In this document: positions 1 to 64,000 of the stretch, in pieces
Layout of the letters: the number at the start of each line of letters is the position of its first letter
Numbering within the stretch: the stretch's first letter is position 1
Source: Streptomyces roseifaciens
Lineage (GTDB): Bacteria; Actinomycetota; Actinomycetes; Streptomycetales; Streptomycetaceae
Direction: 5' to 3'
NCBI RefSeq assembly: GCF_001445655.1
Contig: NZ_LNBE01000006.1
Location: 1 to 64,000, forward strand
DNA length: 64,000 bases
Notes under the pieces: generated by a model
What the model was told of the DNA's origin: nothing
The model's database searches: none
The model's input: the letters and a program-made list of their open reading frames with translations, nothing else
Program-made: the position numbers and the translations under genes

Positions 1-979
<979 letters not shown>

Positions 980-1053
980 CCACACATCCTTTTCTTGAAT
1001 TCCGGGTCGGTAAGGCGGGCGACTCGCTCAAAGGGGTTTTGTTCAGGGGCGGT

Positions 1054-2643
1054 TCACTCGGGCTGAAGGGCGTCGGGGAGTGCCGAGGCCCTTTCGCGCA
1101 GCAGGTTCTTCTGCAATTTGCCCGTCGACGTCGTGGGGAGCTGCCCGAAGACGATCCGGTGCGGCGCCTTGAAGCGTGCGAGCCGGGCGCGCACGAATTC
1201 GATGAGTTCCTCCTCGCCGACGGCGCCTCCGGGGCGGCGGGAGACGAAGGCGACGGGGACCTCGCCCCAGACCGCGTGCGGGCCCGCCACCACGGCTGCC
1301 TCGGCCACCTCGGGGTGCGCGGTCAGGGCGTTCTCGACCTCCACCGAGGTGATGTTCTCGCCGCCGGAGATGATGACGTCCTTGGCGCGGTCGCGGATCT
1401 CGACGTAGCCGTCGGGGTGGTGCACGGCGAGGTCCCCGGTGCGGAACCACCCTCCGGCCGAGGCCTTCGCGGTGGCCTGCTCGTCGCGGTAGTAGCCGAG
1501 CATGACGTTGTTTCCGCGGAGGAGGATCTCGCCGATCGTCCCGCCGTCGGCGGGGACGTCGTCGCCGTTGCGGTCGACGACGCGCGCGGGTTCCCCGACG
1601 ACGTTGGCGACGCCCTGCCGGCCGGCCTTGCGGACCCGGTCCTCGGGGGCGAGCGCGGCCCATTCGGGCTGCTGGATGCCGAGCAGCGCGTTGCCGAACG
1701 TTTCGGTGAGTCCGTAGAAGTGCGTGATGTTCAGGCCCAGTTCGGTCATCCGCGCCAGCAGGGCCGGCCGGGGCGGTGCGCCGCCCGCGAAGATCCGTAC
1801 GGGGTGCGGGACGGGAGCCGCGTCCGGGTGGTCGGCGAGCATGGTCAGCACGGTCGGGGCCGCGCAGAGGTGGGTGACGCCGTCGGACCGGAGCGCCCGC
1901 CAGACCTCGGCAGGGTCGACCTTGCGCAGGCAGTGGTGCACGCCGCCCGCCGCGGTGACCGCCCAGGGGAAACACCATCCGTTGGTGTGGAACATGGGCA
2001 GCGTCCACAGGTAGCGCGAGGCCGGGTCCATCCGGGTGTGGAAGGCCATGGCCAGCGCATTCAGGTAGGCGCCCCGGTGGTGGTACATCACGCCCTTCGG
2101 GCGTCCGGTGGTGCCGCTGGTGTAGTTGACGGACAGCAGCCCGCGCTCGTCGGCGACCTCGACCTGGTGCGGCGCCGCTCCGGCGACCGCCTCGTCGTAG
2201 CGGTCCGAGCCGATGACGGCCGGCCGTTCGGCGAGCAGGCCGAGCGCGTTCTCCAGGCGGGGCAGGAGCTCTGTGTCGGCCAGCACCAGGCGGGCGCCGC
2301 TGTGTTCGAGGATGTAGGCGATCTCGGCGGGGGCCAGCCGGGTGTTGAGGGCGACGAGCACCGCACCGGCCAGGGGCACCCCGTAGTGCGCTTCGAGCGT
2401 CATGTGGGTGTTCGGCGCGAGGACGCACACCCGGTCGCCCGGCCGGACGTCGTTCTCCGCGAGCAGCCCCGCCAGCCGCCGGGAGCGGTCCCACAGCTCC
2501 GCGTACGTGCACCGGAAGTCGCCGTCGACGACGGCGGGGCGGTCGGCGAACACGGCGGCGGCGCGGCGCAGGAAGGAGACCGGCGTCAGCTCGGTGAAGG
2601 CGTGCCCCGGTGCGCCGGCCGCCGCCACCGCCGGCATCGTCAC
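1054..2643 (-). CDS. AMP-forming acyl-CoA ligase (ANL superfamily)
   Basis: Activates a carboxylic acid as acyl-AMP and transfers it to CoA. The 529-residue protein has the P-loop-like motif YTSGTTGRPKG around residue 170, the FYGLTE A5-type motif, and the C-terminal signatures GWFRTGDLA, YVEIRDRAKDVI and the terminal lysine region STGKLQKN. I start it at a GTG whose last bases overlap the O-methyltransferase stop (GTGA overlap) because GAGG lies 5 bp upstream; an ATG 6 bp further in is the alternative. The overlap indicates translational coupling to the methyltransferase. The substrate cannot be read from sequence. Overall it resembles medium/long-chain or aryl acyl-CoA synthetases rather than acetyl-CoA synthetase. 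Confidence 0.9.
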   Translation of the reverse strand: MTMPAVAAAGAPGHAFTELTPVSFLRRAAAVFADRPAVVDGDFRCTYAELWDRSRRLAGLLAENDVRPGDRVCVLAPNTHMTLEAHYGVPLAGAVLVALNTRLAPAEIAYILEHSGARLVLADTELLPRLENALGLLAERPAVIGSDRYDEAVAGAAPHQVEVADERGLLSVNYTSGTTGRPKGVMYHHRGAYLNALAMAFHTRMDPASRYLWTLPMFHTNGWCFPWAVTAAGGVHHCLRKVDPAEVWRALRSDGVTHLCAAPTVLTMLADHPDAAPVPHPVRIFAGGAPPRPALLARMTELGLNITHFYGLTETFGNALLGIQQPEWAALAPEDRVRKAGRQGVANVVGEPARVVDRNGDDVPADGGTIGEILLRGNNVMLGYYRDEQATAKASAGGWFRTGDLAVHHPDGYVEIRDRAKDVIISGGENITSVEVENALTAHPEVAEAAVVAGPHAVWGEVPVAFVSRRPGGAVGEEELIEFVRARLARFKAPHRIVFGQLPTTSTGKLQKNLLRERASALPDALQPE

Positions 2644-3638
2644 GCGCGCCTCGCGACGATGGCGAACATGTCCAGGGAGAGCGGGAGGACGGAGTGCAGG
2701 GCGAGGCCGGACTGCGCGAACAGGTCCGCGTACTCCTTCTCGCTGCGCTCGGTGCCGCCGACGAGGACCATCATCTGCAGGTCGAACCAGAGCCCGAGGG
2801 AGGACTCGCCGGTCGGCGGGATCGTGCGCTCCAGCACGATGACGGTGCCGTCCGGGTTCATGGCGTCGTGGCAGCGCTTCAGCAGGTCGACGCAGGACTC
2901 GTCGGAACGGCTGTGCAGGATGCGCGACCACAGGTAGACGTCGCCGCCGGTGGGGAGCGAGGCGGTGTAGTCGCCCTCGGCGTAGGAGACGCGGTCCGTG
3001 AGCCCGCGGTCCGCCATGGCGGCCTTCGCGGCCTCGATCACGTGCGCCTGGTCGAAGAGCACGCCTTCGACGTGGGGGGCCGCCTTCAGGACCTCGGAGA
3101 GCAGGGCGCCGGTGCCGCCCGCGATGTCGACGACGGTGCGCGCCGACGAGAAGTCGAAGACCTGCGGCAGGTCGCGGAAGAACGCGCCGCCGGCCATGGT
3201 GCCGTCGAACCGGCGGGCCGACTCCTGGTTGGCGGTGAAGTACGGGTACATCGGGGCGCCGAAGGTGGCCTCGAACGCGGGCTGGCCCGTCCTGACGTTG
3301 TGGAGCAGGTTTCCCCAGGTCTCGTAGAACTCCTCGCCGTACATCAGGGTGAGGTCGCGCAGGGAGTCGGGCGCGTCCTCCTTGAGGAGCTCGCCGGCCG
3401 GGGTGAGCGAGAAGCCGGTCTCGTCGTCGCCCTGCAGGATGCCGAGGCCGGTGAGGAAGCGCATGAGCTGGAACAGCGAGCGCTCGTGGGAGCCGGTGGC
3501 CTCGGCGAGCTCGCGGCTGGTGGTGAGGCCGCTCTCGATGTGCTCGGGGAGGCCCAGTTTGGTGGCCACGTAGACACTCTGCGAGGCCCAGTAGCCGATC
3601 ATCAGGTCCAGAACCTTGCGGGACGGTGACGCAGTCAT
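2640..3638 (-). CDS. SAM-dependent O-methyltransferase (Methyltransf_2 family)
   Basis: 332 residues, the usual length for the dimeric small-molecule O-methyltransferases such as carminomycin 4-O-methyltransferase DnrK. The N-terminal dimerisation winged helix (about 1-100) is followed by the SAM-binding glycine motif VVDIAGGTGALLSEV (about 165-180), an acidic residue after the second strand (LFDQ), and the catalytic-region segment LWSRILHSRSDE, in which the usual general-base histidine is retained as ILH. It is followed by the acyl-CoA ligase with a 4-bp overlap. Acceptor unknown; aromatic hydroxyls are the common substrates of this family. The metK copy downstream in the same run fits a demand for SAM. 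Confidence 0.88.
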   Translation of the reverse strand: MTASPSRKVLDLMIGYWASQSVYVATKLGLPEHIESGLTTSRELAEATGSHERSLFQLMRFLTGLGILQGDDETGFSLTPAGELLKEDAPDSLRDLTLMYGEEFYETWGNLLHNVRTGQPAFEATFGAPMYPYFTANQESARRFDGTMAGGAFFRDLPQVFDFSSARTVVDIAGGTGALLSEVLKAAPHVEGVLFDQAHVIEAAKAAMADRGLTDRVSYAEGDYTASLPTGGDVYLWSRILHSRSDESCVDLLKRCHDAMNPDGTVIVLERTIPPTGESSLGLWFDLQMMVLVGGTERSEKEYADLFAQSGLALHSVLPLSLDMFAIVARRA

Positions 3639-3679
3639 TGCATGGCCTTTCGGGGAACGTGCCGGATCACCGGCGGTTT

Positions 3680-3728
3680 CGCTGCTGTTCGGGCGCTTCC
3701 GTGCGGGGCGCTGCTGTTCGGGTGCTTC
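3680..3728. repeat. 20-bp direct repeat, 29-bp period, upstream of O-methyltransferase
   Basis: Two 20-bp copies at 3680-3699 and 3709-3728 differ at one base (CGCTGCTGTTCGGGCGCTTC and the same with GGGTGC). They fill the 112-bp gap between the first thioesterase stop and the methyltransferase start and would be in the leader of the methyltransferase message. No function is evident; a regulator site or a simple duplication are both possible. Confidence 0.6.
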
Positions 3729-3750
3729 TTCTTTTAAAGAGGCGGGCCGT

Positions 3751-4170
3751 CTACGAGGCCCGCTTCGGGACGTTCTGCAGCCGCAGCTGTCCGCGGGCCA
3801 GGAGGGGGCCGGTGCCGCCGCCGGCCGTGATCTCCACGGACCACACCTGCTGGAGGCCGCCCTGGAACACCGGGTGCGCGGTGACGAGGGCCGGGCCGCC
3901 GGTGGTCGTGACGAACACGTCCGTCGCGTTGTGCACGCCCACGGCGAAGAGGCCGCGGTCCGCGACGGCCTTCGAGGCGCCGACGCTGGCCGCCCGTTCG
4001 ACGACGGTGCTGTGGACGCCGCCGTGCACGACGCCCCAGGGGTTGTGGTGCTGCGGGCCGAGCTCGATGCGGCCCCGGACGCCGTCGCCCGCGACCTCGT
4101 CGAACTCCAGGCCCAGCGCCACGAGGAAGCGGCTCGCGGTGTCGAGGCCCAGGGCGGGGAATGCGGTCAT
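3751..4170 (-). CDS. PaaI-type hotdog-fold thioesterase, copy 1
   Basis: 139 residues, typical length of the PaaI family, which hydrolyses acyl-CoA thioesters as a dimer or tetramer of hotdog folds. The central helix carries the family motif in NPWGVVHGGVHSTVVE, followed by strands ending in RGQLRLQNV. The ATG start overlaps the stop of the next thioesterase (ATGA), so the two are translationally coupled. Longer upstream reading frames in this frame are shadow sequence inside copy 2. It would act on an acyl-CoA made by the ligase or dehydrogenase of the same run, or proofread mis-primed CoA esters. Confidence 0.87.
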   Translation of the reverse strand: MTAFPALGLDTASRFLVALGLEFDEVAGDGVRGRIELGPQHHNPWGVVHGGVHSTVVERAASVGASKAVADRGLFAVGVHNATDVFVTTTGGPALVTAHPVFQGGLQQVWSVEITAGGGTGPLLARGQLRLQNVPKRAS

Positions 4171-4583
4171 GCCTGCTCCTGTCCCGTGCCGGCGCCGGTG
4201 TTCTGCAGCCGCACCTGGCCGCGGGCGAGGGGCTGTCCGTCGGAGACGGTGACCACCCAGATCTGCTGCGTACGGCCCTGGTGCACGGCTTCGGCGACGA
4301 CCTCGGCCCGGCCCTCGGTCCGCGAGCGCAGCAGGTCGGTGGAGACGTGCACGGCCATGGCGTGCCGGCCGGGGCCGGCCGCCGCCGACGCCCCGAAGGA
4401 GGCCGCGCTCTCGACGGCGGTGGTGTAGACGCCGCCGTTGACGATGCCCCACGGGGTGTGGTGGTCCGGTCCGAGGTCGATGTGGCCGCGGACGCGGGTG
4501 GGGCTCACCTCGGTGACGACCAGCCCCGCCGCCGCGACGAACGCGCTCTCGGCCGGCCGGGGGTCAGCGGAAGGCCTGGACAC
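4167..4583 (-). CDS. PaaI-type hotdog-fold thioesterase, copy 2
   Basis: 138 residues, clearly paralogous to the neighbouring copy (shared layout HHxPWGxVxGGVxxT and RGQxRLQNxG), but the HGG of copy 1 is NGG here (TPWGIVNGGVYTTAVE). In this family the first position of that motif helps shape the active site, so the pair may form a heteromer or have different substrates; that is inference. The GTG start lies inside the 3' end of the acyl-CoA dehydrogenase gene (20-bp overlap). Confidence 0.85.
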   Translation of the reverse strand: MSRPSADPRPAESAFVAAAGLVVTEVSPTRVRGHIDLGPDHHTPWGIVNGGVYTTAVESAASFGASAAAGPGRHAMAVHVSTDLLRSRTEGRAEVVAEAVHQGRTQQIWVVTVSDGQPLARGQVRLQNTGAGTGQEQA

Positions 4584-5760
4584 CGGTCACCGCCTTGCCG
4601 ATGGAGAGCAGGTGCATCTCCTCGGTGCCCTCGTAGGTGAGCACCGTCTCCAGGTTCACCATGTGCCGGAACACCGGGTACTCCAGGGTGATGCCGTTGC
4701 CGCCCAGGATCGTCCGGGCGCTGCGGGCGATGTCGAGCGCCGCGCGCACATTGGCGAGCTTGCCCACGCTGATCTGTACGGGGTCCAGGCGGCCGGCGTC
4801 CTTGAGCCGTCCGAGCCGGGCGGCCAGCAGGGACGCCTGGGCGACCTGCACGGCCATCTCCGACAGCTTCCGCTGGGTGAGCTGGAAGCCGGCCAGGGGA
4901 CGGCCGAACTGCTCGCGCTGGCCCGCGTACTCCAGGGCCGTCTCGTAGCAGGCGCGGGCGGCTCCCACCGCGCCCCAGATGATCCCGAAGCGGGCCTCGC
5001 TCAGACAGCTCAGTGGCCCGGAGAGGCCCGCGGCGCCCGGCAGGACCGCGTCGGCGGGCAGGCGCACGCCGTCGAGGACGAGTTCACCGGTCACCGAGAC
5101 GCGCAGCGACAGCTTCCGGGTGATCTTGTTGACGGTGAAGCCCGGCGTGCCGACCGGGACGACGAAGCCGCGGATGCCCTTCGCGCCCCGCTCGGGGTCG
5201 GTCTGCGCCCACACCACGGCCACGTCGGCGAACGGGCTGTTGGTGATCCACATCTTCGAGCCGTCGAGCACCCAGTCGTCGCCGTCGCGGCGGGCGCGGG
5301 TGCGCATGGCGCTCGGGTCCGAGCCGGCGTCCGGTTCCGTCAGGCCGAAGCAGCCGACGGCCTCGCCCGCGGCCATGGCCGGCAGCCACCGCTGCTTCTG
5401 CTCCTCCGAGCCCCACCGGTGGATGGCGTACATCGCCAGCGAGCCCTGGGTGGAGACGAAGGAGCGCAGCCCCGAGTCGACGGCCTCCAGCTCCCGGCAG
5501 GCCACCCCGTACGCCGTGGCGCCGGTGCCCGCGCAGCCGTAGCCGTCGAGGTGCATGCCGAGCAGTCCCAGGGCGCCGAGGTGCTTGACGACCTCGCGCG
5601 GCATGGTGTCGGCCTCGAACCACTCGGCGACGTGCGGGGCCAGCTCGGTCCGGGCGAAGGCCCGTACGGTGTCCCTGATGTCCCGCTCGGTCTCGCCGAG
5701 CTCGTCGTCGACCGCGAGGACGTCCACGGGGTCCAGTTCCGCGACGGAAAGCGGACTCAT
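4564..5760 (-). CDS. Acyl-CoA dehydrogenase, glutaryl-CoA dehydrogenase-like
   Basis: FAD-dependent alpha,beta-dehydrogenase of acyl-CoA thioesters, 398 residues. Motifs include CFGLTEPDAGSDPSAMRT (FAD/substrate loop), WVLDGSKMWITN, and near the C-terminus ILGGNGITLEYPVFRHMVNL followed by TYEGTEEMHL, where the glutamate is the catalytic base. This C-terminal pattern is the one of glutaryl-CoA dehydrogenases, which also decarboxylate glutaryl-CoA to crotonyl-CoA, so a C4-C5 CoA ester may be the substrate. Its 3' end overlaps the thioesterase pair, and the upstream gene encodes the FAD/NAD(P)-binding protein 38 bp away. A housekeeping glutarate pathway gene is the alternative. Confidence 0.88.
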   Translation of the reverse strand: MSPLSVAELDPVDVLAVDDELGETERDIRDTVRAFARTELAPHVAEWFEADTMPREVVKHLGALGLLGMHLDGYGCAGTGATAYGVACRELEAVDSGLRSFVSTQGSLAMYAIHRWGSEEQKQRWLPAMAAGEAVGCFGLTEPDAGSDPSAMRTRARRDGDDWVLDGSKMWITNSPFADVAVVWAQTDPERGAKGIRGFVVPVGTPGFTVNKITRKLSLRVSVTGELVLDGVRLPADAVLPGAAGLSGPLSCLSEARFGIIWGAVGAARACYETALEYAGQREQFGRPLAGFQLTQRKLSEMAVQVAQASLLAARLGRLKDAGRLDPVQISVGKLANVRAALDIARSARTILGGNGITLEYPVFRHMVNLETVLTYEGTEEMHLLSIGKAVTGVQAFR

Positions 5761-5798
5761 GATGACTTCTTTCTTGTGTCGGGCTGGTGTCAGGTTCC

Positions 5799-7694
5799 TC
5801 AGGAAAGGCCGAGCACGGCCCGCGCGATCGAGTCGCTGTCGCCCACGGTGATGGAGTTGACGTTGGGGCGGATGCCGGTCTCGGTGACCCAGTTCGCCCC
5901 TTCCGTCGGCACGCCGAACACATAGCGCCGCGGGTGGACCGACCCGTCGCTCCGGATGACGCGGAAGGGCCGCTCGGTGACGGCCACGCCGCCGGTGACG
6001 TACTCGCCGGCCGAAGCGGTCTGCACCGTGAAGTGCTTCACCTGCTGGTGCTTCTTGAGGTGGACGAGGATCGAGTTGTTCGTACGGGCGAGGTCCACCT
6101 TGGGAAGCCGGGCGTCGATGAGGACGGTGCCGGTGCGGACGTCACCGGGGACGGCCGAGCTGCCGACGAAGACGCCCCGCTCGTGGTCGCAGTCCACCGT
6201 GAACCGGGGACCGGCGACCTCGACCACGCCGGCGTCCATCAGCGCCACGAGCTCCTCGACCCGGCTCCAGGGCGGCCCCAGGGAGAGGAACGCGTGCAGC
6301 GAGTTGAACCAGCCCTCGACGTCGTCCTGGTACGAACGCCCCTCGATGCCGCCGTTGTTCATCACGTAGCGCATCTCGTTGCGGATGTCGCGCAGGACGT
6401 CCAGCGCGGACTTCACGGGGCTGCTGAGGTTGCCCCGGCGTGCCTCGGCGATGTCGTCCACCAGGTAGGAGCGCAGGAATCCGGTCCAGGCGCGGGAGGA
6501 CGCGATGTCGCCGTCGGCCCACGGCCGGGCCACCCGGGCCCAGTCCCAGTACTGCTCCTCCGGGACGTCGAACTTGCGCAGGACGGTGCGCTCGGAGTCG
6601 CAGGACCAGGGGAGCAGGCTGTAGAGCGCGCCGAATTCGTCCGCGACCTCCTCCGACTCCCTGATCGCCACCAGGCGCCGGTAGTAGACGGTCTCGACCT
6701 CTTTGGCGATCAGCGGCCAGCAGTCGCGCCGGAAGTCGAGGGCCCCGGTCGGACCGGCGTTCGACCGCAGCTTGTCGATGTAGGCCTCGGTGAGGACCTT
6801 CGGCTCGTAGCGCAGGTCGCCCTTCTCGTTGTCCGCCCGGCCGTGCAGGGGCACGCCCCGGCGGGAGCCGCAGACGATGTGCGGCTCGCGTCCGGATGGG
6901 CGGTACGTCAGCCCGTCGCCGGTCCGTACGTACGTGCCGCCGCGGCCCTGGGTGAGCAGGGACATGTAGTCGAAGAAGGACAGCCCGAGGCCGCGGATGA
7001 GTACCCGCTGACCCGGGGCGATGCCGCTCAGGTCGGCGTCGGCGGGGTTGGCGGGCGGGAGGAAGAGGCCGCCCGTCGCCGCGGCGAAGCCCCGCAGGGT
7101 CTCCTCGTCGGCGGACGGGTGCACGGCCCCGTGCCCCGTGGCCAGCACGAGCTGGCCGACCTCGGCCGACCGCCCGGCGTCCGTGGTCACGAGCTGCCCG
7201 CCGGCCGCGGTGTCGGCCACCGAGACGACCTTTCCCCGGTGCTCGTGGACGTCGATGGTGTCCGGGCGGTTGCGCAGGATCTCGCCGTAGGCCCATTCGA
7301 GGTAGTGCCCGTAGAAGGACCTGCGGCAGTAACTGTTCTCGTGGACCTCCCGGGCCTCGGCCAGCACGGCCTCGGAGTAGCTCCCGGAGATGTCTCCCGC
7401 CGCCAGCCGGGCCGACCACTCGTACAGGCTCGGGCCCTTGCGGACCGGGCCGGACATCTTCACGGTGTCGTCCGCGAAGGCGGTGATCTGGGAGGCGACG
7501 ATGTTCATGATGAGGTCGGGGGACTGATCGGTCCGCCAGACGTCACCGGAACCGAAGTTCCTGGGTTCGAAGAGATGGATGACAAGAGAATCGCCGATAC
7601 GGTCACGCGCGTTCTCGACAATGCGCTCCAGGACGGACAATCCGCGAGGGCCCACGCCGACTATGCCAACCGTGTGCACTGCCCTAGGTTTCAC
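5799..7694 (-). CDS. FAD/NAD(P)-binding protein (NAD_binding_9-like)
   Basis: 631 residues starting at GTG. The N-terminus has a dinucleotide-binding fold (TVGIVGVGPRGLSVLERIV, about 8-27), then IHLFEPRNFGSGDVWRTDQSP, typical of the large FAD-NAD(P)-binding proteins found singly in actinobacterial genomes and sometimes in biosynthetic clusters. A second glycine-rich stretch (about 195-240) reads GQRVLIRGLGLSFFDY. No catalytic residue can be assigned and no specific reaction is known to me for this subfamily. It is preceded by the carboxymuconolactone-decarboxylase-like gene, so the two are probably co-transcribed. Confidence 0.75.
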   Translation of the reverse strand: MKPRAVHTVGIVGVGPRGLSVLERIVENARDRIGDSLVIHLFEPRNFGSGDVWRTDQSPDLIMNIVASQITAFADDTVKMSGPVRKGPSLYEWSARLAAGDISGSYSEAVLAEAREVHENSYCRRSFYGHYLEWAYGEILRNRPDTIDVHEHRGKVVSVADTAAGGQLVTTDAGRSAEVGQLVLATGHGAVHPSADEETLRGFAAATGGLFLPPANPADADLSGIAPGQRVLIRGLGLSFFDYMSLLTQGRGGTYVRTGDGLTYRPSGREPHIVCGSRRGVPLHGRADNEKGDLRYEPKVLTEAYIDKLRSNAGPTGALDFRRDCWPLIAKEVETVYYRRLVAIRESEEVADEFGALYSLLPWSCDSERTVLRKFDVPEEQYWDWARVARPWADGDIASSRAWTGFLRSYLVDDIAEARRGNLSSPVKSALDVLRDIRNEMRYVMNNGGIEGRSYQDDVEGWFNSLHAFLSLGPPWSRVEELVALMDAGVVEVAGPRFTVDCDHERGVFVGSSAVPGDVRTGTVLIDARLPKVDLARTNNSILVHLKKHQQVKHFTVQTASAGEYVTGGVAVTERPFRVIRSDGSVHPRRYVFGVPTEGANWVTETGIRPNVNSITVGDSDSIARAVLGLS

Positions 7695-7749
7695 AGTGGG
7701 ACTCCGTTGAGGTTTTCCCAGTTCGGGGCGGCTTTGCCAGGTCCGCTGG

Positions 7750-8121
7750 TCAGGACATCGCGTCGCTGATCTGCTTGATCGACCGCACGGTGTCGATCGC
7801 GGCGGGAAACCCGCAGTACACGGCGCACTGGAGGGCGACCTCGACGAGTTCGTCGACCGTGCACCCGTTGCGCAGCGCGCCGCCGATGTGGAGCTCCAGC
7901 TCGTGCTTGCGGTTCATCGCCGTGAGGATGGCGACGGTGAGCAGGCTCCGGAACTTCCGGTCGAATGCGGGCCGTTGCCAGACGGTTCCCCAGGCGAGGC
8001 GTACGACCAGGTCCTGCAGCTCGGCTGCTCCTGCCCATGTGTCGGACACGCCGTCGACATAAGTGTTTCCCAGGACCTCGCGTCGCAGCGCGTCGCCGGC
8101 CGCCCACTCGGATCCAGGCAT
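7750..8121 (-). CDS. Carboxymuconolactone decarboxylase family protein
   Basis: 123 residues, the size of gamma-carboxymuconolactone decarboxylase (PcaC). The helical core is recognisable as RHELELHIGGALRNG-type sequence (here KHELELHIGGALRNG), then CTVDELVEVALQCAVYCGFPAA. The family includes true decarboxylases, AhpD peroxidase partners with CxxC, and anthracycline-tailoring decarboxylases; here the two cysteines near residue 100 are spaced CxxxC, so AhpD chemistry is not supported. It is the first gene of the long minus-strand run ending at metK. A 161-residue frame over the same stretch is a shadow. Confidence 0.85.
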   Translation of the reverse strand: MPGSEWAAGDALRREVLGNTYVDGVSDTWAGAAELQDLVVRLAWGTVWQRPAFDRKFRSLLTVAILTAMNRKHELELHIGGALRNGCTVDELVEVALQCAVYCGFPAAIDTVRSIKQISDAMS

Positions 8122-8364
8122 GCGTCATTCCCCCATGAATTACGTGAACTGCCGCCGCGCCTCTGCGGGACGGCAAGTCCTTGAGGGGAGCTGCCGGAGC
8201 GCTCCCTGGGAAAGACCCTGCCAGCGGGCCGTCCTGCTGCGACAGCTTCCGGGGGCGTCGTGATTGCGACTGTCGTAAACAGGAGAGTCACAAGACGGGT
8301 GTATGGGGCATGTATCGCCCGGCCGGGGGTCGGACCTCGTTCCGGATCCGGACGGCCGCCCTGT

Positions 8365-8919
8365 TCAGGAGCCGGACGGGGCCGTGTGGACGGGTGCCGG
8401 GAACAGGTCCGTCAGGAGCCGGTGGGGCCCCCTGCGCAGGGCCGTGCTGACCCGGTCGTCGCGCAGCGTCGCGTCGGCGCCGGGGCCTTGGCGGATGAGG
8501 AGGTCGGCGGGCGGGGGGACGGTGCCGCACGCGGGACACGCGCCGCCGGCGCCGATGTCGGTGCCGCACGCGGCATGGCTGAAGAGCCGGCGCGAGCCCT
8601 CCGGGGCGAGCCAGCGCTCACCCCACTGCGCCAGGGAGAACACGATCGGCCAGAGGTCGAGCCCGCGCTCGGTGAGGACGTAGTCGACCTCGACGCCCGT
8701 GGTGTGGGGGCGGCGCTCGACGACGCCCACCGCCGCGAGGGCCTTGAGGCGGTCGGCGAGCACGGCGCGCGGGATGCCGAGGTGGGCGTGGAAGTCGCCG
8801 AAGCGCCGCACTCCGTAGAAGCAGTCGCGGAGCACCAGGAGCGTCCACCGCTCCCCGACCACTTCGAGTGCCCGGGCCAGCGAACAGTCCTGGTCTGCGT
8901 AGCCACGTCCCAATGCCAT
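8365..8919 (-). CDS. HxlR-family transcriptional regulator with C-terminal cysteine cluster
   Basis: 184 residues. Residues about 12-100 form the HxlR winged helix (CSLARALEVVGERWTLLVLRD, RFGDFHAHLGIPRAVLADRLKAL, LTERGLDLWPIV). The C-terminal part has CGTDIGAGGACPACG, a zinc-ribbon-like set of cysteines seen in some actinobacterial HxlR proteins. The gene diverges from the MFS exporter, with an imperfect 24-bp palindrome between them, the classic layout of a repressor controlling itself and an efflux pump. The ligand is unknown. Confidence 0.9.
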   Translation of the reverse strand: MALGRGYADQDCSLARALEVVGERWTLLVLRDCFYGVRRFGDFHAHLGIPRAVLADRLKALAAVGVVERRPHTTGVEVDYVLTERGLDLWPIVFSLAQWGERWLAPEGSRRLFSHAACGTDIGAGGACPACGTVPPPADLLIRQGPGADATLRDDRVSTALRRGPHRLLTDLFPAPVHTAPSGS

Positions 8920-8940
8920 GACGAAAGTCTAGCGGTGCAG

Positions 8941-8964
8941 TCACTGAACTATGTGGTTCAATGA
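8941..8964. promoter_or_regulatory. Imperfect 24-bp palindrome, candidate HxlR operator
   Basis: The sequence has arms TCAcTGAAC and GTTCAaTGA around a short centre; 18 of 24 positions obey the dyad. It lies 21 bp upstream of the regulator start and 30 bp upstream of the exporter GTG start, placed to block both promoters. A further half-site-like TGACTGAAC follows at once. Confidence 0.6.
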
Positions 8965-8994
8965 CTGAACTCCACCGATCTCCTGGGGGTAGTA

Positions 8995-10431
8995 GTGACG
9001 ACCGAACCGGTCGAGCGCCGGTCCTCCGCCCGTGCGACTCTCGCGATCTCGTGCGTGGCCACCCTGCTCGTGCTCATCAACTTCACCGCCCCCGTGTCGA
9101 CCGTGCAGACCGTCAGAGCGGCGCTCGGCTCCGGGCCGTCCGGGCAGACCTGGATCCTGGGCAGCATCAGCGTCGGCCTCGCTGCGTGCCTGATGGTGGC
9201 GGGGAGCCTCGCCGACGACTACGGCCGCAAGCGGATGTTCGTGATCGGCGGAGCGCTCCTGGTGCTCTCCACCGTGGTGTGCGCCGTCGCGCCCGTCACG
9301 CTCGTGTTCGTCCTCGGCCGCATCGTCCAGGGCGCGGCGAGCGCCGCTCTCCTGGCGTCCAGCCTCGGCCTCCTGGCCCATGCCTTCGCCCCCGGCCCCG
9401 AGCGGGCCCGGGCCACCGGCCTGTGGGGAGCGATGGTGGGCGGCGGCATCGCCATCGGCCCGGTGTTCTCCGCGCTGCTGGGCCGGGCCACCGACTGGCG
9501 GGTCACGTACTGGGTCCTCGCGGTGCTCGCCGCGCTGGTCATGCTCTGGGCCGCCCGCTCGCTGGAGGAGTCCCGCAGCGCGCACAAGCGCGCCTTCGAC
9601 CTCGCCGGGGCGCTCACCCTCGCCGCGGGCATCACGCTGCTGATCGCGGGGCTCACCGAGGGCCGGGGCGGCTGGGGCAGGCCGCACGTCCTGATCTTCC
9701 TGGTCGCCGCGGTCGTCCTGCTGGCCGGCTTCGTGGCGGTCGAGAAGCGCGTCGCGGAGCCGATGCTGGAGCCGGGCTTCTTCCGGCGCCCGGCGTTCGT
9801 CGCCTCGGTCGTCGGCGCGCTGGTGACGGGCATGGGCGTGATCGGGCTGATGACGTACGTGCCGACGGCGGCGCAGAGCATGCAGGGGCTCAGCCCCCTG
9901 GGCAGCGCCGGCCTGCTCGCGTTCTGGTCCGGCCTGTCCTTCGTGGCCGCACCGCAGGCCCGCCGGTTCGTCGCCCGCGTCGGCGACCGCCAGCAGGTCG
10001 CCGCGGGCCTGGCCCTGTGCGGGATCGGCGAGCTCGCCCTGGCCGGGATCGGCGAGGAGTCCTCGTGGTGGCGGTTCGTGCCCGGCCTCGTGCTGGCGGG
10101 CCTCGGCAGCGGCGTGGTCAACGCGGCCCTCGCCGGGCTGGCCGTACGGAGCGTGCCCGCCCACCGCGTGGCGGTCGGCTCCGCGGCGAACAACGCCTCG
10201 CGCTACCTGGGTTCGTCCCTGGGCGTCGCGCTGGTCGCCGCGATCCTGGCGCTCGCCCCGCGCGGCGGGGGAGCCGCCCACGAGATGAGCACCGGCATGA
10301 GCTACGCCGCGGTCGTCTCCGGCTGCCTGGCGATCGCCGGCGCCGTCCTCGTCGCCCTGTGCCGCGAGCGCACGGAGCCGGCGGGTGCCGCCGTACCGGC
10401 CCCGGAGCCGCAGTTGTCGGAGCCGGTGTGA
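8995..10431 (+). CDS. MFS drug exporter, 14-TM (DHA2) type
   Basis: 478 residues, the length of 14-transmembrane proton-coupled exporters. The first helices follow a short charged N-terminus; the cytoplasmic loop motif A appears as GSLADDYGRKRMFVIGG, and the motif C region as GAMVGGGIAIGPVFSALLG. The GTG start is preceded by a GGGGG ribosome site. Controlled presumably by the divergent HxlR protein. Probably exports the product of the left-hand operon or a related toxic compound; the substrate cannot be read from sequence. Confidence 0.9.
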   Translation: MTTEPVERRSSARATLAISCVATLLVLINFTAPVSTVQTVRAALGSGPSGQTWILGSISVGLAACLMVAGSLADDYGRKRMFVIGGALLVLSTVVCAVAPVTLVFVLGRIVQGAASAALLASSLGLLAHAFAPGPERARATGLWGAMVGGGIAIGPVFSALLGRATDWRVTYWVLAVLAALVMLWAARSLEESRSAHKRAFDLAGALTLAAGITLLIAGLTEGRGGWGRPHVLIFLVAAVVLLAGFVAVEKRVAEPMLEPGFFRRPAFVASVVGALVTGMGVIGLMTYVPTAAQSMQGLSPLGSAGLLAFWSGLSFVAAPQARRFVARVGDRQQVAAGLALCGIGELALAGIGEESSWWRFVPGLVLAGLGSGVVNAALAGLAVRSVPAHRVAVGSAANNASRYLGSSLGVALVAAILALAPRGGGAAHEMSTGMSYAAVVSGCLAIAGAVLVALCRERTEPAGAAVPAPEPQLSEPV

Positions 10432-10465
10432 GGAACCCCGGGCCCGGCGGAGGGCCCGGTGGCCC

Positions 10466-10491
10466 CGGCCGTGCGGACCTCCGCACGGCCG
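10466..10491. terminator. Hairpin terminator between convergent exporter and LuxR gene
   Basis: An 11-bp GC stem (CGGCCGTGCGG with CCGCACGGCCG) closes a 4-base loop in the 134-bp gap between the convergent exporter and regulator genes. No T tract, as is common in Streptomyces. Confidence 0.6.
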
Positions 10492-10565
10492 CGGGCCGTT
10501 CCTGCCGTGGGCGGTTCCGGCCCCGGGCGTCCCGGCCGTGGAGGGTTCCGGCCGTGGCCGGTCGT

Positions 10566-11597
10566 TCACATCGTGGCGACCGGACTTCGTCCGCCCAGCA
10601 GCTCCTGCTCCCGTAGGAGGAAGCCCAGTTGGAGCCTGCTGGAGGCGCCGAGCTGCTGCATGATGTCGGAGACGTGGCGCTGGCAGGTGCGCACCGAGAT
10701 GCCCAGGGCGCGCGCGGTCGTCCGGTCGTCCGCACCGTCGATCAGGTGCTGGAGGATGGAGCGCTTGGTCTGGTTCGCCAGGCCCTGGACGAACGTCCTC
10801 TCGCGCGGTTTGTCGATGGGTTCCCCGGTCGACCAGGCCGCGTTGAACATCTCGGCCGCGAAGGCGATGAGGTCGGCGTCCCGGACCACGAGCGCTCCGC
10901 CCGGGCTGTTGCGCAGCGGCACGACGAGCACCTCGCGGTCGAAGATGACGAACCGGGCCAGGTCCCCGGTGACCGTCCTGATCTCGACGCCCGCGCCGAT
11001 GGCCTCCTCCGTGTGCCGCACCGTCGGCGGGTGGAAGCGCGCGGAGTACTGGTAGAGGGCGCGCAGGTGCACCCCGCGCCCGAGCAGCTGCTGGTAGCGG
11101 TAGCGGGCCTCGATCAGTTCCGCGTCGGGGTGGGCGCCGCCCGGCCGGGCGGACAGGACCTCCTCGCGGCAGTCGTCGGCGTACCGCTCGAGGGCCCGGA
11201 CCACCTCCTCGTGCGATTCGATGCGCTCCAGGTGGGGGCCCTGCAGCGCCTGCTGCTGGGTGGCGTAGATGAGGCCGAGCTCGGCGATCTGCCCGCGCAT
11301 CCACTGCAGGCCCAGCCGGGCGTTCTCCACCCGCTCTTCCCACTGCTCGAGGAGCCGGTCCGACACGCGGGCGGGGTCGACGGCGGCCAGGCAGTCGGCT
11401 CCCAGCCGCCGCACCAGACCGGTGGCGATGAGCTTGTCCACGGCCTGGATGCTGACGTCGCCGTGGGCGCCGGACATCAGCTCGTCTATGCGTACGAGAC
11501 CCTGCCGGGCGATGTGCCGGTAGGTGACCAATTCGGCGGATGCCAGCTCTATCGACCCGGGGCCGGCGGCTGAGCGTTCTTTAACCAATGTGTCCAT
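10566..11597 (-). CDS. LuxR-type (HTH_LuxR C-terminal) transcriptional regulator
   Basis: 343 residues. The C-terminal 60 residues form a LuxR helix-turn-helix (TTARALGISVRTCQRHVSDI, then LGASSRLQLGFLL). The middle part (about 150-270) resembles the TrmB-like or phospholipase-D-like sensor of actinobacterial orphan LuxR proteins, with RFVIFDREVLVVPL. Start chosen at ATG with GAGAGG 7 bp upstream. Convergent to the exporter; its target could be the left-hand operon or a distant pathway. No receiver domain is visible, so it is not a two-component response regulator. Confidence 0.82.
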   Translation of the reverse strand: MDTLVKERSAAGPGSIELASAELVTYRHIARQGLVRIDELMSGAHGDVSIQAVDKLIATGLVRRLGADCLAAVDPARVSDRLLEQWEERVENARLGLQWMRGQIAELGLIYATQQQALQGPHLERIESHEEVVRALERYADDCREEVLSARPGGAHPDAELIEARYRYQQLLGRGVHLRALYQYSARFHPPTVRHTEEAIGAGVEIRTVTGDLARFVIFDREVLVVPLRNSPGGALVVRDADLIAFAAEMFNAAWSTGEPIDKPRERTFVQGLANQTKRSILQHLIDGADDRTTARALGISVRTCQRHVSDIMQQLGASSRLQLGFLLREQELLGGRSPVATM

Positions 11598-11842
11598 GTC
11601 AGCACCTCTCTGTTTATGTGTGCCGCAAAAGGGCGGAGAGTGGAGAAACAGGAGAACTCGGGAGTCAGCAGGGGCCGGTCTTCGCAGCTTAGATGTGGGA
11701 ACGGGCGGGCAATCCGGTTAAATCAACCCCAATCACCGGGCACTTTTCCAAAGAATTACCTGTAATCTATTGCACACAACAACTTGTTTGCGGGCGTGCT
11801 TTCCCGGATAACCCGGGTCCCGGATCCGGGTCCCGGATAACG
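11598..11842. other. Intergenic region, locally AT-rich, no gene seen
   Basis: About 245 bp upstream of the LuxR gene. Bases near 11,705-11,800 are AT-rich for this genome and could hold the LuxR promoter. A nested set of CCCGGAT/ATCCGGG-type repeats lies at about 11,803-11,842 next to the terminator. No tRNA, small RNA or ORF with a plausible start could be supported. Confidence 0.4.
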
Positions 11843-11889
11843 CCGAGGCCCCCCGGACCGCGCGGGAAGCGCGGCCCGGGGGGCCTCGG
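11843..11889. terminator. Strong hairpin terminator downstream of DUF5324 gene
   Basis: Arms CCGAGGCCCCCCGG and CCGGGGGGCCTCGG enclose a second small GC hairpin, giving a 47-base extended stem. It follows the stop of the DUF5324 gene by 27 bp on the minus strand and marks the border between the accessory left region and the conserved block. Confidence 0.75.
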
Positions 11890-11916
11890 TGAATTCGCTC
11901 TGCCGGCCGGCCGCCG

Positions 11917-12591
11917 TCAGAACGGCCGGTCGTCCGTCCCGCCGTTGTCGGGAGAGGACTCGGCCTCGGCCTGCTTGGCCTGGACCTCGGGGTCGAGCGG
12001 CGAGGAGGAGGCCGCGGGACCCTTGCCGTCGACCGAGCTCAGCGGCGGGCGGTCGTGCACCTCGGTGGCCTCGGGCGGCTCCACCAGCCAGTCCGGGTTG
12101 GCCTGCCGGTCCCACCACTTCCAGGCGGCGTACGCGCCGCCGGCGATCAGGCCGACCACGGCGAGGCGCCGCAGCGCCCGCCCCGCCCGGCACCGCCGGT
12201 CCCGCCGGGCGATCAGCTTCTCGATCTCCTGGGGGCTGACCTGTCCGCGCAGCGCGGCGAAGGCCGCGGCGCTGCGGGCGACGGCCTCGTCCCGGACCGG
12301 CTCGACGGCCGTGCGGGCCCGCACGGCGGCCTGGTCGATCTTCGGGGGCAGGGCGTCGCGCGCCTGCTCGATCCGCGGGTGCAGGTGTGCGTCGTACTGG
12401 CAGCGGGCCTGGTGAGCGGCCTGGTGCGCGGCCTCCGCGACCTTGGGCGCCAGCCGGGTCCGGGCTTCGTGCGCATAGTGCACGGCGGCGTCCTTCGCGG
12501 TGCCGGCGTAGGGCGCCACCACTTCCGCGGCGTGCCGGACGCTGTCCTTCGCCGTGCTGGTCGCGGCGCGCACGCTGTCCTTGCGGGTCAC
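11917..12591 (-). CDS. DUF5324 family protein, alanine-rich with one membrane segment
   Basis: 224 residues. The first 130 are amphipathic and alanine/charge-rich (repeated AKDSVRHAAE, APKVAEAAHQAAHQ, suggesting coiled-coil helices); a membrane segment follows at about 140-160 (RLAVVGLIAGGAYAAWKWW), then an acidic, disordered tail. This gene precedes the cyclophilin gene in Streptomyces and is recognised as a streptomycete family without known function. It is divergent from the cyclophilin gene across 242 bp. Confidence 0.75.
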   Translation of the reverse strand: MTRKDSVRAATSTAKDSVRHAAEVVAPYAGTAKDAAVHYAHEARTRLAPKVAEAAHQAAHQARCQYDAHLHPRIEQARDALPPKIDQAAVRARTAVEPVRDEAVARSAAAFAALRGQVSPQEIEKLIARRDRRCRAGRALRRLAVVGLIAGGAYAAWKWWDRQANPDWLVEPPEATEVHDRPPLSSVDGKGPAASSSPLDPEVQAKQAEAESSPDNGGTDDRPF

Positions 12592-12833
12592 GAGAACCTC
12601 CTCCTCGGTGGCGTATGTTTTGTCGCCTTTCCACCCAGTGAAAAATCATGCCTGGGGACGGGCGGTCCGGCACGTGCGGGCGGGCATCCGGGTCATCGGG
12701 GGACGGAGCGGGTGGGGACCCGGCTCGACCATGCCACGGTTCGGCGCGGCGCGCGGGCGTTTGCCCGCTACTCGCCGCGATCCCGTCCGTGCGAGGATCG
12801 GTAGCCGTCAGTGAAGACTATGGAAGGTAGATC

Positions 12834-13361
12834 GTGGCCGAGCAGCTTTACGCCACCCTGAAGACCAACCAGGGCGACATCGAGATCCGGCTCCTGCCGG
12901 ACCACGCCCCGAAGACGGTCGCCAACTTCGTGGAGCTCGCCAAGGGCGAGCGCGCGTGGATCAACCCCGAGACGGGTCAGAAGACCACGGACAAGCTGTA
13001 CGACGGCACGGTCTTCCACCGTGTCATCGAGGGCTTCATGATCCAGGGCGGCGACCCGCTGGGCAACGGCACCGGCGGCCCGGGCTACAAGTTCGCGGAC
13101 GAGTTCCACCCGGACCTGTCCTTCAACAAGCCCTACCTGCTGGCCATGGCCAACGCCGGCCCGGGCACCAACGGCTCGCAGTTCTTCATCACCGTGTCGC
13201 CCACCACGTGGCTGACCGGCAAGCACACCATCTTCGGCGAGGTCTCCAGCGAGGCCGGCAAGAAGGTCGTGGACGCCATCGCCACCACCGACACCAACCC
13301 GCGCACCGACCGTCCGGTGAACGACGTGGTCATCGAGTCGGTCGTCATCGAGACCCGCTGA
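12834..13361 (+). CDS. ppiA: Peptidyl-prolyl cis-trans isomerase, cyclophilin type
   Basis: 175 residues covering one cyclophilin domain. FHRVIEGFMIQGGDP holds the catalytic arginine and the phenylalanine/glutamine pocket; GSQFFITVSPTTWLTGKHTIFGEV completes the active-site cleft. No signal peptide, so it acts in the cytosol on proline peptide bonds. The GTG start follows GGAAGG by 6 bp. It is the first plus-strand gene of the conserved block. Confidence 0.95.
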   Translation: MAEQLYATLKTNQGDIEIRLLPDHAPKTVANFVELAKGERAWINPETGQKTTDKLYDGTVFHRVIEGFMIQGGDPLGNGTGGPGYKFADEFHPDLSFNKPYLLAMANAGPGTNGSQFFITVSPTTWLTGKHTIFGEVSSEAGKKVVDAIATTDTNPRTDRPVNDVVIESVVIETR

Positions 13362-13479
13362 CGGCGGACTCACGCTCCCTCGTCACGCCACGGGGGAACC
13401 CGGCGCCCCGCTCGTCCGTATGACGGGCGGGGCCGCGCGTCCCGGACAGGCCCGCCCACCACCGGCGCAAGGGGAACGC

Positions 13480-14355
13480 ATGAACGACCAGGCCGTCGGC
13501 TGTTACCGGCATCCCGACCGGGAGACGGGCATCCGCTGCACCCGCTGCGAGCGGCCCATCTGCCCGGAGTGCATGGTGAGCGCGTCGGTCGGGTTCCAGT
13601 GCCCGGCCTGCGTCGCCGGCGGCTCCGGCACGGGGCACGCGCCGCAGGCCAGTGCTCCGCGCACGCTCGCGGGCGGCACCCACACGGCCGACCCCCGGCT
13701 GGTCACCAAGATCCTCCTGGGGATCAACGTCGCCCTGTGGATCGCGGTCATGGCCACCGGCGACGGCCTGCTGGACGATCTCGAACTGTTCGGGCGCGCC
13801 GTGCTCGGCGGCGAGCCCCAGGGCGTCGCCGAAGGCCAGTGGTACCGCCTGCTGACGTCGATGTTCCTGCACCAGGCGCCGATGCACATCGCCTTCAACA
13901 TGCTCTCGCTGTGGTGGATCGGTCCCCCGCTGGAGGCGGCGCTGGGCCGGGCCCGCTATCTGGCGCTGTACCTGCTGTCCGGTCTGGGCGGCGCCGCCCT
14001 GACCTTCGTCGTCGCCGATCCCCGCCAGCCCTCGCTCGGCGCGTCGGGGGCGGTCTTCGGCCTGCTGGGCGCCACGGCGGTGCTGATGCGGCGGCTCAAC
14101 TACGACATGCGCCCGGTCGTGGCGCTGCTCGTGCTCAACCTGATCTTCACCTTCACCTGGAGCAACATCGCCTGGGAGGCCCACATCGGCGGTCTGGTGG
14201 TGGGCACCGCCGTGGCCTACGGGATGGTGCACGCGCCCCGGGAGAAGCGGACGCTGGTCCAGGGGCTGACCTGCGGCCTGACGCTGCTGGTGATCGTCGC
14301 CGCGGTGGTCGTGCGGACGGCGACGCTGCCCGCGCTCACCGTGTTCCCGGGCTGA
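13480..14355 (+). CDS. Rhomboid family intramembrane serine protease with N-terminal B-box-like zinc finger
   Basis: 291 residues from the ATG with GGGGAA upstream; longer starts run through non-conserved sequence. Residues about 7-45 form a Cys/His cluster (CYRHPDRETGIRCTRCERP then CPECM, CPAC) typical of actinobacterial rhomboids. Six or seven membrane helices follow, with the catalytic serine in GASGAVFGLLGA and the catalytic histidine in AWEAHIGGLVVG, and HIAFNMLSLWWIG on the second helix. Cleaves membrane substrates inside the bilayer; targets unknown. Confidence 0.93.
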   Translation: MNDQAVGCYRHPDRETGIRCTRCERPICPECMVSASVGFQCPACVAGGSGTGHAPQASAPRTLAGGTHTADPRLVTKILLGINVALWIAVMATGDGLLDDLELFGRAVLGGEPQGVAEGQWYRLLTSMFLHQAPMHIAFNMLSLWWIGPPLEAALGRARYLALYLLSGLGGAALTFVVADPRQPSLGASGAVFGLLGATAVLMRRLNYDMRPVVALLVLNLIFTFTWSNIAWEAHIGGLVVGTAVAYGMVHAPREKRTLVQGLTCGLTLLVIVAAVVVRTATLPALTVFPG

Positions 14356-14376
14356 CCGGGCTGACCGGGCGGTGGG

Positions 14377-14574
14377 TTGTCCACAGCGGGTACGGAATCT
14401 TGTGCATGGCGTGGGGAACACGTGTCCGTCCGTGCACACAGCTGCGTTTCCGCTGGTGGGCGGGGGCGCCCCAGGGCACCCCGCGCTGCCGACCAGTCAC
14501 ACCGGCGTCAACCCCGGGGAAGTTATCCACAGATCTTCTGAGTTTTTCCCCACTGTGGACGAGGGTGTGGATAA
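14377..14574. promoter_or_regulatory. Cluster of four DnaA-box sequences
   Basis: Between the convergent rhomboid and crgA genes lie TTGTCCACA at 14377-14385 (plus), TTATCCACA at 14523-14531 (plus), TCGTCCACA at 14554-14562 (minus) and TTATCCACA at 14566-14574 (minus). The first is the usual Streptomyces consensus, the second and fourth the classical E. coli form, and the third differs from the Streptomyces box at one base. Three boxes fall within 52 bp. The spot is near oriC in gene order, and no gene explains the sequence, so a DnaA-titrating or replication-control site is plausible. Confidence 0.6.
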
Positions 14575-14602
14575 CTCCTCGGAAGGCTCCCCGGAAGGCT
14601 TG

Positions 14603-14857
14603 CTACTTCCACTGCGTGGAGACTACGAACCCCGCTGCGATAAAGCCGAAACCGACCACAATGTTCCAGTTGTGGAGGGACTCCACGGGCATGTCACCGC
14701 TGGTCACGTAGAAGATGACGATCCAGGCCAGCCCGATCAGGAACATCGCCAGCATCAGCGGCGCCACCCAGCCCCGACCACTGCTGAGCTTGATGGTCTG
14801 CTGCTTCGCCGGCGGCGGCGTGAAGTCGTCCTTCTTGCGGATCCGTGACTTCGGCAC
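14603..14857 (-). CDS. crgA: Septation inhibitor CrgA
   Basis: 84 residues, exactly the usual length in Streptomyces. A basic N-terminus ([16 protein letters not shown]) is followed by two membrane helices ([20 protein letters not shown] and a second ending [14 protein letters not shown]) separated by a short outside loop with LHNWN. CrgA interacts with FtsZ-ring and peptidoglycan proteins and delays septation in aerial hyphae. The GTG start has AGGAG 8 bp upstream; an upstream extension to an ATG at 14953 is not conserved in composition. Confidence 0.93.
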
Positions 14858-15012
14858 GAGGAACTCTCCTGTCGATGCGCTGCGTGACCGCGCTGGGGAA
14901 CAAGGCAAATGTACAAAGGGCTGGTCCGAGGCGGCGAGCGGCGGGAACGCCACCTTTCCCCGGGCGTCCGTTAGCGTAGTGCTTCCGTGGCGCCGGAGAG
15001 GATAAGGGTACG

Positions 15013-15777
15013 TTGAGTAATTCTGCGGACTCCACCAGCAGGCCGTCCCGGCGCTTCAAGCCCGTCCGGCTGCTGACCGGGGCCGTCTTCGCGCTGGCCG
15101 GTCTCATCTTCTGGATGAGCTTCAACACCGCCCACGGCACCAACATCCGCACCGACGACTCCATGCTCCGGCTCTCCGACCTCATCCAGGAGCGCAGCCG
15201 CAAGAACGCCGGTCTGGACGAGAGCGCCGCGGCCGCCCGCGCCCAGGTGGACGCCCTCGCCCGGCGCGACAACGGCAACACCGCCGCCCAGAACAAGAAG
15301 CTCGCCGACCTCGCGGCGGCCGCCGGCACCACGCCGATCAGCGGCTCGGGCCTGACCGTCACCCTCACCGACGCCCCGCCCAACGCCACGGCCAGGATCC
15401 CCGGCGTGCCGCAGCCGCAGCCCAACGACCTGGTCATCCATCAGCAGGACCTCCAGGCCGTCGTCAACGCCCTCTGGCGGGGCGGCGCCAAGGGCATCCA
15501 GGTCATGGACCAGCGGCTGATCTCCACCAGCGCCGTCCGCTGCGTCGGCAACACCCTGATCCTCCAGGGCCGCGTCTACTCCCCGCCCTACAAGGTGACG
15601 GCCGTCGGCGACCGCGGCGTGCTGCGCAAGGCGATCGACTCCTCCCCCGCGATCCAGAACTACCTCCAGTACGTGAACGCCTACGGGCTCGGCTGGAAAG
15701 TCGACCAGCACGACGCGGTGACTCTTCCCGGTTACTCGGGCACAGTGGACCTCCACTACGCCAAGCCCCTGGCGTGA
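15013..15777 (+). CDS. DUF881 family membrane-anchored protein
   Basis: 254 residues with a TTG start after AGGATAAGGG. One N-terminal membrane helix ([18 protein letters not shown], about 20-38), then an extracellular coiled-coil stretch (about 50-95) and the DUF881 domain with [32 protein letters not shown], and [24 protein letters not shown]. In actinobacteria DUF881 genes sit beside division and cell-wall genes such as crgA; the biochemical role is unknown. Confidence 0.88.
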
Positions 15778-15819
15778 CCCCTGTGGTGGGTGACGCCACG
15801 ACCCGGGAGGGGGCCCGCG

Positions 15820-16659
15820 GTGAGGCCCAGGACCGTCGTCCGCACCCTCAGCGAACTGTGCGTCACCACCGGCACCCTGCTCGTCCTCTTCGTCGTCTAC
15901 GTCCTCTACTGGACGGGCGTGCGCGCCGACAGCGCCATGGACCGGGAGCTCAGCCGCCTCCAGGACCGGTGGTCGGGCGGCGCAGCGGTCACGGCCGGGG
16001 CCCCTGAGGCGCCTGTGCCGGGGGAATCGTCCGGAGAGCCGGCCGAAGGGCCCGGGGAGACCGGCCGGCCGCCTGACAGGCCCGCAGCGCCCTCCGCACA
16101 GCCCCCGCCGCCGCAGCGCCCGCACCCCGCGCCGGGCGGCGCGGGCGCAGGGCAGGCCGCGCCCGCGCGGCAGCAGGCCGCACCCGCCCGCCCAGGCGAG
16201 GCCTTCGCCGTCATGTACATCCCCCGCTTCGGCGCCGGCTGGGCCAAACCCGTCCTCGAGGGCACGGGCACCGGGCTCCTCAAGAAGGGCCTCGGCCACT
16301 ACGAGCGGACGGCGCGCCCCGGCGGGACCGGCAACTTCGCGGTCGCCGGGCACCGCCGCACCTACGGCGACCCGTTCAAGGACCTCGACGAGCTGCGCCC
16401 GGGCGACGCCGTGGTGGTGGGCGACGGCACGACGTGGTTCACGTACCGCGTCGACCGCCGCCCGTACCGCACCCGGCCCGACGACACCGGCGTCATCGAC
16501 CCCGTCCCCGCAGGCTCCGGCTTCCGCGGTCCCGGCCGCTATCTGACCCTCACCACCTGCGAACCGGAGTGGGGCCACAGCCACCGGCTGATCGTCTGGG
16601 CCCACCTCGACGCGACCTCGCCCGCGGCGCGGGGCCGACCCGGGGCTTTGTCCGGCTGA
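15820..16659 (+). CDS. srtE: Class E sortase, copy 1 (proline/alanine-rich stalk)
   Basis: 279 residues. An N-terminal membrane helix (about 15-35, LCVTTGTLLVLFVVYVLYWTGV) precedes a long Pro/Ala/Glu-rich stalk (about 50-125) absent from the other two copies, then the sortase barrel. The catalytic histidine is in FAVAGHRRTYGDP, the cysteine in LTLTTCEPEWGHSHRLIVW with the arginine eight residues on. Class E sortases attach LAxTG-type proteins such as chaplins. GTG at 15820 is chosen over 15790 because GGGAGGGGG lies just upstream. Confidence 0.9.
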   Translation: MRPRTVVRTLSELCVTTGTLLVLFVVYVLYWTGVRADSAMDRELSRLQDRWSGGAAVTAGAPEAPVPGESSGEPAEGPGETGRPPDRPAAPSAQPPPPQRPHPAPGGAGAGQAAPARQQAAPARPGEAFAVMYIPRFGAGWAKPVLEGTGTGLLKKGLGHYERTARPGGTGNFAVAGHRRTYGDPFKDLDELRPGDAVVVGDGTTWFTYRVDRRPYRTRPDDTGVIDPVPAGSGFRGPGRYLTLTTCEPEWGHSHRLIVWAHLDATSPAARGRPGALSG

Positions 16660-16731
16660 CCCCCTCGGACCCCGCCCGCCCCTTAGTCTGGTGCTGCAAT
16701 TTCGACTACGTCATCGGCAAGTGGGGACGGC

Positions 16732-16908
16732 ATGTACGGCTGGATCTGGCGGCATCTGCCGGGCAACGCGTGGGTGCGGACACTGATCTCGCTGGTTCTC
16801 GTACTGGCGGTCGTCTACGCCCTCTTCCAGTACGTTTTCCCCTGGGCGGAACCGCTGCTGCCGTTCAACGACGTGACGGTCGACAACGGAATGGCGGTCA
16901 ACCAGTGA
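16732..16908 (+). CDS. Small single-span membrane protein (58 residues)
   Basis: The peptide begins MYGWIWRHLPGNAWVRT and has one hydrophobic span of about 25 residues (LISLVLVLAVVYALFQYVF), then an acidic tail ending NGMAVNQ. GGGGACGG lies just upstream of the ATG, and its stop overlaps the GTG start of pabA by 4 bp, so it is translated and coupled. Codon third positions are GC-rich as in neighbours. A small membrane protein at this place is conserved in Streptomyces as far as I recall; the function is unknown. Confidence 0.8.
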   Translation: MYGWIWRHLPGNAWVRTLISLVLVLAVVYALFQYVFPWAEPLLPFNDVTVDNGMAVNQ

Positions 16909-17543
16909 GTGCGCGCATCCTCGTCGTGGACAACTACGACAGCTTCGTCTTCAACCTCGTCCAGTACCTCTACCAGCTAGGCGCCGAGTGCGAGGTGCGG
17001 CGCAACGACGAGGTCGAGCTCGGCCACGCCCAGGACGGCTTCGACGGCGTCCTGCTGTCCCCCGGGCCGGGAGCGCCGGAACAGGCGGGCGTGTGCATCG
17101 ACATGGTGCGGCACTGCGCGCAGCACGGCATCCCCGTCTTCGGGGTCTGCCTGGGGATGCAGTCCATGGCCGTCGCGTACGGCGGCGTGGTCGGGCGGGC
17201 GCCCGAGCTGCTGCACGGCAAGACGTCGCTGGTGACGCACGAGGGCGCGGGCGTCTTCCAGGGCCTCCCCTCGCCCTTCACCGCCACCCGCTACCACTCC
17301 CTGGCCGTCGAGCGCGAGCACTGGCCGGACGAGCTGGAGATCACCGCCTGGACGGAGTCGGGCATCGCGATGGGCCTGCGCCACCGCGACCTGCCGGTCG
17401 AGGGCGTGCAGTTCCACCCCGAGTCCGTGCTCACCGAGTGGGGCCACCGGATGCTCGCCAACTGGCTGGTCGCCTGCGGTGACACCACGGCCGTGGAGCG
17501 ATCGGCGGGCCTGGCCCCGGTGGTGGGCAAGGCCGGGGCGTGA
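16905..17543 (+). CDS. pabA: Glutamine amidotransferase, aminodeoxychorismate/anthranilate synthase component II
   Basis: 212 residues, full length for the class I amidotransferase subunit that delivers ammonia to PabB or TrpE. Catalytic cysteine in FGVCLGMQS, histidine and glutamate in VQFHPESVL, and the N-terminal strand RILVVDNYDSFVFNLVQYL. The annotated longer frame from 16434 runs through the sortase and small-membrane-protein genes and is wrong; GTG at 16905 fits. Placed between sortase genes, where Streptomyces carry the pabA-type copy; whether it serves folate or tryptophan cannot be told here. Confidence 0.93.
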   Translation: MSARILVVDNYDSFVFNLVQYLYQLGAECEVRRNDEVELGHAQDGFDGVLLSPGPGAPEQAGVCIDMVRHCAQHGIPVFGVCLGMQSMAVAYGGVVGRAPELLHGKTSLVTHEGAGVFQGLPSPFTATRYHSLAVEREHWPDELEITAWTESGIAMGLRHRDLPVEGVQFHPESVLTEWGHRMLANWLVACGDTTAVERSAGLAPVVGKAGA

Positions 17544-18382
17544 CCACGCCCCCGCGGGTCGTATCGCAGCCCCTGCCGCCCGAGGACCGGGCGACCATGG
17601 AGCTGCGCAGGGTGGAGGTGCCGTCCCAGGCGGCGCCCCGGCCCGTACGGACCGGGGGGCGTGCCGCGCGGCGGCATGCGGCCCGGCGGGCGCGCAGGGG
17701 CAGTCTGGGCGTGCGGCTGTGCCGTTTCACGGGCGAGCTGTTCATCACGGCCGGCCTGGTGATGCTGCTGTTCGTGGCCTACCAGCTGTGGTGGACGAAC
17801 GTCCGCGCCCTGCAGCAGGCCGGCGGGGCCGCCCACCACCTGCAGAGCCGCTGGGACGAGGAGGAGCAGGGCGCCGACCGGGACGCCGGGGCGTTCTCGC
17901 CCGGCGAGGGCTTCGCGATCGTCTACATCCCGGCGCTGGACGTGAAGGCCCCGATCGCCGAGGGCGTCGGCAAGCAGAAGATCCTCGACCGCGGCATGGT
18001 CGGCCACTACGGGGAGGGTCCCCTCAAGACCGCGATGCCGTGGGACGAGAAGGGCAACTTCGCCCTCGCGGGGCACCGCAACACCCATGGCGAACCGTTC
18101 CGCTACGTCAACCGCCTGAAGCCCGGCGACAAGATCGTGGTGGAGACGCGCAGCGCCTTCTACACGTATGAGATGACGAGCCGTCTGGAGCAGACCCCAC
18201 CGGCGAACGTCGGGGTCATCTCCCCTGTCCCCGCCGGCTCCGGCTTCCGCGGCCCCGGCCGCTACATCACGCTCACCACCTGTACCCCCGAGTTCACCAG
18301 TACCTACCGCCTGATCGTGTGGGGCAAGATGGTCGACGAGCGGCCCCGGAGCAAGGGAAAGCCGGATGCGCTCGTCAACTGA
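17540..18382 (+). CDS. srtE: Class E sortase, copy 2
   Basis: 280 residues; GTG start overlaps the pabA stop by 4 bp. A basic cytoplasmic N-terminus (about 1-65, many Arg) leads to a membrane helix (LFITAGLVMLLFVAYQLWW) and the sortase domain. Catalytic histidine in FALAGHRNTHGEPF, cysteine in ITLTTCTPEFTSTYRLIVWG. The TLTTCTP form is that of the SrtE enzymes that anchor chaplins needed for aerial growth in Streptomyces coelicolor. Confidence 0.93.
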   Translation: MTTPPRVVSQPLPPEDRATMELRRVEVPSQAAPRPVRTGGRAARRHAARRARRGSLGVRLCRFTGELFITAGLVMLLFVAYQLWWTNVRALQQAGGAAHHLQSRWDEEEQGADRDAGAFSPGEGFAIVYIPALDVKAPIAEGVGKQKILDRGMVGHYGEGPLKTAMPWDEKGNFALAGHRNTHGEPFRYVNRLKPGDKIVVETRSAFYTYEMTSRLEQTPPANVGVISPVPAGSGFRGPGRYITLTTCTPEFTSTYRLIVWGKMVDERPRSKGKPDALVN

Positions 18383-18430
18383 GACACGCGGGAAACGCGG
18401 GAAGAACAGCGAAGCGGGGGACGAACGTCT

Positions 18431-19117
18431 GTGGCACGGACTGACCGGGGACGGGGGCGCCTCGCCGTCGCCGTGAGCGTCATCGGCGAACTGCTGATCA
18501 CGGCGGGCGTGGTCATGGCCCTCTTCGTCGTCTACTCCCTGTGGTGGACGAACGTCCTCGCCGACCGCGAGGCGAAGCGCCAGGGCCACGCGGTGCGCAA
18601 CACCTGGGCGAAGCAGGGCCCGGGCGCCCTCGACACCAAGGACGGCATCGGCTTCCTGCACGTGCCGGCGATGAGGAACGGCGAGGTCCTGGTCAAGAGC
18701 GGCACCGCCACCGACGTCCTCAACGAGGGCGTCGCCGGCTTCTACCGCTCCCCGGTGAAGGCCGCCATGCCCTGGGACAAGCAGGGCAACTTCACCCTGG
18801 CCGCCCACCGGGACGGGCACGGCGCGAAGTTCCACAACATCGACAAGGTGAGGACCGGCGACCGGGTCGTCTTCGAGACGCGCGACGTCTGGTACGTCTA
18901 CAAGGTCTACGCGGAGCTGAAGGAGACCTCGAAGTACAACGTCCAGGTCCTCGACCCGGTCCCGAAGGAGTCCGGCGTCACCAAGCCGGGCCGCTACCTG
19001 ACCCTGACGACCTGCACGCCGGTCTACACCTCCGACTACCGCTACATCGTCTGGGCGGAGCTGGAGCGTACGGAGAAGGTCGACGCGGAGCGCACGAAGC
19101 CGCGCGAGCTGCGCTAG
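18431..19117 (+). CDS. srtE: Class E sortase, copy 3
   Basis: 228 residues, the most compact of the three. Membrane helix at about 15-40 (LLITAGVVMALFVVYSLWW), then the sortase domain with catalytic histidine in FTLAAHRDGHGAKF and cysteine in LTLTTCTPVYTSDYRYIVWAEL. It lies 48 bp after copy 2 and ends the plus-strand operon. Copies 2 and 3 match the paired SrtE arrangement of this locus in S. coelicolor; copy 1 is more distant in sequence. Confidence 0.93.
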   Translation: MARTDRGRGRLAVAVSVIGELLITAGVVMALFVVYSLWWTNVLADREAKRQGHAVRNTWAKQGPGALDTKDGIGFLHVPAMRNGEVLVKSGTATDVLNEGVAGFYRSPVKAAMPWDKQGNFTLAAHRDGHGAKFHNIDKVRTGDRVVFETRDVWYVYKVYAELKETSKYNVQVLDPVPKESGVTKPGRYLTLTTCTPVYTSDYRYIVWAELERTEKVDAERTKPRELR

Positions 19118-19222
19118 GCCTTTCCCCGAAGCCAGGTTCGGCACCGCCGGGCCGCGCCGTCGTGGTGGCCCGCCGCGGCGGCGGAAGAAAATGCCCGCCG
19201 CCACGGCGAAGTGCCACAACGG

Positions 19223-19260
19223 CGAGGGTCCGGCGGAAGAAGCACCCCGCCGGACCCTCG
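19223..19260. terminator. Bidirectional hairpin terminator between sortase and kinase operons
   Basis: A perfect 14-bp inverted repeat (CGAGGGTCCGGCGG and its complement, 10-base loop) lies in the gap between the plus-strand sortase operon and the minus-strand kinase gene. A second GC hairpin sits at about 19,155-19,208. Confidence 0.8.
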
Positions 19261-19283
19261 GTTCTGCCTGAACGCCGGAGGCG

Positions 19284-21320
19284 CTAGTGGCGGCGGCCGC
19301 CGATGAAGCCGCCTCCGATGAAGCCCGTGTCGCCGGTGGTGCCCTGGTCACCGCCGGGGGTGCCGGGGGTGCCCGTGTCACCGCCCGGGAGGCCCGCCGT
19401 GGTCGTCACGTCGACCGGGGAGTTCTTGGCGACCTGGGTGCCCGGCATCGGGTTCGTGGTCTGCACGACGGCGTTGTCGTCCTGCGGGCCCATGATGTTG
19501 CCGACCTTCAGGCCCGCGCCCTCGATCTCCTTCTTGGCGTCCTTGAGCTTGTGCGTCAGCACGCCCGGCACCGCGACGTTCTGCGAGCCCTTGGCCACGG
19601 TCAGGGTGACCGTGGAGCCCTGGGCGGCCTGGGTGTTGCCGTCGGGGCTCTGCTTGGTGACCGTGCCCGGGGCCTGTCCGGGGGCGTCCTCCTCGGTCAC
19701 CGACACCTTGAAGCCGTTGTCCTGCAGCTGCTTCTTCGCGGCCTCGACGTTCTGGCCCACCACGGACGGCACCGTCTTGGTCGGCTTGGACTCCGCGACG
19801 GTCAGGGTGACCTCGGAGCCCTTCTCGGCCTTGGTGTCGCCCTTGGGGTTCTGCGAGAGGACCGTGCCCGCGGTGACGCCGTCGGTCACCTTGGTCTTGG
19901 TGCTGACCTGGAAGCCCTTGCCCTCCAGGATCTGCCGGGCGTTCTCCAGCTGCTTCTCGGTGACGTCCGGGACCTCGACCTTGGCCGCGCCCTCGGACAC
20001 CTTGACCTTGACCTCGCCGCCGCGGTCGATCTTGCCGCCGCCCGTCGGGTCCTGCTCGCAGATCTTGCCCTTGGGCTGCTCGCAGGTGGCCGTGCCGTTC
20101 TCGACGACCTTGAAGTCGCCGTTGACGCCCTGCTGCTGAGCATCCTTCAGCGTCTGTCCGACGAGGTTGGGCACCGACACCTTGGAGGCGTTGTTGCTGC
20201 CGCTGAAGAGCGACTTGCCGATGAAGATCGCACCGACCAGCACCAGCACGCCCGCGAGGATCAGCAGGATCGTCGACAGGTTGCTCTTCTTGCCGCCGCC
20301 TCCGCCGCGCCGCCGGCCGCTGCCGTCGTCGTAGCCGCCGTACCCGCCGTCGTCGTCGCGGACGGGCGGCAGCATGGAGGTCTGACCCGGGCCCTGCTGC
20401 GGGGCCTGGGGGCGGAGCATGGCCGTCGGGGCGTCCGCGCCGTAGCCCACGACGCCCATGGAGGCCGTGGCGGCGACGGGCTGGCCCTCCAGGGCCGCCT
20501 CGATGTCGGCGCGCATCTCGTCGGCCGACTGGTAGCGGTAGTCCGGGTCCTTGGCCAGCGCCTTGAGGACGATGGCGTCCATCTCGGGCGTGATCTCGGG
20601 GTCGTGGACGCTCGGCGGGTTCGGCTCTTCCCGCACGTGCTGGTAGGCGACGGCCACGGGGGAGTCGCCGATGAACGGCGGCCGCACGGCCAGCAGCTCG
20701 TAGAGCAGGCAGCCGGTCGAGTAGAGGTCCGAGCGCGCGTCGACCTGCTCGCCCTTGGCCTGCTCCGGGGAGAGGTACTGGGCGGTGCCGATCACGGCCG
20801 CGGTCTGCGTCATCGTCATGCCGGAGTCGCCCATGGCGCGGGCGATGCCGAAGTCCATGACCTTGACCTGGCCGGTGCGGGTCAGCATGACGTTCGCCGG
20901 CTTGATGTCGCGGTGGACGATGCCGGCCCGGTGGGAGTACTCCAGCGCCTGCAGGACGCCGATGGTCATCTCCAGCGAACGCTCGGGCAGCAGCTTGCGC
21001 CCGGAGTGCAGCAGCTCGCGCAGCGTCGACCCGTCCACGTACTCCATGACGATGTACGGGATCGAGACGCCGTCGACGTAGTCCTCGCCGGTGTCGTAGA
21101 CGGCGACGATCGACGGGTGGTTGAGCGAGGCGGCCGACTGGGCCTCACGGCGGAACCGGGCCTGGAAGGACGGGTCGCGGGCGAGGTCCACCCGCAGCGT
21201 CTTCACGGCGACGGTGCGGCCGAGCCGGGTGTCGTGGGCGAGGTAGACCTCGGCCATGCCACCGCGGCCGAGCACCGAGCCCAGCTCGTACCGGCCGCCG
21301 AGGCGACGCGGCTCTTCCAT
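19284..21320 (-). CDS. pknB: Ser/Thr protein kinase with four PASTA domains
   Basis: 678 residues. Kinase domain at about 12-275 with GRGGMAEVYLA, VAVKTL, catalytic loop HRDIKPANVM, DFG and the activation loop GTAQYLSPEQ. A disordered Gly/Asp juxtamembrane part leads to one membrane helix (about 350-370), then four extracellular PASTA repeats that sense peptidoglycan stems, and a low-complexity Gly/Thr tail ending FIGGGFIGGRRH. It is the last gene of the operon fhaA-fhaB-PP2C-ftsW-pbpA-pknB; it phosphorylates division and cell-wall proteins and is reversed by the PP2C phosphatase. Confidence 0.96.
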   Translation of the reverse strand: MEEPRRLGGRYELGSVLGRGGMAEVYLAHDTRLGRTVAVKTLRVDLARDPSFQARFRREAQSAASLNHPSIVAVYDTGEDYVDGVSIPYIVMEYVDGSTLRELLHSGRKLLPERSLEMTIGVLQALEYSHRAGIVHRDIKPANVMLTRTGQVKVMDFGIARAMGDSGMTMTQTAAVIGTAQYLSPEQAKGEQVDARSDLYSTGCLLYELLAVRPPFIGDSPVAVAYQHVREEPNPPSVHDPEITPEMDAIVLKALAKDPDYRYQSADEMRADIEAALEGQPVAATASMGVVGYGADAPTAMLRPQAPQQGPGQTSMLPPVRDDDGGYGGYDDGSGRRRGGGGGKKSNLSTILLILAGVLVLVGAIFIGKSLFSGSNNASKVSVPNLVGQTLKDAQQQGVNGDFKVVENGTATCEQPKGKICEQDPTGGGKIDRGGEVKVKVSEGAAKVEVPDVTEKQLENARQILEGKGFQVSTKTKVTDGVTAGTVLSQNPKGDTKAEKGSEVTLTVAESKPTKTVPSVVGQNVEAAKKQLQDNGFKVSVTEEDAPGQAPGTVTKQSPDGNTQAAQGSTVTLTVAKGSQNVAVPGVLTHKLKDAKKEIEGAGLKVGNIMGPQDDNAVVQTTNPMPGTQVAKNSPVDVTTTAGLPGGDTGTPGTPGGDQGTTGDTGFIGGGFIGGRRH

Positions 21321-21481
21321 AGCTCCAGCCCTTCCGTTTTCCTGACCGCACCTTCACTACGTCCGGCGGTGTGCTGTCCGGCATACCGTACCCGGCACGT
21401 CGCGCCCCTTCCGGCCGCGACGGCCACCTGATACACGACCGGTACCGTCACCCGCGTCGCCGGACGCGGAGGTGAGCGGCC

Positions 21482-22936
21482 TCACTTCGAGGTGCTGAGC
21501 ACCGCCTCCATGACCTTCTTCGCGATCGGCGCGGCGAGCGCGCCACCGGCGATGTCGTCACGCATCGTGTCCGAACCCTCGATCACGACGGCGACCGCGA
21601 CGGGAGAGCCGTTGGCGCTCTTGGCGTAGGAGATGAACCAGGCGTACGGGTTCTCGCTGTTGGCCACGCCGTGCTGAGCGGTTCCGGTCTTGCCGCCGAC
21701 CGTGACACCGGGGATCCGGCCGTTCTTGCCGGTGCCGTCGTTGACCACCGTCTCCATGGCCGACTGCAGCTTCCGGGCGGTGTCCCGCGACATCGCCTGG
21801 GACAGCTCCTTCGGCTGGTGCGTCTCGATCACGTTGAGGTTGGGGGCGCGCACCTTGTCGACCATGTACGGCTCCATGAGCTTGCCGTCATTGGCGACCG
21901 CGGCGGCCACCATGGCCATCTGCAGCGGCGTGGCGCGGTTGGAGGCCTGACCGATGCCGTCCATGGCGTTCTGCGGACGGTTGTCCTTGGGGTAGATGCT
22001 CTGGGCGGCGCGCACGGGGGTGTCGAGCTTGTCGTTGTTGTAGCCGAACTTCTGCGCCTGCTCCATCATCTTCTTGTTGCCGAGGTCGGCGCTGACCTTG
22101 CCGAAGACGGTGTTGCAGGACCACTGCATGGCCACCCGCAGCGAGGCGTCCTTGCAGGGGATGTCCCCCTCGTTCTTCAGCGGGGTGACCGTGTCCGGCA
22201 GCGTCCAGGGCAGCGGCGAGTCCGTCTTGGAGTCGACGTCCTTGTACAGCCCGTTCTCCAGGGCCGCAGCGGCCGTCACGACCTTGAAGGTCGAACCCGG
22301 CGGGTAGGTCTCGCGCAGCGCCCGGTTGAGCATGGGCTTGTTCTTGTCGCCGTCCAGCGACGTCCATTCCTTGCCGTCGTTGGCGCCCGCGATCTTCGAC
22401 GGGTCGTAGGACGGCGTGGACGCCAGGGCGAGGATCTTGCCGGTGCGCGGGTCGATGGCCGCGACGGCGCCCTTCTTGTCGCCCAGGCCCTCGAAGGCGG
22501 CCTTCTGGGCCTTGCTGTTCAGGGTGGTGATCACGTCACCGCCCTTCTTCCCCTTGCCCGTGAGCATGTCGACGGTGCGGTTGAAGAACAGGCGGTCGTC
22601 GTCGCCGATGAGGACGCTGTCGTACAGCTTCTCCAGCTGGGTGGCGCCGTAGACCTGCGAGGAGCGGCCGGTGACGGGCGCCCACATGGCGCCGTCGTTG
22701 TACGTCCGCTTGTACTTGAAGTCCACGCCGCCGGTCTCCACGGAGCCGGTGATGGCCTGGCCGTCCACGATGATGTTGCCGCGGGGCTGGCTGTAGCGGG
22801 CGATGTCGACGCGGCGGTTGTTCTTGTGCGTCTTGAGGTCGTCCGCCTGGACGAACTGCAGCCAGTTGTCCCGCAGCAGCAGGGCCAGAACGAGGAGGCC
22901 GCAGAAGATCGCGATCCTGCGTACGGGCTTGTTCAC
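21482..22936 (-). CDS. pbpA: Penicillin-binding protein (class B transpeptidase)
   Basis: 484 residues. One N-terminal membrane anchor (IAIFCGLLVLALLL), a non-catalytic domain, then the transpeptidase domain with Ser215 in GSTFK, the SCN motif in QWSCNTVF, and KTG in GGKTGTAQHG. Cross-links peptidoglycan outside the membrane. ATG start overlaps the ftsW stop by 4 bp, so the pair is translationally coupled, as for an elongation or division SEDS/bPBP complex. Confidence 0.95.
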   Translation of the reverse strand: MNKPVRRIAIFCGLLVLALLLRDNWLQFVQADDLKTHKNNRRVDIARYSQPRGNIIVDGQAITGSVETGGVDFKYKRTYNDGAMWAPVTGRSSQVYGATQLEKLYDSVLIGDDDRLFFNRTVDMLTGKGKKGGDVITTLNSKAQKAAFEGLGDKKGAVAAIDPRTGKILALASTPSYDPSKIAGANDGKEWTSLDGDKNKPMLNRALRETYPPGSTFKVVTAAAALENGLYKDVDSKTDSPLPWTLPDTVTPLKNEGDIPCKDASLRVAMQWSCNTVFGKVSADLGNKKMMEQAQKFGYNNDKLDTPVRAAQSIYPKDNRPQNAMDGIGQASNRATPLQMAMVAAAVANDGKLMEPYMVDKVRAPNLNVIETHQPKELSQAMSRDTARKLQSAMETVVNDGTGKNGRIPGVTVGGKTGTAQHGVANSENPYAWFISYAKSANGSPVAVAVVIEGSDTMRDDIAGGALAAPIAKKVMEAVLSTSK

Positions 22937-24393
22937 GGGCGGACCACCTGGGTCATCTCGGCGTCTGTGGACGGGGCGGGGGCCGGGGCCGGACGCCGCG
23001 CCGTGTCGCTGATCTTTATCAGGATGGCGATCAGCGCCCAGTTGGCGATCACGGACGAACCGCCCTGGGCGAGGAACGGCATGGTCATACCGGTCAGCGG
23101 GATGAGGCCCATGACACCGCCCGCCACGACGAAGACCTGGATGCCGAAGGCGGCGGCGAGGCCGGTGGCGAGCAGCTTGCCGAAGGGGTCGCGGGCGGCG
23201 AGGGCCGTCCGCATGCCGCGCTCCACGATCAGGCCGTAGATCAGCAGGATCGCCATGGCGCCGGCCAGTCCGAGCTCCTCGCCGTAGGAGGCGAAGATGA
23301 AGTCGGAGTTGGCGGCGAACTGGATCAGGTCGGAGGCGCCCTGGCCCCAGCCGGTGCCGAAGACGCCGCCGGAGCCGAAGGCGAACATGGCCTGGGCGAT
23401 CTGCTCGGTGGTGGCCCAGGACGGGCGCGGGTTGTCGTAGACCGCGAAGGGGTGCAGCCAGGCCATCACTCGGACCTTGACGTGCGGCTCGACGGAGCCG
23501 ACGACGGCCGCGCCGCCCGCCGACATCAGCAGACCGAAGACGATCCAGCTGGTGCGCTCGGTGGCGACGTACAGCATGACGACGAACATGCCGAAGAACA
23601 GCAGCGACGAGCCCAGGTCGGTCTCGAAGACGAGGATGACGAGGCTGAGCGCCCAGACGGCGAGGATCGGGCCGAGGTCGCGGCCGCGGGGCAGGTAGAG
23701 CCCCATGAAGCGGCGGCTGGCCAGGGCCAGGGCGTCCCGCTTCACCATCAGGTAGCCGGCGAAGAAGATCGCCAGGATGATCTTCGCGAACTCACCGGGC
23801 TGGATGGAGCCGAGGCCGGGGATCGTGATCCAGATCTTGGCGCCGAACTTCCCGGGGAAGAACACCGGGGCGACCAGCAGGATCAGCGCGACCACCATCG
23901 AGATGTAGGTGTAGCGCTGCAGGATGCGGTGGTCCTTGAGGAAGATGATCACACCGACGAACAGTGCGATGCCCAAGGCCGAGAACATCAGCTGGTTGGG
24001 GGCGGAGGCCTGGAAGGTGAAGCCCTGGGCCTTGGCCAGGCGCGCCAGGCGCTCCGACTGGTCCAGCCGCCAGATCATCACGAGGCCGAGCCCGTTGAGC
24101 AGGGTGGCCAGCGGCAGCAGCAGCGGGTCGGCGTACTTGGCGAACTTGCGCACGACCAGGTGGCCGACGCCGCCGAGCAGGCCGAGGCCCAGCCCGTAGC
24201 CGAGCATGCCGGAGGGCATCTCGCCGTTGAGCGCGAGGCCGACGTTGGCGTAGGCGAAGCACGGCAGGATGACGGCGAACGCGAGCAGGGCGAGCTCGGT
24301 GTTGCGCCGGCTGGGCGGGCCCACGGTGCTGATCGTGGTCGTCGCGGTCGTGTTGCTGCCCGCGCTGGATGGCATGGATGGCATGGCTGACAT
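22933..24393 (-). CDS. ftsW: FtsW/RodA/SpoVE family SEDS glycosyltransferase
   Basis: 486 residues with about 11-12 membrane helices. SEDS polymerises lipid II; signature segments include GFQASAPNQ-like region (TFQASAPNQLMFSA), IPGLGSIQPGEFAKI, and FIFASYGEELGLAG, with the loop FETDLGSSLLFF. I start at ATG 24393 (MSAMPSMPSSAG) with GGGGG upstream; the longer frame is shadow sequence of the phosphatase gene. The partner transpeptidase follows directly. Confidence 0.94.
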   Translation of the reverse strand: MSAMPSMPSSAGSNTTATTTISTVGPPSRRNTELALLAFAVILPCFAYANVGLALNGEMPSGMLGYGLGLGLLGGVGHLVVRKFAKYADPLLLPLATLLNGLGLVMIWRLDQSERLARLAKAQGFTFQASAPNQLMFSALGIALFVGVIIFLKDHRILQRYTYISMVVALILLVAPVFFPGKFGAKIWITIPGLGSIQPGEFAKIILAIFFAGYLMVKRDALALASRRFMGLYLPRGRDLGPILAVWALSLVILVFETDLGSSLLFFGMFVVMLYVATERTSWIVFGLLMSAGGAAVVGSVEPHVKVRVMAWLHPFAVYDNPRPSWATTEQIAQAMFAFGSGGVFGTGWGQGASDLIQFAANSDFIFASYGEELGLAGAMAILLIYGLIVERGMRTALAARDPFGKLLATGLAAAFGIQVFVVAGGVMGLIPLTGMTMPFLAQGGSSVIANWALIAILIKISDTARRPAPAPAPSTDAEMTQVVRP

Positions 24394-24415
24394 GAGTTGA
24401 TGGCCCCCTACGGCT

Positions 24416-26008
24416 TCACTGCTGAGCGCTGCACTGCGGGACCAACTTCTGCTCTTCCTCGGTGAGGGTGGGGACCGGGCTGGGCACCGGGCTTGCCTGG
24501 GCGGAGAGGCCGGTGGCTCCCGGCTTGGCGTCGGTCTTCGGGTCCTTGGGGTCCTTGGGGAGGTCGCCCACGGCACCGCCGGCCCGGTCGCCGCTCTGCT
24601 TCTCCTTCTCCCGCTGCTGCTGCTCGGCCTTGCGCCGCTCGTCTTCCTTCTTGCAGGCGCCGGCGAGCAGGGCGAGGTCCTTGGCCTTCTGCTCCGCCTT
24701 CTCGCGGCTGTCGAGGGCGATGGTGTCCTCGACGCGGCTGCGCTGGTCGACGGGCAGGTACTTGAGTTCGATCTCGGGGTGGTCCCGGTAGAGCTTGCTC
24801 AGGCTGACCCACGCCAGGTCCTGGTTGATGCCCTGGTAGACCGCCACGTGGTTGTTGTCCTTGGCGCCCACGTAGTACTGGGTCTGGGTCCAGCTGTAGC
24901 CGCCGTAGAGGCCGCCCGCGACGACGCCGAGGACGACGGCGAGGATCAGCGACCGCTTGAGCCACCGGCCGCGCCCGGGCTCCTTGACGAAGTCCTCGTC
25001 CATGAAGGCGCCGAACGAGCCGTCCGGTGTGCCGCCCATGCCGCCGTCGCCGCTGCCGGGCGGGCCGAAGGCGCCGCCGGGCTGCTGCACCGGCGCGGGC
25101 CGGTTGGCGCGGGCGTGCTCGGCGGCCCGCCCGGCCGGGGTCTGCATGGCGCCGTCGACGCCCATCTGCAGCTGGTTCTCGGCGACCGCGCCGACGATCA
25201 CCGGCGTGTCGTTGAGCTGCTGGGCGAGGGTGTCGCCGCCGTCGACGTCGAGGACGTCGGCGACGATGCAGGTGATGTTGTCGGGACCGCCGCCGCGCAG
25301 GGCGAGCTGGATCAGCTCCTGGACCGTCTCGTGGGGGCCCTGGTAGCTGGCGAGGGTCTCCTCCATCGTCTGGTGGCTGACGACGCCGGACAGGCCGTCG
25401 GAGCAGATCAGATAGCGGTCGCCCGCGCGGACCTCGCGGATCGAGAGGTCGGGCTCGACGTGGTCGCCACTGCCCAGCGCGCGCATCAGCAGGGAGCGCT
25501 GCGGGTGGGTGGTGGCCTCCTCCTCGGTGATCCGGCCCTCGTCCACCAGCCGCTGCACCCAGGTGTGGTCCTGGGTGATCTGGGTGAGGACGCCGTCGCG
25601 CAGCAGGTACGCGCGGGAGTCGCCGACGTGCACGAGGCCGAGCCGCTGGCCGGTCCACAGCAGGGCGGTCAGGGTCGTGCCCATGCCCTCCAGCTGGGGG
25701 TCCTCCTCGACCATCACGCGCAGCTGGTCGTTGGCGCGCTGCACGGCGGTGCCGAGGGAGGTCAGGATGTCCGAGCCGGGGACGTCGTCGTCGAGCTGGA
25801 CGAGGGTGGAGATCACCTCGGAGCTGGCGACCTCGCCCGCGGCCTGGCCGCCCATGCCGTCGGCGATGGCGAGCAGGCGCGGGCCGGCGTAACCGGAGTC
25901 CTCGTTGCCCTCCCGGATCATGCCCTTGTGCGATCCGGCGGCGAAGCGCAGTGACAGACTCATGCGCACCTCGCCCGTCGGCTCCGGGTACAGCCCCTTC
26001 CCAGCCAC
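24416..26008 (-). CDS. PP2C-family Ser/Thr phosphatase (PstP-like) with membrane anchor
   Basis: About 530 residues. PP2C domain at about 15-260 with GMIREGNEDSGY, IADGMGGQAAGEVAS, VHVGDSRAYLL, CSDGLSG and GGGPDNITCIV holding the metal-binding aspartates. After a Gly/Pro-rich linker comes one membrane helix (LILAVVLGVVAGGLYGGY) and an extracellular charged tail rich in Lys/Glu/Gln. Dephosphorylates PknB and its targets. The start is uncertain: GTG at 26008 has GGAGG 9 bp upstream, while an ATG at 25963 (MSLSLRFAAG) also has GAGG; the domain is intact either way. Confidence 0.94.
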   Translation of the reverse strand: MAGKGLYPEPTGEVRMSLSLRFAAGSHKGMIREGNEDSGYAGPRLLAIADGMGGQAAGEVASSEVISTLVQLDDDVPGSDILTSLGTAVQRANDQLRVMVEEDPQLEGMGTTLTALLWTGQRLGLVHVGDSRAYLLRDGVLTQITQDHTWVQRLVDEGRITEEEATTHPQRSLLMRALGSGDHVEPDLSIREVRAGDRYLICSDGLSGVVSHQTMEETLASYQGPHETVQELIQLALRGGGPDNITCIVADVLDVDGGDTLAQQLNDTPVIVGAVAENQLQMGVDGAMQTPAGRAAEHARANRPAPVQQPGGAFGPPGSGDGGMGGTPDGSFGAFMDEDFVKEPGRGRWLKRSLILAVVLGVVAGGLYGGYSWTQTQYYVGAKDNNHVAVYQGINQDLAWVSLSKLYRDHPEIELKYLPVDQRSRVEDTIALDSREKAEQKAKDLALLAGACKKEDERRKAEQQQREKEKQSGDRAGGAVGDLPKDPKDPKTDAKPGATGLSAQASPVPSPVPTLTEEEQKLVPQCSAQQ

Positions 26009-26038
26009 GCTGCCCACCCTCCGGTCGTCATGGTCCTA

Positions 26039-26581
26039 CTACTTCCGCAGCTCGATGACGGTCTTGCCGATGCGGATCGGCGCGCCGAGCGGGATCGGGG
26101 TCGGGGTGGTCAGCCGCGTGCGGTCGAGATACGTGCCGTTGGTCGAACCCAGGTCCTCGACGATCCACTGGCCGTCGCGGTCGGGGTAGATCCTGGCATG
26201 CCGGCTGGAGGCGTAGTCGTCGTCCAGCACGATCGTGGAGTCGTGGGCGCGTCCCAGCGAGATGGTCTGGCCCTGGAGGGCGACCGTGGTGCCCGTGAGG
26301 GAGCCCTCGGAGACCACGAGCTTGGTGGGGGCGCCGCGGCGGCCCCGGTCCGCGCGCCGGTCGGCCCGGCGCCCGCCCGCCTGCTGCTGGCGCTGCTGCG
26401 GGGGCGCGGTCTGGGCCTGCGCGCGCTGCGGCTGCCGCTCGGGACCGCCCCGGCGGGAGCCACGCTGGGTGACCCGGGTGCCGAAGAGATCACTGCGGAT
26501 GACCTGTACGGCCACGATCACGAACAGCCACAGTACGGCGAGGAAACCCAACCGCATGACCGTGAGGGTCAGCTCTGACAT
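26039..26581 (-). CDS. fhaB: FHA-domain membrane protein (FhaB/FipA type)
   Basis: 180 residues. An N-terminal membrane helix (LGFLAVLWLFVIVAVQVI, about 8-26) is followed by an Arg/Gln-rich linker and a C-terminal FHA domain (about 95-178) with GRAHDSTIVLDDDYASSRHARI and DLGSTNGTYLD, whose Ser/Arg/Asn bind phosphothreonine. It would dock phosphorylated partners of the neighbouring kinase to the membrane. The ATG follows GGGGG; the much longer upstream frame is not coding. Confidence 0.92.
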   Translation of the reverse strand: MSELTLTVMRLGFLAVLWLFVIVAVQVIRSDLFGTRVTQRGSRRGGPERQPQRAQAQTAPPQQRQQQAGGRRADRRADRGRRGAPTKLVVSEGSLTGTTVALQGQTISLGRAHDSTIVLDDDYASSRHARIYPDRDGQWIVEDLGSTNGTYLDRTRLTTPTPIPLGAPIRIGKTVIELRK

Positions 26582-26591
26582 TGCCCCCGCT

Positions 26592-27449
26592 TCACCCTTC
26601 GGCTTGCCGATAAACGATGGTGGTGCTGCCCACGACGATCCGTGAGCCGTCGCGGAGCGTAGCGCGAGTGGTGTGCTGTCCGTCCACCACGATGCCGTTG
26701 GTCGACCCCAGGTCCTGAATGGTCGCGGGGGTGCCGACGCGGATTTCGCAGTGCCGGCGCGAGACGCCGGGGTCGTCGATCCGTACGTCCGCCTCGGTGC
26801 TGCGGCCCAGCACGAGGGTGGGTCGGGAGATCTGGTGCCGGGTGCCGTTGATCTCGATCCAGCGCCGGGTCTGGGCTCCGGGCACGCCTGCCGCGGGACC
26901 CTGGCCGCCCGTGCGCGGCGCGGGCCGGCCCGGGGGCGTGGAGGGCGGCGGCGACGCGGGCATGGGCGGCAGCCCGGACGGCGGTGCCGGATAGCCCGCG
27001 CCGTGCGTGGCGGGGCCGCCCGGGCGCGCCGGACCGGGGCGTGCGCTCTGCTGGCCTTGGTGCTCCTGCGACTCGCTGGCGGCGAGGGTGCGGCTGCGCA
27101 CCCGGTACAGCCCGGTGTCGAGGTCGTCCGCCTTCTCCAGGTGGACCTTGATGGTCCCCATGAAGGTGTACCGCTGCTGCTTGGCGTAGTCGCGGACCAT
27201 GCCGGAGAGCTCATCGCCGAGCTGTCCCGAGTACGGGCTGAGCCGCTCGAAGTCCGGGGTGCTCAGCTCCACGATGAAGTCGTTCGGGACGACGGTGCGG
27301 TCACGGTTCCAGATGGTGGCGTTGTTGTCGCACTCGCGCTGCAGCGCGCCGGCGATCTCGACCGGCTGCACCTCGGACTTGAACACCTTGGCGAAGGTGC
27401 CGTTCACGAGACCCTCGAGACGCTGCTCGAAGCGCTTCAGTACTCCCAC
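26592..27449 (-). CDS. fhaA: FhaA-like protein: DUF3662 plus FHA domain
   Basis: 285 residues, first gene of the signalling operon. The N-terminal DUF3662 domain (about 1-120: MGVLKRFEQRLEGLVNGTFA, VQPVEIAGALQREC) is joined by a Pro/Gly-rich linker to a C-terminal FHA domain with GRSTEADVRIDDPGVSRRHCEI and DLGSTNGIVVDG. In mycobacteria FhaA links PknB phosphorylation to lipid II export and septal growth. Start ATG with GAGGTGC upstream. Confidence 0.94.
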   Translation of the reverse strand: MGVLKRFEQRLEGLVNGTFAKVFKSEVQPVEIAGALQRECDNNATIWNRDRTVVPNDFIVELSTPDFERLSPYSGQLGDELSGMVRDYAKQQRYTFMGTIKVHLEKADDLDTGLYRVRSRTLAASESQEHQGQQSARPGPARPGGPATHGAGYPAPPSGLPPMPASPPPSTPPGRPAPRTGGQGPAAGVPGAQTRRWIEINGTRHQISRPTLVLGRSTEADVRIDDPGVSRRHCEIRVGTPATIQDLGSTNGIVVDGQHTTRATLRDGSRIVVGSTTIVYRQAEG

Positions 27450-27834
27450 GGGGCACCTCCTTCCCTCAGTGACGTTCCTGATGCTCGGTGTCGTTCCTGA
27501 TACTGCTTACTGATCGTATCCACGCGTTGGGGAAACGGCCGGTTCCCCTTCGGGGCCAGGAGTGACGAGTGTCGCCCCGGCCTGCCCGGCGCGCCCCTTC
27601 CCGTCCCCTTCATTAGGGATCGTAGAGGCGGCCGGGAGCCAGTGTCCCGCAACCGGCGGGGTCCCCACCGGTCCCGGCGGCCCGGCACGGCTCCCAGCGG
27701 CCCGGACCGGGGAGAACGAGTGTGAAGGCACCCGCCAAGGCGTGCTAATGTTCTCGATGTCGGAAGGCGAACGGCGCAGAACCGGAAGGGCAAGCCCCCC
27801 GGAAAAGCTTCGGAAGCCCGAGGACGACACCCAT
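27450..27834. other. Intergenic region between fhaA and tRNA-Leu: two promoter areas, no gene
   Basis: 385 bp of divergent promoter space. The left part must drive the fhaA-pknB operon on the minus strand. On the plus strand a TAATGT hexamer at 27,746-27,751 with GTGAAG 18 bp upstream could be the tRNA promoter, leaving a leader of about 80 nt. No protein frame with a supported start was found. Confidence 0.4.
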
Positions 27835-27918
27835 GCGCGGGTGGCGGAATAGGCAGACGCGCTGGATTCAGGTTCCAGTGCCCGAAAGGGCGTGGGGGTT
27901 CAACTCCCCCCTCGCGCA
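27835..27918 (+). tRNA. tRNA-Leu (anticodon CAG)
   Basis: An 84-nt class II tRNA. The acceptor stem GCGCGGG pairs with CTCGCGC (one G-U); the anticodon stem CTGGA/TCCAG holds loop TTCAGGT with anticodon CAG at 27,869-27,871; a variable arm TGCCCGAAAGGGCG and the T-arm GGGGGTTCAACTCCCC follow. Discriminator A at 27,918; CCA is not encoded. Reads CUG, the main leucine codon in this genome. Confidence 0.97.
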
Positions 27919-27925
27919 CAGTGAG

Positions 27926-27969
27926 GACAGACCCCTCAGAGTGACTCACGTCACTCTGAGGGGTCTGTC
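27926..27969 (+). terminator. Strong terminator after tRNA-Leu
   Basis: A perfect 19-bp inverted repeat (GACAGACCCCTCAGAGTGA and its complement) with a 6-base loop, followed by TCGTTTT, starts 7 bp after the tRNA. It is one of the few terminators here with a T tract. Confidence 0.9.
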
Positions 27970-28091
27970 TCGTTTTGCGCCGGCTTGAACCGGAAGAGCT
28001 TGGCCGGAACGTGGCGCGCCGTAGTGACCGGAGTGGGAACATCATTCTGTAGTCGCACCAGGGCGCTGTGTGATCCGGAGGGGGACGCGGG

Positions 28092-28868
28092 GTGACTGGT
28101 AACCAGACGTCCGTTCTTTCGGAGTGGATCCTGCCCGCCGCCGTCTGTGCGCCCGTGACCTGGGTGTGCCTCGTCCACCGCTTCCGCGGGCAGGGGCGGC
28201 TGCTGGGGACGGTCAGGTCGGTGTCCTCGGCGCTCGCCGTGGTCCTGTGGACCTCCGCGATGGCCGCGCTGGCCAGTGGCCTGCTGTTACCGCACGCCTC
28301 CAGCGTGCCGCCGGCGGCGGTCGGCGTCGTGGCGGGGGCGGGGCTGGTGCCCAAGAAGAGGACCGAGCAGGCCGAGCATCCGGTGATGGCGATTGTCACA
28401 CTGGGACATTCGCTGCTGATCAACAGTCTGATGCTGCGCCTGCAGACCGACCGGGCCGAATGGTGCGCCCGGATGACCGGCGGTTTCGACAACTGCTGGG
28501 AGCTCGACGTCTTCGCCGACCGGGTCGCGCGGCACCTGAGGGCCCGCGTGGACGTCCCCGGGCGCACGCCCAAGGGCAAGAGCGGGCTGGTGACCTCGAT
28601 CAGGGACCGGTACGAGGAGGTGCGGGCCGCGGTGCAGCAGGCGGACATCCTCGAGACCGAGATCGAGAAGGCCTGCAAGGACGAGCAGCGCGAGCGGACG
28701 CCCCAGGAGGCCGGGCGGATGCTGCGGGCGTTCGGCGAGGCCGAGCACCTCTGTGCGTATCTGCTGGAGCTGGCGCACGCCCACGGCAAGCGCAGCGACG
28801 ACAAGAAGATCCTGGCACTACGGCGGCAGCACTTGTACGCAGCTGCCGCCGAGGTCCCGGCGCGCTGA
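28092..28868 (+). CDS. Hypothetical membrane protein with a TTA codon
   Basis: 258 residues, not recognised. Residues about 8-28, 45-68 and 72-88 are hydrophobic and could form two or three membrane spans; the rest is soluble, helical and charged (RDRYEEVRAAVQQADI, ETEIEKACKDEQRER). Codon 66 (28,287-28,289) is TTA, which is rare in Streptomyces and needs the bldA tRNA, so production is probably restricted to development or stationary phase. GTG start with GGAGGGGG upstream. It converges on the XRE gene with stops one base apart. Confidence 0.65.
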   Translation: MTGNQTSVLSEWILPAAVCAPVTWVCLVHRFRGQGRLLGTVRSVSSALAVVLWTSAMAALASGLLLPHASSVPPAAVGVVAGAGLVPKKRTEQAEHPVMAIVTLGHSLLINSLMLRLQTDRAEWCARMTGGFDNCWELDVFADRVARHLRARVDVPGRTPKGKSGLVTSIRDRYEEVRAAVQQADILETEIEKACKDEQRERTPQEAGRMLRAFGEAEHLCAYLLELAHAHGKRSDDKKILALRRQHLYAAAAEVPAR

Positions 28869-28869
28869 G

Positions 28870-29187
28870 TCAGTGGTGGGTCTTGGCCAACGCGCGTGCT
28901 GCCGCGGGCCCCTGGCGCTCGGCCGAAGGCGAATCGGAGAAGGAGATCTCCATCCTCAGGTCGAGCGCATCGGCCACGGCGGCCAGCGAACGCATCGTCA
29001 GATTTTCGTCGCCGGAGAGGATTTGGCTCACCCGGCCCGGGGACACGCCCATGCTGTCCGCCAAGTCCTTGCGCGTCATGCCCCGTTCGGCGAGGAGGCC
29101 CGCCAGGGATGCCGTCGCGTGGCGGGCGAGCCGGGCCCCGGCCGCATCGGCCGTCCGTCCTTGATCGTGCCTGTCACGCCACGCCAT
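28870..29187 (-). CDS. XRE-family helix-turn-helix regulator
   Basis: 105 residues. The HTH is at about 35-90: LLAERGMTRKDLADSMGVSPGRVSQILSG, then NLTMRSLAAVADALDLRMEISF, an arrangement typical of antitoxin-type or small housekeeping XRE proteins. No toxin-like partner is adjacent in the same direction. A TTTAG/CTAAA dyad 64 bp upstream may be its own operator. Confidence 0.82.
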   Translation of the reverse strand: MAWRDRHDQGRTADAAGARLARHATASLAGLLAERGMTRKDLADSMGVSPGRVSQILSGDENLTMRSLAAVADALDLRMEISFSDSPSAERQGPAAARALAKTHH

Positions 29188-29250
29188 GCCTACCCCCAGG
29201 AACAGAAATCACGGCGCCCTTGGGCGCCTTCCCAGATAGAGGATGCCACC

Positions 29251-29266
29251 TTTAGCGCTAACTAAA
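29251..29266. promoter_or_regulatory. TTTAG-CTAAA dyad upstream of XRE gene, candidate autoregulatory operator
   Basis: TTTAGCGCTAACTAAA contains the perfect 10-bp palindrome TTAGCGCTAA and outer TTTAG/CTAAA arms; a further GCTAAA follows at about 29,279. It stands out by AT content and lies in the promoter region of the XRE gene. Confidence 0.4.
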
Positions 29267-29369
29267 AGCCTGCTTCCGGCTAAAGATTGCTCTGTCGGCG
29301 GAGAGTTCACCCTTTGATCAATCTGTGACCAGGCGTGATACGGCAATCGGTCGATTCCGGCCAGACTTC

Positions 29370-29403
29370 GGCCCGTCCGCGGAAATGGGGTTGCGGACGG
29401 GCC
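29370..29403. terminator. Hairpin terminator downstream of MFS gene
   Basis: Perfect 11-bp stem (GGCCCGTCCGC with GCGGACGGGCC) and a 12-base loop, 35 bp after the stop of the minus-strand MFS gene. Confidence 0.7.
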
Positions 29404-29437
29404 GGAGGGGCGCCCGGGGCGGGGCGCCGGGCGCCGG

Positions 29438-30688
29438 TCAGCGCGCCGCCGTGCCCTCCTCGTCCGCCGGCTCCTTGGGTGCGGCGGACGGAGCCGCGGC
29501 GGGGGCCGGGTCCTTCAGGAGGAACAGCAGCAGGAACGACAGCGCGGCGATGCCGCCGGCGATGCGGAAGCCGGTGGCGATCGACGTCGCGCCGACGGCC
29601 GGGCCGATCACCAGCGGCGCGGCGAACTGACCGGTGAAGTTGGCCGTGCCCGACAGGGACGTGGCCTGGCCGCGCAGGGCGGGCGGCGCGGTCTCGCCGA
29701 TCATCACGGCGAGCGCGGGCACGGACATGCCCATGCCGAGCCCGAACAGCGCCGGGGCCAGGACGATCAGCACCGAGTTGCCCGCGGTCCCGGCGACCAG
29801 GAAGGCGGCCACCCACAGGACGACGGAGACCCGCAGCAGCCGGATGTAGCCCAGGCTCTTCTTGATCTTCGCGTAGGCCAGGCCGACCAGGGTGCCGGCG
29901 ACCGAGGTGCTCGTCGTGTACAGCGCGACCAGGAACGGCGTCTCGACGCCGAGCTGCGCGAGCCGCTGGGGCAGGAAGACGGCGAGGACGTAGAGCAGGA
30001 ACGAGCTGGTGAGCGACAGGGCGTACAGGCCCAGCAGACGGGGGCGCGAGCGCAGCAGAGTGATCGTTCCGCCACCGCCGCCGGGACGCTTGGCGTTCAG
30101 GCTCTTGGGCAGGGTGAACATCATCGCGATGCCGACCGGGATGCCCAGCAGGTAGATCGCGAAGGGGCCGTGCCAGGAGATCCCGCCGAGCGCGCCGCCG
30201 AGCAGCGGCCAGATGATCCCCCCGACGCTGATGGCGACCGAGCGCCACCCCGCCACGCGGTCCCGCTCCGGCCCTTCGTAGAGAGCCAGCAGGGCCACCG
30301 TCGTACCGGCGAAGACCGCGGCCGCGCCCACGCCGAACGCGAAGCGGCTGATTATCAGCGCCGTGTACGAGGTGGTGACCAGCCCGGCGCCGCCCGCGAC
30401 GCCGTACAGCAGGAGCCCGGCCACCAGGGGCGTCTTCAGCCCCCAGCGGTCGATCGTCCAGCCGACGAGCGGGCTGGCGATCGCCAGGGACAGGCCGTGG
30501 GCGGTGAGGATCAGACCGGCACCGGTGCCGCTGACCCCGAGCTCGCCGCGGATGACGCCCACGACGGGGGTGAGGATCGTGCCCGCCATGACGGTGAGGG
30601 TGGACGCGAGCAGGAGTACGGCCAGGGCGGCCCGGCCGCGTGAGGCGGGCGGGGACGCGGCGGGTGATGACGGGGTGGGTGATGCCAT
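29438..30688 (-). CDS. MFS transporter, 12-TM
   Basis: 416 residues with a Ser/Pro/Ala-rich cytoplasmic N-terminus and about 12 helices. Motif A-like sequence is SPLVGWTIDRWGLKTPLVAG; the second half repeats the fold after TLPKSLNAKRPGGGGG. It resembles aromatic-compound or drug exporters (ACS/DHA1 type). It lies between the conserved block and korAB and could export the polyketide, though no SARP site is seen directly upstream. Confidence 0.88.
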   Translation of the reverse strand: MASPTPSSPAASPPASRGRAALAVLLLASTLTVMAGTILTPVVGVIRGELGVSGTGAGLILTAHGLSLAIASPLVGWTIDRWGLKTPLVAGLLLYGVAGGAGLVTTSYTALIISRFAFGVGAAAVFAGTTVALLALYEGPERDRVAGWRSVAISVGGIIWPLLGGALGGISWHGPFAIYLLGIPVGIAMMFTLPKSLNAKRPGGGGGTITLLRSRPRLLGLYALSLTSSFLLYVLAVFLPQRLAQLGVETPFLVALYTTSTSVAGTLVGLAYAKIKKSLGYIRLLRVSVVLWVAAFLVAGTAGNSVLIVLAPALFGLGMGMSVPALAVMIGETAPPALRGQATSLSGTANFTGQFAAPLVIGPAVGATSIATGFRIAGGIAALSFLLLFLLKDPAPAAAPSAAPKEPADEEGTAAR

Positions 30689-30764
30689 CGGCGGAACCTT
30701 AGCTACATGACGGGGGTGGATGGTGCCGGGCGGCTCATGGGAGCGCCCTCCGGGAGCTCTCGCG

Positions 30765-33753
<2,989 letters not shown>

Positions 33754-33804
33754 CAGGACGTGCTCCAGGGTTGTGGCTGCTGCAGGGGTGAGTGCCGTCC
33801 TGCC

Positions 33805-33850
33805 ACTCCTTCAGATGCCGCTCGAGGATCACTCGAGCGGCACTCGAAGG
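33805..33850 (-). promoter_or_regulatory. SARP-type promoter of korA: three TCGAG heptamers
   Basis: On the coding (minus) strand the heptamers TCGAGTG, TCGAGTG and TCGAGCG follow each other every 11 bp. Eight bases later comes AGGAGT in the -10 position; this hexamer is the weakest of the set. The predicted start of transcription is about 45 nt before the korA ATG. The same array reads TCGAGGA, TCGAGCG, TCGAAGG on the other strand, where no gene begins. Confidence 0.7.
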
Positions 33851-33882
33851 CGGTGGCATGGATTCCGCCAAGCCGTCCGTTC

Positions 33883-34851
33883 TCAGTCATCGAGCAGCGG
33901 CTTCCACCACTCCGGGTGGTCCACGTACCAGCCGACGACGCGCTTCAGGCCCTCGTCGAGCGTCCACTGCGGCGCGTAGCCGAGCTCGGCGCGGATCTTG
34001 TCGTCGTTGATCGCGTAGCGGAAGTCGTGGCCCTTGCGGTCCGGGACGTGCTGCACCTTCGACCAGTCGTGGCCGGTCAGGTCGAGCAGCCGCTCGGTCA
34101 TCTCGCGGTTGGTCAGGGCGGTGGCGCCGCCGATGTTGTACGTCTCGCCCGCGCGGCCGGCCGTGAGGACGAGCTGGATGGCCCGGCAGTGGTCGTCGAC
34201 GTGCAGCCACTCGCGGATGTTGGTGCCCTCGCCGTAGAGCGGCACCTGCTGTCCCTGCAGGAGGCGGGTGACGAACTGCGGGATGAGCTTTTCGACGTGC
34301 TGGTGGGTGCCGTAGTTGTTGGAGCACCGGGTGATGCGCACGTTGAGCTTGTGGGTGCGGTGGTAGGCGCGGGCGAGGAGGTCGCTGCCGGCCTTCGACG
34401 CGGAGTACGGGGAGTTGGGCAGCAGGGGCGACTCCTCGGTCCACGTGCCGGTGGCGATGGATCCGTAGACCTCGTCGGTCGACACGTGCACCACGTTGTC
34501 CACGCCGGTGTACAGACAGGCGTCGAGGACGCTCTGGGTGCCCAGGACGTTGCTGTGGACGAAGGCGACCGCGCCGTCGACGGAGCGGTCGACGTGGGAC
34601 TCGGCCGCGAAGTGGACGACGGCGTCGTGGCCGGGGAGCAGCTGGCGCAGCAGGTCCTGGTTGCAGACGTCGCCGCGGACGAAGGTCAGCCGCGGGTCGT
34701 CCATCGGCAGGTTGTCCGTGTTGCCGGCGTAGGTGAGCTTGTCGATGACGGTGACGTGCGCGTCCTCGTAGCCGCGGTAGCCGCCGGAGAGCATGGTGCG
34801 GACGTAGTGCGAGCCGATGAAGCCGGCGCCGCCGGTGACGAGGACCTTCAT
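33883..34851 (-). CDS. rmlB: dTDP-glucose 4,6-dehydratase
   Basis: 322 residues, short-chain dehydrogenase fold. NAD motif GGAGFIGSHYV, catalytic THR/ASP/GLU in STDEVYG, and YSASKAGSD with the catalytic Tyr and Lys; NNYGTHQHVEKLIPQF and GTNIREWLHVDDHC are the usual substrate segments. Converts dTDP-glucose to dTDP-4-keto-6-deoxyglucose, entry point of the deoxysugar. ATG overlaps the rmlA stop by 4 bp. Confidence 0.96.
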   Translation of the reverse strand: MKVLVTGGAGFIGSHYVRTMLSGGYRGYEDAHVTVIDKLTYAGNTDNLPMDDPRLTFVRGDVCNQDLLRQLLPGHDAVVHFAAESHVDRSVDGAVAFVHSNVLGTQSVLDACLYTGVDNVVHVSTDEVYGSIATGTWTEESPLLPNSPYSASKAGSDLLARAYHRTHKLNVRITRCSNNYGTHQHVEKLIPQFVTRLLQGQQVPLYGEGTNIREWLHVDDHCRAIQLVLTAGRAGETYNIGGATALTNREMTERLLDLTGHDWSKVQHVPDRKGHDFRYAINDDKIRAELGYAPQWTLDEGLKRVVGWYVDHPEWWKPLLDD

Positions 34852-35927
34852 GCCATTACCTCCGCGCGCGTGTGGTCACCGATGATCAGCCGGCTGCCCG
34901 ATGTGGCCGTGACGGGCGCCTGGACCCGGGCCCAGCGGCCGATGACGCAGCTCTGCAGGTCGCGGACGTCCTTGATGGCGGCGCCCTCGAGGATGATGGA
35001 GTCCTCGACGCCGGTGTCCTCCAGGACGCAGTCGCGCCCCACGGCCGTGTACGGGCCGACGTTGCTGCCGGTGATGACGCTTCCGGCGCCGATCACGAGC
35101 GGGCCGGTGAGCCTGGACCGGACGACGCGGGCGCCCGGCCCGAGGACGACGGGCCCCTGCAGAATGCTTTCCGCATCGACCTCGGCGCCCTCGCGGTCGG
35201 CGGCGGTGCCGGCGATGCGGTCGAGGATCTCCCGGTTGCACTCCAGCAGGTCGTCGATCTTGCCGGTGTCCTTCCAGTAGCCCTCGTACTCGCGGGCGGT
35301 GACCGTCCGGCCCGCGTCCACCAGGTGCTGGATGGCGTCGGTGATCTCCAGTTCGCCGCGGGCGCTGGGCTCGATGGCGCGCACCGCCTCGTGCACGGCG
35401 GCGGTGAAGAAGTACACGCCGATGACGGCGAGGTCGCTGCGCGGCGCGCTCGGCTTCTCCACGAGGGCGAGCACCCTGGAGTCGGCGTCGACCTCGGCCA
35501 CGCCGTACTGGCGCGGGTCCTCCACCTTGGTGACCAGCACCTGGGCGTCGGGGCGGCGCTCGCGGAAGGCCTCGGCGGCCTCGGCGATGCCGTCGGCCAG
35601 GACGTTGTCCCCCAGGTACATCACGAAGTCGTCGTCGCCGAGGAAGCCGGCGGCGAGGGCCACGCAGTGCGCGAGCCCGAGCGGGGCCTCCTGGCGGATG
35701 TAGGTGAGGCGCAGCCCGAGCTGAGAGCCGTCTCCCACCGTGGCCTCGATCTGCGCCGCGTGGCCGCCGACGATGACGCCCACGTCCTCGATGCCGATGT
35801 CCCGCAGGTTTTCCAGGCAGTGCACCAGGACGGGTTTGTTCGCCACTGGGACCAGTTGTTTCGCCATCGAGTAGGTGAAGGGCCGCAGCCGCGTACCTTC
35901 GCCACCGGACAGGACCAGTGCTTTCAT
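34848..35927 (-). CDS. rmlA: Glucose-1-phosphate thymidylyltransferase (long, StrD-type)
   Basis: 359 residues, the long antibiotic-cluster type. The nucleotidyltransferase domain begins KALVLSGGEGTRLRPFTYSMAKQLVPVANKP, with LGDNV at the metal site; the C-terminal 110 residues are left-handed beta-helix hexapeptides (ILQGPVVLGPGARVV, LTGPLVIGAGSVI). Makes dTDP-glucose. I start at ATG 35927 (GGGGAA upstream); the longer frame passes through promoter sequence with the SARP heptamers. Confidence 0.95.
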   Translation of the reverse strand: MKALVLSGGEGTRLRPFTYSMAKQLVPVANKPVLVHCLENLRDIGIEDVGVIVGGHAAQIEATVGDGSQLGLRLTYIRQEAPLGLAHCVALAAGFLGDDDFVMYLGDNVLADGIAEAAEAFRERRPDAQVLVTKVEDPRQYGVAEVDADSRVLALVEKPSAPRSDLAVIGVYFFTAAVHEAVRAIEPSARGELEITDAIQHLVDAGRTVTAREYEGYWKDTGKIDDLLECNREILDRIAGTAADREGAEVDAESILQGPVVLGPGARVVRSRLTGPLVIGAGSVITGSNVGPYTAVGRDCVLEDTGVEDSIILEGAAIKDVRDLQSCVIGRWARVQAPVTATSGSRLIIGDHTRAEVMA

Positions 35928-35968
35928 GGGTTCCCCAGAAATTCTCGCAAGGAGACAGGATCGGGGAC

Positions 35969-36028
35969 AACGTGGTCGACCGCGCTCGACTCCGATTCGA
36001 GTCACCGTCGAACTAATGTTGACAACTT
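35969..36028. promoter_or_regulatory. Bidirectional SARP-type promoter between rmlA and methyltransferase
   Basis: Three TCGA heptamers 11 bp apart serve both directions. Towards rmlA: TCGACGG, TCGAATC, TCGAGCG, 8-bp spacer, -10 CACGTT (35,969-35,974). Towards the methyltransferase: TCGACTC, TCGAGTC, TCGAACT (35,986/35,997/36,008), 8-bp spacer, -10 CAACTT (36,023-36,028). A fourth TCGA at 35,976 falls in the rmlA spacer. Confidence 0.8.
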
Positions 36029-36070
36029 CTCTCCCCGTCGCGGTCGATGAGGACGAGGAGCTGAGGATCC

Positions 36071-36913
36071 ATGGCGGAGCAGACGCAGGAGCAGCAGGCG
36101 CAGGCCCTGTCGCCGGACGAGGTCGGCGAGGTCTACGACGAGAAGGGCTGGCTCTGGGAGATCTTCATGGGCCAGAACCTGCACATCGGCTGGTGGGACG
36201 ACGAGGCTCCGGAGACCGACCCGAAGGACCGGCTCACGGACGTCCTCATCGAGCAGGTCGGGCTGCGGTCCGGGCAGCACCTCCTGGACATCGGCTGCGG
36301 CCAGGGCCGCCCGGCGCTGCGGCTGGCCGAGGCCAGTGGCGGTGAGGTCACCGGCATCACGGTGAGCGCGGAGCAGGTCGCGGCCGGCACGGAGGCGGCG
36401 GCCGGGGCGGGCCTCGCGGACCGGGTGCGGTTCGCGCTGGCGGACGTGTCGGAACTGCCCTACGCGGACGGCGAGTTCGACGCGGCCTGGGCGATGGAGT
36501 CGCTGATGTACCTGGGCGACCGGCCCGCCGCGCTGCGCGAGATCGCGCGGGTGCTCAAGCCCGGCGGGGTGTTCGTGCTGTCCGACTACGTCGAGTCGGC
36601 CGAACTGGACGAGGAGTGGCGCAAGGTCCTGCTGGAGGGCTTCACGGTGGGCTCGCTGCCGACCGCGGACCAGTACGTCGAGATGATCGCCGGGGCGGGG
36701 CTGGCCGTCGAGCGGAACTTCGACGCGACCGCGCACCTGCGGCGCTCCGCGGCGCGGATCGACCAGCTCGTGGCGGACAACTACGACAAGGTCGTGGAGA
36801 AGGGCGGGCTGCAGTTCGCCGAGGAGTTCAAGGAGATGATCGGCCGGGTCTCGAAGCTGGAGCGGGACATGCTCGGCTACTCGGTGATCACGGTCCGCAA
36901 GCCGCTCGCCTGA
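36071..36913 (+). CDS. SAM-dependent methyltransferase, RebM-like sugar methyltransferase
   Basis: 280 residues, class I methyltransferase. SAM motif LLDIGCGQGRPALRLAE at about 78-95; YDEKGWLWEIFMGQNLHIGWW in the N-terminus is the lid segment found in RebM-type and related sugar or small-molecule methyltransferases. As the only methyltransferase inside the sugar genes it is the candidate for N- or O-methylation of the amino sugar (or for the aglycone). Driven by the bidirectional SARP promoter; the ATG is preceded by GAGGAGCTGAGGATCC. Confidence 0.85.
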   Translation: MAEQTQEQQAQALSPDEVGEVYDEKGWLWEIFMGQNLHIGWWDDEAPETDPKDRLTDVLIEQVGLRSGQHLLDIGCGQGRPALRLAEASGGEVTGITVSAEQVAAGTEAAAGAGLADRVRFALADVSELPYADGEFDAAWAMESLMYLGDRPAALREIARVLKPGGVFVLSDYVESAELDEEWRKVLLEGFTVGSLPTADQYVEMIAGAGLAVERNFDATAHLRRSAARIDQLVADNYDKVVEKGGLQFAEEFKEMIGRVSKLERDMLGYSVITVRKPLA

Positions 36914-37000
36914 GCCGCGGACTCCTTGCCGCTCGCCCGGGCAGCCGAGGGCCCCTTGCCGCTCGCCCGGGCCGCGGGTCCCCTGCCGTTCCGCCCGGGC
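36897..37000 (+). repeat. Imperfect 30-bp tandem repeat after the methyltransferase gene
   Basis: A unit containing CCTTGCCGCTCGCCCGGGC recurs at 36,924 and 36,954 (identical over 19 bp) and in degraded form before (over the methyltransferase stop) and after, with a 30-bp period. Probably replication slippage; it spreads the two genes apart. Confidence 0.55.
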
Positions 37001-37020
37001 CCCGGACCCCGGCGGAACGG
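36986..37020 (+). terminator. Hairpin between methyltransferase and glycosyltransferase
   Basis: Perfect 10-bp arms CCGTTCCGCC and GGCGGAACGG with a 15-base GC-rich loop end just upstream of the glycosyltransferase SARP heptamers, separating the two transcription units. Confidence 0.55.
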
Positions 37021-37025
37021 GCCCG

Positions 37026-37068
37026 TCGAGCCGCCGTCGAGCAGGGTTCGAGGCCCGGTTCCAACGAT
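37026..37068 (+). promoter_or_regulatory. SARP-type promoter of glycosyltransferase, leaderless
   Basis: TCGAGCC, TCGAGCA and TCGAGGC start at 37,026, 37,037 and 37,048; an 8-bp spacer leads to AACGAT at 37,063-37,068. The ATG begins 6 bp after the -10, so transcription would start at or next to the A of ATG and the message would have no leader. No ribosome site precedes the ATG, which agrees. Confidence 0.82.
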
Positions 37069-37074
37069 GACCGC

Positions 37075-38208
37075 ATGAAGATTCTCTTTGTTGCGGGAGG
37101 CACCTCCGGGGTGATCTTCGGCATCGTCCCGCTGGCCCAGGCCGCCCGCAACGCCGGGCACGAGGTCTTTATGGCCGCCCCCGAGAACATGATGGCGACC
37201 ATCACGGGCGCCGGGATCCCCGGCGTCCCGGTCTCCGACGTGCCGATGATGGATCACCTCGTCGACCGGCGCGGCATCCGCGTGCCCATCCCCGAGGATC
37301 TTCACGAGCGCTACATCTTCAACGGGCGCACGTTCGGCCGCTACGCCGCCGCCTGCCTGGACGGCCTGCTGTCCCTGGTGGCGGACTGGCGTCCGGACGT
37401 CGTCGTGGGCGGGGCGCTCGCCTTCGCCGCGCCGCTGATCGCCGGGCACCTGGGCGTGCCGTACGTGAAGCAGGCCATCGACATGGGCGAGCCGCGCACG
37501 ATCGACCTCGCGGCCGCCGCCGAGCTGGGCCCGGAGCTGGAGCGGCTCGGCATGTACGAGATGCCGCGCACGGATCTGTTCGTCGACATCTGTCCGCCCA
37601 GCCTGCGGCCCTCCGACGCGTTGCCCGCGCAGATGATGCGCTACGTGCCGTTCGCCACCCAGATGCCGGTCGAGCCGTGGATGTACACCAAGGGCGACCG
37701 GCCGCGGGTGCTGGTGTCGGCCGGCAGCCGGGTCACCCCGGAGTCCGACTTCGACATCCTCAGCGGCCTGGTCGACAAGGTCGGCAAGCTGGACGTAGAG
37801 CTGCTCATCGCCACGCCCGAGGCGGTCGCGGAGAAGCTGCGGCCGCTGCCGGACCACGTGCGGGCCGGCTGGATCCCGCTGCACCTGGTGGCCCCGACGT
37901 GCGACCTCGTCGTCCACCACGCGGGCGGCAACACGACGATGGGCTACCTCTCGTACGGCGTCCCCCAGGTGCTGGTGCCCTACCTGCCCTACTGCGTCGA
38001 CTACTCGACGCGGCTCAGCGCGTACGGGGCCGCGACGATGATCGACCCCGCCGACGACAGCGCCGAGAACATCGCGCGCGTCTGCGCCGAGATGCTGGCC
38101 ACCCCCTCCTACCGCGAGCGGGCCGCGGAGCTGGCCGCCGAGGTGTCCGCGCTGCCCACGTCCGCCGACGCGGTGCGGGCGATCGAGCGGCTCGCCGCCG
38201 CGGCCTGA
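37075..38208 (+). CDS. Glycosyltransferase, GT1 family (aromatic polyketide type)
   Basis: 377 residues, GT-B fold. N-terminal acceptor domain starts MKILFVAGGTSGVIFGIVPLAQAARNAGHEV; C-terminal donor domain has PRVLVSAGSRV and HHAGGNTTMGYLSYGVPQVLVPY, the nucleotide-sugar motif of antibiotic glycosyltransferases. Would attach the deoxyamino sugar to the aromatic aglycone, as O- or C-glycoside. First gene of a unit with the aminotransferase and the DUF6365-like gene. Confidence 0.92.
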   Translation: MKILFVAGGTSGVIFGIVPLAQAARNAGHEVFMAAPENMMATITGAGIPGVPVSDVPMMDHLVDRRGIRVPIPEDLHERYIFNGRTFGRYAAACLDGLLSLVADWRPDVVVGGALAFAAPLIAGHLGVPYVKQAIDMGEPRTIDLAAAAELGPELERLGMYEMPRTDLFVDICPPSLRPSDALPAQMMRYVPFATQMPVEPWMYTKGDRPRVLVSAGSRVTPESDFDILSGLVDKVGKLDVELLIATPEAVAEKLRPLPDHVRAGWIPLHLVAPTCDLVVHHAGGNTTMGYLSYGVPQVLVPYLPYCVDYSTRLSAYGAATMIDPADDSAENIARVCAEMLATPSYRERAAELAAEVSALPTSADAVRAIERLAAAA

Positions 38209-38278
38209 CCCCCGTACGCCCGCCACCGCACGCGTCCGTGCCACTTCGCGCCACATCGACTCCCAGGGGTACTACCAA

Positions 38279-39436
38279 ATGATCAATCTCTTCCAGCCGC
38301 AGGTCGGTGACGCGGAACTCGCCGCCGTGGCCGAGGTGTTCGACAGCAAGTGGCTCGGGCACGGGCCGCGCACGAAGGCCTTCGAGGCGGCGTTCGCCGA
38401 GCGCCTCGGGGTCGCCCCGGAGCACGTCCTGTTCGTCAACTCCGGTACGGCCGGGCTGTTCCTGGCGCTCGAGGTCCTCGACCTGGCCGAGGGCGACGAG
38501 GTCGTCATCCCGTCCATGAGCTTCCTCGCGGCCGCCAACGCCATCGTCTCCACCGGCGCGACGCCCGTCTTCTGCGACGTCGACCCGCGGACGATGAACC
38601 CCACCTGGGAGCACATCGAGGCCGCGGTCACGCCGCGCACCAAGGCGGTCGTGGTGCTGCACTACGGCGGCTGCCCGGGCGACGTCGTGGAGATCGCCGA
38701 GCGCTGCCGGGAGCGGGGCCTCGCCCTGGTCGAGGACTCGGCCTGCTCGGTGGACTCCCGCGTGGACGGGCGTGCCGCCGGCTCCTTCGGCGACCTGGCC
38801 ATGTGGAGCTTCGACGCCGCGAAGGTGCTGGTCACGGGCGACGGCGGGATGCTCTACGTACGGGACGCCGAGCGCGCGCAGCGGGCCCGCCGGCTCGCGT
38901 ACCACGGGCTCGTGCAGGCCACCGGCCTCGCCTACGCGAAGGTCTCGCACCGCTGGTGGGAGCTGGAGGTCCCCGAGGTGGGCCGGCGCGTCATCGGCAA
39001 CGACCTGACGGCCGCGATCGGCCTGGTGCAGCTCGGGCGGCTGCCGGAGTTCACCGGCCGGCGCAAGGAGATCGTCGCCCTGTACGACCGCGAACTCGCC
39101 GGTGTCGAGGGCGTGCGGACGCCTCCGCCGCTGCCGGCCGGGCACGAGTCCTCGCACTACTTCTACTGGGTGCAGATGGACGCGCGGATCCGCGACCAGG
39201 TCGCCTCCGACCTGCTGGCCGCCGACATCTACACGACCTTCCGCTACGCGCCGCTGCACAAGGTGCCCACCTACAAGTCCGGCGCCGAGCTGCCGGGCAC
39301 CGAGCAGGCGTCCGGCGAGACCCTGTGCCTGCCGATCCACCCGGGGCTCGCCGACGCGGACGTGCTCACCGTGGTGGCGGAGCTGCGCAAGGCGATCGAG
39401 ACGCGCACCCGGGACCTGGCCCCGGCCGCGGGCTGA
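38279..39436 (+). CDS. PLP-dependent NDP-sugar aminotransferase (DegT family, SpnR-like)
   Basis: 385 residues. The PLP lysine lies in WSFDAAKVLVTGDGG; NSGTAGLFLALEVL and EDSACSVDSRVDG are cofactor contacts; SSHYFYWVQ and FRYAPLHKVP are the C-terminal domain marks. From memory the sequence follows SpnR, the 4-aminotransferase of forosamine synthesis, nearly throughout (for example the start INLxQP and IGNDxTAAxGxVQL). It should put an amino group on C-4 of the 2,3,6-trideoxy-4-keto sugar made by the genes downstream. Confidence 0.92.
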   Translation: MINLFQPQVGDAELAAVAEVFDSKWLGHGPRTKAFEAAFAERLGVAPEHVLFVNSGTAGLFLALEVLDLAEGDEVVIPSMSFLAAANAIVSTGATPVFCDVDPRTMNPTWEHIEAAVTPRTKAVVVLHYGGCPGDVVEIAERCRERGLALVEDSACSVDSRVDGRAAGSFGDLAMWSFDAAKVLVTGDGGMLYVRDAERAQRARRLAYHGLVQATGLAYAKVSHRWWELEVPEVGRRVIGNDLTAAIGLVQLGRLPEFTGRRKEIVALYDRELAGVEGVRTPPPLPAGHESSHYFYWVQMDARIRDQVASDLLAADIYTTFRYAPLHKVPTYKSGAELPGTEQASGETLCLPIHPGLADADVLTVVAELRKAIETRTRDLAPAAG

Positions 39437-39455
39437 CCGGACGGGAGACCACGTC

Positions 39456-40721
39456 ATGCGACTGCTGTTCATGTCCCCGCTGTCCAAGACCCTGCACGAG
39501 ACGACCATCGGGCTCGACCTCGCGGACCAGCTCAAGGACGCCGGCGTCGTCAGTCACTTCGTGATCGACGAGTTCAACGAGGACCAGCTCAAGACCGCCG
39601 GATACGCGTACACCGTGATCACGCCCGCCATGGGCGGCCGGGTCCGCGAGGAGGTCGGGCGCGTCGTCGGGGAGTTCCGGCCGGACGCGATCGTCCTCAG
39701 CGACTACCTGGCGCACTGGCTGACCCACCTCGTCAGCTACGAGACCGACCCCTGGTACGTCGAGGACTTCGGCGTCCCGGTGATCCCCATCGACCTGCAC
39801 GACCTGACGAACATCACGCGGGAGCTGGAGGTGCTGGGGAAGACCGTCGTCGCCGACGGCAACATCCTGGACATGCCCGTGCACCTGCACCCCGTGCCGA
39901 TGGGCCGCCCGGAGGCCAGGGCCGGCGGGCAGGGCCTGCCGTACCGCGCCAACCGGGGCATCGCGCCGCTGACGGACGCGGAGCGGGCCGAGGTGCGCCG
40001 GTCGCTGGGGCTCGGCGGGGCGGAGCGGCTGCTGATGTTCCCGACGCTGCCGTGGCAGGAGACCATGCAGACGCGGGCCGGTCCCCGGACGCGCGAGCTG
40101 GCGGTCCGCGTGCCGCGGCTGATCGGGCACTACCTGCGGCAGCTCCCGGACGACACCCACTTCGTCGTCGCCGGGCCGTACCTGGACGGGCTGGGGCTGC
40201 CGCCCGAGCGCGTCCACGTGGAGTCCTCGTACACCGCTCAGCGCTACCACGCCCTGGTCGGCGCCTCGGACGCCGTGATGTCGGCCTTCGTGCCGTCCTA
40301 CGCGCTCGAACGGGCCGTCCTCGCCGACGTGCCCGGGCTGTTCGCCGTCAACACCCACGACATGGCGGAGGCGGCGGGCGACGGCGGGCGGGCCGGGGCG
40401 CCGGACGGGCTCTCGCCCGCGGTCCGGGCGTGGCTCGCGGACTTCCCCGGCGCCGTCCCCGCGTTCCACATGTGGCCCCTGAGCTGGAACAAGGTCATGG
40501 GTCCGCTGCTGGTGGACAACCCGTTCGCCGACACCGCCGTACGCGCCGAGCTGTTCGACGAGCGGGCCGTCGTCGAGGGCCTGACGGGCATCCTCCACGA
40601 CCCGCTGGTCCGCGGCCGCCTGGCGGAGGCGCGCGCGGCCTACCGGGACGGGATCGACCGGCTCCCGGAGACCGCCGAGGTCTTCGCCACCGCGGCGCAG
40701 CGCGTGGGCCTGACGCTCTGA
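39456..40721 (+). CDS. DUF6365-like protein, possible GT-B fold
   Basis: 421 residues from ATG (MRLLFMSPLSKTLHETTIGL) 19 bp after the aminotransferase stop. The layout (N-terminal Rossmann-like half; second half with LLMFPTLPWQETMQTRAG, HFVVAGPYLDGL, YHALVGASDAVMSAF) is reminiscent of GT-B glycosyltransferases or 2-epimerases, but the canonical nucleotide-sugar motif is absent. Proteins of this kind (I assign DUF6365 from memory) occur next to sugar genes with no proven function. Candidates: auxiliary factor of the glycosyltransferase or a second transfer step. Operon partner of the aminotransferase. Confidence 0.6.
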   Translation: MRLLFMSPLSKTLHETTIGLDLADQLKDAGVVSHFVIDEFNEDQLKTAGYAYTVITPAMGGRVREEVGRVVGEFRPDAIVLSDYLAHWLTHLVSYETDPWYVEDFGVPVIPIDLHDLTNITRELEVLGKTVVADGNILDMPVHLHPVPMGRPEARAGGQGLPYRANRGIAPLTDAERAEVRRSLGLGGAERLLMFPTLPWQETMQTRAGPRTRELAVRVPRLIGHYLRQLPDDTHFVVAGPYLDGLGLPPERVHVESSYTAQRYHALVGASDAVMSAFVPSYALERAVLADVPGLFAVNTHDMAEAAGDGGRAGAPDGLSPAVRAWLADFPGAVPAFHMWPLSWNKVMGPLLVDNPFADTAVRAELFDERAVVEGLTGILHDPLVRGRLAEARAAYRDGIDRLPETAEVFATAAQRVGLTL

Positions 40722-40737
40722 CGCGGGCCCGGCGGCT

Positions 40738-40780
40738 CTGAGCCTCCTTCGAGCGGCGCTCTAACCGGGTGCCGAATGCT
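40738..40780 (+). promoter_or_regulatory. SARP-type promoter of 2,3-dehydratase
   Basis: Degenerate heptamers CTGAGCC (40,738), TCGAGCG (40,749) and TCTAACC (40,760) at 11-bp spacing, 8-bp spacer, -10 AATGCT at 40,775-40,780. Because the -10 overlaps an in-frame ATG at 40,776, translation cannot begin there, which supports the GTG at 40,812. Confidence 0.65.
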
Positions 40781-40811
40781 GAAGCAACCGCACATCATGA
40801 GGAGGGCTGCC

Positions 40812-42122
40812 GTGTTCCGGCAGACAAGCGAATTCCACGACTGGTTCGCCGAACAGCGCGCGGCGCAGAACCACCGGGTGACGCCCGCCCCGCTGCGCGG
40901 GCTCGACGGCTGGTCGTTCGAGCCGGGGACCGGCGATATCCGGCACCGCAGCGGGCGGTTCTTCAGCATCGAGGGCATCGCGGCGGAGACCGACAACCGC
41001 GAGGTCGCCGTCTGGTCGCAGCCGATCATCGTGCAGCCGGAGTCCGGGATCCTGGGCATCCTGGTGAAGGAGTTCGCCGGCGTCCCGCACTTCCTGCTCC
41101 AGGTGAAGATGGAGCCGGGGAACATCAACATCCTGCAGCTCTCCCCGACCGTGCAGGCGACGCGGAGCAACTTCACCCGGGTGCACCAGGGGAACGCCGT
41201 CCCGTACCTGGAGCACTTCCTGGCGCCGCGCACCGGGCGGGTGATCTTCGACGCGCTGCAGTCGGAGCAGGGGTCGTGGTTCCTGGGCAAGCGCAACCGC
41301 AACATGATCATCGAGGCGGACGGGGACGTCCCCGTCCGCGACGGCTTCTGCTGGCTCACGCTCGACCAGATCGGCGAGCTGCTGAACGTCGAGAACCTCG
41401 TCAACATGGACACCCGCACCGTGCTGTCGGGCCTCCCCGACGGCTGGGCGGTCCAGGGCCGCACCACCGGCGCCGAGGGCCGGGCCCTGCACGGGACGGC
41501 CGCGCTGCTCAGCTGGTTCACCGAGGCCAAGGCCTCGCACCGGCTCGACCGCCGCCGCATCCCGCTGTCGGAGGTCGGTGGCTGGGCCGAGTCCGACGGG
41601 GCCGTGGTGCACGAGAGCGGCCGCTTCTTCAAGGTCATCGGCGTGGACGTCGAGGCCCAGGGCCGCGAGGTCGCCCGCTGGTCGCAGCCCATGATCGCGC
41701 CGGTCGGCCGGGGCGTGATCGCCTTCCTCACCCGGCGGATCGAGGGCACGGTCCACCTGCTGGTGAAGGCGCGCACCGAGGCGGGCAGCTTCGACGTCCT
41801 CGAAATGGGCCCCACCGTGCAGTGCGCGCCCGCCAACTACGAGGGCCTGCCCGCCGGGAGCCGTCCGCGGTTCCTGGACGAGGTGCTCTCGGCCGCCCCC
41901 GGGCGGGTCCTGCTGGACGTCGTCCACTCCGAGGAGGGCGGCCGCTTCTACCACGCGGAGAACCGCTACCTCGCGGTCGAGGCGCCCGACGACTTCCCGC
42001 TCGACGCCGGCCCGGACCACATATGGATGACGCCCCATCAGCTCGGGGCGATGGTCCGGCACTCCCACCACGTGAACGTCGAGGCCCGCAACCTCCTGGC
42101 CTGCCTGCGGTTCCTGCGGTGA
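40812..42122 (+). CDS. NDP-4-keto-6-deoxyhexose 2,3-dehydratase
   Basis: 436 residues, built from two repeats of a Nudix-like fold: WSQPIIVQPESGILGILV with ILQLSPTVQATRSN in the first half and WSQPMIAPVGRGVIAFLT with VLEMGPTVQCAPAN in the second. Family includes TylX3, SpnO, UrdS. Removes the C-2 hydroxyl of dTDP-4-keto-6-deoxyglucose to give the 3,4-diketo sugar. GTG start with GAGGAGGG 5 bp upstream. Its stop overlaps the 3-ketoreductase start. Confidence 0.95.
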   Translation: MFRQTSEFHDWFAEQRAAQNHRVTPAPLRGLDGWSFEPGTGDIRHRSGRFFSIEGIAAETDNREVAVWSQPIIVQPESGILGILVKEFAGVPHFLLQVKMEPGNINILQLSPTVQATRSNFTRVHQGNAVPYLEHFLAPRTGRVIFDALQSEQGSWFLGKRNRNMIIEADGDVPVRDGFCWLTLDQIGELLNVENLVNMDTRTVLSGLPDGWAVQGRTTGAEGRALHGTAALLSWFTEAKASHRLDRRRIPLSEVGGWAESDGAVVHESGRFFKVIGVDVEAQGREVARWSQPMIAPVGRGVIAFLTRRIEGTVHLLVKARTEAGSFDVLEMGPTVQCAPANYEGLPAGSRPRFLDEVLSAAPGRVLLDVVHSEEGGRFYHAENRYLAVEAPDDFPLDAGPDHIWMTPHQLGAMVRHSHHVNVEARNLLACLRFLR

Positions 42123-43174
42123 ACGCCGCGGAGCGGGACCCCGCGGCCGGGACCGTGCGCCTCGGCCTTCTGGGCTGCGCCGACATCGCCCTGCGCCGGG
42201 TGCTGCCCGCCGTGGCCCGGACCGGGGGCATCGCGCTCACGGCCGTGGCCGCCCGCGACGCCGCCCGGGCCGCGCAGGTCGCGCAGCAGTACGGGGCCGT
42301 GGCCGCCGCCGGCTACGCGGAGCTGCTGGAGCGGGACGACGTCGACGCCGTCTACGTGCCGCTGCCCTCGGCGCTGCACGCCGAGTGGACCGAGCGCGCG
42401 CTGCTCGCCGGGAAGCACGTCCTGGCCGAGAAGCCGCTGACCCTGGACGCCGGGGAGACGGCGCGGCTCGTGGACCTGGCCCGCTCCCGCGGGCTGGTGC
42501 TGATGGAGAACTTCATGTTCGTCCACCACCCGCAGCACCGGCGCGTGCGGCAGCTGCTGGACGAGGGCGCGATCGGCGAGCTCCGCACCCTCCACGCCGC
42601 GTTCGCCATCCCGCCGCGGCCCGACGACGACATCCGCTACCGGGCCGACCTCGGCGGCGGCGCGCTCTTCGACGTCGGCGTCTACCCGCTGCGGGCCGCC
42701 CAGCTGCTGCTCGGGCCCGGCCTGGAGGTGACCGGCGCGGACCTGCGCACCGATGCGGAGCGGGGTGTGGACGTCGCGGGCAGCGTGCTGCTGCGGCGCC
42801 ACGACGGGGTGACCGCCCACCTCACGTTCGGCATGGAACACCACTACACGTCACGTTACGAAGTGCTCGGCAGCACGGGCCGGCTCCGCCTCGACCACGC
42901 CTTCACGCCCCCGGCCGGCCACCGCCCGGTGGTCGTCGTCGAGCGGCAGGGCGGTGTCGAGGAGCTGGAGCTGGAGCCGTTCGACCAGGTCACGGCCGCC
43001 GTCCGAGCGTTGGTGACGAGCATCGGATCCGGCGCCGGTACGACGACCGGCGAGGCGACCGTCCGCCACGCGGAGCTGGTCGCCGACGTCCACCGGGCAG
43101 GGCACGCGCGCAGAGGCCGGGCCGGCACTGCCCGACGACTCGCTGAGTACGCCGTAGGAGGCGAAGAGAAATGA
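42119..43174 (+). CDS. NDP-hexose 3-ketoreductase (Gfo/Idh/MocA family)
   Basis: 351 residues. N-terminal Rossmann fold (RLGLLGCADIALRRVLPA), then AEKPLTLDAGETARL holding the EKP motif lysine, and GGGALFDVGVYPLRAAQLLLG in the C-terminal half. Reduces the 3-keto group of the unstable 3,4-diketo-2,6-dideoxy sugar using NADPH (SpnN, TylC1-type step). GTG start overlaps the dehydratase stop by 4 bp, and its own stop overlaps the 3-dehydrase ATG. Confidence 0.93.
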   Translation: MNAAERDPAAGTVRLGLLGCADIALRRVLPAVARTGGIALTAVAARDAARAAQVAQQYGAVAAAGYAELLERDDVDAVYVPLPSALHAEWTERALLAGKHVLAEKPLTLDAGETARLVDLARSRGLVLMENFMFVHHPQHRRVRQLLDEGAIGELRTLHAAFAIPPRPDDDIRYRADLGGGALFDVGVYPLRAAQLLLGPGLEVTGADLRTDAERGVDVAGSVLLRRHDGVTAHLTFGMEHHYTSRYEVLGSTGRLRLDHAFTPPAGHRPVVVVERQGGVEELELEPFDQVTAAVRALVTSIGSGAGTTTGEATVRHAELVADVHRAGHARRGRAGTARRLAEYAVGGEEK

Positions 43175-44469
43175 ACGAAGCCAAGGCCCGCATTCTGGAG
43201 CAGGTCCGTGCCTACCACGGCACGGACGAGAAGGAGTTCGTCCCCGGGGAGACCGGCGTGTGGCCGGCCGGTGCCGTCTTCGACGCCGACGACCGGGTGG
43301 CGCTGGTCGAGGCGGCGCTGGACATGCGCATCGCCGCCGGCGTGAGCTCCCGCCGCTTCGAGCGCCAGTTCGCCAAGTACTTCAAGCTGCGCAAGGCCCA
43401 CCTGACCAACTCGGGCTCCTCGGCCAACCTGCTCGCGCTGTCCGCCTTCACCTCCCCGCAGCTGGAGGACCGGCGGCTGCAGCCCGGCGACGAGGTGATC
43501 ACCGTGGCGGCGGGCTTCCCGACCACCGTCAACCCGATCATCCAGAACGGCCTGGTGCCCGTCTTCATCGACGTCGAGCTCGGCACGTACAACACGACGC
43601 CGGAGCGCATCGCCGAGGCCATCGGCCCGCGCACCAAGGCGATCATGATCGCGCACTCGCTGGGCAATCCCTTCGCCGTCGAGGAGGTCGCGAAGCTCGC
43701 CGAGGAGCACGACCTCTTCCTCATCGAGGACAACTGCGACGCCGTCGGCTCGCTCTACCGCGGCAAGCCCACCGGCACCTTCGGCGACATCGCCACCACC
43801 AGCTTCTACCCGGCGCACCACCTCGCGATGGGCGAGGGCGGCTGCGTGCTGACCGACAACCTCGCGCTCGCGCGCATCGTCGAGTCCATGCGCGACTGGG
43901 GCCGGGACTGCTGGTGCGAGCCGGGCGAGGACAACCGCTGCTTCAAGCGGTTCGACTACCAGATGGGCGACCTGCCGCACGGCTACGACCACAAGTACAT
44001 CTTCTCGCACGTGGGTTACAACCTGAAGGCGACCGACCTCCAGGCCGCCCTCGGCCTCAGCCAGCTCTCCAAGATCGATGCGTTCGGCGAGGCCCGGCGC
44101 GCCAACTGGAAGCGGCTGCGCGAGGGCCTGGACGGGGTGCCGGGGCTGCTCCTGCCGGAGGCCACGCCCGACAGCGACCCCAGCTGGTTCGGCTTCGCCA
44201 TCACCGTGCGGCCCGAGGCCCGCTACACCCGCAAGGACCTGGTGGCGTTCCTGGAGGGCCGGAAGATCGGCACCCGCCGCTTCTTCGCCGGCAACCTCAC
44301 CCGCCACCCGGCCTACCTCGACCGCCCGCGCCGGATCAGCGGCTCGCTCGCCAACAGCGACCTCGTCGCCGAGCACACGTTCTGGATCGGCGTCTACCCC
44401 GGCCTCACCCCCGAGATGATCGACTACTCGGCCGAGTCCATCCGGGACTTCGCCGCGAAGAACTCCTGA
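43171..44469 (+). CDS. NDP-4-keto-hexose 3-dehydrase, PLP and [2Fe-2S] dependent (SpnQ/E1-like)
   Basis: 432 residues. The lysine of aminotransferases is replaced by histidine (TTSFYPAHHLAMGEGG, His216/217), so PMP is not bound covalently. Cysteines 189, 247, 249 and 257 reproduce the E1 iron-sulphur motif C-x57-C-x1-C-x7-C. It removes the C-3 hydroxyl of the 2,6-dideoxy-4-keto sugar and needs single electrons from a reductase or ferredoxin; no dedicated E3-type reductase gene is present. Followed by SHVGYNLKATDLQAALGL. This step fixes the sugar as 2,3,6-trideoxy before amination. Confidence 0.96.
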   Translation: MNEAKARILEQVRAYHGTDEKEFVPGETGVWPAGAVFDADDRVALVEAALDMRIAAGVSSRRFERQFAKYFKLRKAHLTNSGSSANLLALSAFTSPQLEDRRLQPGDEVITVAAGFPTTVNPIIQNGLVPVFIDVELGTYNTTPERIAEAIGPRTKAIMIAHSLGNPFAVEEVAKLAEEHDLFLIEDNCDAVGSLYRGKPTGTFGDIATTSFYPAHHLAMGEGGCVLTDNLALARIVESMRDWGRDCWCEPGEDNRCFKRFDYQMGDLPHGYDHKYIFSHVGYNLKATDLQAALGLSQLSKIDAFGEARRANWKRLREGLDGVPGLLLPEATPDSDPSWFGFAITVRPEARYTRKDLVAFLEGRKIGTRRFFAGNLTRHPAYLDRPRRISGSLANSDLVAEHTFWIGVYPGLTPEMIDYSAESIRDFAAKNS

Positions 44470-44507
44470 CGCCCGTACCTCCTGACGCCCGTACCTCCTG
44501 ACGCGCG
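44465..44507 (+). repeat. 16-bp tandem repeat over the 3-dehydrase stop codon
   Basis: CCTGACGCCCGTACCT occurs at 44,465 and 44,481 and again in part at 44,497. The first copy holds the stop codon. Likely slippage; no role apparent. Confidence 0.55.
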
Positions 44508-44573
44508 CCGGCCCCTCCCGGCGCGCCCGCACCGCTATCCACCGCACCACCGCACACCACAGGAGCCCTCACG

Positions 44574-45710
44574 ATGACCAGGGACGCAGCCGCACCCACC
44601 CTGCTGCAGGCCGCCGCCGCGGCCGCCCCGCTCGCCGCCGCGCACGCCGCGGACGCGGAGGCGGACCGCCGTCTCTCCCCGCCCGTCGTGGAGGCGATCG
44701 TGGCCGCCGGGTTCTCCAGCCACTTCGCCCCGGCGGCGCTCGGCGGTGCGGCCGGCACCTTCGCGGAGCTCCTCGACGCCTCCGCGGCGCTCGGCGAGGG
44801 CTGCGCCTCGGCGGCCTGGTTCGCCTCCGTGATCGCCAGCGCCGGGCGGCTCACCGCCTACCTGCCGCAGGAGGGCCGCGAGGGCGTCTGGGCCAAGGGG
44901 CCGCAGACCGTCGTCGTCGCCGGGCTCATGCCCTCGGGGACCGCCGAGCGGGCCCCCGGCGGCGGCTGGCGCGTCACCGGCTCGTGGAACTACGTCAGCG
45001 CCGTCGACTTCTCCGACTGGACGCTCGTCGCCGCCCGCACCGGCGAGGAGGGCACCGGCGTGCGCGTCCTCGCCGTGCCCCGCACCGACTACGCGATCAG
45101 CGAGACGTGGCAGGTCATCGGCATGCGCGGCACCGGCAGCAACACCGTCGTGCTCGACGAGGTGCTGGTGCCCGACGCGTTCACCGTCCCCCTCGACGTG
45201 CTGCTCGCCGGCCTCGCCCCCGAGGCGGAGGCGGCCTGCCACCGGGTGCCGATGAAGGCCGCCAACGGCGTCACCCTCGCCGGGCCCCTGCTCGGCGCTA
45301 CCCGGGGTGCGCTGCGCCGCTGGCGCGAGCTCGTCGCCGCCAAGCTGGCGGCCCCCGCGGGCGCCATCTCCGGCGGCTCCGACCACGGCACCTTCGAGCA
45401 GCTCCTGGCCCGCGCGGAGGGCGAGATCGACGCGGCCGGGCTGCTGCTGGAGCGCGTCGCCCGCACCACCGACTCCGGTGCCGTCGACGCGCTCGGCACC
45501 GCCCGCAACGGGCGGGACTGCGCGCTCGCCGCGGAGATGCTCGCGACGGTCTCCGACCGGCTGCTGCGCTCGGCCGGCACCCGCGCGCAGGCCGAGGGCG
45601 AGGAGCTCCAGCGGCGCTGGCGGGACGTCAACTGCGGTGCGGGCCACAGCGGTCTGCAGTTCCCGACGGCGGCGGGTGCGTACGCGCGGCTGCTGAACGC
45701 CTCCGCCTGA
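44574..45710 (+). CDS. Flavin-dependent monooxygenase of acyl-CoA dehydrogenase fold (ActVA-ORF5-like)
   Basis: 378 residues, group D two-component oxygenase. Flavin/substrate segments GEGCASAAWFASVIAS, GGWRVTGSWNYVSAVDFSDW and MRGTGSNTVVLDEVLVP are typical; the acyl-CoA dehydrogenase catalytic glutamate region is not conserved. It uses reduced FMN from a separate reductase (gene at 56,629) to hydroxylate the naphthalene or quinone ring, as ActVA-ORF5 does. Located at the end of the sugar genes and ending at a terminator. Confidence 0.88.
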   Translation: MTRDAAAPTLLQAAAAAAPLAAAHAADAEADRRLSPPVVEAIVAAGFSSHFAPAALGGAAGTFAELLDASAALGEGCASAAWFASVIASAGRLTAYLPQEGREGVWAKGPQTVVVAGLMPSGTAERAPGGGWRVTGSWNYVSAVDFSDWTLVAARTGEEGTGVRVLAVPRTDYAISETWQVIGMRGTGSNTVVLDEVLVPDAFTVPLDVLLAGLAPEAEAACHRVPMKAANGVTLAGPLLGATRGALRRWRELVAAKLAAPAGAISGGSDHGTFEQLLARAEGEIDAAGLLLERVARTTDSGAVDALGTARNGRDCALAAEMLATVSDRLLRSAGTRAQAEGEELQRRWRDVNCGAGHSGLQFPTAAGAYARLLNASA

Positions 45711-45725
45711 CGATTCTTCGTACGA

Positions 45726-45764
45726 AAGCGCCGGACGGACCCGTCGCGGGTCCGTCCGGCGCTT
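45726..45764. terminator. Bidirectional terminator between oxygenase and SARP gene
   Basis: Perfect 17-bp arms (AAGCGCCGGACGGACCC and its complement), 5-base loop, in the 72-bp gap between the convergent oxygenase and activator genes. Confidence 0.88.
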
Positions 45765-45782
45765 CGTGTGCGGGGGGTCGGG

Positions 45783-46595
45783 TCAGATGCCCGCGGTCAC
45801 CAGGCGGCGCTGCTGCGCGGGCACCTTGTCCGACGGGTTGAGCACGTCCAGCTGCAGCCGCTGCAGCTCGGGGGAGGGCTCGAGGCCCAGCTCGTCATTG
45901 AGGATCCGGCGCAGGCTCTGGTACGCCTGCAGGGCCTCGGCGCGCCGCCCGGAGTGGTTGAGGGCGGAGATCAGCTGGCCGTGGAACCACTCGTTGAGCG
46001 GGTAGTCGTTGACCAGCGCGCGCAGCAGCGGGATGGACTCGCGCTGCCGGCCGAGCTGGAGCTCCGCCTCGATGCGCAGCTCCAGGGCCCGGATGCGCAG
46101 CTCGTTGAGGTGCACGATGCGGCCGGTGAGGACGTCGCCCGCGGGGATGTTGGAGAGCGCGGGACCCCGCCAGAGGGCCAGCGCCTGCTCCAGGCGCTGG
46201 ACCGCGGCCTCGGGCCTGCCGTTCTCCAGCGCCGTCTTCCCCTGCAGCACGAGGCGTTCGAAGATCTTGATGTCGACCTCGTGGTCCTCCACGCGGATGA
46301 GGTAGCCGGGCGGCTGGGTGATCAGCAGGGCCCGCTCGGCGGGCACCAGCCGCTCGGCTATGAACATCTTGCGCGCGTGGTAGATGTACGTCTGCAACGT
46401 GGTCAGGGCGCTGCGCGGCGGGGATTCGCCCCAGAGCTCCTGGATCAGCGATTCCGAGGTGACGATCTCGTTGGGCCGGGTCAGGAGCAGGGCCAGCGTC
46501 TGGCAGACCTTCGGCGTGCTGGGCAGGTGTGGTGGCCGTCCGTCTCCGGTGACGATCTCGAACGGGCCGATGAGGTTGAATCGCACTGCACACAC
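45783..46595 (-). CDS. SARP-family pathway activator
   Basis: 270 residues, the length of ActII-ORF4 and DnrI. N-terminal OmpR-like winged helix (about 1-95: FNLIGPFEIVTGDG, KVCQTLALLLTRPNEIVTSESLI, TLQTYIYHARKMF) and the bacterial transcriptional activation domain (about 100-255: LRIRALELRIEAELQLGR, NEWFHGQLISALNHSGRRAEALQAYQSLR). It should bind the TCGA heptamer arrays found throughout this cluster. No TTA codon seen. The upstream region holds a palindrome like gamma-butyrolactone-receptor sites rather than SARP heptamers. Confidence 0.95.
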   Translation of the reverse strand: MCAVRFNLIGPFEIVTGDGRPPHLPSTPKVCQTLALLLTRPNEIVTSESLIQELWGESPPRSALTTLQTYIYHARKMFIAERLVPAERALLITQPPGYLIRVEDHEVDIKIFERLVLQGKTALENGRPEAAVQRLEQALALWRGPALSNIPAGDVLTGRIVHLNELRIRALELRIEAELQLGRQRESIPLLRALVNDYPLNEWFHGQLISALNHSGRRAEALQAYQSLRRILNDELGLEPSPELQRLQLDVLNPSDKVPAQQRRLVTAGI

Positions 46596-46700
46596 TCCTG
46601 TACCGGGTGCAAAGATCCCTGTGCCGCGTTGAGCAAGATTGCTGACAACGTAGGTGTCTGCCGCACAAACCCCCCACTCCGATACGGTGAGAGTGTCAGG

Positions 46701-46714
46701 CTACCGACCGGTAG
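46701..46714. promoter_or_regulatory. ARE/TetR-like palindrome upstream of SARP gene
   Basis: CTACCGACCGGTAG has 6-bp arms around AC and is followed by GTTTTC, resembling the autoregulatory elements bound by gamma-butyrolactone receptors (TetR family). It lies about 106 bp upstream of the SARP start. No such receptor is encoded in the window. Confidence 0.5.
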
Positions 46715-46758
46715 GTTTTCTTTTGTACGGGTCCCGTCACGTGTGCTTCATGCCTGTG

Positions 46759-47697
46759 TCATGCGTGGCACACGGGAAGCCCGCCGTGGTACTCGACCAT
46801 CTCGGAGAAGAGCAGGCCCACGTCCAGCGGACGGCCGGGAGGCGCCCCCTTCTCCTCCGCGTAGGCGCGGTGCAGATTGGGCACCAGGCGCTCGGAGTCG
46901 AGCAGTTCGGCGTACTCCCCGAGATCCGCCTCGCGCGCGGCCTCCAGCGGGCCGATCCCCGCGGCGAGGCCCGCCTTCGCGATCTCCTGCACGCGCCGCA
47001 GGTACCCCTCCGTGACGTCCAGCAACTCCGGTCCGCCCACGGGGCCGTGGCCCGCCACGACCGTCACCGGACCGAGCGCGCGCAGCTGCTCGGTCACGGC
47101 CAGGGAGCCGGAGATCGAGCCCATCAGGCAGAACGGCGTGGCCCCCGACATCACCAGGTCGCCGGTGAACAGGACCCGCTGCTCGGGCAGCCAGACGACC
47201 GTGTCGTTGGTGGTGTGCGCGACGCCGAGGTGCAGCAGCTCGGCCGTGACGTCCCCGATGTGCAGGGTCAGCCGGTCGCGGAAGGTGAGGGTGGGCAGCT
47301 CGACGGAGACGTCGCCCCAGCACACCTCGGGCCACAGCCCCGTCAGGTGCAGGCCGACGTCCGCCATCTCGGTGCGGGTGCGCTCGTGGGAGACGACCAC
47401 CGCGTCGTCGGCGAACAGGTAGTTGCCGAAGGTGTGGTCGCCGTGGGAGTGGGTGTTGACGACGAACTGCGGGGGCCGCGCCGTGAGCGGCGTGACGGCG
47501 TCCTTGAGGGCGCGCGCCCGCGCCTCCGTGGCGGCCGTGTCGACCAGGGCGGAGCGGTTGCCCGCGACGATGAGGCCGGCGTTGTTCAGGCACCAGCCGC
47601 CGTCGGGCTGGACGTAGGCGTGGACGTTCTCAGCGACCTCTTGGAGGCGGGGGGTGTCGTGGGTGTTCCTGGTGTTCCTGGTGTTCCTGGTGTTCAC
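46759..47697 (-). CDS. Metallo-beta-lactamase-fold cyclase/thioesterase (ActIV-like)
   Basis: 312 residues. Metal motif THSHGDHTFGN (His83, His85, Asp87, His88), downstream histidine in LGVAHTTNDTV, FTGDLV and VVAGHGPVGG. ActIV of actinorhodin has this fold and closes the second ring while releasing the chain from ACP; that role fits here because no other second-ring cyclase is seen. The N-terminus reads NTR three times (9-bp DNA repeat at about 47,665-47,697) and is probably dispensable. Its SARP promoter lies 40 bp upstream. Confidence 0.9.
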   Translation of the reverse strand: MNTRNTRNTRNTHDTPRLQEVAENVHAYVQPDGGWCLNNAGLIVAGNRSALVDTAATEARARALKDAVTPLTARPPQFVVNTHSHGDHTFGNYLFADDAVVVSHERTRTEMADVGLHLTGLWPEVCWGDVSVELPTLTFRDRLTLHIGDVTAELLHLGVAHTTNDTVVWLPEQRVLFTGDLVMSGATPFCLMGSISGSLAVTEQLRALGPVTVVAGHGPVGGPELLDVTEGYLRRVQEIAKAGLAAGIGPLEAAREADLGEYAELLDSERLVPNLHRAYAEEKGAPPGRPLDVGLLFSEMVEYHGGLPVCHA

Positions 47698-47735
47698 GGG
47701 GTGCGCTCCGTGGGTGGTCGGGGTGGGACCCGATC

Positions 47736-47767
47736 ACTGTGGCCAGCGGGGATCGAGTGCGGGTCGA
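47736..47767 (-). promoter_or_regulatory. SARP-type promoter of ActIV-like gene
   Basis: On the minus strand TCGACCC and TCGATCC stand 11 bp apart, followed by an 8-bp spacer and CACAGT at -10. The expected leader is about 33 nt. Confidence 0.75.
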
Positions 47768-47810
47768 GGGGGGCGGGGTTGGATTTCCCCTGACCCGCCC
47801 CTTCCCGTAA

Positions 47811-47828
47811 CCGGGGGCCAGCCCCCGG
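47811..47828. terminator. Hairpin downstream of phosphopantetheinyl transferase gene
   Basis: Perfect 8-bp stem CCGGGGGC/GCCCCCGG with a 2-base centre, 30 bp after the end of the long minus-strand polyketide operon. A weaker GGGCGGG/CCCGCCC pair lies just beyond. Confidence 0.55.
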
Positions 47829-47858
47829 ACCCCCGTATCGCGCTGAACGCGCTCGTCC

Positions 47859-48722
47859 TCAAGCGCCGGACAGGCTATTGGTTTGCTGAGCTGACAGCAC
47901 CGCCGCCGCCAAACCCGCGTCCAGGACCGTTCCCGCCGTCGGTCTTCTCGTCGTGCCGAAGACCGCCGGGGCCACCGCCGCGCTGACCGTGTAGCCCGCG
48001 TCCAGCGTGTGGGACTCCAGGTGCCAGTCGCCGTCGTCGGCCGGCGAGCCGTCCGAGCGCAGCAGGCGGGACGTGGCGCCCGACGCGGCCGGGATCGTGA
48101 AGCCGAAGGAGGTGAAGGGCAGTCGCAGGCCCAGGCCCAGGGCCTTGCTGTACGCCTCCTTGAGGGTCCACAGCCGGATCATGGACGCGTTGCGGTCCTG
48201 CTCCGGCAGCCAGCCCAGCGCGGCCCGCTCGTAGGCGGTGAAGGACTCCTCGGCCAGGCCCGTGCCGTGGACGGTGCGTGCCGAGGACTCCACGTCGACC
48301 CCGATCGGGCCGACGTGGCTGAGGCCCACCGCGAGGATGTCCCCAGTGTGGCTCAGGCTCACCTCCAGCTGGCCGCAACCGCGCAGGTAGGGCCTGCCGT
48401 TGGGGTTGCGGGCCAGTTCCAGTTCGGCCGGGTCGGCGTCCAGGACGGCGGCCGCCGCGTACTTCAGCAGGAGCCGGGAGGCGGCGAAGCGCCGCCGCGT
48501 CCGGTCCTGGCGGATCCCGGCGTGGCGCTCCGCCTCCTGCCCGAGCAGCCTGCCGAGTTCGTCGTCCGGCAGGCCGTGGTCGCCCCAGTCGGCCATCAGC
48601 CCGTAGACGAGCGCGAAGCCCCGCTCCTCCATGGCGGTGTCCGTGGCGGTCCACGGGCCGTCCGGGGCCGTCACCCGGACCGGCGCCGAACCGGCCAGCC
48701 CCCGGCGACCGGATGTGGCCAT
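47859..48722 (-). CDS. 4'-phosphopantetheinyl transferase (Sfp type)
   Basis: 287 residues. Sfp-family motifs: QLEVSLSHTGDILAVGLS, the magnesium site GVDVESS, and WTLKEAYSKALGLGL. Activates the ACP serine with the phosphopantetheine arm. ATG start at 48,722 with AGGGAG upstream; the longer frame upstream is not coding. It is the last gene of the minimal-PKS operon, an uncommon position for such a gene in type II clusters. Confidence 0.93.
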   Translation of the reverse strand: MATSGRRGLAGSAPVRVTAPDGPWTATDTAMEERGFALVYGLMADWGDHGLPDDELGRLLGQEAERHAGIRQDRTRRRFAASRLLLKYAAAAVLDADPAELELARNPNGRPYLRGCGQLEVSLSHTGDILAVGLSHVGPIGVDVESSARTVHGTGLAEESFTAYERAALGWLPEQDRNASMIRLWTLKEAYSKALGLGLRLPFTSFGFTIPAASGATSRLLRSDGSPADDGDWHLESHTLDAGYTVSAAVAPAVFGTTRRPTAGTVLDAGLAAAVLSAQQTNSLSGA

Positions 48723-48790
48723 GTCATCTCCCTCTATACGGTTGCCGGTTACGCGGCAGGTGCTACGCGGCGGGTGCGGCGCGGCGGGCG

Positions 48791-50563
48791 CTACGTGGCA
48801 GGCGGCGCGCCGCCCAGCAGCACGTCGTACAGGTCGAGGCTGCGGCCCTGCGTGCAGCGCTCCACCGCCGTCGCGAGCAGGGCCTCGCCGCGCCTGCCGT
48901 CGGCCGCGGGCTCCGGCAGGCCGAGGCGGAACTGGACCCTGCCGAGCGCGGCGATCAGCCAGGCGGGGTCGGACAGGAAGCCCGCCTCCCGCTCCTGCTC
49001 CCGCTCCCGGTCGCCGTGCAGCCACACGCCCAGGCAGGCGGCCGCCGCCGCGAGGAGGGTGTAGCGCTCGGCGAGGGCGTAGCCGTGCGGGGTGGCCAGG
49101 GCGGCGAGGTCCTGCTCGGGCAGCGCGCGGCACTCCTCGCCGAGCGCCCGCAGCTCCGCGGCCAGCGCCCGCACCTGGGAGCGCAGCGCCTCCCCGTCCG
49201 GGCCGGTGACCGGCAGGGCGTCCAGGGTCTCCTCGGCGTGCGGCAGCACCGCCATCAGCGTGTCCCCGCCGGCGGCGAGGTCGAGCCGTGCGGGGTCGAG
49301 CGGAGGCAGGGGCGCCGAGGCGGAGAACAGGCCGGGCGGCGGCGGGGCTGCGGTCCACGCAGTCCGGGCCAGGAAGGGGAGTTGGGGGACCAGGGTCGCC
49401 AGCGCCGCGGCGGCGCCGATGGGCCCGGGCGGGATCTCCGACAGGTCGCGCAGGTGTTTGCGGAACGTGCCGAAGCCGCCTTCCTCCTGCAGGGCGCGCG
49501 GCCCCAGGACGGCGGCGAGATCGCCTGTGCTCTGCTGCAGCATGCGTACCACCAGGCACATGGCGGCGGCCGTCCACACGCTGGACTCCTCCGGCAGGAG
49601 GTGCAGCGAGCGGATCGTGGCCAGCAGGAGGCAGTCGCACACCAGCATGTCCGCGAACGAGGACGTGATCGCGCGCCGCGCGTACCGCGAGGTCAGCGGG
49701 CGCACCCCCGGTGTGCGCTCCAGTACCGCCCCGACCACCGAGCGCAGCGCGGTGTCGGCGCAGCCGACCGCCATCGACGGCACGAGCGGCCTGCTGACCT
49801 GCAGGGACCGCAGCGCGACCGCCGTTCCGTCGCCGGGCGCGCCGAGCACGCTGCCCTCCGGTACGGGCCACCGGTCGAACTCCAGGAAGCCCGCGGGCAG
49901 CCGGCGCACCGCGGTGGCGTGGTACGGGGACAGCAGCCGCACGGCGTCCGGGGGCAGGTCGGCGCGGTCCAAGAGCAGCGCGGAGTGGGCGCCGTCGCCG
50001 TCCGCGTGCCGGGCCAGCAGAACGAAGCCCGCGGCGAGGGGGGCGTTGGCGATCAGCGGGCTGCGGCCGTCCAGCACCGCGCCGCCCTGCGGCGCGGGGG
50101 TCAGGGTGAGGTCGCCGCTGCTGAACTCGTTGCCGTAGGACATGTTCTGGAACGCGACGGACAGCCGCCCGCCGTCCAGGAGCAGCCGGGCCGTGCGGGC
50201 CTGCTGCTCAGCGGTCCCGTGGCACCAGGCGAACACCGCGGAGACCAGGGAGGCCGAGCCGTGGCCGCGGCCGAGGGCGAAGTCCCGCCGGAACACCGCG
50301 CGCAGCAGCTGCGTCGCGGTGTCCAGGCCGGTCAGCCGGCCGCCGAGGGGCTGCGGGACGATCTCCTCGCGCAGGCCGAACGCGTCCAGCAGGGGCTCGC
50401 CGCCCAGCGGCAGCTCGCCCCGGCGGTCGGCGGCCAGCACGGCGGCGTGGCCCAGCGGGTTGCCCGGGTCGCGGGGGTCGCCGAGGCTGCGCTCCAGTGC
50501 GGCCACACGCTCGGCGGAGGGGACGTCCTCGCTCGGGGAGCCGATGTCAGAAGACCTGGTCAT
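48791..50563 (-). CDS. Acyl-CoA dehydrogenase/oxidase-like flavoprotein (590 residues)
   Basis: Longer than the usual 380-residue family. Residues about 75-330 follow the acyl-CoA oxidase/dehydrogenase fold (VFAWCHGTAEQQARTARLLL, SVAFQNMSYGNEFSSGDL, LIANAPLAAGFVLLARH); the C-terminal 250 residues are helical and Ala/Leu-rich. The catalytic glutamate cannot be placed with confidence. It may oxidise or desaturate the carrier-bound or released intermediate. ATG lies within the 3' end of the SnoaL-like gene (17-bp overlap), so it is co-translated with it. Confidence 0.75.
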   Translation of the reverse strand: MTRSSDIGSPSEDVPSAERVAALERSLGDPRDPGNPLGHAAVLAADRRGELPLGGEPLLDAFGLREEIVPQPLGGRLTGLDTATQLLRAVFRRDFALGRGHGSASLVSAVFAWCHGTAEQQARTARLLLDGGRLSVAFQNMSYGNEFSSGDLTLTPAPQGGAVLDGRSPLIANAPLAAGFVLLARHADGDGAHSALLLDRADLPPDAVRLLSPYHATAVRRLPAGFLEFDRWPVPEGSVLGAPGDGTAVALRSLQVSRPLVPSMAVGCADTALRSVVGAVLERTPGVRPLTSRYARRAITSSFADMLVCDCLLLATIRSLHLLPEESSVWTAAAMCLVVRMLQQSTGDLAAVLGPRALQEEGGFGTFRKHLRDLSEIPPGPIGAAAALATLVPQLPFLARTAWTAAPPPPGLFSASAPLPPLDPARLDLAAGGDTLMAVLPHAEETLDALPVTGPDGEALRSQVRALAAELRALGEECRALPEQDLAALATPHGYALAERYTLLAAAAACLGVWLHGDREREQEREAGFLSDPAWLIAALGRVQFRLGLPEPAADGRRGEALLATAVERCTQGRSLDLYDVLLGGAPPAT

Positions 50564-50975
50564 GGGTGATCAGGCGGGACTTCAGCTGCACCTCGCCGCC
50601 GGTCACCACCAGCGTGTCGTGCACCGTGCAGCTCGGGTTGATCTCGGGCTTGCCGCCGGGGCGGACGGTCACCACGAGGGCGTACACGGTGGACTTGACC
50701 GTGCCGTCGTCCTGCGGGTCCAGGGCGATCTGGTTGAACCAGTGGCGGCGCGTGACCGGGTCGCCGTCGAACTTCTTGTGGAAGTTCACCAGCTCCTCGA
50801 CGATGCCGGGGCGGCCGACGGCGGGCTCGGCGCCCGGCGAGTGCTGGAAGACGCCGTCCTCGGTGAACGTCGCCGCGTACTCCTCGAAGCGGCGGGCGTC
50901 GAGGTGGTGCATCTGGTGGGCGTAGAAGTGCTGGACCTGGGAGTGGAGCTCCGTCAGGGACTGGGTGGCGGTCAT
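50547..50975 (-). CDS. SnoaL/NTF2-like protein (ActVI-ORFA-like)
   Basis: 142 residues, an alpha+beta barrel of SnoaL type: LHSQVQHFYAHQMHHLDARRFEEYAATFTEDGVF, then RRHWFNQIALDP and SCTVHDTLVV. In actinorhodin the ActVI-ORFA protein of this family aids pyran-ring formation; others in the family are hydroxylases or cyclases. GGAGAGG precedes the ATG. It follows the aromatase gene across a 60-bp polypurine tract. Confidence 0.85.
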   Translation of the reverse strand: MTATQSLTELHSQVQHFYAHQMHHLDARRFEEYAATFTEDGVFQHSPGAEPAVGRPGIVEELVNFHKKFDGDPVTRRHWFNQIALDPQDDGTVKSTVYALVVTVRPGGKPEINPSCTVHDTLVVTGGEVQLKSRLITHDQVF

Positions 50976-50983
50976 GGTGCCTC

Positions 50984-51042
50984 TCCGGGAAGGAAGGAAG
51001 AAGGGGGAGGGAAACGGGGGGGAGGAAAGGGGGGAGGGAGGC
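50984..51042. repeat. Polypurine/polypyrimidine tract
   Basis: About 59 bases almost purely of G and A on the plus strand (runs such as GGGGGGGAGGAAAGG), unlike anything else in the window. It fills the gap between the aromatase stop and the SnoaL-like ribosome site; the mRNA would be a C/U run. Capable of triplex formation; possibly only a slippage product. Confidence 0.7.
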
Positions 51043-51043
51043 G

Positions 51044-52006
51044 TCAGCCGGCCTGTGCGGCGGCGCGCTGCTCGGCGTACGTCGCGGCGTGCGCCATGGT
51101 GGCGAGGCTGTTGCGGCCGAGGGCCTCGCGGAGGTAGGCGCGGGCGTCGGCGAGGGTGGCGTCCGCGCCCAGGACCTCGGTGACCGCCTCGGGGTTGACC
51201 GCCACGGTGTGCCGGGCGGTGGCGACGGCCCCGCCGCCGGGCTTGTCCGCGAAGTGCCACAGGCCGCTGTGGCCGAGCAGCAGCTTCGGCATGACGTGCT
51301 GCTTGTAGGCGATCCACTCCGGGCCGCGGCAGATGCGGGTGGAGCGGGTGGTGTGGGCGGAGCCGTCGGCGGTGACGGTGTCCATCTCCAGGTCCTGGAT
51401 GCCGGGGACGTCCTCGGTCAGCCGGGCCTGCCGGACGTGCGGGAGCCGCTCCGCCCACAGGTCGGCGCGATCGACGAAGTCGAAGGCGTCGGCGGCCGAA
51501 CCCGTCAGCTCCACGGTGTCGGTGAAGGAGAACACCACGTCGGACGCGGTGCCGCCGTACTCGGCGATCCGCGCCAGCGCCGCCAGCTCCTCGGGGCTGT
51601 TGCGGTCGAGCGCGGCGTTGACGGCCGCGACCGTCTCCGGCGCGTCGCCGACGGCCGTGAAGTCGTGGAGCAGCACCACGCGGGTGCCGCCGCCCGGCAG
51701 CGCCTCGAAGATCCACTCGCCGCCCATGGAGGCTATGGGGGCCGTGCTGCGCTCCTGCCGGAAGGTCACGCGCAGTGCCTCGGGGTCGAGGGTGCGCCGG
51801 GAGGTCCAGGTGCTGACCTTTCCGTTGACCGTGGCCCAGATCTCGAAGCGCTCCGCCCGCTCGCCGCGCTCCAGGTGGTGGACGTGGACGCTCGGCCCGA
51901 AGATCGCGGGCCAGGTCGTGACGTCCGCGACGAGGCCGTAGAGCACCTTGGGGGGCGCGGAAACATCCAGGGTGTGCTCGGTGTGGTGCCGGCGCGGTTC
52001 CGTCAT
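51044..52006 (-). CDS. Didomain aromatase/cyclase (ActVII-like)
   Basis: 320 residues with two START/Bet v1-type halves: TEHTLDVSAPPKVLYGLVADVTTWPAIFGP at the start and VFSFTDTVELTGSAADAFDFVDRADLWAERLPHV in the middle. Catalyses aromatisation of the first ring after C-9 reduction, as ActVII and GrhQ. Start ATG (MTEPRRHH) with GAGGAG upstream. Follows the ACP gene. Confidence 0.95.
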   Translation of the reverse strand: MTEPRRHHTEHTLDVSAPPKVLYGLVADVTTWPAIFGPSVHVHHLERGERAERFEIWATVNGKVSTWTSRRTLDPEALRVTFRQERSTAPIASMGGEWIFEALPGGGTRVVLLHDFTAVGDAPETVAAVNAALDRNSPEELAALARIAEYGGTASDVVFSFTDTVELTGSAADAFDFVDRADLWAERLPHVRQARLTEDVPGIQDLEMDTVTADGSAHTTRSTRICRGPEWIAYKQHVMPKLLLGHSGLWHFADKPGGGAVATARHTVAVNPEAVTEVLGADATLADARAYLREALGRNSLATMAHAATYAEQRAAAQAG

Positions 52007-52108
52007 GTCGTTCGTCTCCTCGGTGCGTACGGGGCCGGGCCCGGGCACGTGGGTGTCCCGTGCCCGGACCCGGGTGCTGCGTGGCCGCTCGGTGCGGCGC
52101 GCGGCGCG

Positions 52109-52372
52109 TCAGGCGGCGGCGGCCTCGGTGACCAGGCCGTTGACGAGGTCGATGAGCGCGCGCGGCGTCTCGACCTCGACGAGCTCGTCGTCCGGGACGA
52201 CGACGCCGAACTCCTGCTTGATCTGGGCGGCGCTCTCCATCAGGGCGAGCGAGTCGTAGCCCAGCTCGTCGAAGGGACGGTCGGAGATGTCGCCGGTGAT
52301 GTCGATGCTGTCGTCGACGCCGGCGCACTCGACGAGGATGCGGCGGACGTCGTCAACGGTCATGTGGGCCAT
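52109..52372 (-). CDS. Acyl carrier protein
   Basis: 87 residues with the phosphopantetheine serine (Ser41) in DELGYDSLALME. Carries the growing poly-beta-keto chain. Start at 52,372 (MAHMTVDDV) or 52,363; both leave the domain intact. Lies between the chain-length factor and the aromatase, the classical order. Confidence 0.96.
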   Translation of the reverse strand: MAHMTVDDVRRILVECAGVDDSIDITGDISDRPFDELGYDSLALMESAAQIKQEFGVVVPDDELVEVETPRALIDLVNGLVTEAAAA

Positions 52373-52428
52373 GGGAAGCAGCACTCCAAGTGGGGAAGGG
52401 AAGGGGAGCCGGCAGCCGCCGGCGGGCA

Positions 52429-53661
52429 TTACGCCCGGACGACGACGGCCGAGTTGAAGCCGTGCCGGCCGCGGGCGAGCACCAGGGCGGTGCGGACCGC
52501 CTGGTCGCGGGGCGCGCCCTGGACCAGGTCGAGGCCGTAGTCCTCGGGCACCGGGGCGCCCGTGGGGGTCGGCGGGATGACGCCGTCGCGGATCGACAGC
52601 AGCGCCGTCGCGACGTCGAGCGGGCCGCCGCCGGAGTAGAGCCGGCCGGTGAGGGCCTTCGGGGCGGTGACGGGCACCGCTCCGGCGCCGAAGAGGCCGC
52701 TGATGGCCGCGGCCTCCGCCGCGTCCAGCTCGGGCACGCCGGCGCCGTCGGCGAAGACCACGTCGATGTCGCCGGGCGCGAGGCCCGCGTCGGCCAGGGC
52801 GGCCTCCGCGGCACGGCGCAGGGCCGGGGGCCGGCCGGTGCCGGGGGCGGGGTCGAAGGTCGCGGCGTAGCCCGCGAGTTCGCCGTAGACCTGCTGCACG
52901 CCGCGCTCGCGGGCGCTCGCCTCGTCCTCGGCGACGAGGATGGCGCCGCCCTCGCCGGGCACGTAGCCCGAGGCGTCGGCGCTGAAGGGCAGGTAGGCGC
53001 GGGCGGGGTCGGTGGCGGTGGTGACGCGGCCGCCGGCCAGCTGGGAGACGTAGCCCCACGGGTCGAGGGCGGAGTCGACGCCGCCGGCCACGACGAGCGG
53101 GGTGCCGCGGCGGATCGTGCGGCGGGCGTGGCCGAGCGCGTCCAGGCCGCCGGCCTGCTCGCCGACGAGGGCGGCGCTCGGTCCGCGCAGCTTGTGGCGG
53201 ATGGAGATCTGGCCGGTGTTGACCGCGTAGAACCACGCGAAGGACTCGTAGACGCTGACGAAGTCCGGGCCCTTGTTCCACAGCTTGTCGAACTCGCGGT
53301 GGGTGAAGTCGAAGCCGCCCAGCGCGTTGGAGGTGACGACGCCCATGTCGTAGTCCGGCAGGGTGTCGGGGGAGACGTCGGCGTCGGTGAGGGCCCAGTC
53401 GGCGGCGACGAGCGCGAGCCGCGTCGAGGGGTCGGTCTGCGGGAGCAGCCGGCTGTTGAGGTGCTCGGCCGCGTCGAAGTCGTCGATCTGGCCGGCGAGG
53501 GAGGCCGCGTAGCGGGAGGCGTCGAAGCGGGTGACGGGGCCGATGCCGGTGTGGCCCGCGAGCACCGCCTTCCAGAAGGCCTCGGTGCCGAGGCCGTTGG
53601 GGGCGGTGACGCCGATCCCGGTGATCACGGTCCGCCCGTTGAGGCCGTCCTTGCTGGTCAT
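52429..53661 (-). CDS. Ketosynthase chain-length factor (KS-beta)
   Basis: 410 residues. The active-site cysteine is Gln169 (ALVGEQAGG), the mark of chain-length factors, which decarboxylate malonyl-ACP and set chain length. [21 protein letters not shown] at the gate region looks like the octaketide (actinorhodin) class; this is a soft inference. ATG overlaps the KS-alpha stop by 4 bp. A 928-residue frame covering this gene and beyond is not real. Confidence 0.97.
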
Positions 53662-54926
53662 GCCTTCACTCCTTCCGGGGCGCGCAGGATCATCGCGCTC
53701 TGGAAACCGCCGAAGCCGCTGCCGACGGTCAGGACGGAGTCCACCCGCTGCTCGCGCGCGGTCAGCGGGACGTAGTCGAGGTCGCACTCGGGGTCGGGCG
53801 TGTGCAGGTTGGCCGTCGGCGGTACGACGTTGTGCTTGATGGCCAGGGCGCAGGCCGCGATCTCGATGGAGCCGATGGCGCCCAGGGAGTGGCCGACCAT
53901 CGACTTGATGGAGCTGACCGGCACGTCGTAGGCGTGCTGCCCGAGTGCGATCTTGAACGCAGCCGTCTCGTGGCGGTCGTTCTGCTTGGTGCCGGAGCCG
54001 TGCGCGTTGACGTAGTCGACGACGGTCGGGTCGACGCGGGACTCGTCGAGCGCCGCGCGGATGGCCTCCGCCATCTCCCGGCCGTCCTTCTTCAGACCGG
54101 TCATGTGGTACGCGTTGCAGCGGGTGGCGTAGCCGGTGACCTCGGCGTAGATCTGTGCGCCGCGGGCCTTGGCGGCCTCGTACTCCTCCAGGACGAACAT
54201 GGCGCTGCCCTCGGCGAGGACGAAGCCGTTGCGGGAGGCGTCGAACGGCCGGGAGGCGTGCTCGGGGTCGTCGTTGCGCGTGGTGGTGGCCTTGATCGCG
54301 TCGAAGCAGGCCAGCACGATCGGGGAGATCGGGGTGTCCGACGCACCGGCGATCATCACGTCGGCGGAGCCCTCGCGGATCAGCTGGACGCCGTAGCCCA
54401 CGGCGTCGAGGCCGGAGGTGCAGCCGTCCGAGACCATGGTCACGGGGCCCTCGGCGCCGGCCGCCCAGGCGACCTCGGCGGGCATGACGCCCGGGCTGAG
54501 GTAGTCGAACATGTGCGGCGACAGGTAGTCGGGGTCGACGAGCCACTCGCGGCCCTTGTCGGCCATGACGAGGTACTCGTTCTCCAGGCTGGTGGCGGAG
54601 GCGACGGCGCTGCCGAGGCTCACGCCCACGCGGTGCGGGTCCACGCCGGCGAACTCCAGGCCGCTGTCGGCCACGGCCTCCCGGGTGCAGGCGACGGCGA
54701 ACTGGGTCGCCCGGTCCATCCTGCGGATCTCCCGGGGGGAGAAGCCCTCGGCCTCGGGGAAGAAGTCGGCCTCGGCCGCCACCTGGGACCGGAACGCAGC
54801 CGCGTCGAAGAACGAGATCCGCCGGGTGGCGGTGCGGCCCGCGGTGAGCAGGTCCCAGAACTCCTTGGTGCCGGAGCCGCCCGGGGCGCGGACGCCGATA
54901 CCGGTGATCACCACTCGTCGGGTCAT
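53658..54926 (-). CDS. Ketosynthase alpha subunit (KS-alpha)
   Basis: 422 residues. Catalytic Cys169 in [13 protein letters not shown], histidines in [11 protein letters not shown] and [11 protein letters not shown]. With KS-beta and ACP it forms the minimal type II polyketide synthase. First gene of the operon that runs to the phosphopantetheinyl transferase. Transcribed from a SARP promoter about 110 bp upstream. Confidence 0.97.
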
Positions 54927-55035
54927 CGCGTGGGCACGCCTTCCTTCGAGCTGAACATCGAGTCACGTTCCTTTCCGCTTGCCCTGCAGCGATGTCCACC
55001 GCTGCCTGTCCGGGACAGCGCCGTTGGCAAGGGAA

Positions 55036-55067
55036 ACGGTGCGTCTCCGGCCTCGAACACCACTCGA
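55036..55067 (-). promoter_or_regulatory. SARP-type promoter of the minimal PKS operon
   Basis: Minus-strand heptamers TCGAGTG and TCGAGGC 11 bp apart, 8-bp spacer, -10 CACCGT. The leader would be about 100 nt and holds two more TCGA tetramers (54,946; 54,958) off the 11-bp register. Confidence 0.78.
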
Positions 55068-55089
55068 AGACGGATGGGGTACCTCCACA

Positions 55090-55111
55090 AGAAACCGGCT
55101 GGCCGGTTTCT
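55090..55111. promoter_or_regulatory. Perfect AGAAACCGGC palindrome between KS-alpha and IS701-like gene
   Basis: AGAAACCGGC and GCCGGTTTCT flank TG at 55,090-55,111, a 22-bp dyad of the type bound by TetR-family and gamma-butyrolactone receptors. It sits 23 bp beyond the KS-alpha heptamers. The whole 54,927-55,315 gap (389 bp) is regulatory; besides this dyad and the SARP promoter nothing else is clear. No gene starts between. Confidence 0.6.
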
Positions 55112-55315
55112 CTTGGTAATCCGACGTCAGAGGGGCCGTAGACAGGGCGCCTGGTCGGTTTCCAGTGGGGTTTGGGGTGGCGCAGAGGGGGACTAAAGCG
55201 CACAAAAGCGGGCATGGAAGATCATCGGATCAAGGTTTCGAAGAGTAATAGAAACAACGCAGTCGGTTTGGTACGGTCAAATGCGCCGTCGGTAGCCATC
55301 ACGTGGGGAGAGACG

Positions 55316-56608
55316 ATGGAAGCCAGATCCGTGCAACTCAGCCCTGTGTCCACCACTCCGTCCAGCACTCCGACCAGCACCTCGACCAGCACCCTGACCG
55401 CCGGGGAACCCCCCTTCGGGGAACCGTCCCCCGCCGGCCCCTGGGACGTGGAACCGGAGCTCTTCTCGTCGCTCACGCGCAACGACCAGCGCAGGATGGC
55501 GGAGCAGTACGTACGCGGCCTGCTGGAGGCGGAGGGCCGCAAGACCCTGCGCAACGTCGCGGAACAGATCGGCGGGAAGGCGCTCCAGCAGAGCGTCCAC
55601 CACTTCATCACCGCCTCGTCCTGGAACTGGGCCCCGGTGCGGCGGGCGCTCGCGCGCCGCGCGGAGGAGGAGGTGCGCCCCCAGGCGTGGGTGGTCAACT
55701 CCACCGTCATCCCCAAGGCGGGGGTGCACTCGGTCGGCGTCGACCAGCAGTTCCTCCCCCACCTGGGCCAGACGGTCAACGGCCAGCGGGCGTTCAGCGT
55801 CTGGAGCGCCTCCGAGCGGGTCAGCGTGCCCTTCAACTGGAGCCTGGTGCTGTCCAGGAGCTGGCTGGAGGACCCGGCCCGGCGCAGCCGCGCCCACATA
55901 CCCGACGCCAGCCGCGCCATCTCCCTGGAGGAGCACGCCGGCGCCGTGGCCCTGGAGGCCGCCGACTCCTGGGGGCTGCGCAGGCGCCCCGTCGTCGTGG
56001 ACGTGGAGGGGCTCGACGCGGGGGCGACCGTGCGGCGCTTCGCGCGGGCGGGCCTCCCGCTGATCATGCGCATCGACGGCACGACCCCGCTGCGCGTCGA
56101 CGGCACCCTGCTGCAGGGCTACAGCGACCGGGAGGTGCCCGCGCAGAACCTGATCGGCTCGATGAAGCGGATGCGCCGGCAGGTCGAGTGGTCCGACACC
56201 TCGGGGACGGGCTCGTACCGCGGGGTGGTGAGCGCGATCCCGGTGATCCTGTCGTGCCCCGCGCCCGCGGGCGGGCCCGGCGGCAGCCACCACCGGCCCA
56301 TGCTGCTGATGGGCGACTGGGGCTCCTCCGACCGGTGGCCGTCGCGGATGTGGCTCACCGACTCGCGGCGGCTGCCGCTGGTCACCCTGCTGCGCCTGAC
56401 CCGGCTCACGGGCGTCGTCCAGCGCGACTTCGCGGAGATCTCCGAGCACACCGGGATACGGGACTTCGCGGGCCGCTCGTTCCGAGGCTGGCACCGCCAC
56501 GTCACCCTGGCCTCGGTCGCCCACCTCATCGCCGTGCGTGCGGGGGCGCGGCGCCTCCCGGCGCAGCGGCGGCGCGCGGCGGGGTCCGTCGCGCCGCTGT
56601 GTGCGTGA
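55316..56608 (+). CDS. IS701-family transposase-like protein with degenerate DDE triad
   Basis: 430 residues. A Ser/Thr/Pro-rich N-terminus (about 1-45) precedes an IS701/DDE_5-like body: NVAEQIGGKALQQSVHHFITASSWNWAPVRRALA, then WVVNSTVIPKAGVHSVGVDQQF, where active elements have DDTGFPKKG, so the first Asp is Asn128/Ser129. Asp229 in VVVDVEG and the Glu in RDFAEISEHTG are kept, with FRGWHRHVTL at the end. Frame intact, no terminal inverted repeats noticed, GGGGAGAG upstream of ATG 55,316. Probably a captured regulator or DNA-binding protein rather than a mobile element. Confidence 0.75.
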   Translation: MEARSVQLSPVSTTPSSTPTSTSTSTLTAGEPPFGEPSPAGPWDVEPELFSSLTRNDQRRMAEQYVRGLLEAEGRKTLRNVAEQIGGKALQQSVHHFITASSWNWAPVRRALARRAEEEVRPQAWVVNSTVIPKAGVHSVGVDQQFLPHLGQTVNGQRAFSVWSASERVSVPFNWSLVLSRSWLEDPARRSRAHIPDASRAISLEEHAGAVALEAADSWGLRRRPVVVDVEGLDAGATVRRFARAGLPLIMRIDGTTPLRVDGTLLQGYSDREVPAQNLIGSMKRMRRQVEWSDTSGTGSYRGVVSAIPVILSCPAPAGGPGGSHHRPMLLMGDWGSSDRWPSRMWLTDSRRLPLVTLLRLTRLTGVVQRDFAEISEHTGIRDFAGRSFRGWHRHVTLASVAHLIAVRAGARRLPAQRRRAAGSVAPLCA

Positions 56609-56628
56609 GCGGGGACGGACCCGGCGGA

Positions 56629-57129
56629 TCAGCCCGCTGCGCCGGGGCCGGCGATCCCGTGGAAGCCCTTCCGGTAGTACAGGAGGGGCTCCCCCTCGCC
56701 GGCCTCGGCGTGCTCCACCTCGCCGAACAGCACGAGGTGGTCACCGGCCGGCACCTGCCGCTCGGTGCGGCACTCCAGCCGGGCGAGCGCGCCGGGCAGC
56801 AGGGGCAGCCCGCGCCGGGAGCGGGCCGTCCCCGGCTGGGGGAACTTGTCCGCGCCCCTGCGCGCGAAGAGCGCGGCCAGGTCCTGCTGGTCCCGGCCGA
56901 GCACGTGGACGACGAACCCCTCGGCGCCGGTGAAGGCGTCGAAGCAGTTGGCCCGCAGGTCCAGGCACACCAGCACCAGGGGCGGTTCGAGGGAGACGGA
57001 GGTGAAGGAGCTGGCAGTGAAACCGTGGCTGCGGCCCTGCGCATCCACGGTGGTCACGACCGTGACCCCGCTGGCCCAGCGGGCGAGGGACGTCCGGAAC
57101 CGTTCGGCGGTGATCGTCTCTGCGAGCAT
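56629..57129 (-). CDS. NAD(P)H:flavin oxidoreductase (ActVB-like)
   Basis: 166 residues, flavin-reductase split-barrel. FRTSLARWASGVTVVTT, the FMN loop GFTASSFTSVSLEPPLVLVCL, and HVLGRDQQDLAALFA are typical of reductases that feed two-component oxygenases. Would supply FMNH2 to the ActVA-ORF5-like oxygenase and perhaps the 590-residue flavoprotein. Its SARP promoter is at 57,136-57,167 and appears leaderless. Confidence 0.93.
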   Translation of the reverse strand: MLAETITAERFRTSLARWASGVTVVTTVDAQGRSHGFTASSFTSVSLEPPLVLVCLDLRANCFDAFTGAEGFVVHVLGRDQQDLAALFARRGADKFPQPGTARSRRGLPLLPGALARLECRTERQVPAGDHLVLFGEVEHAEAGEGEPLLYYRKGFHGIAGPGAAG

Positions 57130-57135
57130 CCCCCC

Positions 57136-57167
57136 ACGCTGCTCAGCCCCGCTTGAGCCGGGATCGA
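57136..57167 (-). promoter_or_regulatory. SARP-type promoter of flavin reductase, leaderless
   Basis: Minus-strand TCGATCC and TCAAGCG 11 bp apart, 8-bp spacer, -10 CAGCGT, then exactly 6 bases (GGGGGG) to the ATG, the same distance as in the glycosyltransferase promoter. Confidence 0.62.
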
Positions 57168-57201
57168 GCCGTGGCGGAACCGCCGCGGCGGAACCCGGGC
57201 T

Positions 57202-57244
57202 TCGACCCCCTTTCGACCGGCCGTCGAGGCCACGGCGGCACCCT
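57202..57244 (+). promoter_or_regulatory. SARP-type promoter of ketoreductase
   Basis: TCGACCC (57,202), TCGACCG (57,213), TCGAGGC (57,224), 8-bp spacer, -10 CACCCT at 57,239-57,244. Leader of about 50 nt. Confidence 0.8.
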
Positions 57245-57299
57245 CGGCGCGACCGGCGTCATGGCGCCGTCAGTATTCGCAAACAGCTACGGAGGAACG

Positions 57300-58085
57300 A
57301 TGGGCACGCAGAACGCCAAGGTCGCACTGGTGACCGGGGCAACCAGTGGCATCGGTCTGGCGATCGCCACCCACCTGGCCCGCAACGGCGCCCGCGTCTA
57401 CCTGTGCGCCCGGGACGCGGAGAAGCTGGCGGAGACCGTCAAGTCCCTGCAGGACCAGGGCTTCGAGGCCGACGGCACCACCTGTGACGTGACCGACCGC
57501 GAGGACGTCAAGCGCTTCGTGGCCGCCGCGGTGGAGCGCTTCGGCACCGTCGACATCCTCGTCAACAACGCCGGCCGCAACGGCGGCGGCGCGATCGCCG
57601 AGATGTCCGACGAGCTCTGGTACGACGTGATCAACACCAACCTCAACAGCGTCTTCCTCGTGACGCGCGAGGTGCTGAGCGCCGGCGGCCTGCTCACCAA
57701 GGGCTGGGGCCGGATCGTCAACATCGCCTCGACCGCCGGCAAGCAGGGCGCCGTCACCGCCGCCCCGTACTCCGCCTCCAAGCACGGCGTGGTCGGCTTC
57801 ACCAAGGCCCTCGGCCTCGACCTCGCGAAGACCGGCATCACCGTCAACGCCGTCTGCCCCGGCTTCGTCGAGACGCCGATGGCCGAGCGCGTCCGCGGCC
57901 ACTACGCGGAGATGTACGGGATCACCCTGGAGGAGGCCGCCGAGAAGGTCACCACCCGGGTGCCGATCGGCCGTTACGTCGACGTCGAGGAGGTCGCGGC
58001 CATGGTCGACTACCTGGTCGGCGACGGCGCCTCGTCGGTGACCGCGCAGGCCCTCAACGTCTGCGGCGGCCTGGGCAACTACTAG
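57300..58085 (+). CDS. Polyketide C-9 ketoreductase (ActIII-like)
   Basis: 261 residues, SDR fold: NADPH motif TGATSGIGLAIA, NNAGRNGGG, catalytic Ser/Tyr/Lys in NIASTAGKQG and YSASKHGVVGF, and the C-terminal PGFVETPMAERVRGHYA loop of the polyketide group. Reduces the C-9 carbonyl of the nascent chain, directing C7-C12 first-ring closure. ATG 57,300 with GGAGG upstream; the longer frame runs through the promoter. Confidence 0.97.
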   Translation: MGTQNAKVALVTGATSGIGLAIATHLARNGARVYLCARDAEKLAETVKSLQDQGFEADGTTCDVTDREDVKRFVAAAVERFGTVDILVNNAGRNGGGAIAEMSDELWYDVINTNLNSVFLVTREVLSAGGLLTKGWGRIVNIASTAGKQGAVTAAPYSASKHGVVGFTKALGLDLAKTGITVNAVCPGFVETPMAERVRGHYAEMYGITLEEAAEKVTTRVPIGRYVDVEEVAAMVDYLVGDGASSVTAQALNVCGGLGNY

Positions 58086-58130
58086 GCGTCCCCGCGGTGC
58101 CGGGCCGGGCGCGGAACACACGTGTCCGGT

Positions 58131-58173
58131 TCGACCGCCGCTCGAATTCCGCACGAGCCCGTCGCGGCAGCCT
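58131..58173 (+). promoter_or_regulatory. SARP-type promoter of ActVI-ORF1-like reductase
   Basis: TCGACCG (58,131), TCGAATT (58,142) and ACGAGCC (58,153), 8-bp spacer, -10 CAGCCT at 58,168-58,173. Confidence 0.68.
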
Positions 58174-58217
58174 GTGCAGGCACCACCCACAGGCAGGCAG
58201 GACGACAGGAGCGAGCG

Positions 58218-59234
58218 GTGACGGAGCGAGCGGTGACCGAGCAAGCGGTGACGGAACAAGCAGTGACGGATTCACCCGTAGGGACACGCATACGGACGGC
58301 GGCCGTGATCGGCGTGGGCACCATCGGCCTCGGCTGGGCCGCGCTGTTCGCCTCCGCCGGGCTGACCGTCCGGATCAACAGCCGGCGGCCTGACGCCGAG
58401 ACGCACGTCAGGAATGCGTTCGAGCTGTACGCGGCCTCGCTGCCGGGCGGCCCCGCCGACCCGGCCGAGCTCGCCGCCCGCCTGGAGTTCGAACCCGACG
58501 TGGCCCGCGCCGTCGAGGGCGCCGACGTCGTCCAGGAGAACGCCCCCGAGAACCTGGCCCTCAAGCAGGACCTCTTCGCCCGGATCGGCGCCGCCGCCCC
58601 CGCCCACGCACTGCTCCTGTCCTCCACCTCCACGCTGCTCCCCGACGACCTGGGAGCGGGGATGGCCGACCCGGGCAGGCTGCTGGTCGCCCACCCCTTC
58701 AACCCGCCGCACATCGTGCCGCTGGTCGAGATCGTCACGGGCGAACGGACCGACCCGCAGGCCGTCGAGGAGACCGTGGCCTTCTACCGCGGCCTCGGCA
58801 AGACCCCCGTCGTGCTGCGCCGGGCCGTCCCCGGCTTCGTCGCCAACCGGCTGCAGTCCGCGCTGCTGCGCGAGAGCATCCACCTGGTCCGCGAGGGCGT
58901 CGTCTCCGTCGCCGAGCTCGACGAGATCGTCACTTCCTCGATCGGCGGCCGCTGGGCGGCGGTCGGCCCGTTCCGCGCCTTCCACCTCGGCGGCGGCCCC
59001 GGGGGCCTGCGCCACTGGTTCGAGCACCTCGGCGCCGGCCTGGAGAAGAGCTGGCAGGGGCTCGGCAACCCGCCGGTCGACGAGGAGACCGTCGCCCGGA
59101 TCCTCGCCCAGGCGGAGGAGGCGTTCGGCGGCCGCACCTACGAGGAGCTCGCGGCCGAGCGCGACGCGAAGCAGACGCGGGTGATCGCGGCTGCGGGCAC
59201 CGACGCCGACGCCGGTCCGGCGGAACGGGCGTAG
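58218..59234 (+). CDS. 3-hydroxyacyl-CoA dehydrogenase-like reductase (ActVI-ORF1-like), copy 1
   Basis: 338 residues. NAD-binding VIGVGTIGLGWAALF (about residue 25), VVQENAPENLALKQDLF, SSTSTLLPDDL, and HPFNPPHIVPLVE holding the catalytic histidine. In actinorhodin, ActVI-ORF1 reduces the C-3 ketone and sets pyran stereochemistry; same role proposed. The N-terminus is coded by four near-identical 15-bp units, each with an in-frame GTG (58,218; 58,233; 58,248; 58,263), giving AVTE repeats; I take the first because GGAG lies 7 bp upstream. Confidence 0.92.
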   Translation: MTERAVTEQAVTEQAVTDSPVGTRIRTAAVIGVGTIGLGWAALFASAGLTVRINSRRPDAETHVRNAFELYAASLPGGPADPAELAARLEFEPDVARAVEGADVVQENAPENLALKQDLFARIGAAAPAHALLLSSTSTLLPDDLGAGMADPGRLLVAHPFNPPHIVPLVEIVTGERTDPQAVEETVAFYRGLGKTPVVLRRAVPGFVANRLQSALLRESIHLVREGVVSVAELDEIVTSSIGGRWAAVGPFRAFHLGGGPGGLRHWFEHLGAGLEKSWQGLGNPPVDEETVARILAQAEEAFGGRTYEELAAERDAKQTRVIAAAGTDADAGPAERA

Positions 59235-59270
59235 CCGAGCGCGCCCATTCTGCGGACGGTCGGGTTCCGC

Positions 59271-59335
59271 TCGAAGAACGCTCGAAGTCCGCTCGAAGCC
59301 GGCTCGAAGAACGCTCGAAAGCCGCGCGGAATATC
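59271..59335 (+). promoter_or_regulatory. Five-copy SARP heptamer array upstream of enoyl reductase
   Basis: TCGAAG-type heptamers start at 59,271, 59,282, 59,293, 59,304 and 59,315, each exactly 11 bp apart; the last is TCGAAAG. Seven to eight bases further lies GAATAT/AATATC as -10. This is the longest array in the window; other promoters have two or three copies. Confidence 0.82.
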
Positions 59336-59345
59336 CGTTCGCCCG

Positions 59346-59376
59346 TTGACCTCAACTCTGGTTGAGGTTGAAAGAT
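59346..59376 (+). promoter_or_regulatory. SoxR-type promoter of enoyl reductase
   Basis: A -35 TTGACC and -10 AAAGAT are 19 bp apart, the long spacer of MerR-family promoters, and the spacer contains the perfect dyad ACCTCAAC-TCTG-GTTGAGGT. CCTCAA..TTGAGG is the SoxR core as I know it. Transcription would start near 59,383, downstream of the SARP start. Confidence 0.75.
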
Positions 59377-59390
59377 AAAGCGCACCAGCC

Positions 59391-59460
59391 CCACCAGAGT
59401 TCATCAGAGCCCAGCAGAGACCAGCAGAGTCCAGCAAAGTCCAGCAGCGTTCAGCAGAGA
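59391..59460 (+). repeat. Seven-copy 10-bp tandem repeat in the enoyl reductase leader
   Basis: Units close to CCAGCAGAGT repeat seven times in exact 10-bp register; a degraded eighth may precede. The array fills the untranslated leader up to GAAGGA, the ribosome site of the enoyl reductase. Period matches one helical turn. Function unknown. Confidence 0.8.
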
Positions 59461-59472
59461 GAAGGACATGCC

Positions 59473-60384
59473 ATGAAGGCGGCAGTTTTCCAGGAGTTCG
59501 GCGGCCCCGAGGTGCTCAAGGTCGAGGAGGTCGAGACCCCCCGTCCCGGCACCGGCGAGATCCGCGTGCGCGTCAAGGCCGCCGGTGTGCAGGCGTACGA
59601 CACGGCCGTCCGCTCCGGCTGGAACCCGCCCGGCATGACCATCTCCTTCCCGCAGACCATCGGCAACGACTTCGCGGGCGTCGTCGACGAGCTCGGCGAG
59701 GGCGTCACCGAGTTCGCCGTCGGCGACGAGGTCCTGGGCTGGGCCCTGCTCTCCTGCTCCGCCGAGTACCTGGTCGTCTCCACCGAGCAGGTCGTCGCCA
59801 AGCCGTCGGGCATGCCGTGGGAGGTGGCCGGCGCGTTCTCCGCCTCGGCGCAGACCGCCCACACCGCGCTCCAGGCGCTGGAGATCGGCGCGGGCGACAC
59901 CCTGCTCGTCCACGCGGCCGCCGGCGGCGTCGGCACGATCGCCGTGCAGCTGGCCCAGGTCCTGGGCGCCACGGCCATCGGCACCGCGAGCGAGCGCAAC
60001 CACGAGTACCTGCGCTCGCTGGGCGCCACCCCCGTCACCTACGGCGAGGGCCTCGCCGACCGCGTCCGCGAGCTCGCCCCCGGCGGCGTCACCGCGGCCC
60101 TCGACGGCATCGGCGGCGACGCCCTCGACGTCTCCGTCGAGCTGGTGAAGGACAAGAACCGCATCGCCACCCTCGTCGACTTCGGCCGCGTCGAGGAGCT
60201 GGGCGTCCGCGCCGTCTTCAGCCAGCGGGCCAAGGAGCGCCTCGCCGGGCTCACCGCCCTCTACGCCGAGGGCAAGCTGCGCGTGGAGGTCTCCAAGACC
60301 TTCCCGCTGGAGCAGGCCGCGGACGCGCACCGCGAGATGGAGACCGGCCACGTGCGCGGAAAGATCGTCATCACCGTCGGCTGA
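59473..60384 (+). CDS. Quinone oxidoreductase-like enoyl reductase (MDR family, ActVI-ORF2-like)
   Basis: 303 residues, zinc-free medium-chain reductase. N-terminal GroES-like domain (MKAAVFQEFGGPEVLKVEEV, GNDFAGVVDELGEGV) and NADPH motif HAAAGGVGTIAVQLAQVLGA. ActVI-ORF2 reduces the enoyl bond of the pyran ring in actinorhodin; the same is likely here, and detoxifying quinone reduction is an alternative suggested by its SoxR-type promoter. Start ATG 59,473; the longer frame translates the decamer repeats. Confidence 0.92.
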   Translation: MKAAVFQEFGGPEVLKVEEVETPRPGTGEIRVRVKAAGVQAYDTAVRSGWNPPGMTISFPQTIGNDFAGVVDELGEGVTEFAVGDEVLGWALLSCSAEYLVVSTEQVVAKPSGMPWEVAGAFSASAQTAHTALQALEIGAGDTLLVHAAAGGVGTIAVQLAQVLGATAIGTASERNHEYLRSLGATPVTYGEGLADRVRELAPGGVTAALDGIGGDALDVSVELVKDKNRIATLVDFGRVEELGVRAVFSQRAKERLAGLTALYAEGKLRVEVSKTFPLEQAADAHREMETGHVRGKIVITVG

Positions 60385-60419
60385 ACGATCGACCGAACGA
60401 TCGACCGAGGAGACCTGCC

Positions 60420-61073
60420 ATGAAGATCGAGATCTACTCCGACGTCCTGTGCCCGTGGTGCTACATCGGCAAGCGCCGGATAGCCGCCGCCCTGGACGGC
60501 TTCGCCCACCGCGACGAGCTGGAGATCGTCTGGCGCAGCTTCGAGCTCGCCCCGGGCGAGGGCAGCGAGCCCGGCCCGACGGCGGCCGAGGCCATGGCCG
60601 AGTGGACGGCCCCGGACGTGCTGCCGGGCCGGATCGAACTGATCAAGTCCCAGGGCCGGCAGGAGGGTCTGGAGCTCAACCTCCACAAGTCCCGCCCCGT
60701 GGGCACCTTCGACGCGCACCGGCTGACCCACTTCGCGGCCGAGCGCGGCCTGCTGGAGCCGGTCATGGAGCGGCTGTTCCACGCGTACCACACCGAGGCC
60801 CTCAACGTCGGGGACCGCGAGGTGCTGGTGCGGCTGGCGGGCGAGGCCGGGCTGGACGAGGACGAGGCCCGCGAGGTGCTGGAGAGCGACCGCTACGCGG
60901 ACGCCGTGGTCGCCGACGGGAACCGCGCCCGCCAGTTCAACGTGACGGGCGTGCCGTCGGTCGTCATCGACGGCCGCATGCCGGTCTCCGGCGTGCAGGC
61001 GCCCGAGAAGCTGCTCACCTTCATCGAGCGCGCGTGGGAGCGGGCGCAGAAGGAGCCGGCGGCGTCCGTCTGA
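60420..61073 (+). CDS. DsbA-family (FrnE-like) dithiol oxidoreductase
   Basis: 217 residues, thioredoxin-like DsbA fold with CPWC at 11-14 (SDVLCPWCYIGKRRI), helical insert, and the cis-proline in VTGVPSVVIDG. FrnE-type proteins occur in the frenolicin cluster and others of pyranonaphthoquinone type, where the reaction is unproven; glutathione- or mycothiol-dependent isomerase activity is the family expectation. GAGGAG precedes the ATG. No signal peptide, so cytosolic. The 36-bp gap before it contains a 12-bp tandem repeat (GAACGATCGACC twice). Confidence 0.92.
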   Translation: MKIEIYSDVLCPWCYIGKRRIAAALDGFAHRDELEIVWRSFELAPGEGSEPGPTAAEAMAEWTAPDVLPGRIELIKSQGRQEGLELNLHKSRPVGTFDAHRLTHFAAERGLLEPVMERLFHAYHTEALNVGDREVLVRLAGEAGLDEDEAREVLESDRYADAVVADGNRARQFNVTGVPSVVIDGRMPVSGVQAPEKLLTFIERAWERAQKEPAASV

Positions 61074-61284
61074 GGACGCCGCGAGGAGCCGGCGGCGGGT
61101 CCCCAGGCCGCCGCCACCAACAGTGATCTCCGCAGGTCCGTAGGGGTCCGCGCAGGTCCGCCCCAGGCCGAAAACCCGCTGCCACGGCCGGAATTCGATC
61201 CGCTCTCCATCGGGACTCCAGCCGCCTTCCGGAGTCTGTTCCCGGCGCTGGAATTGCTCCACGCCGTCTGAGAGAGGAAATGCA

Positions 61285-61926
61285 GTGCAGCACAAGTGGA
61301 AGCTGACGGGCGGACTTGCGGCCTCACTGGGGCTTGCTCTGACGGGGATCATGTCCTCGGCCGGAACGGCGAGTGCCGACACCGCGACGAAGACGCTCGA
61401 TTACACCTGCCAGACCCGGTACGACGGCAACTGGATCCCGGTTCCGTACGCGCGTGACTTCACGACCACGGCGCCGGCCAAGGTCGCCCCGGGTCAGACC
61501 TTCAAGGTCACCTTCGACTCCGCCCCGATCAAGGCCGTGGCGGACTTCAACAAGCGCCTCAACACCGTGAACATCGCGTACAAGGTGCCGGCCAACGCCA
61601 AGGTCGTCGGCTACAAGCTGACCGGCGGCAGCAACCTCGGCTCCGCGAAGCAGTGGGTGGAGCGCAACGGCACCAACTTCGCCGTCAAGTCCGACGGCGA
61701 GTGGGCCGGCGGCGTCGAGTTCGACTTCCCGAACCTGGAGGTCACGCTCAAGGCCCCGACCACCAACGGCGCCATCCTCACCACCGGCGCGGGCGGCTCC
61801 AGCTTCAGCGACCCGGCCTTCTCCTGGAACCGGCTGCAGACCCAGCTGAACACCTGGGACCCGTTCCAGTGCTACGCCGACCCGGCCAAGCCGGTGACGT
61901 TCTCGACCACCCAGGTCGGTTACTGA
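61285..61926 (+). CDS. Secreted protein of unknown function
   Basis: 213 residues from GTG (GAGAGGAAA upstream). Clear signal peptide: VQHKWKLTGGLAASLGLALTGIMSSAGTASA-type sequence with cleavage after ASA near residue 31. The mature part is beta-rich (LDYTCQTRYDGNWIPVPYARDF, TFKVTFDSAPI, VNIAYKVPANAKVVGYKLTGGSN) with two cysteines, one near the N-terminus and one near the C-terminus, which may form a disulphide. No enzyme motif recognised. Stands alone with its own strong terminator, 211 bp after the FrnE-like gene. Confidence 0.8.
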   Translation: MQHKWKLTGGLAASLGLALTGIMSSAGTASADTATKTLDYTCQTRYDGNWIPVPYARDFTTTAPAKVAPGQTFKVTFDSAPIKAVADFNKRLNTVNIAYKVPANAKVVGYKLTGGSNLGSAKQWVERNGTNFAVKSDGEWAGGVEFDFPNLEVTLKAPTTNGAILTTGAGGSSFSDPAFSWNRLQTQLNTWDPFQCYADPAKPVTFSTTQVGY

Positions 61927-61942
61927 CCCAGCGGGTGACCGT

Positions 61943-61986
61943 CCCGGGCGCGGCTGCCGGAATGCCTCCCGGCAGCCGCGCCCGGG
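61943..61986 (+). terminator. Strong hairpin terminator after the secreted-protein gene
   Basis: Perfect 18-bp stem (CCCGGGCGCGGCTGCCGG with its complement) and an 8-base loop, 16 bp after the stop codon. Confidence 0.88.
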
Positions 61987-62025
61987 CGTCCGCCGCGCCG
62001 AAGTCCGCCGAACGAGAACGGGCAC

Positions 62026-63759
62026 GTGATGAGCAGCGCAGTACAGCCTCCCGAGGACGCCGTACGGCCTTCCGGGGACCGGACCGTCGTCGCCGTCATC
62101 GGCGCGGGCACCATCGGGCTCGGCTGGATCGCCCTCTTCCTGGACCGGGGGCTCCGGGTCCGGGTCAACAGCAGACGCCCCGACGCCGAGCGGGTGGTCA
62201 GGGAGGGCCTCGCGGTCTTCGCCCCCACCCTGCCGGGCGGGCCCGCCGACGTCGACATGCTCATGGAGCACGTGGAGTTCGAGCCCGACATGGCCCGCGC
62301 CGTCCGCGGCGCGGCGGTCGTGCAGGAGAACGCACCCGACGACCTCGCCCTCAAGCAGGAGCTCTTCCGTACGGTCGAGCAGGCCGCTCCCGCGGAAGCC
62401 CTCCTGCTGTCCTCCACGTCCAAGCTGCTGCCCGACGACATGGGCGCGCTGATGGCCGAGCCGGGACGCGTCGTCGTGGGACACCCCTTCAACCCGCCGC
62501 ACGTCGTCCCCCTGGTCGAGGTCGTCGGCGGCCGGCACACCCCCGCCGGGCTGATCGACGAGGTCACGGCGTTCTACCGGGCGGTGGGCAAGGTCCCCGT
62601 CGTCGTCCGCAAGCCCGTACCGCGCTTCGTCGCCAACCGCCTGCAGTCCGCGCTGCTGAGGGAGAGCATCCACCTCGTGCAGGAGGGCGTCGTCACGATG
62701 GCCGAACTCGACGCCGTCGTCACGCAGTCGATCGGCCTGCGCTGGGCCGTCGTGGGGCCGTTCGAGGCCTTCCACCTGGGCGGCGGCGAGGGCGGCCTGC
62801 GCCGCTGGCTGGGCGGCACGGCACCCGGCCTGGAGCGCGCCTGGCGCGCCACCGCCGTCCCGGCCCTGACGCCGGACGCCGTCGAGGCGCTCGGCGCCGA
62901 GGCGGACCGGACCTTCGGCACGGACCACGCCGCGCTATCGCGCGCCCGTGACGAGAAGCAGAACGCCGTGCTCGACGCGCTCGCGCGGATCGACGCCCGG
63001 CACCAGTCACACAGGGAAGACGAGAACATGGAACCCCAGCCCCAGTCCCAGCCTCAGCAGACCCAGCCGGCCCAGCAGCCCGAACCCCACGTCGTGGACT
63101 TCTGGTTCGACCCGCTGTGTCCCTTCGCCTGGATCGCCTCCCGGTGGATCACCGAGGTGGCCGAGAAGGCCCCGGTGACCGTCCGCTGGCACGCGATGAG
63201 CCTGGCCCTGCTCAACAGCGGCAAGGACATGCCCGAGGCGCGGCGCACGATGCTCGGCCTCTACTGGGGCCCGGTCCGGGTCCTGGCCGCCGCCCGCGCC
63301 GCCCACGGCGACGCCGTCACCGGCCCGCTCTACACGGCGATGGGCTCCCGCTTCCACGCCCCCGGCGGCATCTTCGAGCCGGTCCGCACCGCCCCGGCGG
63401 AGGAGTTCCGCGCGGCGATGATCGAGGGGCTGAGCAGGACGCGCCCGGACATCGAGGCGGCCCTGGCCGAGACCGGGCTGCCCGCCGGTCTGATCGACGC
63501 GATGGACGACGACCGCTGGGACGACGACCTGCGCGCCTCGCACGACCGGGTGCCCTCGGACGGCCTCGGCCAGGAGCTGATCGGCGTCCCGACGATCTCC
63601 GTGGACGGCGGCGCGGGCCAGTTCGGCCCGGTCCTGACGGAGATACCGCGCGGCGAGCGGGCGGTACGGCTCTGGGAGGCCTTCCGGACCCTGGCCGGCG
63701 ACCCGGCGTTCTTCGAACTGAAGCAGAGCACGGGGCGCACCGAGCCCCTGACCCACTGA
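62026..63759 (+). CDS. Fusion: ActVI-ORF1-like reductase plus DsbA-fold domain
   Basis: 577 residues. Residues about 20-325 repeat the first 3-hydroxyacyl-CoA-dehydrogenase-like protein (VIGAGTIGLGWIALF, HPFNPPHVVPLVE). A Gln/Pro-rich linker (about 335-350) joins a DsbA-fold domain (about 353-577) resembling mycobacterial Rv2466c: VDFWFDPLCPFAWIASRWITEV and GVPTISVDG. The CxxC is CPFA (Cys365, Ala368), so the resolving cysteine is lost. An internal ATG at 63,028 behind GGGAAGACGAGAAC could yield the DsbA part alone. GTG 62,026 or the adjacent ATG is the start. No SARP heptamers seen upstream. Confidence 0.88.
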   Translation: MMSSAVQPPEDAVRPSGDRTVVAVIGAGTIGLGWIALFLDRGLRVRVNSRRPDAERVVREGLAVFAPTLPGGPADVDMLMEHVEFEPDMARAVRGAAVVQENAPDDLALKQELFRTVEQAAPAEALLLSSTSKLLPDDMGALMAEPGRVVVGHPFNPPHVVPLVEVVGGRHTPAGLIDEVTAFYRAVGKVPVVVRKPVPRFVANRLQSALLRESIHLVQEGVVTMAELDAVVTQSIGLRWAVVGPFEAFHLGGGEGGLRRWLGGTAPGLERAWRATAVPALTPDAVEALGAEADRTFGTDHAALSRARDEKQNAVLDALARIDARHQSHREDENMEPQPQSQPQQTQPAQQPEPHVVDFWFDPLCPFAWIASRWITEVAEKAPVTVRWHAMSLALLNSGKDMPEARRTMLGLYWGPVRVLAAARAAHGDAVTGPLYTAMGSRFHAPGGIFEPVRTAPAEEFRAAMIEGLSRTRPDIEAALAETGLPAGLIDAMDDDRWDDDLRASHDRVPSDGLGQELIGVPTISVDGGAGQFGPVLTEIPRGERAVRLWEAFRTLAGDPAFFELKQSTGRTEPLTH

Positions 63760-63812
63760 CCCACCGATCCGACGGTCCGACGATGCGACCGAATCAACTG
63801 GAGGAATCTCAG

Positions 63813-64000
63813 ATGCGTGTGATCCGTATCCGTGAGTTCGGGGGCCCGGAGGTCATGCGGGTCGAGGAGACCCCCGTGCCGCAGCCGGGTCCGGGCGAGG
63901 TGCTGATCGCCGCCGAGGCGATCAGCGTGGGCTTCGCGCAGACGCAGATGCGGCGCAACATCTTCCCCGCGCCGATGTGGCGGCCCGAGTTCCCGATCGT
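63813..64000 (+). CDS. Second MDR-family enoyl/quinone reductase, 5' part cut by window edge
   Basis: Open from ATG 63,813 (CTGGAGGAATCTCAG upstream) to the window end: 62 residues beginning MRVIRIREFGGPEVMRVEE, the N-terminal GroES-like domain of quinone-oxidoreductase-type enzymes. It follows the fusion gene by 53 bp, so reductase/DsbA/enoyl-reductase functions appear twice in this part of the cluster. Compare ActVI-ORF4, the second enoyl reductase of actinorhodin. Confidence 0.88.
   Translation, partial: MRVIRIREFGGPEVMRVEETPVPQPGPGEVLIAAEAISVGFAQTQMRRNIFPAPMWRPEFPI

Follow-up and report, generated by a model that had tools for sequence, protein, structure and literature searches.

The locus and its gene cluster

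The window analysed here is a 64,000-nucleotide stretch of Streptomyces roseifaciens DNA, in which a quinone reductase gene, QOR1, is preceded by a SARP-type heptamer array and a SoxR-type promoter. Genes were called by our own script and the translations were scanned for protein families, which gave the following features.

45783-46586, minus strand: small SARP-type regulator gene (BTAD PF03704 and Trans_reg_C)
52109-54926, minus strand: minimal PKS, with ACP at 52109-52372 (by position and tblastn only), CLF at 52429-53661 and KS at 53658-54926
58233-59234, plus strand: 3-hydroxyacyl dehydrogenase (ActVI-ORF1 type, PF02737), directly upstream of the array
59269-59319, plus strand: SARP-type array of five exact GCTCGAA heptamers with an 11-bp period (direct reading and comparison with S. 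hiroshimensis)
59329-59334, plus strand: GAATAT, putative -10 of a SARP-driven promoter P1 (weak, by position only)
59346-59376, plus strand: SoxR-type promoter P2, with TTGACC, a 19-bp spacer holding the dyad ACCTCAAC-TCTG-GTTGAGGT, and AAAGAT
59473-60384, plus strand: QOR1, quinone/enoyl-reductase-type MDR protein of the ActVI-ORF4-position type (Pfam ADH_N, ADH_zinc_N)
60420-61073, plus strand: FrnE-like DsbA-family thiol oxidoreductase, 35 bp behind QOR1 (PF01323; PDB FrnE 5cnw, 170 bits)
61285-61926, plus strand: secreted-looking protein, a relative of which sits between QOR2 and QOR1 in actinorhodin-type runs
63813-64000, plus strand: start of QOR2, ActVI-ORF2-position type (gene end at 64799 of the contig)

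The PKS and ring genes of the cluster comprise KS, CLF, an aromatase/cyclase, a short-chain ketoreductase, a metallo-beta-lactamase-fold protein and two 3-hydroxyacyl dehydrogenases, and they are accompanied by genes for acyl-CoA-dehydrogenase-type proteins, a flavin reductase, a phosphopantetheinyl transferase, the small SARP, deoxyaminosugar formation and a glycosyltransferase. Some relatives of the CLF are named as act minimal PKS chain-length factor. The act-type gene set (minimal PKS, ketoreductase, aromatase, second-ring cyclase, actVI- and actVA-type genes) is present, with labels that we in part presume, and the cluster appears to be a type II PKS cluster of the benzoisochromanequinone-like kind, its putative product class. 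A DDE-type transposase gene (55316-56608) lies between the minimal PKS and the ketoreductase, and S. hiroshimensis has one too. Just past the window end (C6:64866-73826) an FMN reductase gene is followed by a methionine-cycle cassette of co-directional genes for SAM synthetase, a PfkB kinase, B12 methionine synthase, MTHFR and SAH hydrolase.

Eight other genomes (L148, L151-L155, L157 and L158) carry the run SnoaL / 3HAD-QOR2-secreted protein-QOR1, followed by ACAD-ABM. We take this to be the actVI-actVA order, and it is on this order that QOR1 is typed as occupying the ActVI-ORF4 position and QOR2 the ActVI-ORF2 position. The secreted-looking protein presumably holds the ActVI-ORF3 position, and homologs of the 3-hydroxyacyl dehydrogenase, QOR2, the secreted protein and QOR1 are common to this cluster and to the actinorhodin actVI run, as we take its order to be. 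QOR1 is 55% identical to the gene in the ActVI-ORF4 position of an actinorhodin-type run, and its best PDB match is 3tqh (164 bits). QOR1 was also considered as an ActVI-ORF2-type enoyl reductase, which was ruled out because QOR2 fits better, being 59% identical to the gene in that position and matching PDB 9vxk with 295 bits against 130 bits for QOR1. At 62029-63759 a single open frame encodes a fusion of two parts, a 3-hydroxyacyl dehydrogenase of the ActVI-ORF1 type and a mycothiol-dependent nitroreductase domain resembling Rv2466c, and this fused frame of 577 residues is also found in S. hiroshimensis.

The SoxR-type promoter and the soxboxes of the genome

Read directly from the sequence, TTGACC occupies 59346-59351 and AAAGAT 59371-59376, and the dyad arms ACCTCAAC (59349-59356) and GTTGAGGT (59361-59368) flank the TCTG centre. 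P2 thus has the form of a SoxR promoter, a CCTCAA-N6-TTGAGG dyad inside a 19-bp spacer with the -10 at the matching spacing, and the perfect SoxR-type promoter described in the sequence-only reading is present with the spacer as claimed; the distance from the putative SARP -10 to TTGACC, given there as 12 bp, measures 11 bp (59334 to 59346). With up to 3 mismatches the P2 pattern matches once in the 64-kb window and in none of 100 shuffles, its soxbox score is 17/17 where the best in 20 simulated windows was 11-13/17, and the exact dyad occurs at a single place in the whole 8.64-Mb genome. S. hiroshimensis keeps 29 of the 31 P2 bases, both changes falling in the dyad centre.

When the genome was searched with the SoxR profile TIGR01950, one of 19 MerR-like matches passed the SoxR cut-off (233 bits). 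The encoded protein carries CIGCGCLSLENC, which corresponds to CX2CXCX5C, the motif of the cluster-binding cysteines of SoxR (PMC4146615). Allowing up to 3 mismatches, a search for TTGACCTCAA-N6-TTGAGGT found 11 forward matches and 8 reverse ones, at 14 distinct sites, against 0 for the reversed control. At 12 of these 14 soxbox-like sites, P2 included, xAxxxT follows at the 19-bp spacer (background 2%); the two left out, L023 and L030, have 2 and 3 mismatches and no xAxxxT at that spacing. The other 11 soxboxes precede genes for two MFS pumps, an ABC exporter, an FMN reductase, a quinone reductase, an NmrA-type protein, an imine-reductase-like protein, two SnoaL-like proteins, an erythromycin-esterase-like protein and an ABM protein. 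The search for soxR and further boxes proposed in the sequence-only reading has yielded one soxR and 11 additional soxboxes with a -10 at 19-bp spacing, a coherent set ahead of pumps and of enzymes of redox or tailoring type.

In S. coelicolor, SoxR binds such sites and its targets, which depend on actinorhodin, are SCO7008, SCO1909, SCO1178, SCO4266, SCO2478 and SCO0320ext; two of the targets resemble tailoring enzymes, and SCO4266 is similar to ActVI-ORF2 (37%) and ActVI-ORF4 (34%) (PMC4146615). The kinds of gene behind the 11 soxboxes, as judged from their predicted products, match that regulon in kind: in both there is a soxbox promoter before a quinone-reductase-type gene, and pumps and redox enzymes are members. 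Here, in contrast, the target is the ActVI-ORF4-type gene itself, which belongs to a PKS cluster and has a SARP array as its neighbour, and the SCO4266-like protein of the same genome (L018) is only 32% identical to QOR1. To our knowledge, judging from gene numbers and the position of the act cluster, none of the six S. coelicolor targets lies in that cluster.

A MerR-family protein other than SoxR could in principle use the P2 site, given that the genome holds 18 weaker MerR-like matches and that a 19-bp spacing is common to MerR promoters. Against this, the same box precedes the gene kinds that SoxR controls in S. coelicolor, a tblastn search with SoxR of the fetched loci, which cover the clusters in part, found no SoxR-like gene except at soxR's own locus, and the first 100 kb of the contig contain no MerR-like match; we regard such a regulator as very improbable and SoxR control of QOR1 as very likely. 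In the granaticin cluster of S. vietnamensis, disruption of a soxR-like gene, gra-orf20, is reported to have raised the yield threefold (PMC8733708). There, as here, SoxR-type control appears tied to a benzoisochromanequinone cluster; in that case the regulator sits inside the cluster and has a negative effect on yield, whereas here the fetched cluster stretches are without a SoxR-like gene and it is the target gene that bears the site.

Two of the other boxes deserve separate mention. About 16 kb from P2, a soxbox at C6:75942, with one mismatch, precedes an ABM monooxygenase gene (L019, C6:75533-75964). This gene was considered as a possible part of the core genome; its protein was found in none of 30 other relatives at E<=1e-30, and ActVA-ORF6-like relatives are 45-46% identical. 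At C3:2177091 (L012) a perfect soxbox is followed, 15 bp past the box, by the ATG of the erythromycin-esterase-like gene, possibly giving a leaderless message.

The heptamer array and the putative promoter P1

The GCTCGAA copies begin at 59269, 59280, 59291, 59302 and 59313, and 26 bp separate the array end (59319) from P2 (59346). Five SARP heptamers upstream of the reductase had been described from the sequence as the longest array of the window. Five exact copies with an 11-bp period are indeed found at that place, starting 2 bp ahead of the 59271 given, and a scan of the window and the next 36 kb agrees that no array is longer, the four others having 2-3 copies each, three of them mostly inexact. 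Of 200 first-order Markov 64-kb windows, 198 had no perfect CTCGAA/TTCGAG array longer than 1 copy and the other 2 reached 2 copies; when any 6-mer with an 11-bp period was allowed, every one of 30 simulated windows peaked at 2 copies, against 5 here. Neither P2 nor the array is a chance expectation. The shorter, mostly inexact CTCGAA-like arrays with 11-bp spacing, at about 33820-33848, 37025-37052, 55051-55068 and 57201-57228, lie near other operons and are possibly SARP sites.

In the parts of the sources available, SARP-dependent promoters such as those of ActII-ORF4 have two or three direct heptamers at 11 bp, the last repeat standing about 8 bp before the -10 (PMC10972967, PMC4393881). 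The present locus resembles these descriptions in its direct heptameric repeats at 11 bp, in the small SARP gene of the cluster and, tentatively, in the distance of the last repeat from the putative -10, and it differs from them in having five copies and in the SoxR-type promoter that follows immediately. The array has retained its register in S. hiroshimensis, where 32 of 35 heptamer bases are identical but only 11 of 20 spacer bases (Fisher p=0.005, from a comparison of two species only). The SARP reading of the array thus draws support from its geometry, from the SARP-type gene in the cluster and from heptamers that are better kept than their spacers.

GAATAT lies 9 bp past the last GCTCGAA, or 8 bp if the heptamer is read as CTCGAAA, and the start of the P1 transcript is predicted near 59341. 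This -10 is weak, its S. hiroshimensis counterpart is GAAGTG, and there are relatives that have the soxbox without the array, so that the heptamers might not form a separate promoter, being either idle or an aid to the polymerase at P2; the conservation of heptamer register and bases over spacers in the two species speaks against this, and we consider it unlikely.

The array was found only in the S. roseifaciens window and in S. hiroshimensis, and no array precedes the box at L134, L135, L136 or L139. Among 392 genus genomes, a pair of CTCGAA spaced 11 bp apart with a soxbox 10-40 bp behind it occurs in the S. roseifaciens genome only, a count that does not prove uniqueness because the exact pattern misses variants such as that of S. 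hiroshimensis. None of 60 others qualified as near relatives at E<=1e-130, and the array accordingly rests on two species. It would seem to be a local addition, and the SoxR input older and wider.

The box in relatives and a candidate control circuit

QOR1 was found at E<=1e-90 in 25 of the 392 genus genomes. A soxbox scoring 14-17/17 lies within 130 bp of the QOR1 start in 8 of these 25 copies, S. roseifaciens included, and the remaining 17 score 8-10. Among 73 named loci, a 15-17/17 box precedes an intact QOR1 in seven: S. hiroshimensis (L034), Salinispora (L035), Streptomyces sp. I05A-00742 (L036), Nonomuraea (L041, L043 and L079) and Kitasatospora (L044). L056, with 10/12 on a short core, is without the box. 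For a quick tree, 73 sequences were extracted from 98 loci (73 named and 25 genus), three short ones were skipped (L058, L095 and L096), and 51 of the 70 left, with at least 45% identity, were used. The box is present in 15 of the 51 rows, in addition to which the skipped loci have a 14/17 box (L058), a similar degenerate box by eye (L095) and a 17/17 box before a fragmentary QOR1 (L096). The box-bearing rows are clustered, the label requiring 4 changes against a shuffled mean of 13.2, with none of 500 shuffles as low, and the site is thus conserved before orthologous genes.

The clade of the window has seven rows (SH-aLRT 98), among them the cluster members L034 and L108 and, without PKS-type neighbours, L035, L036, L122 and L109. 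The box stands at QOR1 in six of the seven, and in L109 a 15/17 box precedes an FrnE-like gene that comes before QOR1 in the same direction. In a second clade of five rows (SH-aLRT 99) all five have the box and three lie in PKS clusters. Box-bearing cluster copies therefore fall in two clades, each also with members outside PKS clusters, and we read this as box-bearing QOR1 genes having entered clusters at least twice. Early presence of the box followed by losses, as in the actinorhodin type, would also be compatible with the tree, which was rooted at its midpoint and leaves several inner forks unsettled.

Type II PKS-type neighbours accompany 19 QOR1 copies, as assessed by visual inspection of tblastn results; the gene context was surveyed at 38 of the 73 named loci, and L049 and L146 were assigned to neither group. 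Six have the box at QOR1, and their gene orders are of four kinds: one shared by the window and L034, one in L134 (a degenerate 14/17 box), one in L135, and one in L136 and L139, which are alike. The claim that the SoxR-type site lies within a biosynthetic cluster is borne out, and the site recurs before QOR1 in other clusters of this kind. The 13 without a box at QOR1 are L144, L045, L046, L048, L141 and all eight actinorhodin-type runs, in which QOR1 is internal and follows the previous gene after about 50 bp. In L141 a 17/17 soxbox precedes a gene 41% related to the presumed thiol-oxidoreductase half of 62029-63759, and about 80 bp upstream lies a pair of TCGAG at 11 bp that may serve a divergent glycosyltransferase gene.

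The canonical soxbox promoter, the soxR gene, the further soxboxes, the recurrence before QOR1 in other clusters and the heptamer array, all read from sequence, place two operator types in tandem, with a matching regulator gene for each in the genome. On this basis QOR1 and the FrnE-like gene probably form a SoxR-controlled operon inside a benzoisochromanequinone-like cluster, with an added SARP-type control site. The cluster SARP would switch the operon on with the pathway, via P1 or through P2, and oxidised SoxR would raise it from P2 once a redox-active quinone product or intermediate accumulates; QOR1 would then serve to reduce quinones or enones, and its FrnE-like partner to handle thiol damage. 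Counted from the predicted P1 start, the dyad would span roughly +9 to +28 of the transcript, so that SoxR may also restrain P1. The tandem sites suggest that the cell probably raises the level of the reductase as its own quinone product builds up, product sensing being the conjectural part.

In such a circuit QOR1 may serve synthesis or self-protection. The sequence-only reading proposed a product- or intermediate-driven feed-forward loop on a tailoring step; QOR1 would then work on an intermediate of the pathway, with SoxR adjusting the level of the enzyme to the flux. The ActVI-ORF4-type identity of QOR1, its position in the cluster and the conservation of the soxbox in six clusters agree with this, but relatives outside PKS clusters bear the same soxbox, and we hold it only tentatively. 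Stand-alone QOR1 genes in Salinispora, Nonomuraea, Kitasatospora and Streptomyces are likewise preceded by a soxbox, in some cases beside an FrnE-like gene, which makes self-protection at least as plausible. QOR1 and the FrnE-like protein could then be a pair captured for detoxification and repair that takes no part in making the product and is induced through SoxR by quinone stress, with QOR2, which suits the ActVI-ORF2 position, as the pathway enoyl reductase. Such a pair is favoured by Salinispora (L035), with the order soxbox-QOR1-FrnE, and by L138, where a 15/17 soxbox stands ahead of FrnE-QOR1, both in fetched stretches free of PKS-type neighbours, whereas the retention of QOR1 without a soxbox in 8/8 actinorhodin-type runs speaks for a pathway role there; we see protection alone as a serious possibility, short of an even chance.

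Going beyond the SoxR-controlled operon itself, clusters may more than once have recruited a SoxR-regulon reductase together with its promoter, reading their own product via the redox sensor of the host, with the close SARP array starting the operon and the product handing over to a SoxR that covers the P1 start; this extension is speculative. If true, the SoxR regulon would be a source of tailoring reductases for quinone clusters. A conserved SoxR site on an in-cluster ActVI-ORF4-type gene would link the SoxR answer to the cell's own quinone antibiotic with targets of the tailoring type, in a small product-sensing circuit accessible with standard Streptomyces tools, and soxboxes in clusters might serve to flag redox-active products. 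Both SoxR targets and SARP promoters are already known, and their combination inside a cluster appears to be the new element, for which we claim no priority; a literature search, mostly outside subscription journals, gave among the matches listed no publication describing a soxbox-bearing gene in a benzoisochromanequinone cluster.

Two further loci carry additional boxes. In Salinispora vitiensis (L035) a second 17/17 soxbox, at 4442-4464, precedes a 488-residue reading frame that lies immediately before the soxbox-QOR1-FrnE operon. In genome G228 (L140) QOR1 is without a box of its own, but three soxboxes occur in the stretch around it, in the vicinity of genes for an MFS protein, a SAM synthetase and an FMN reductase.
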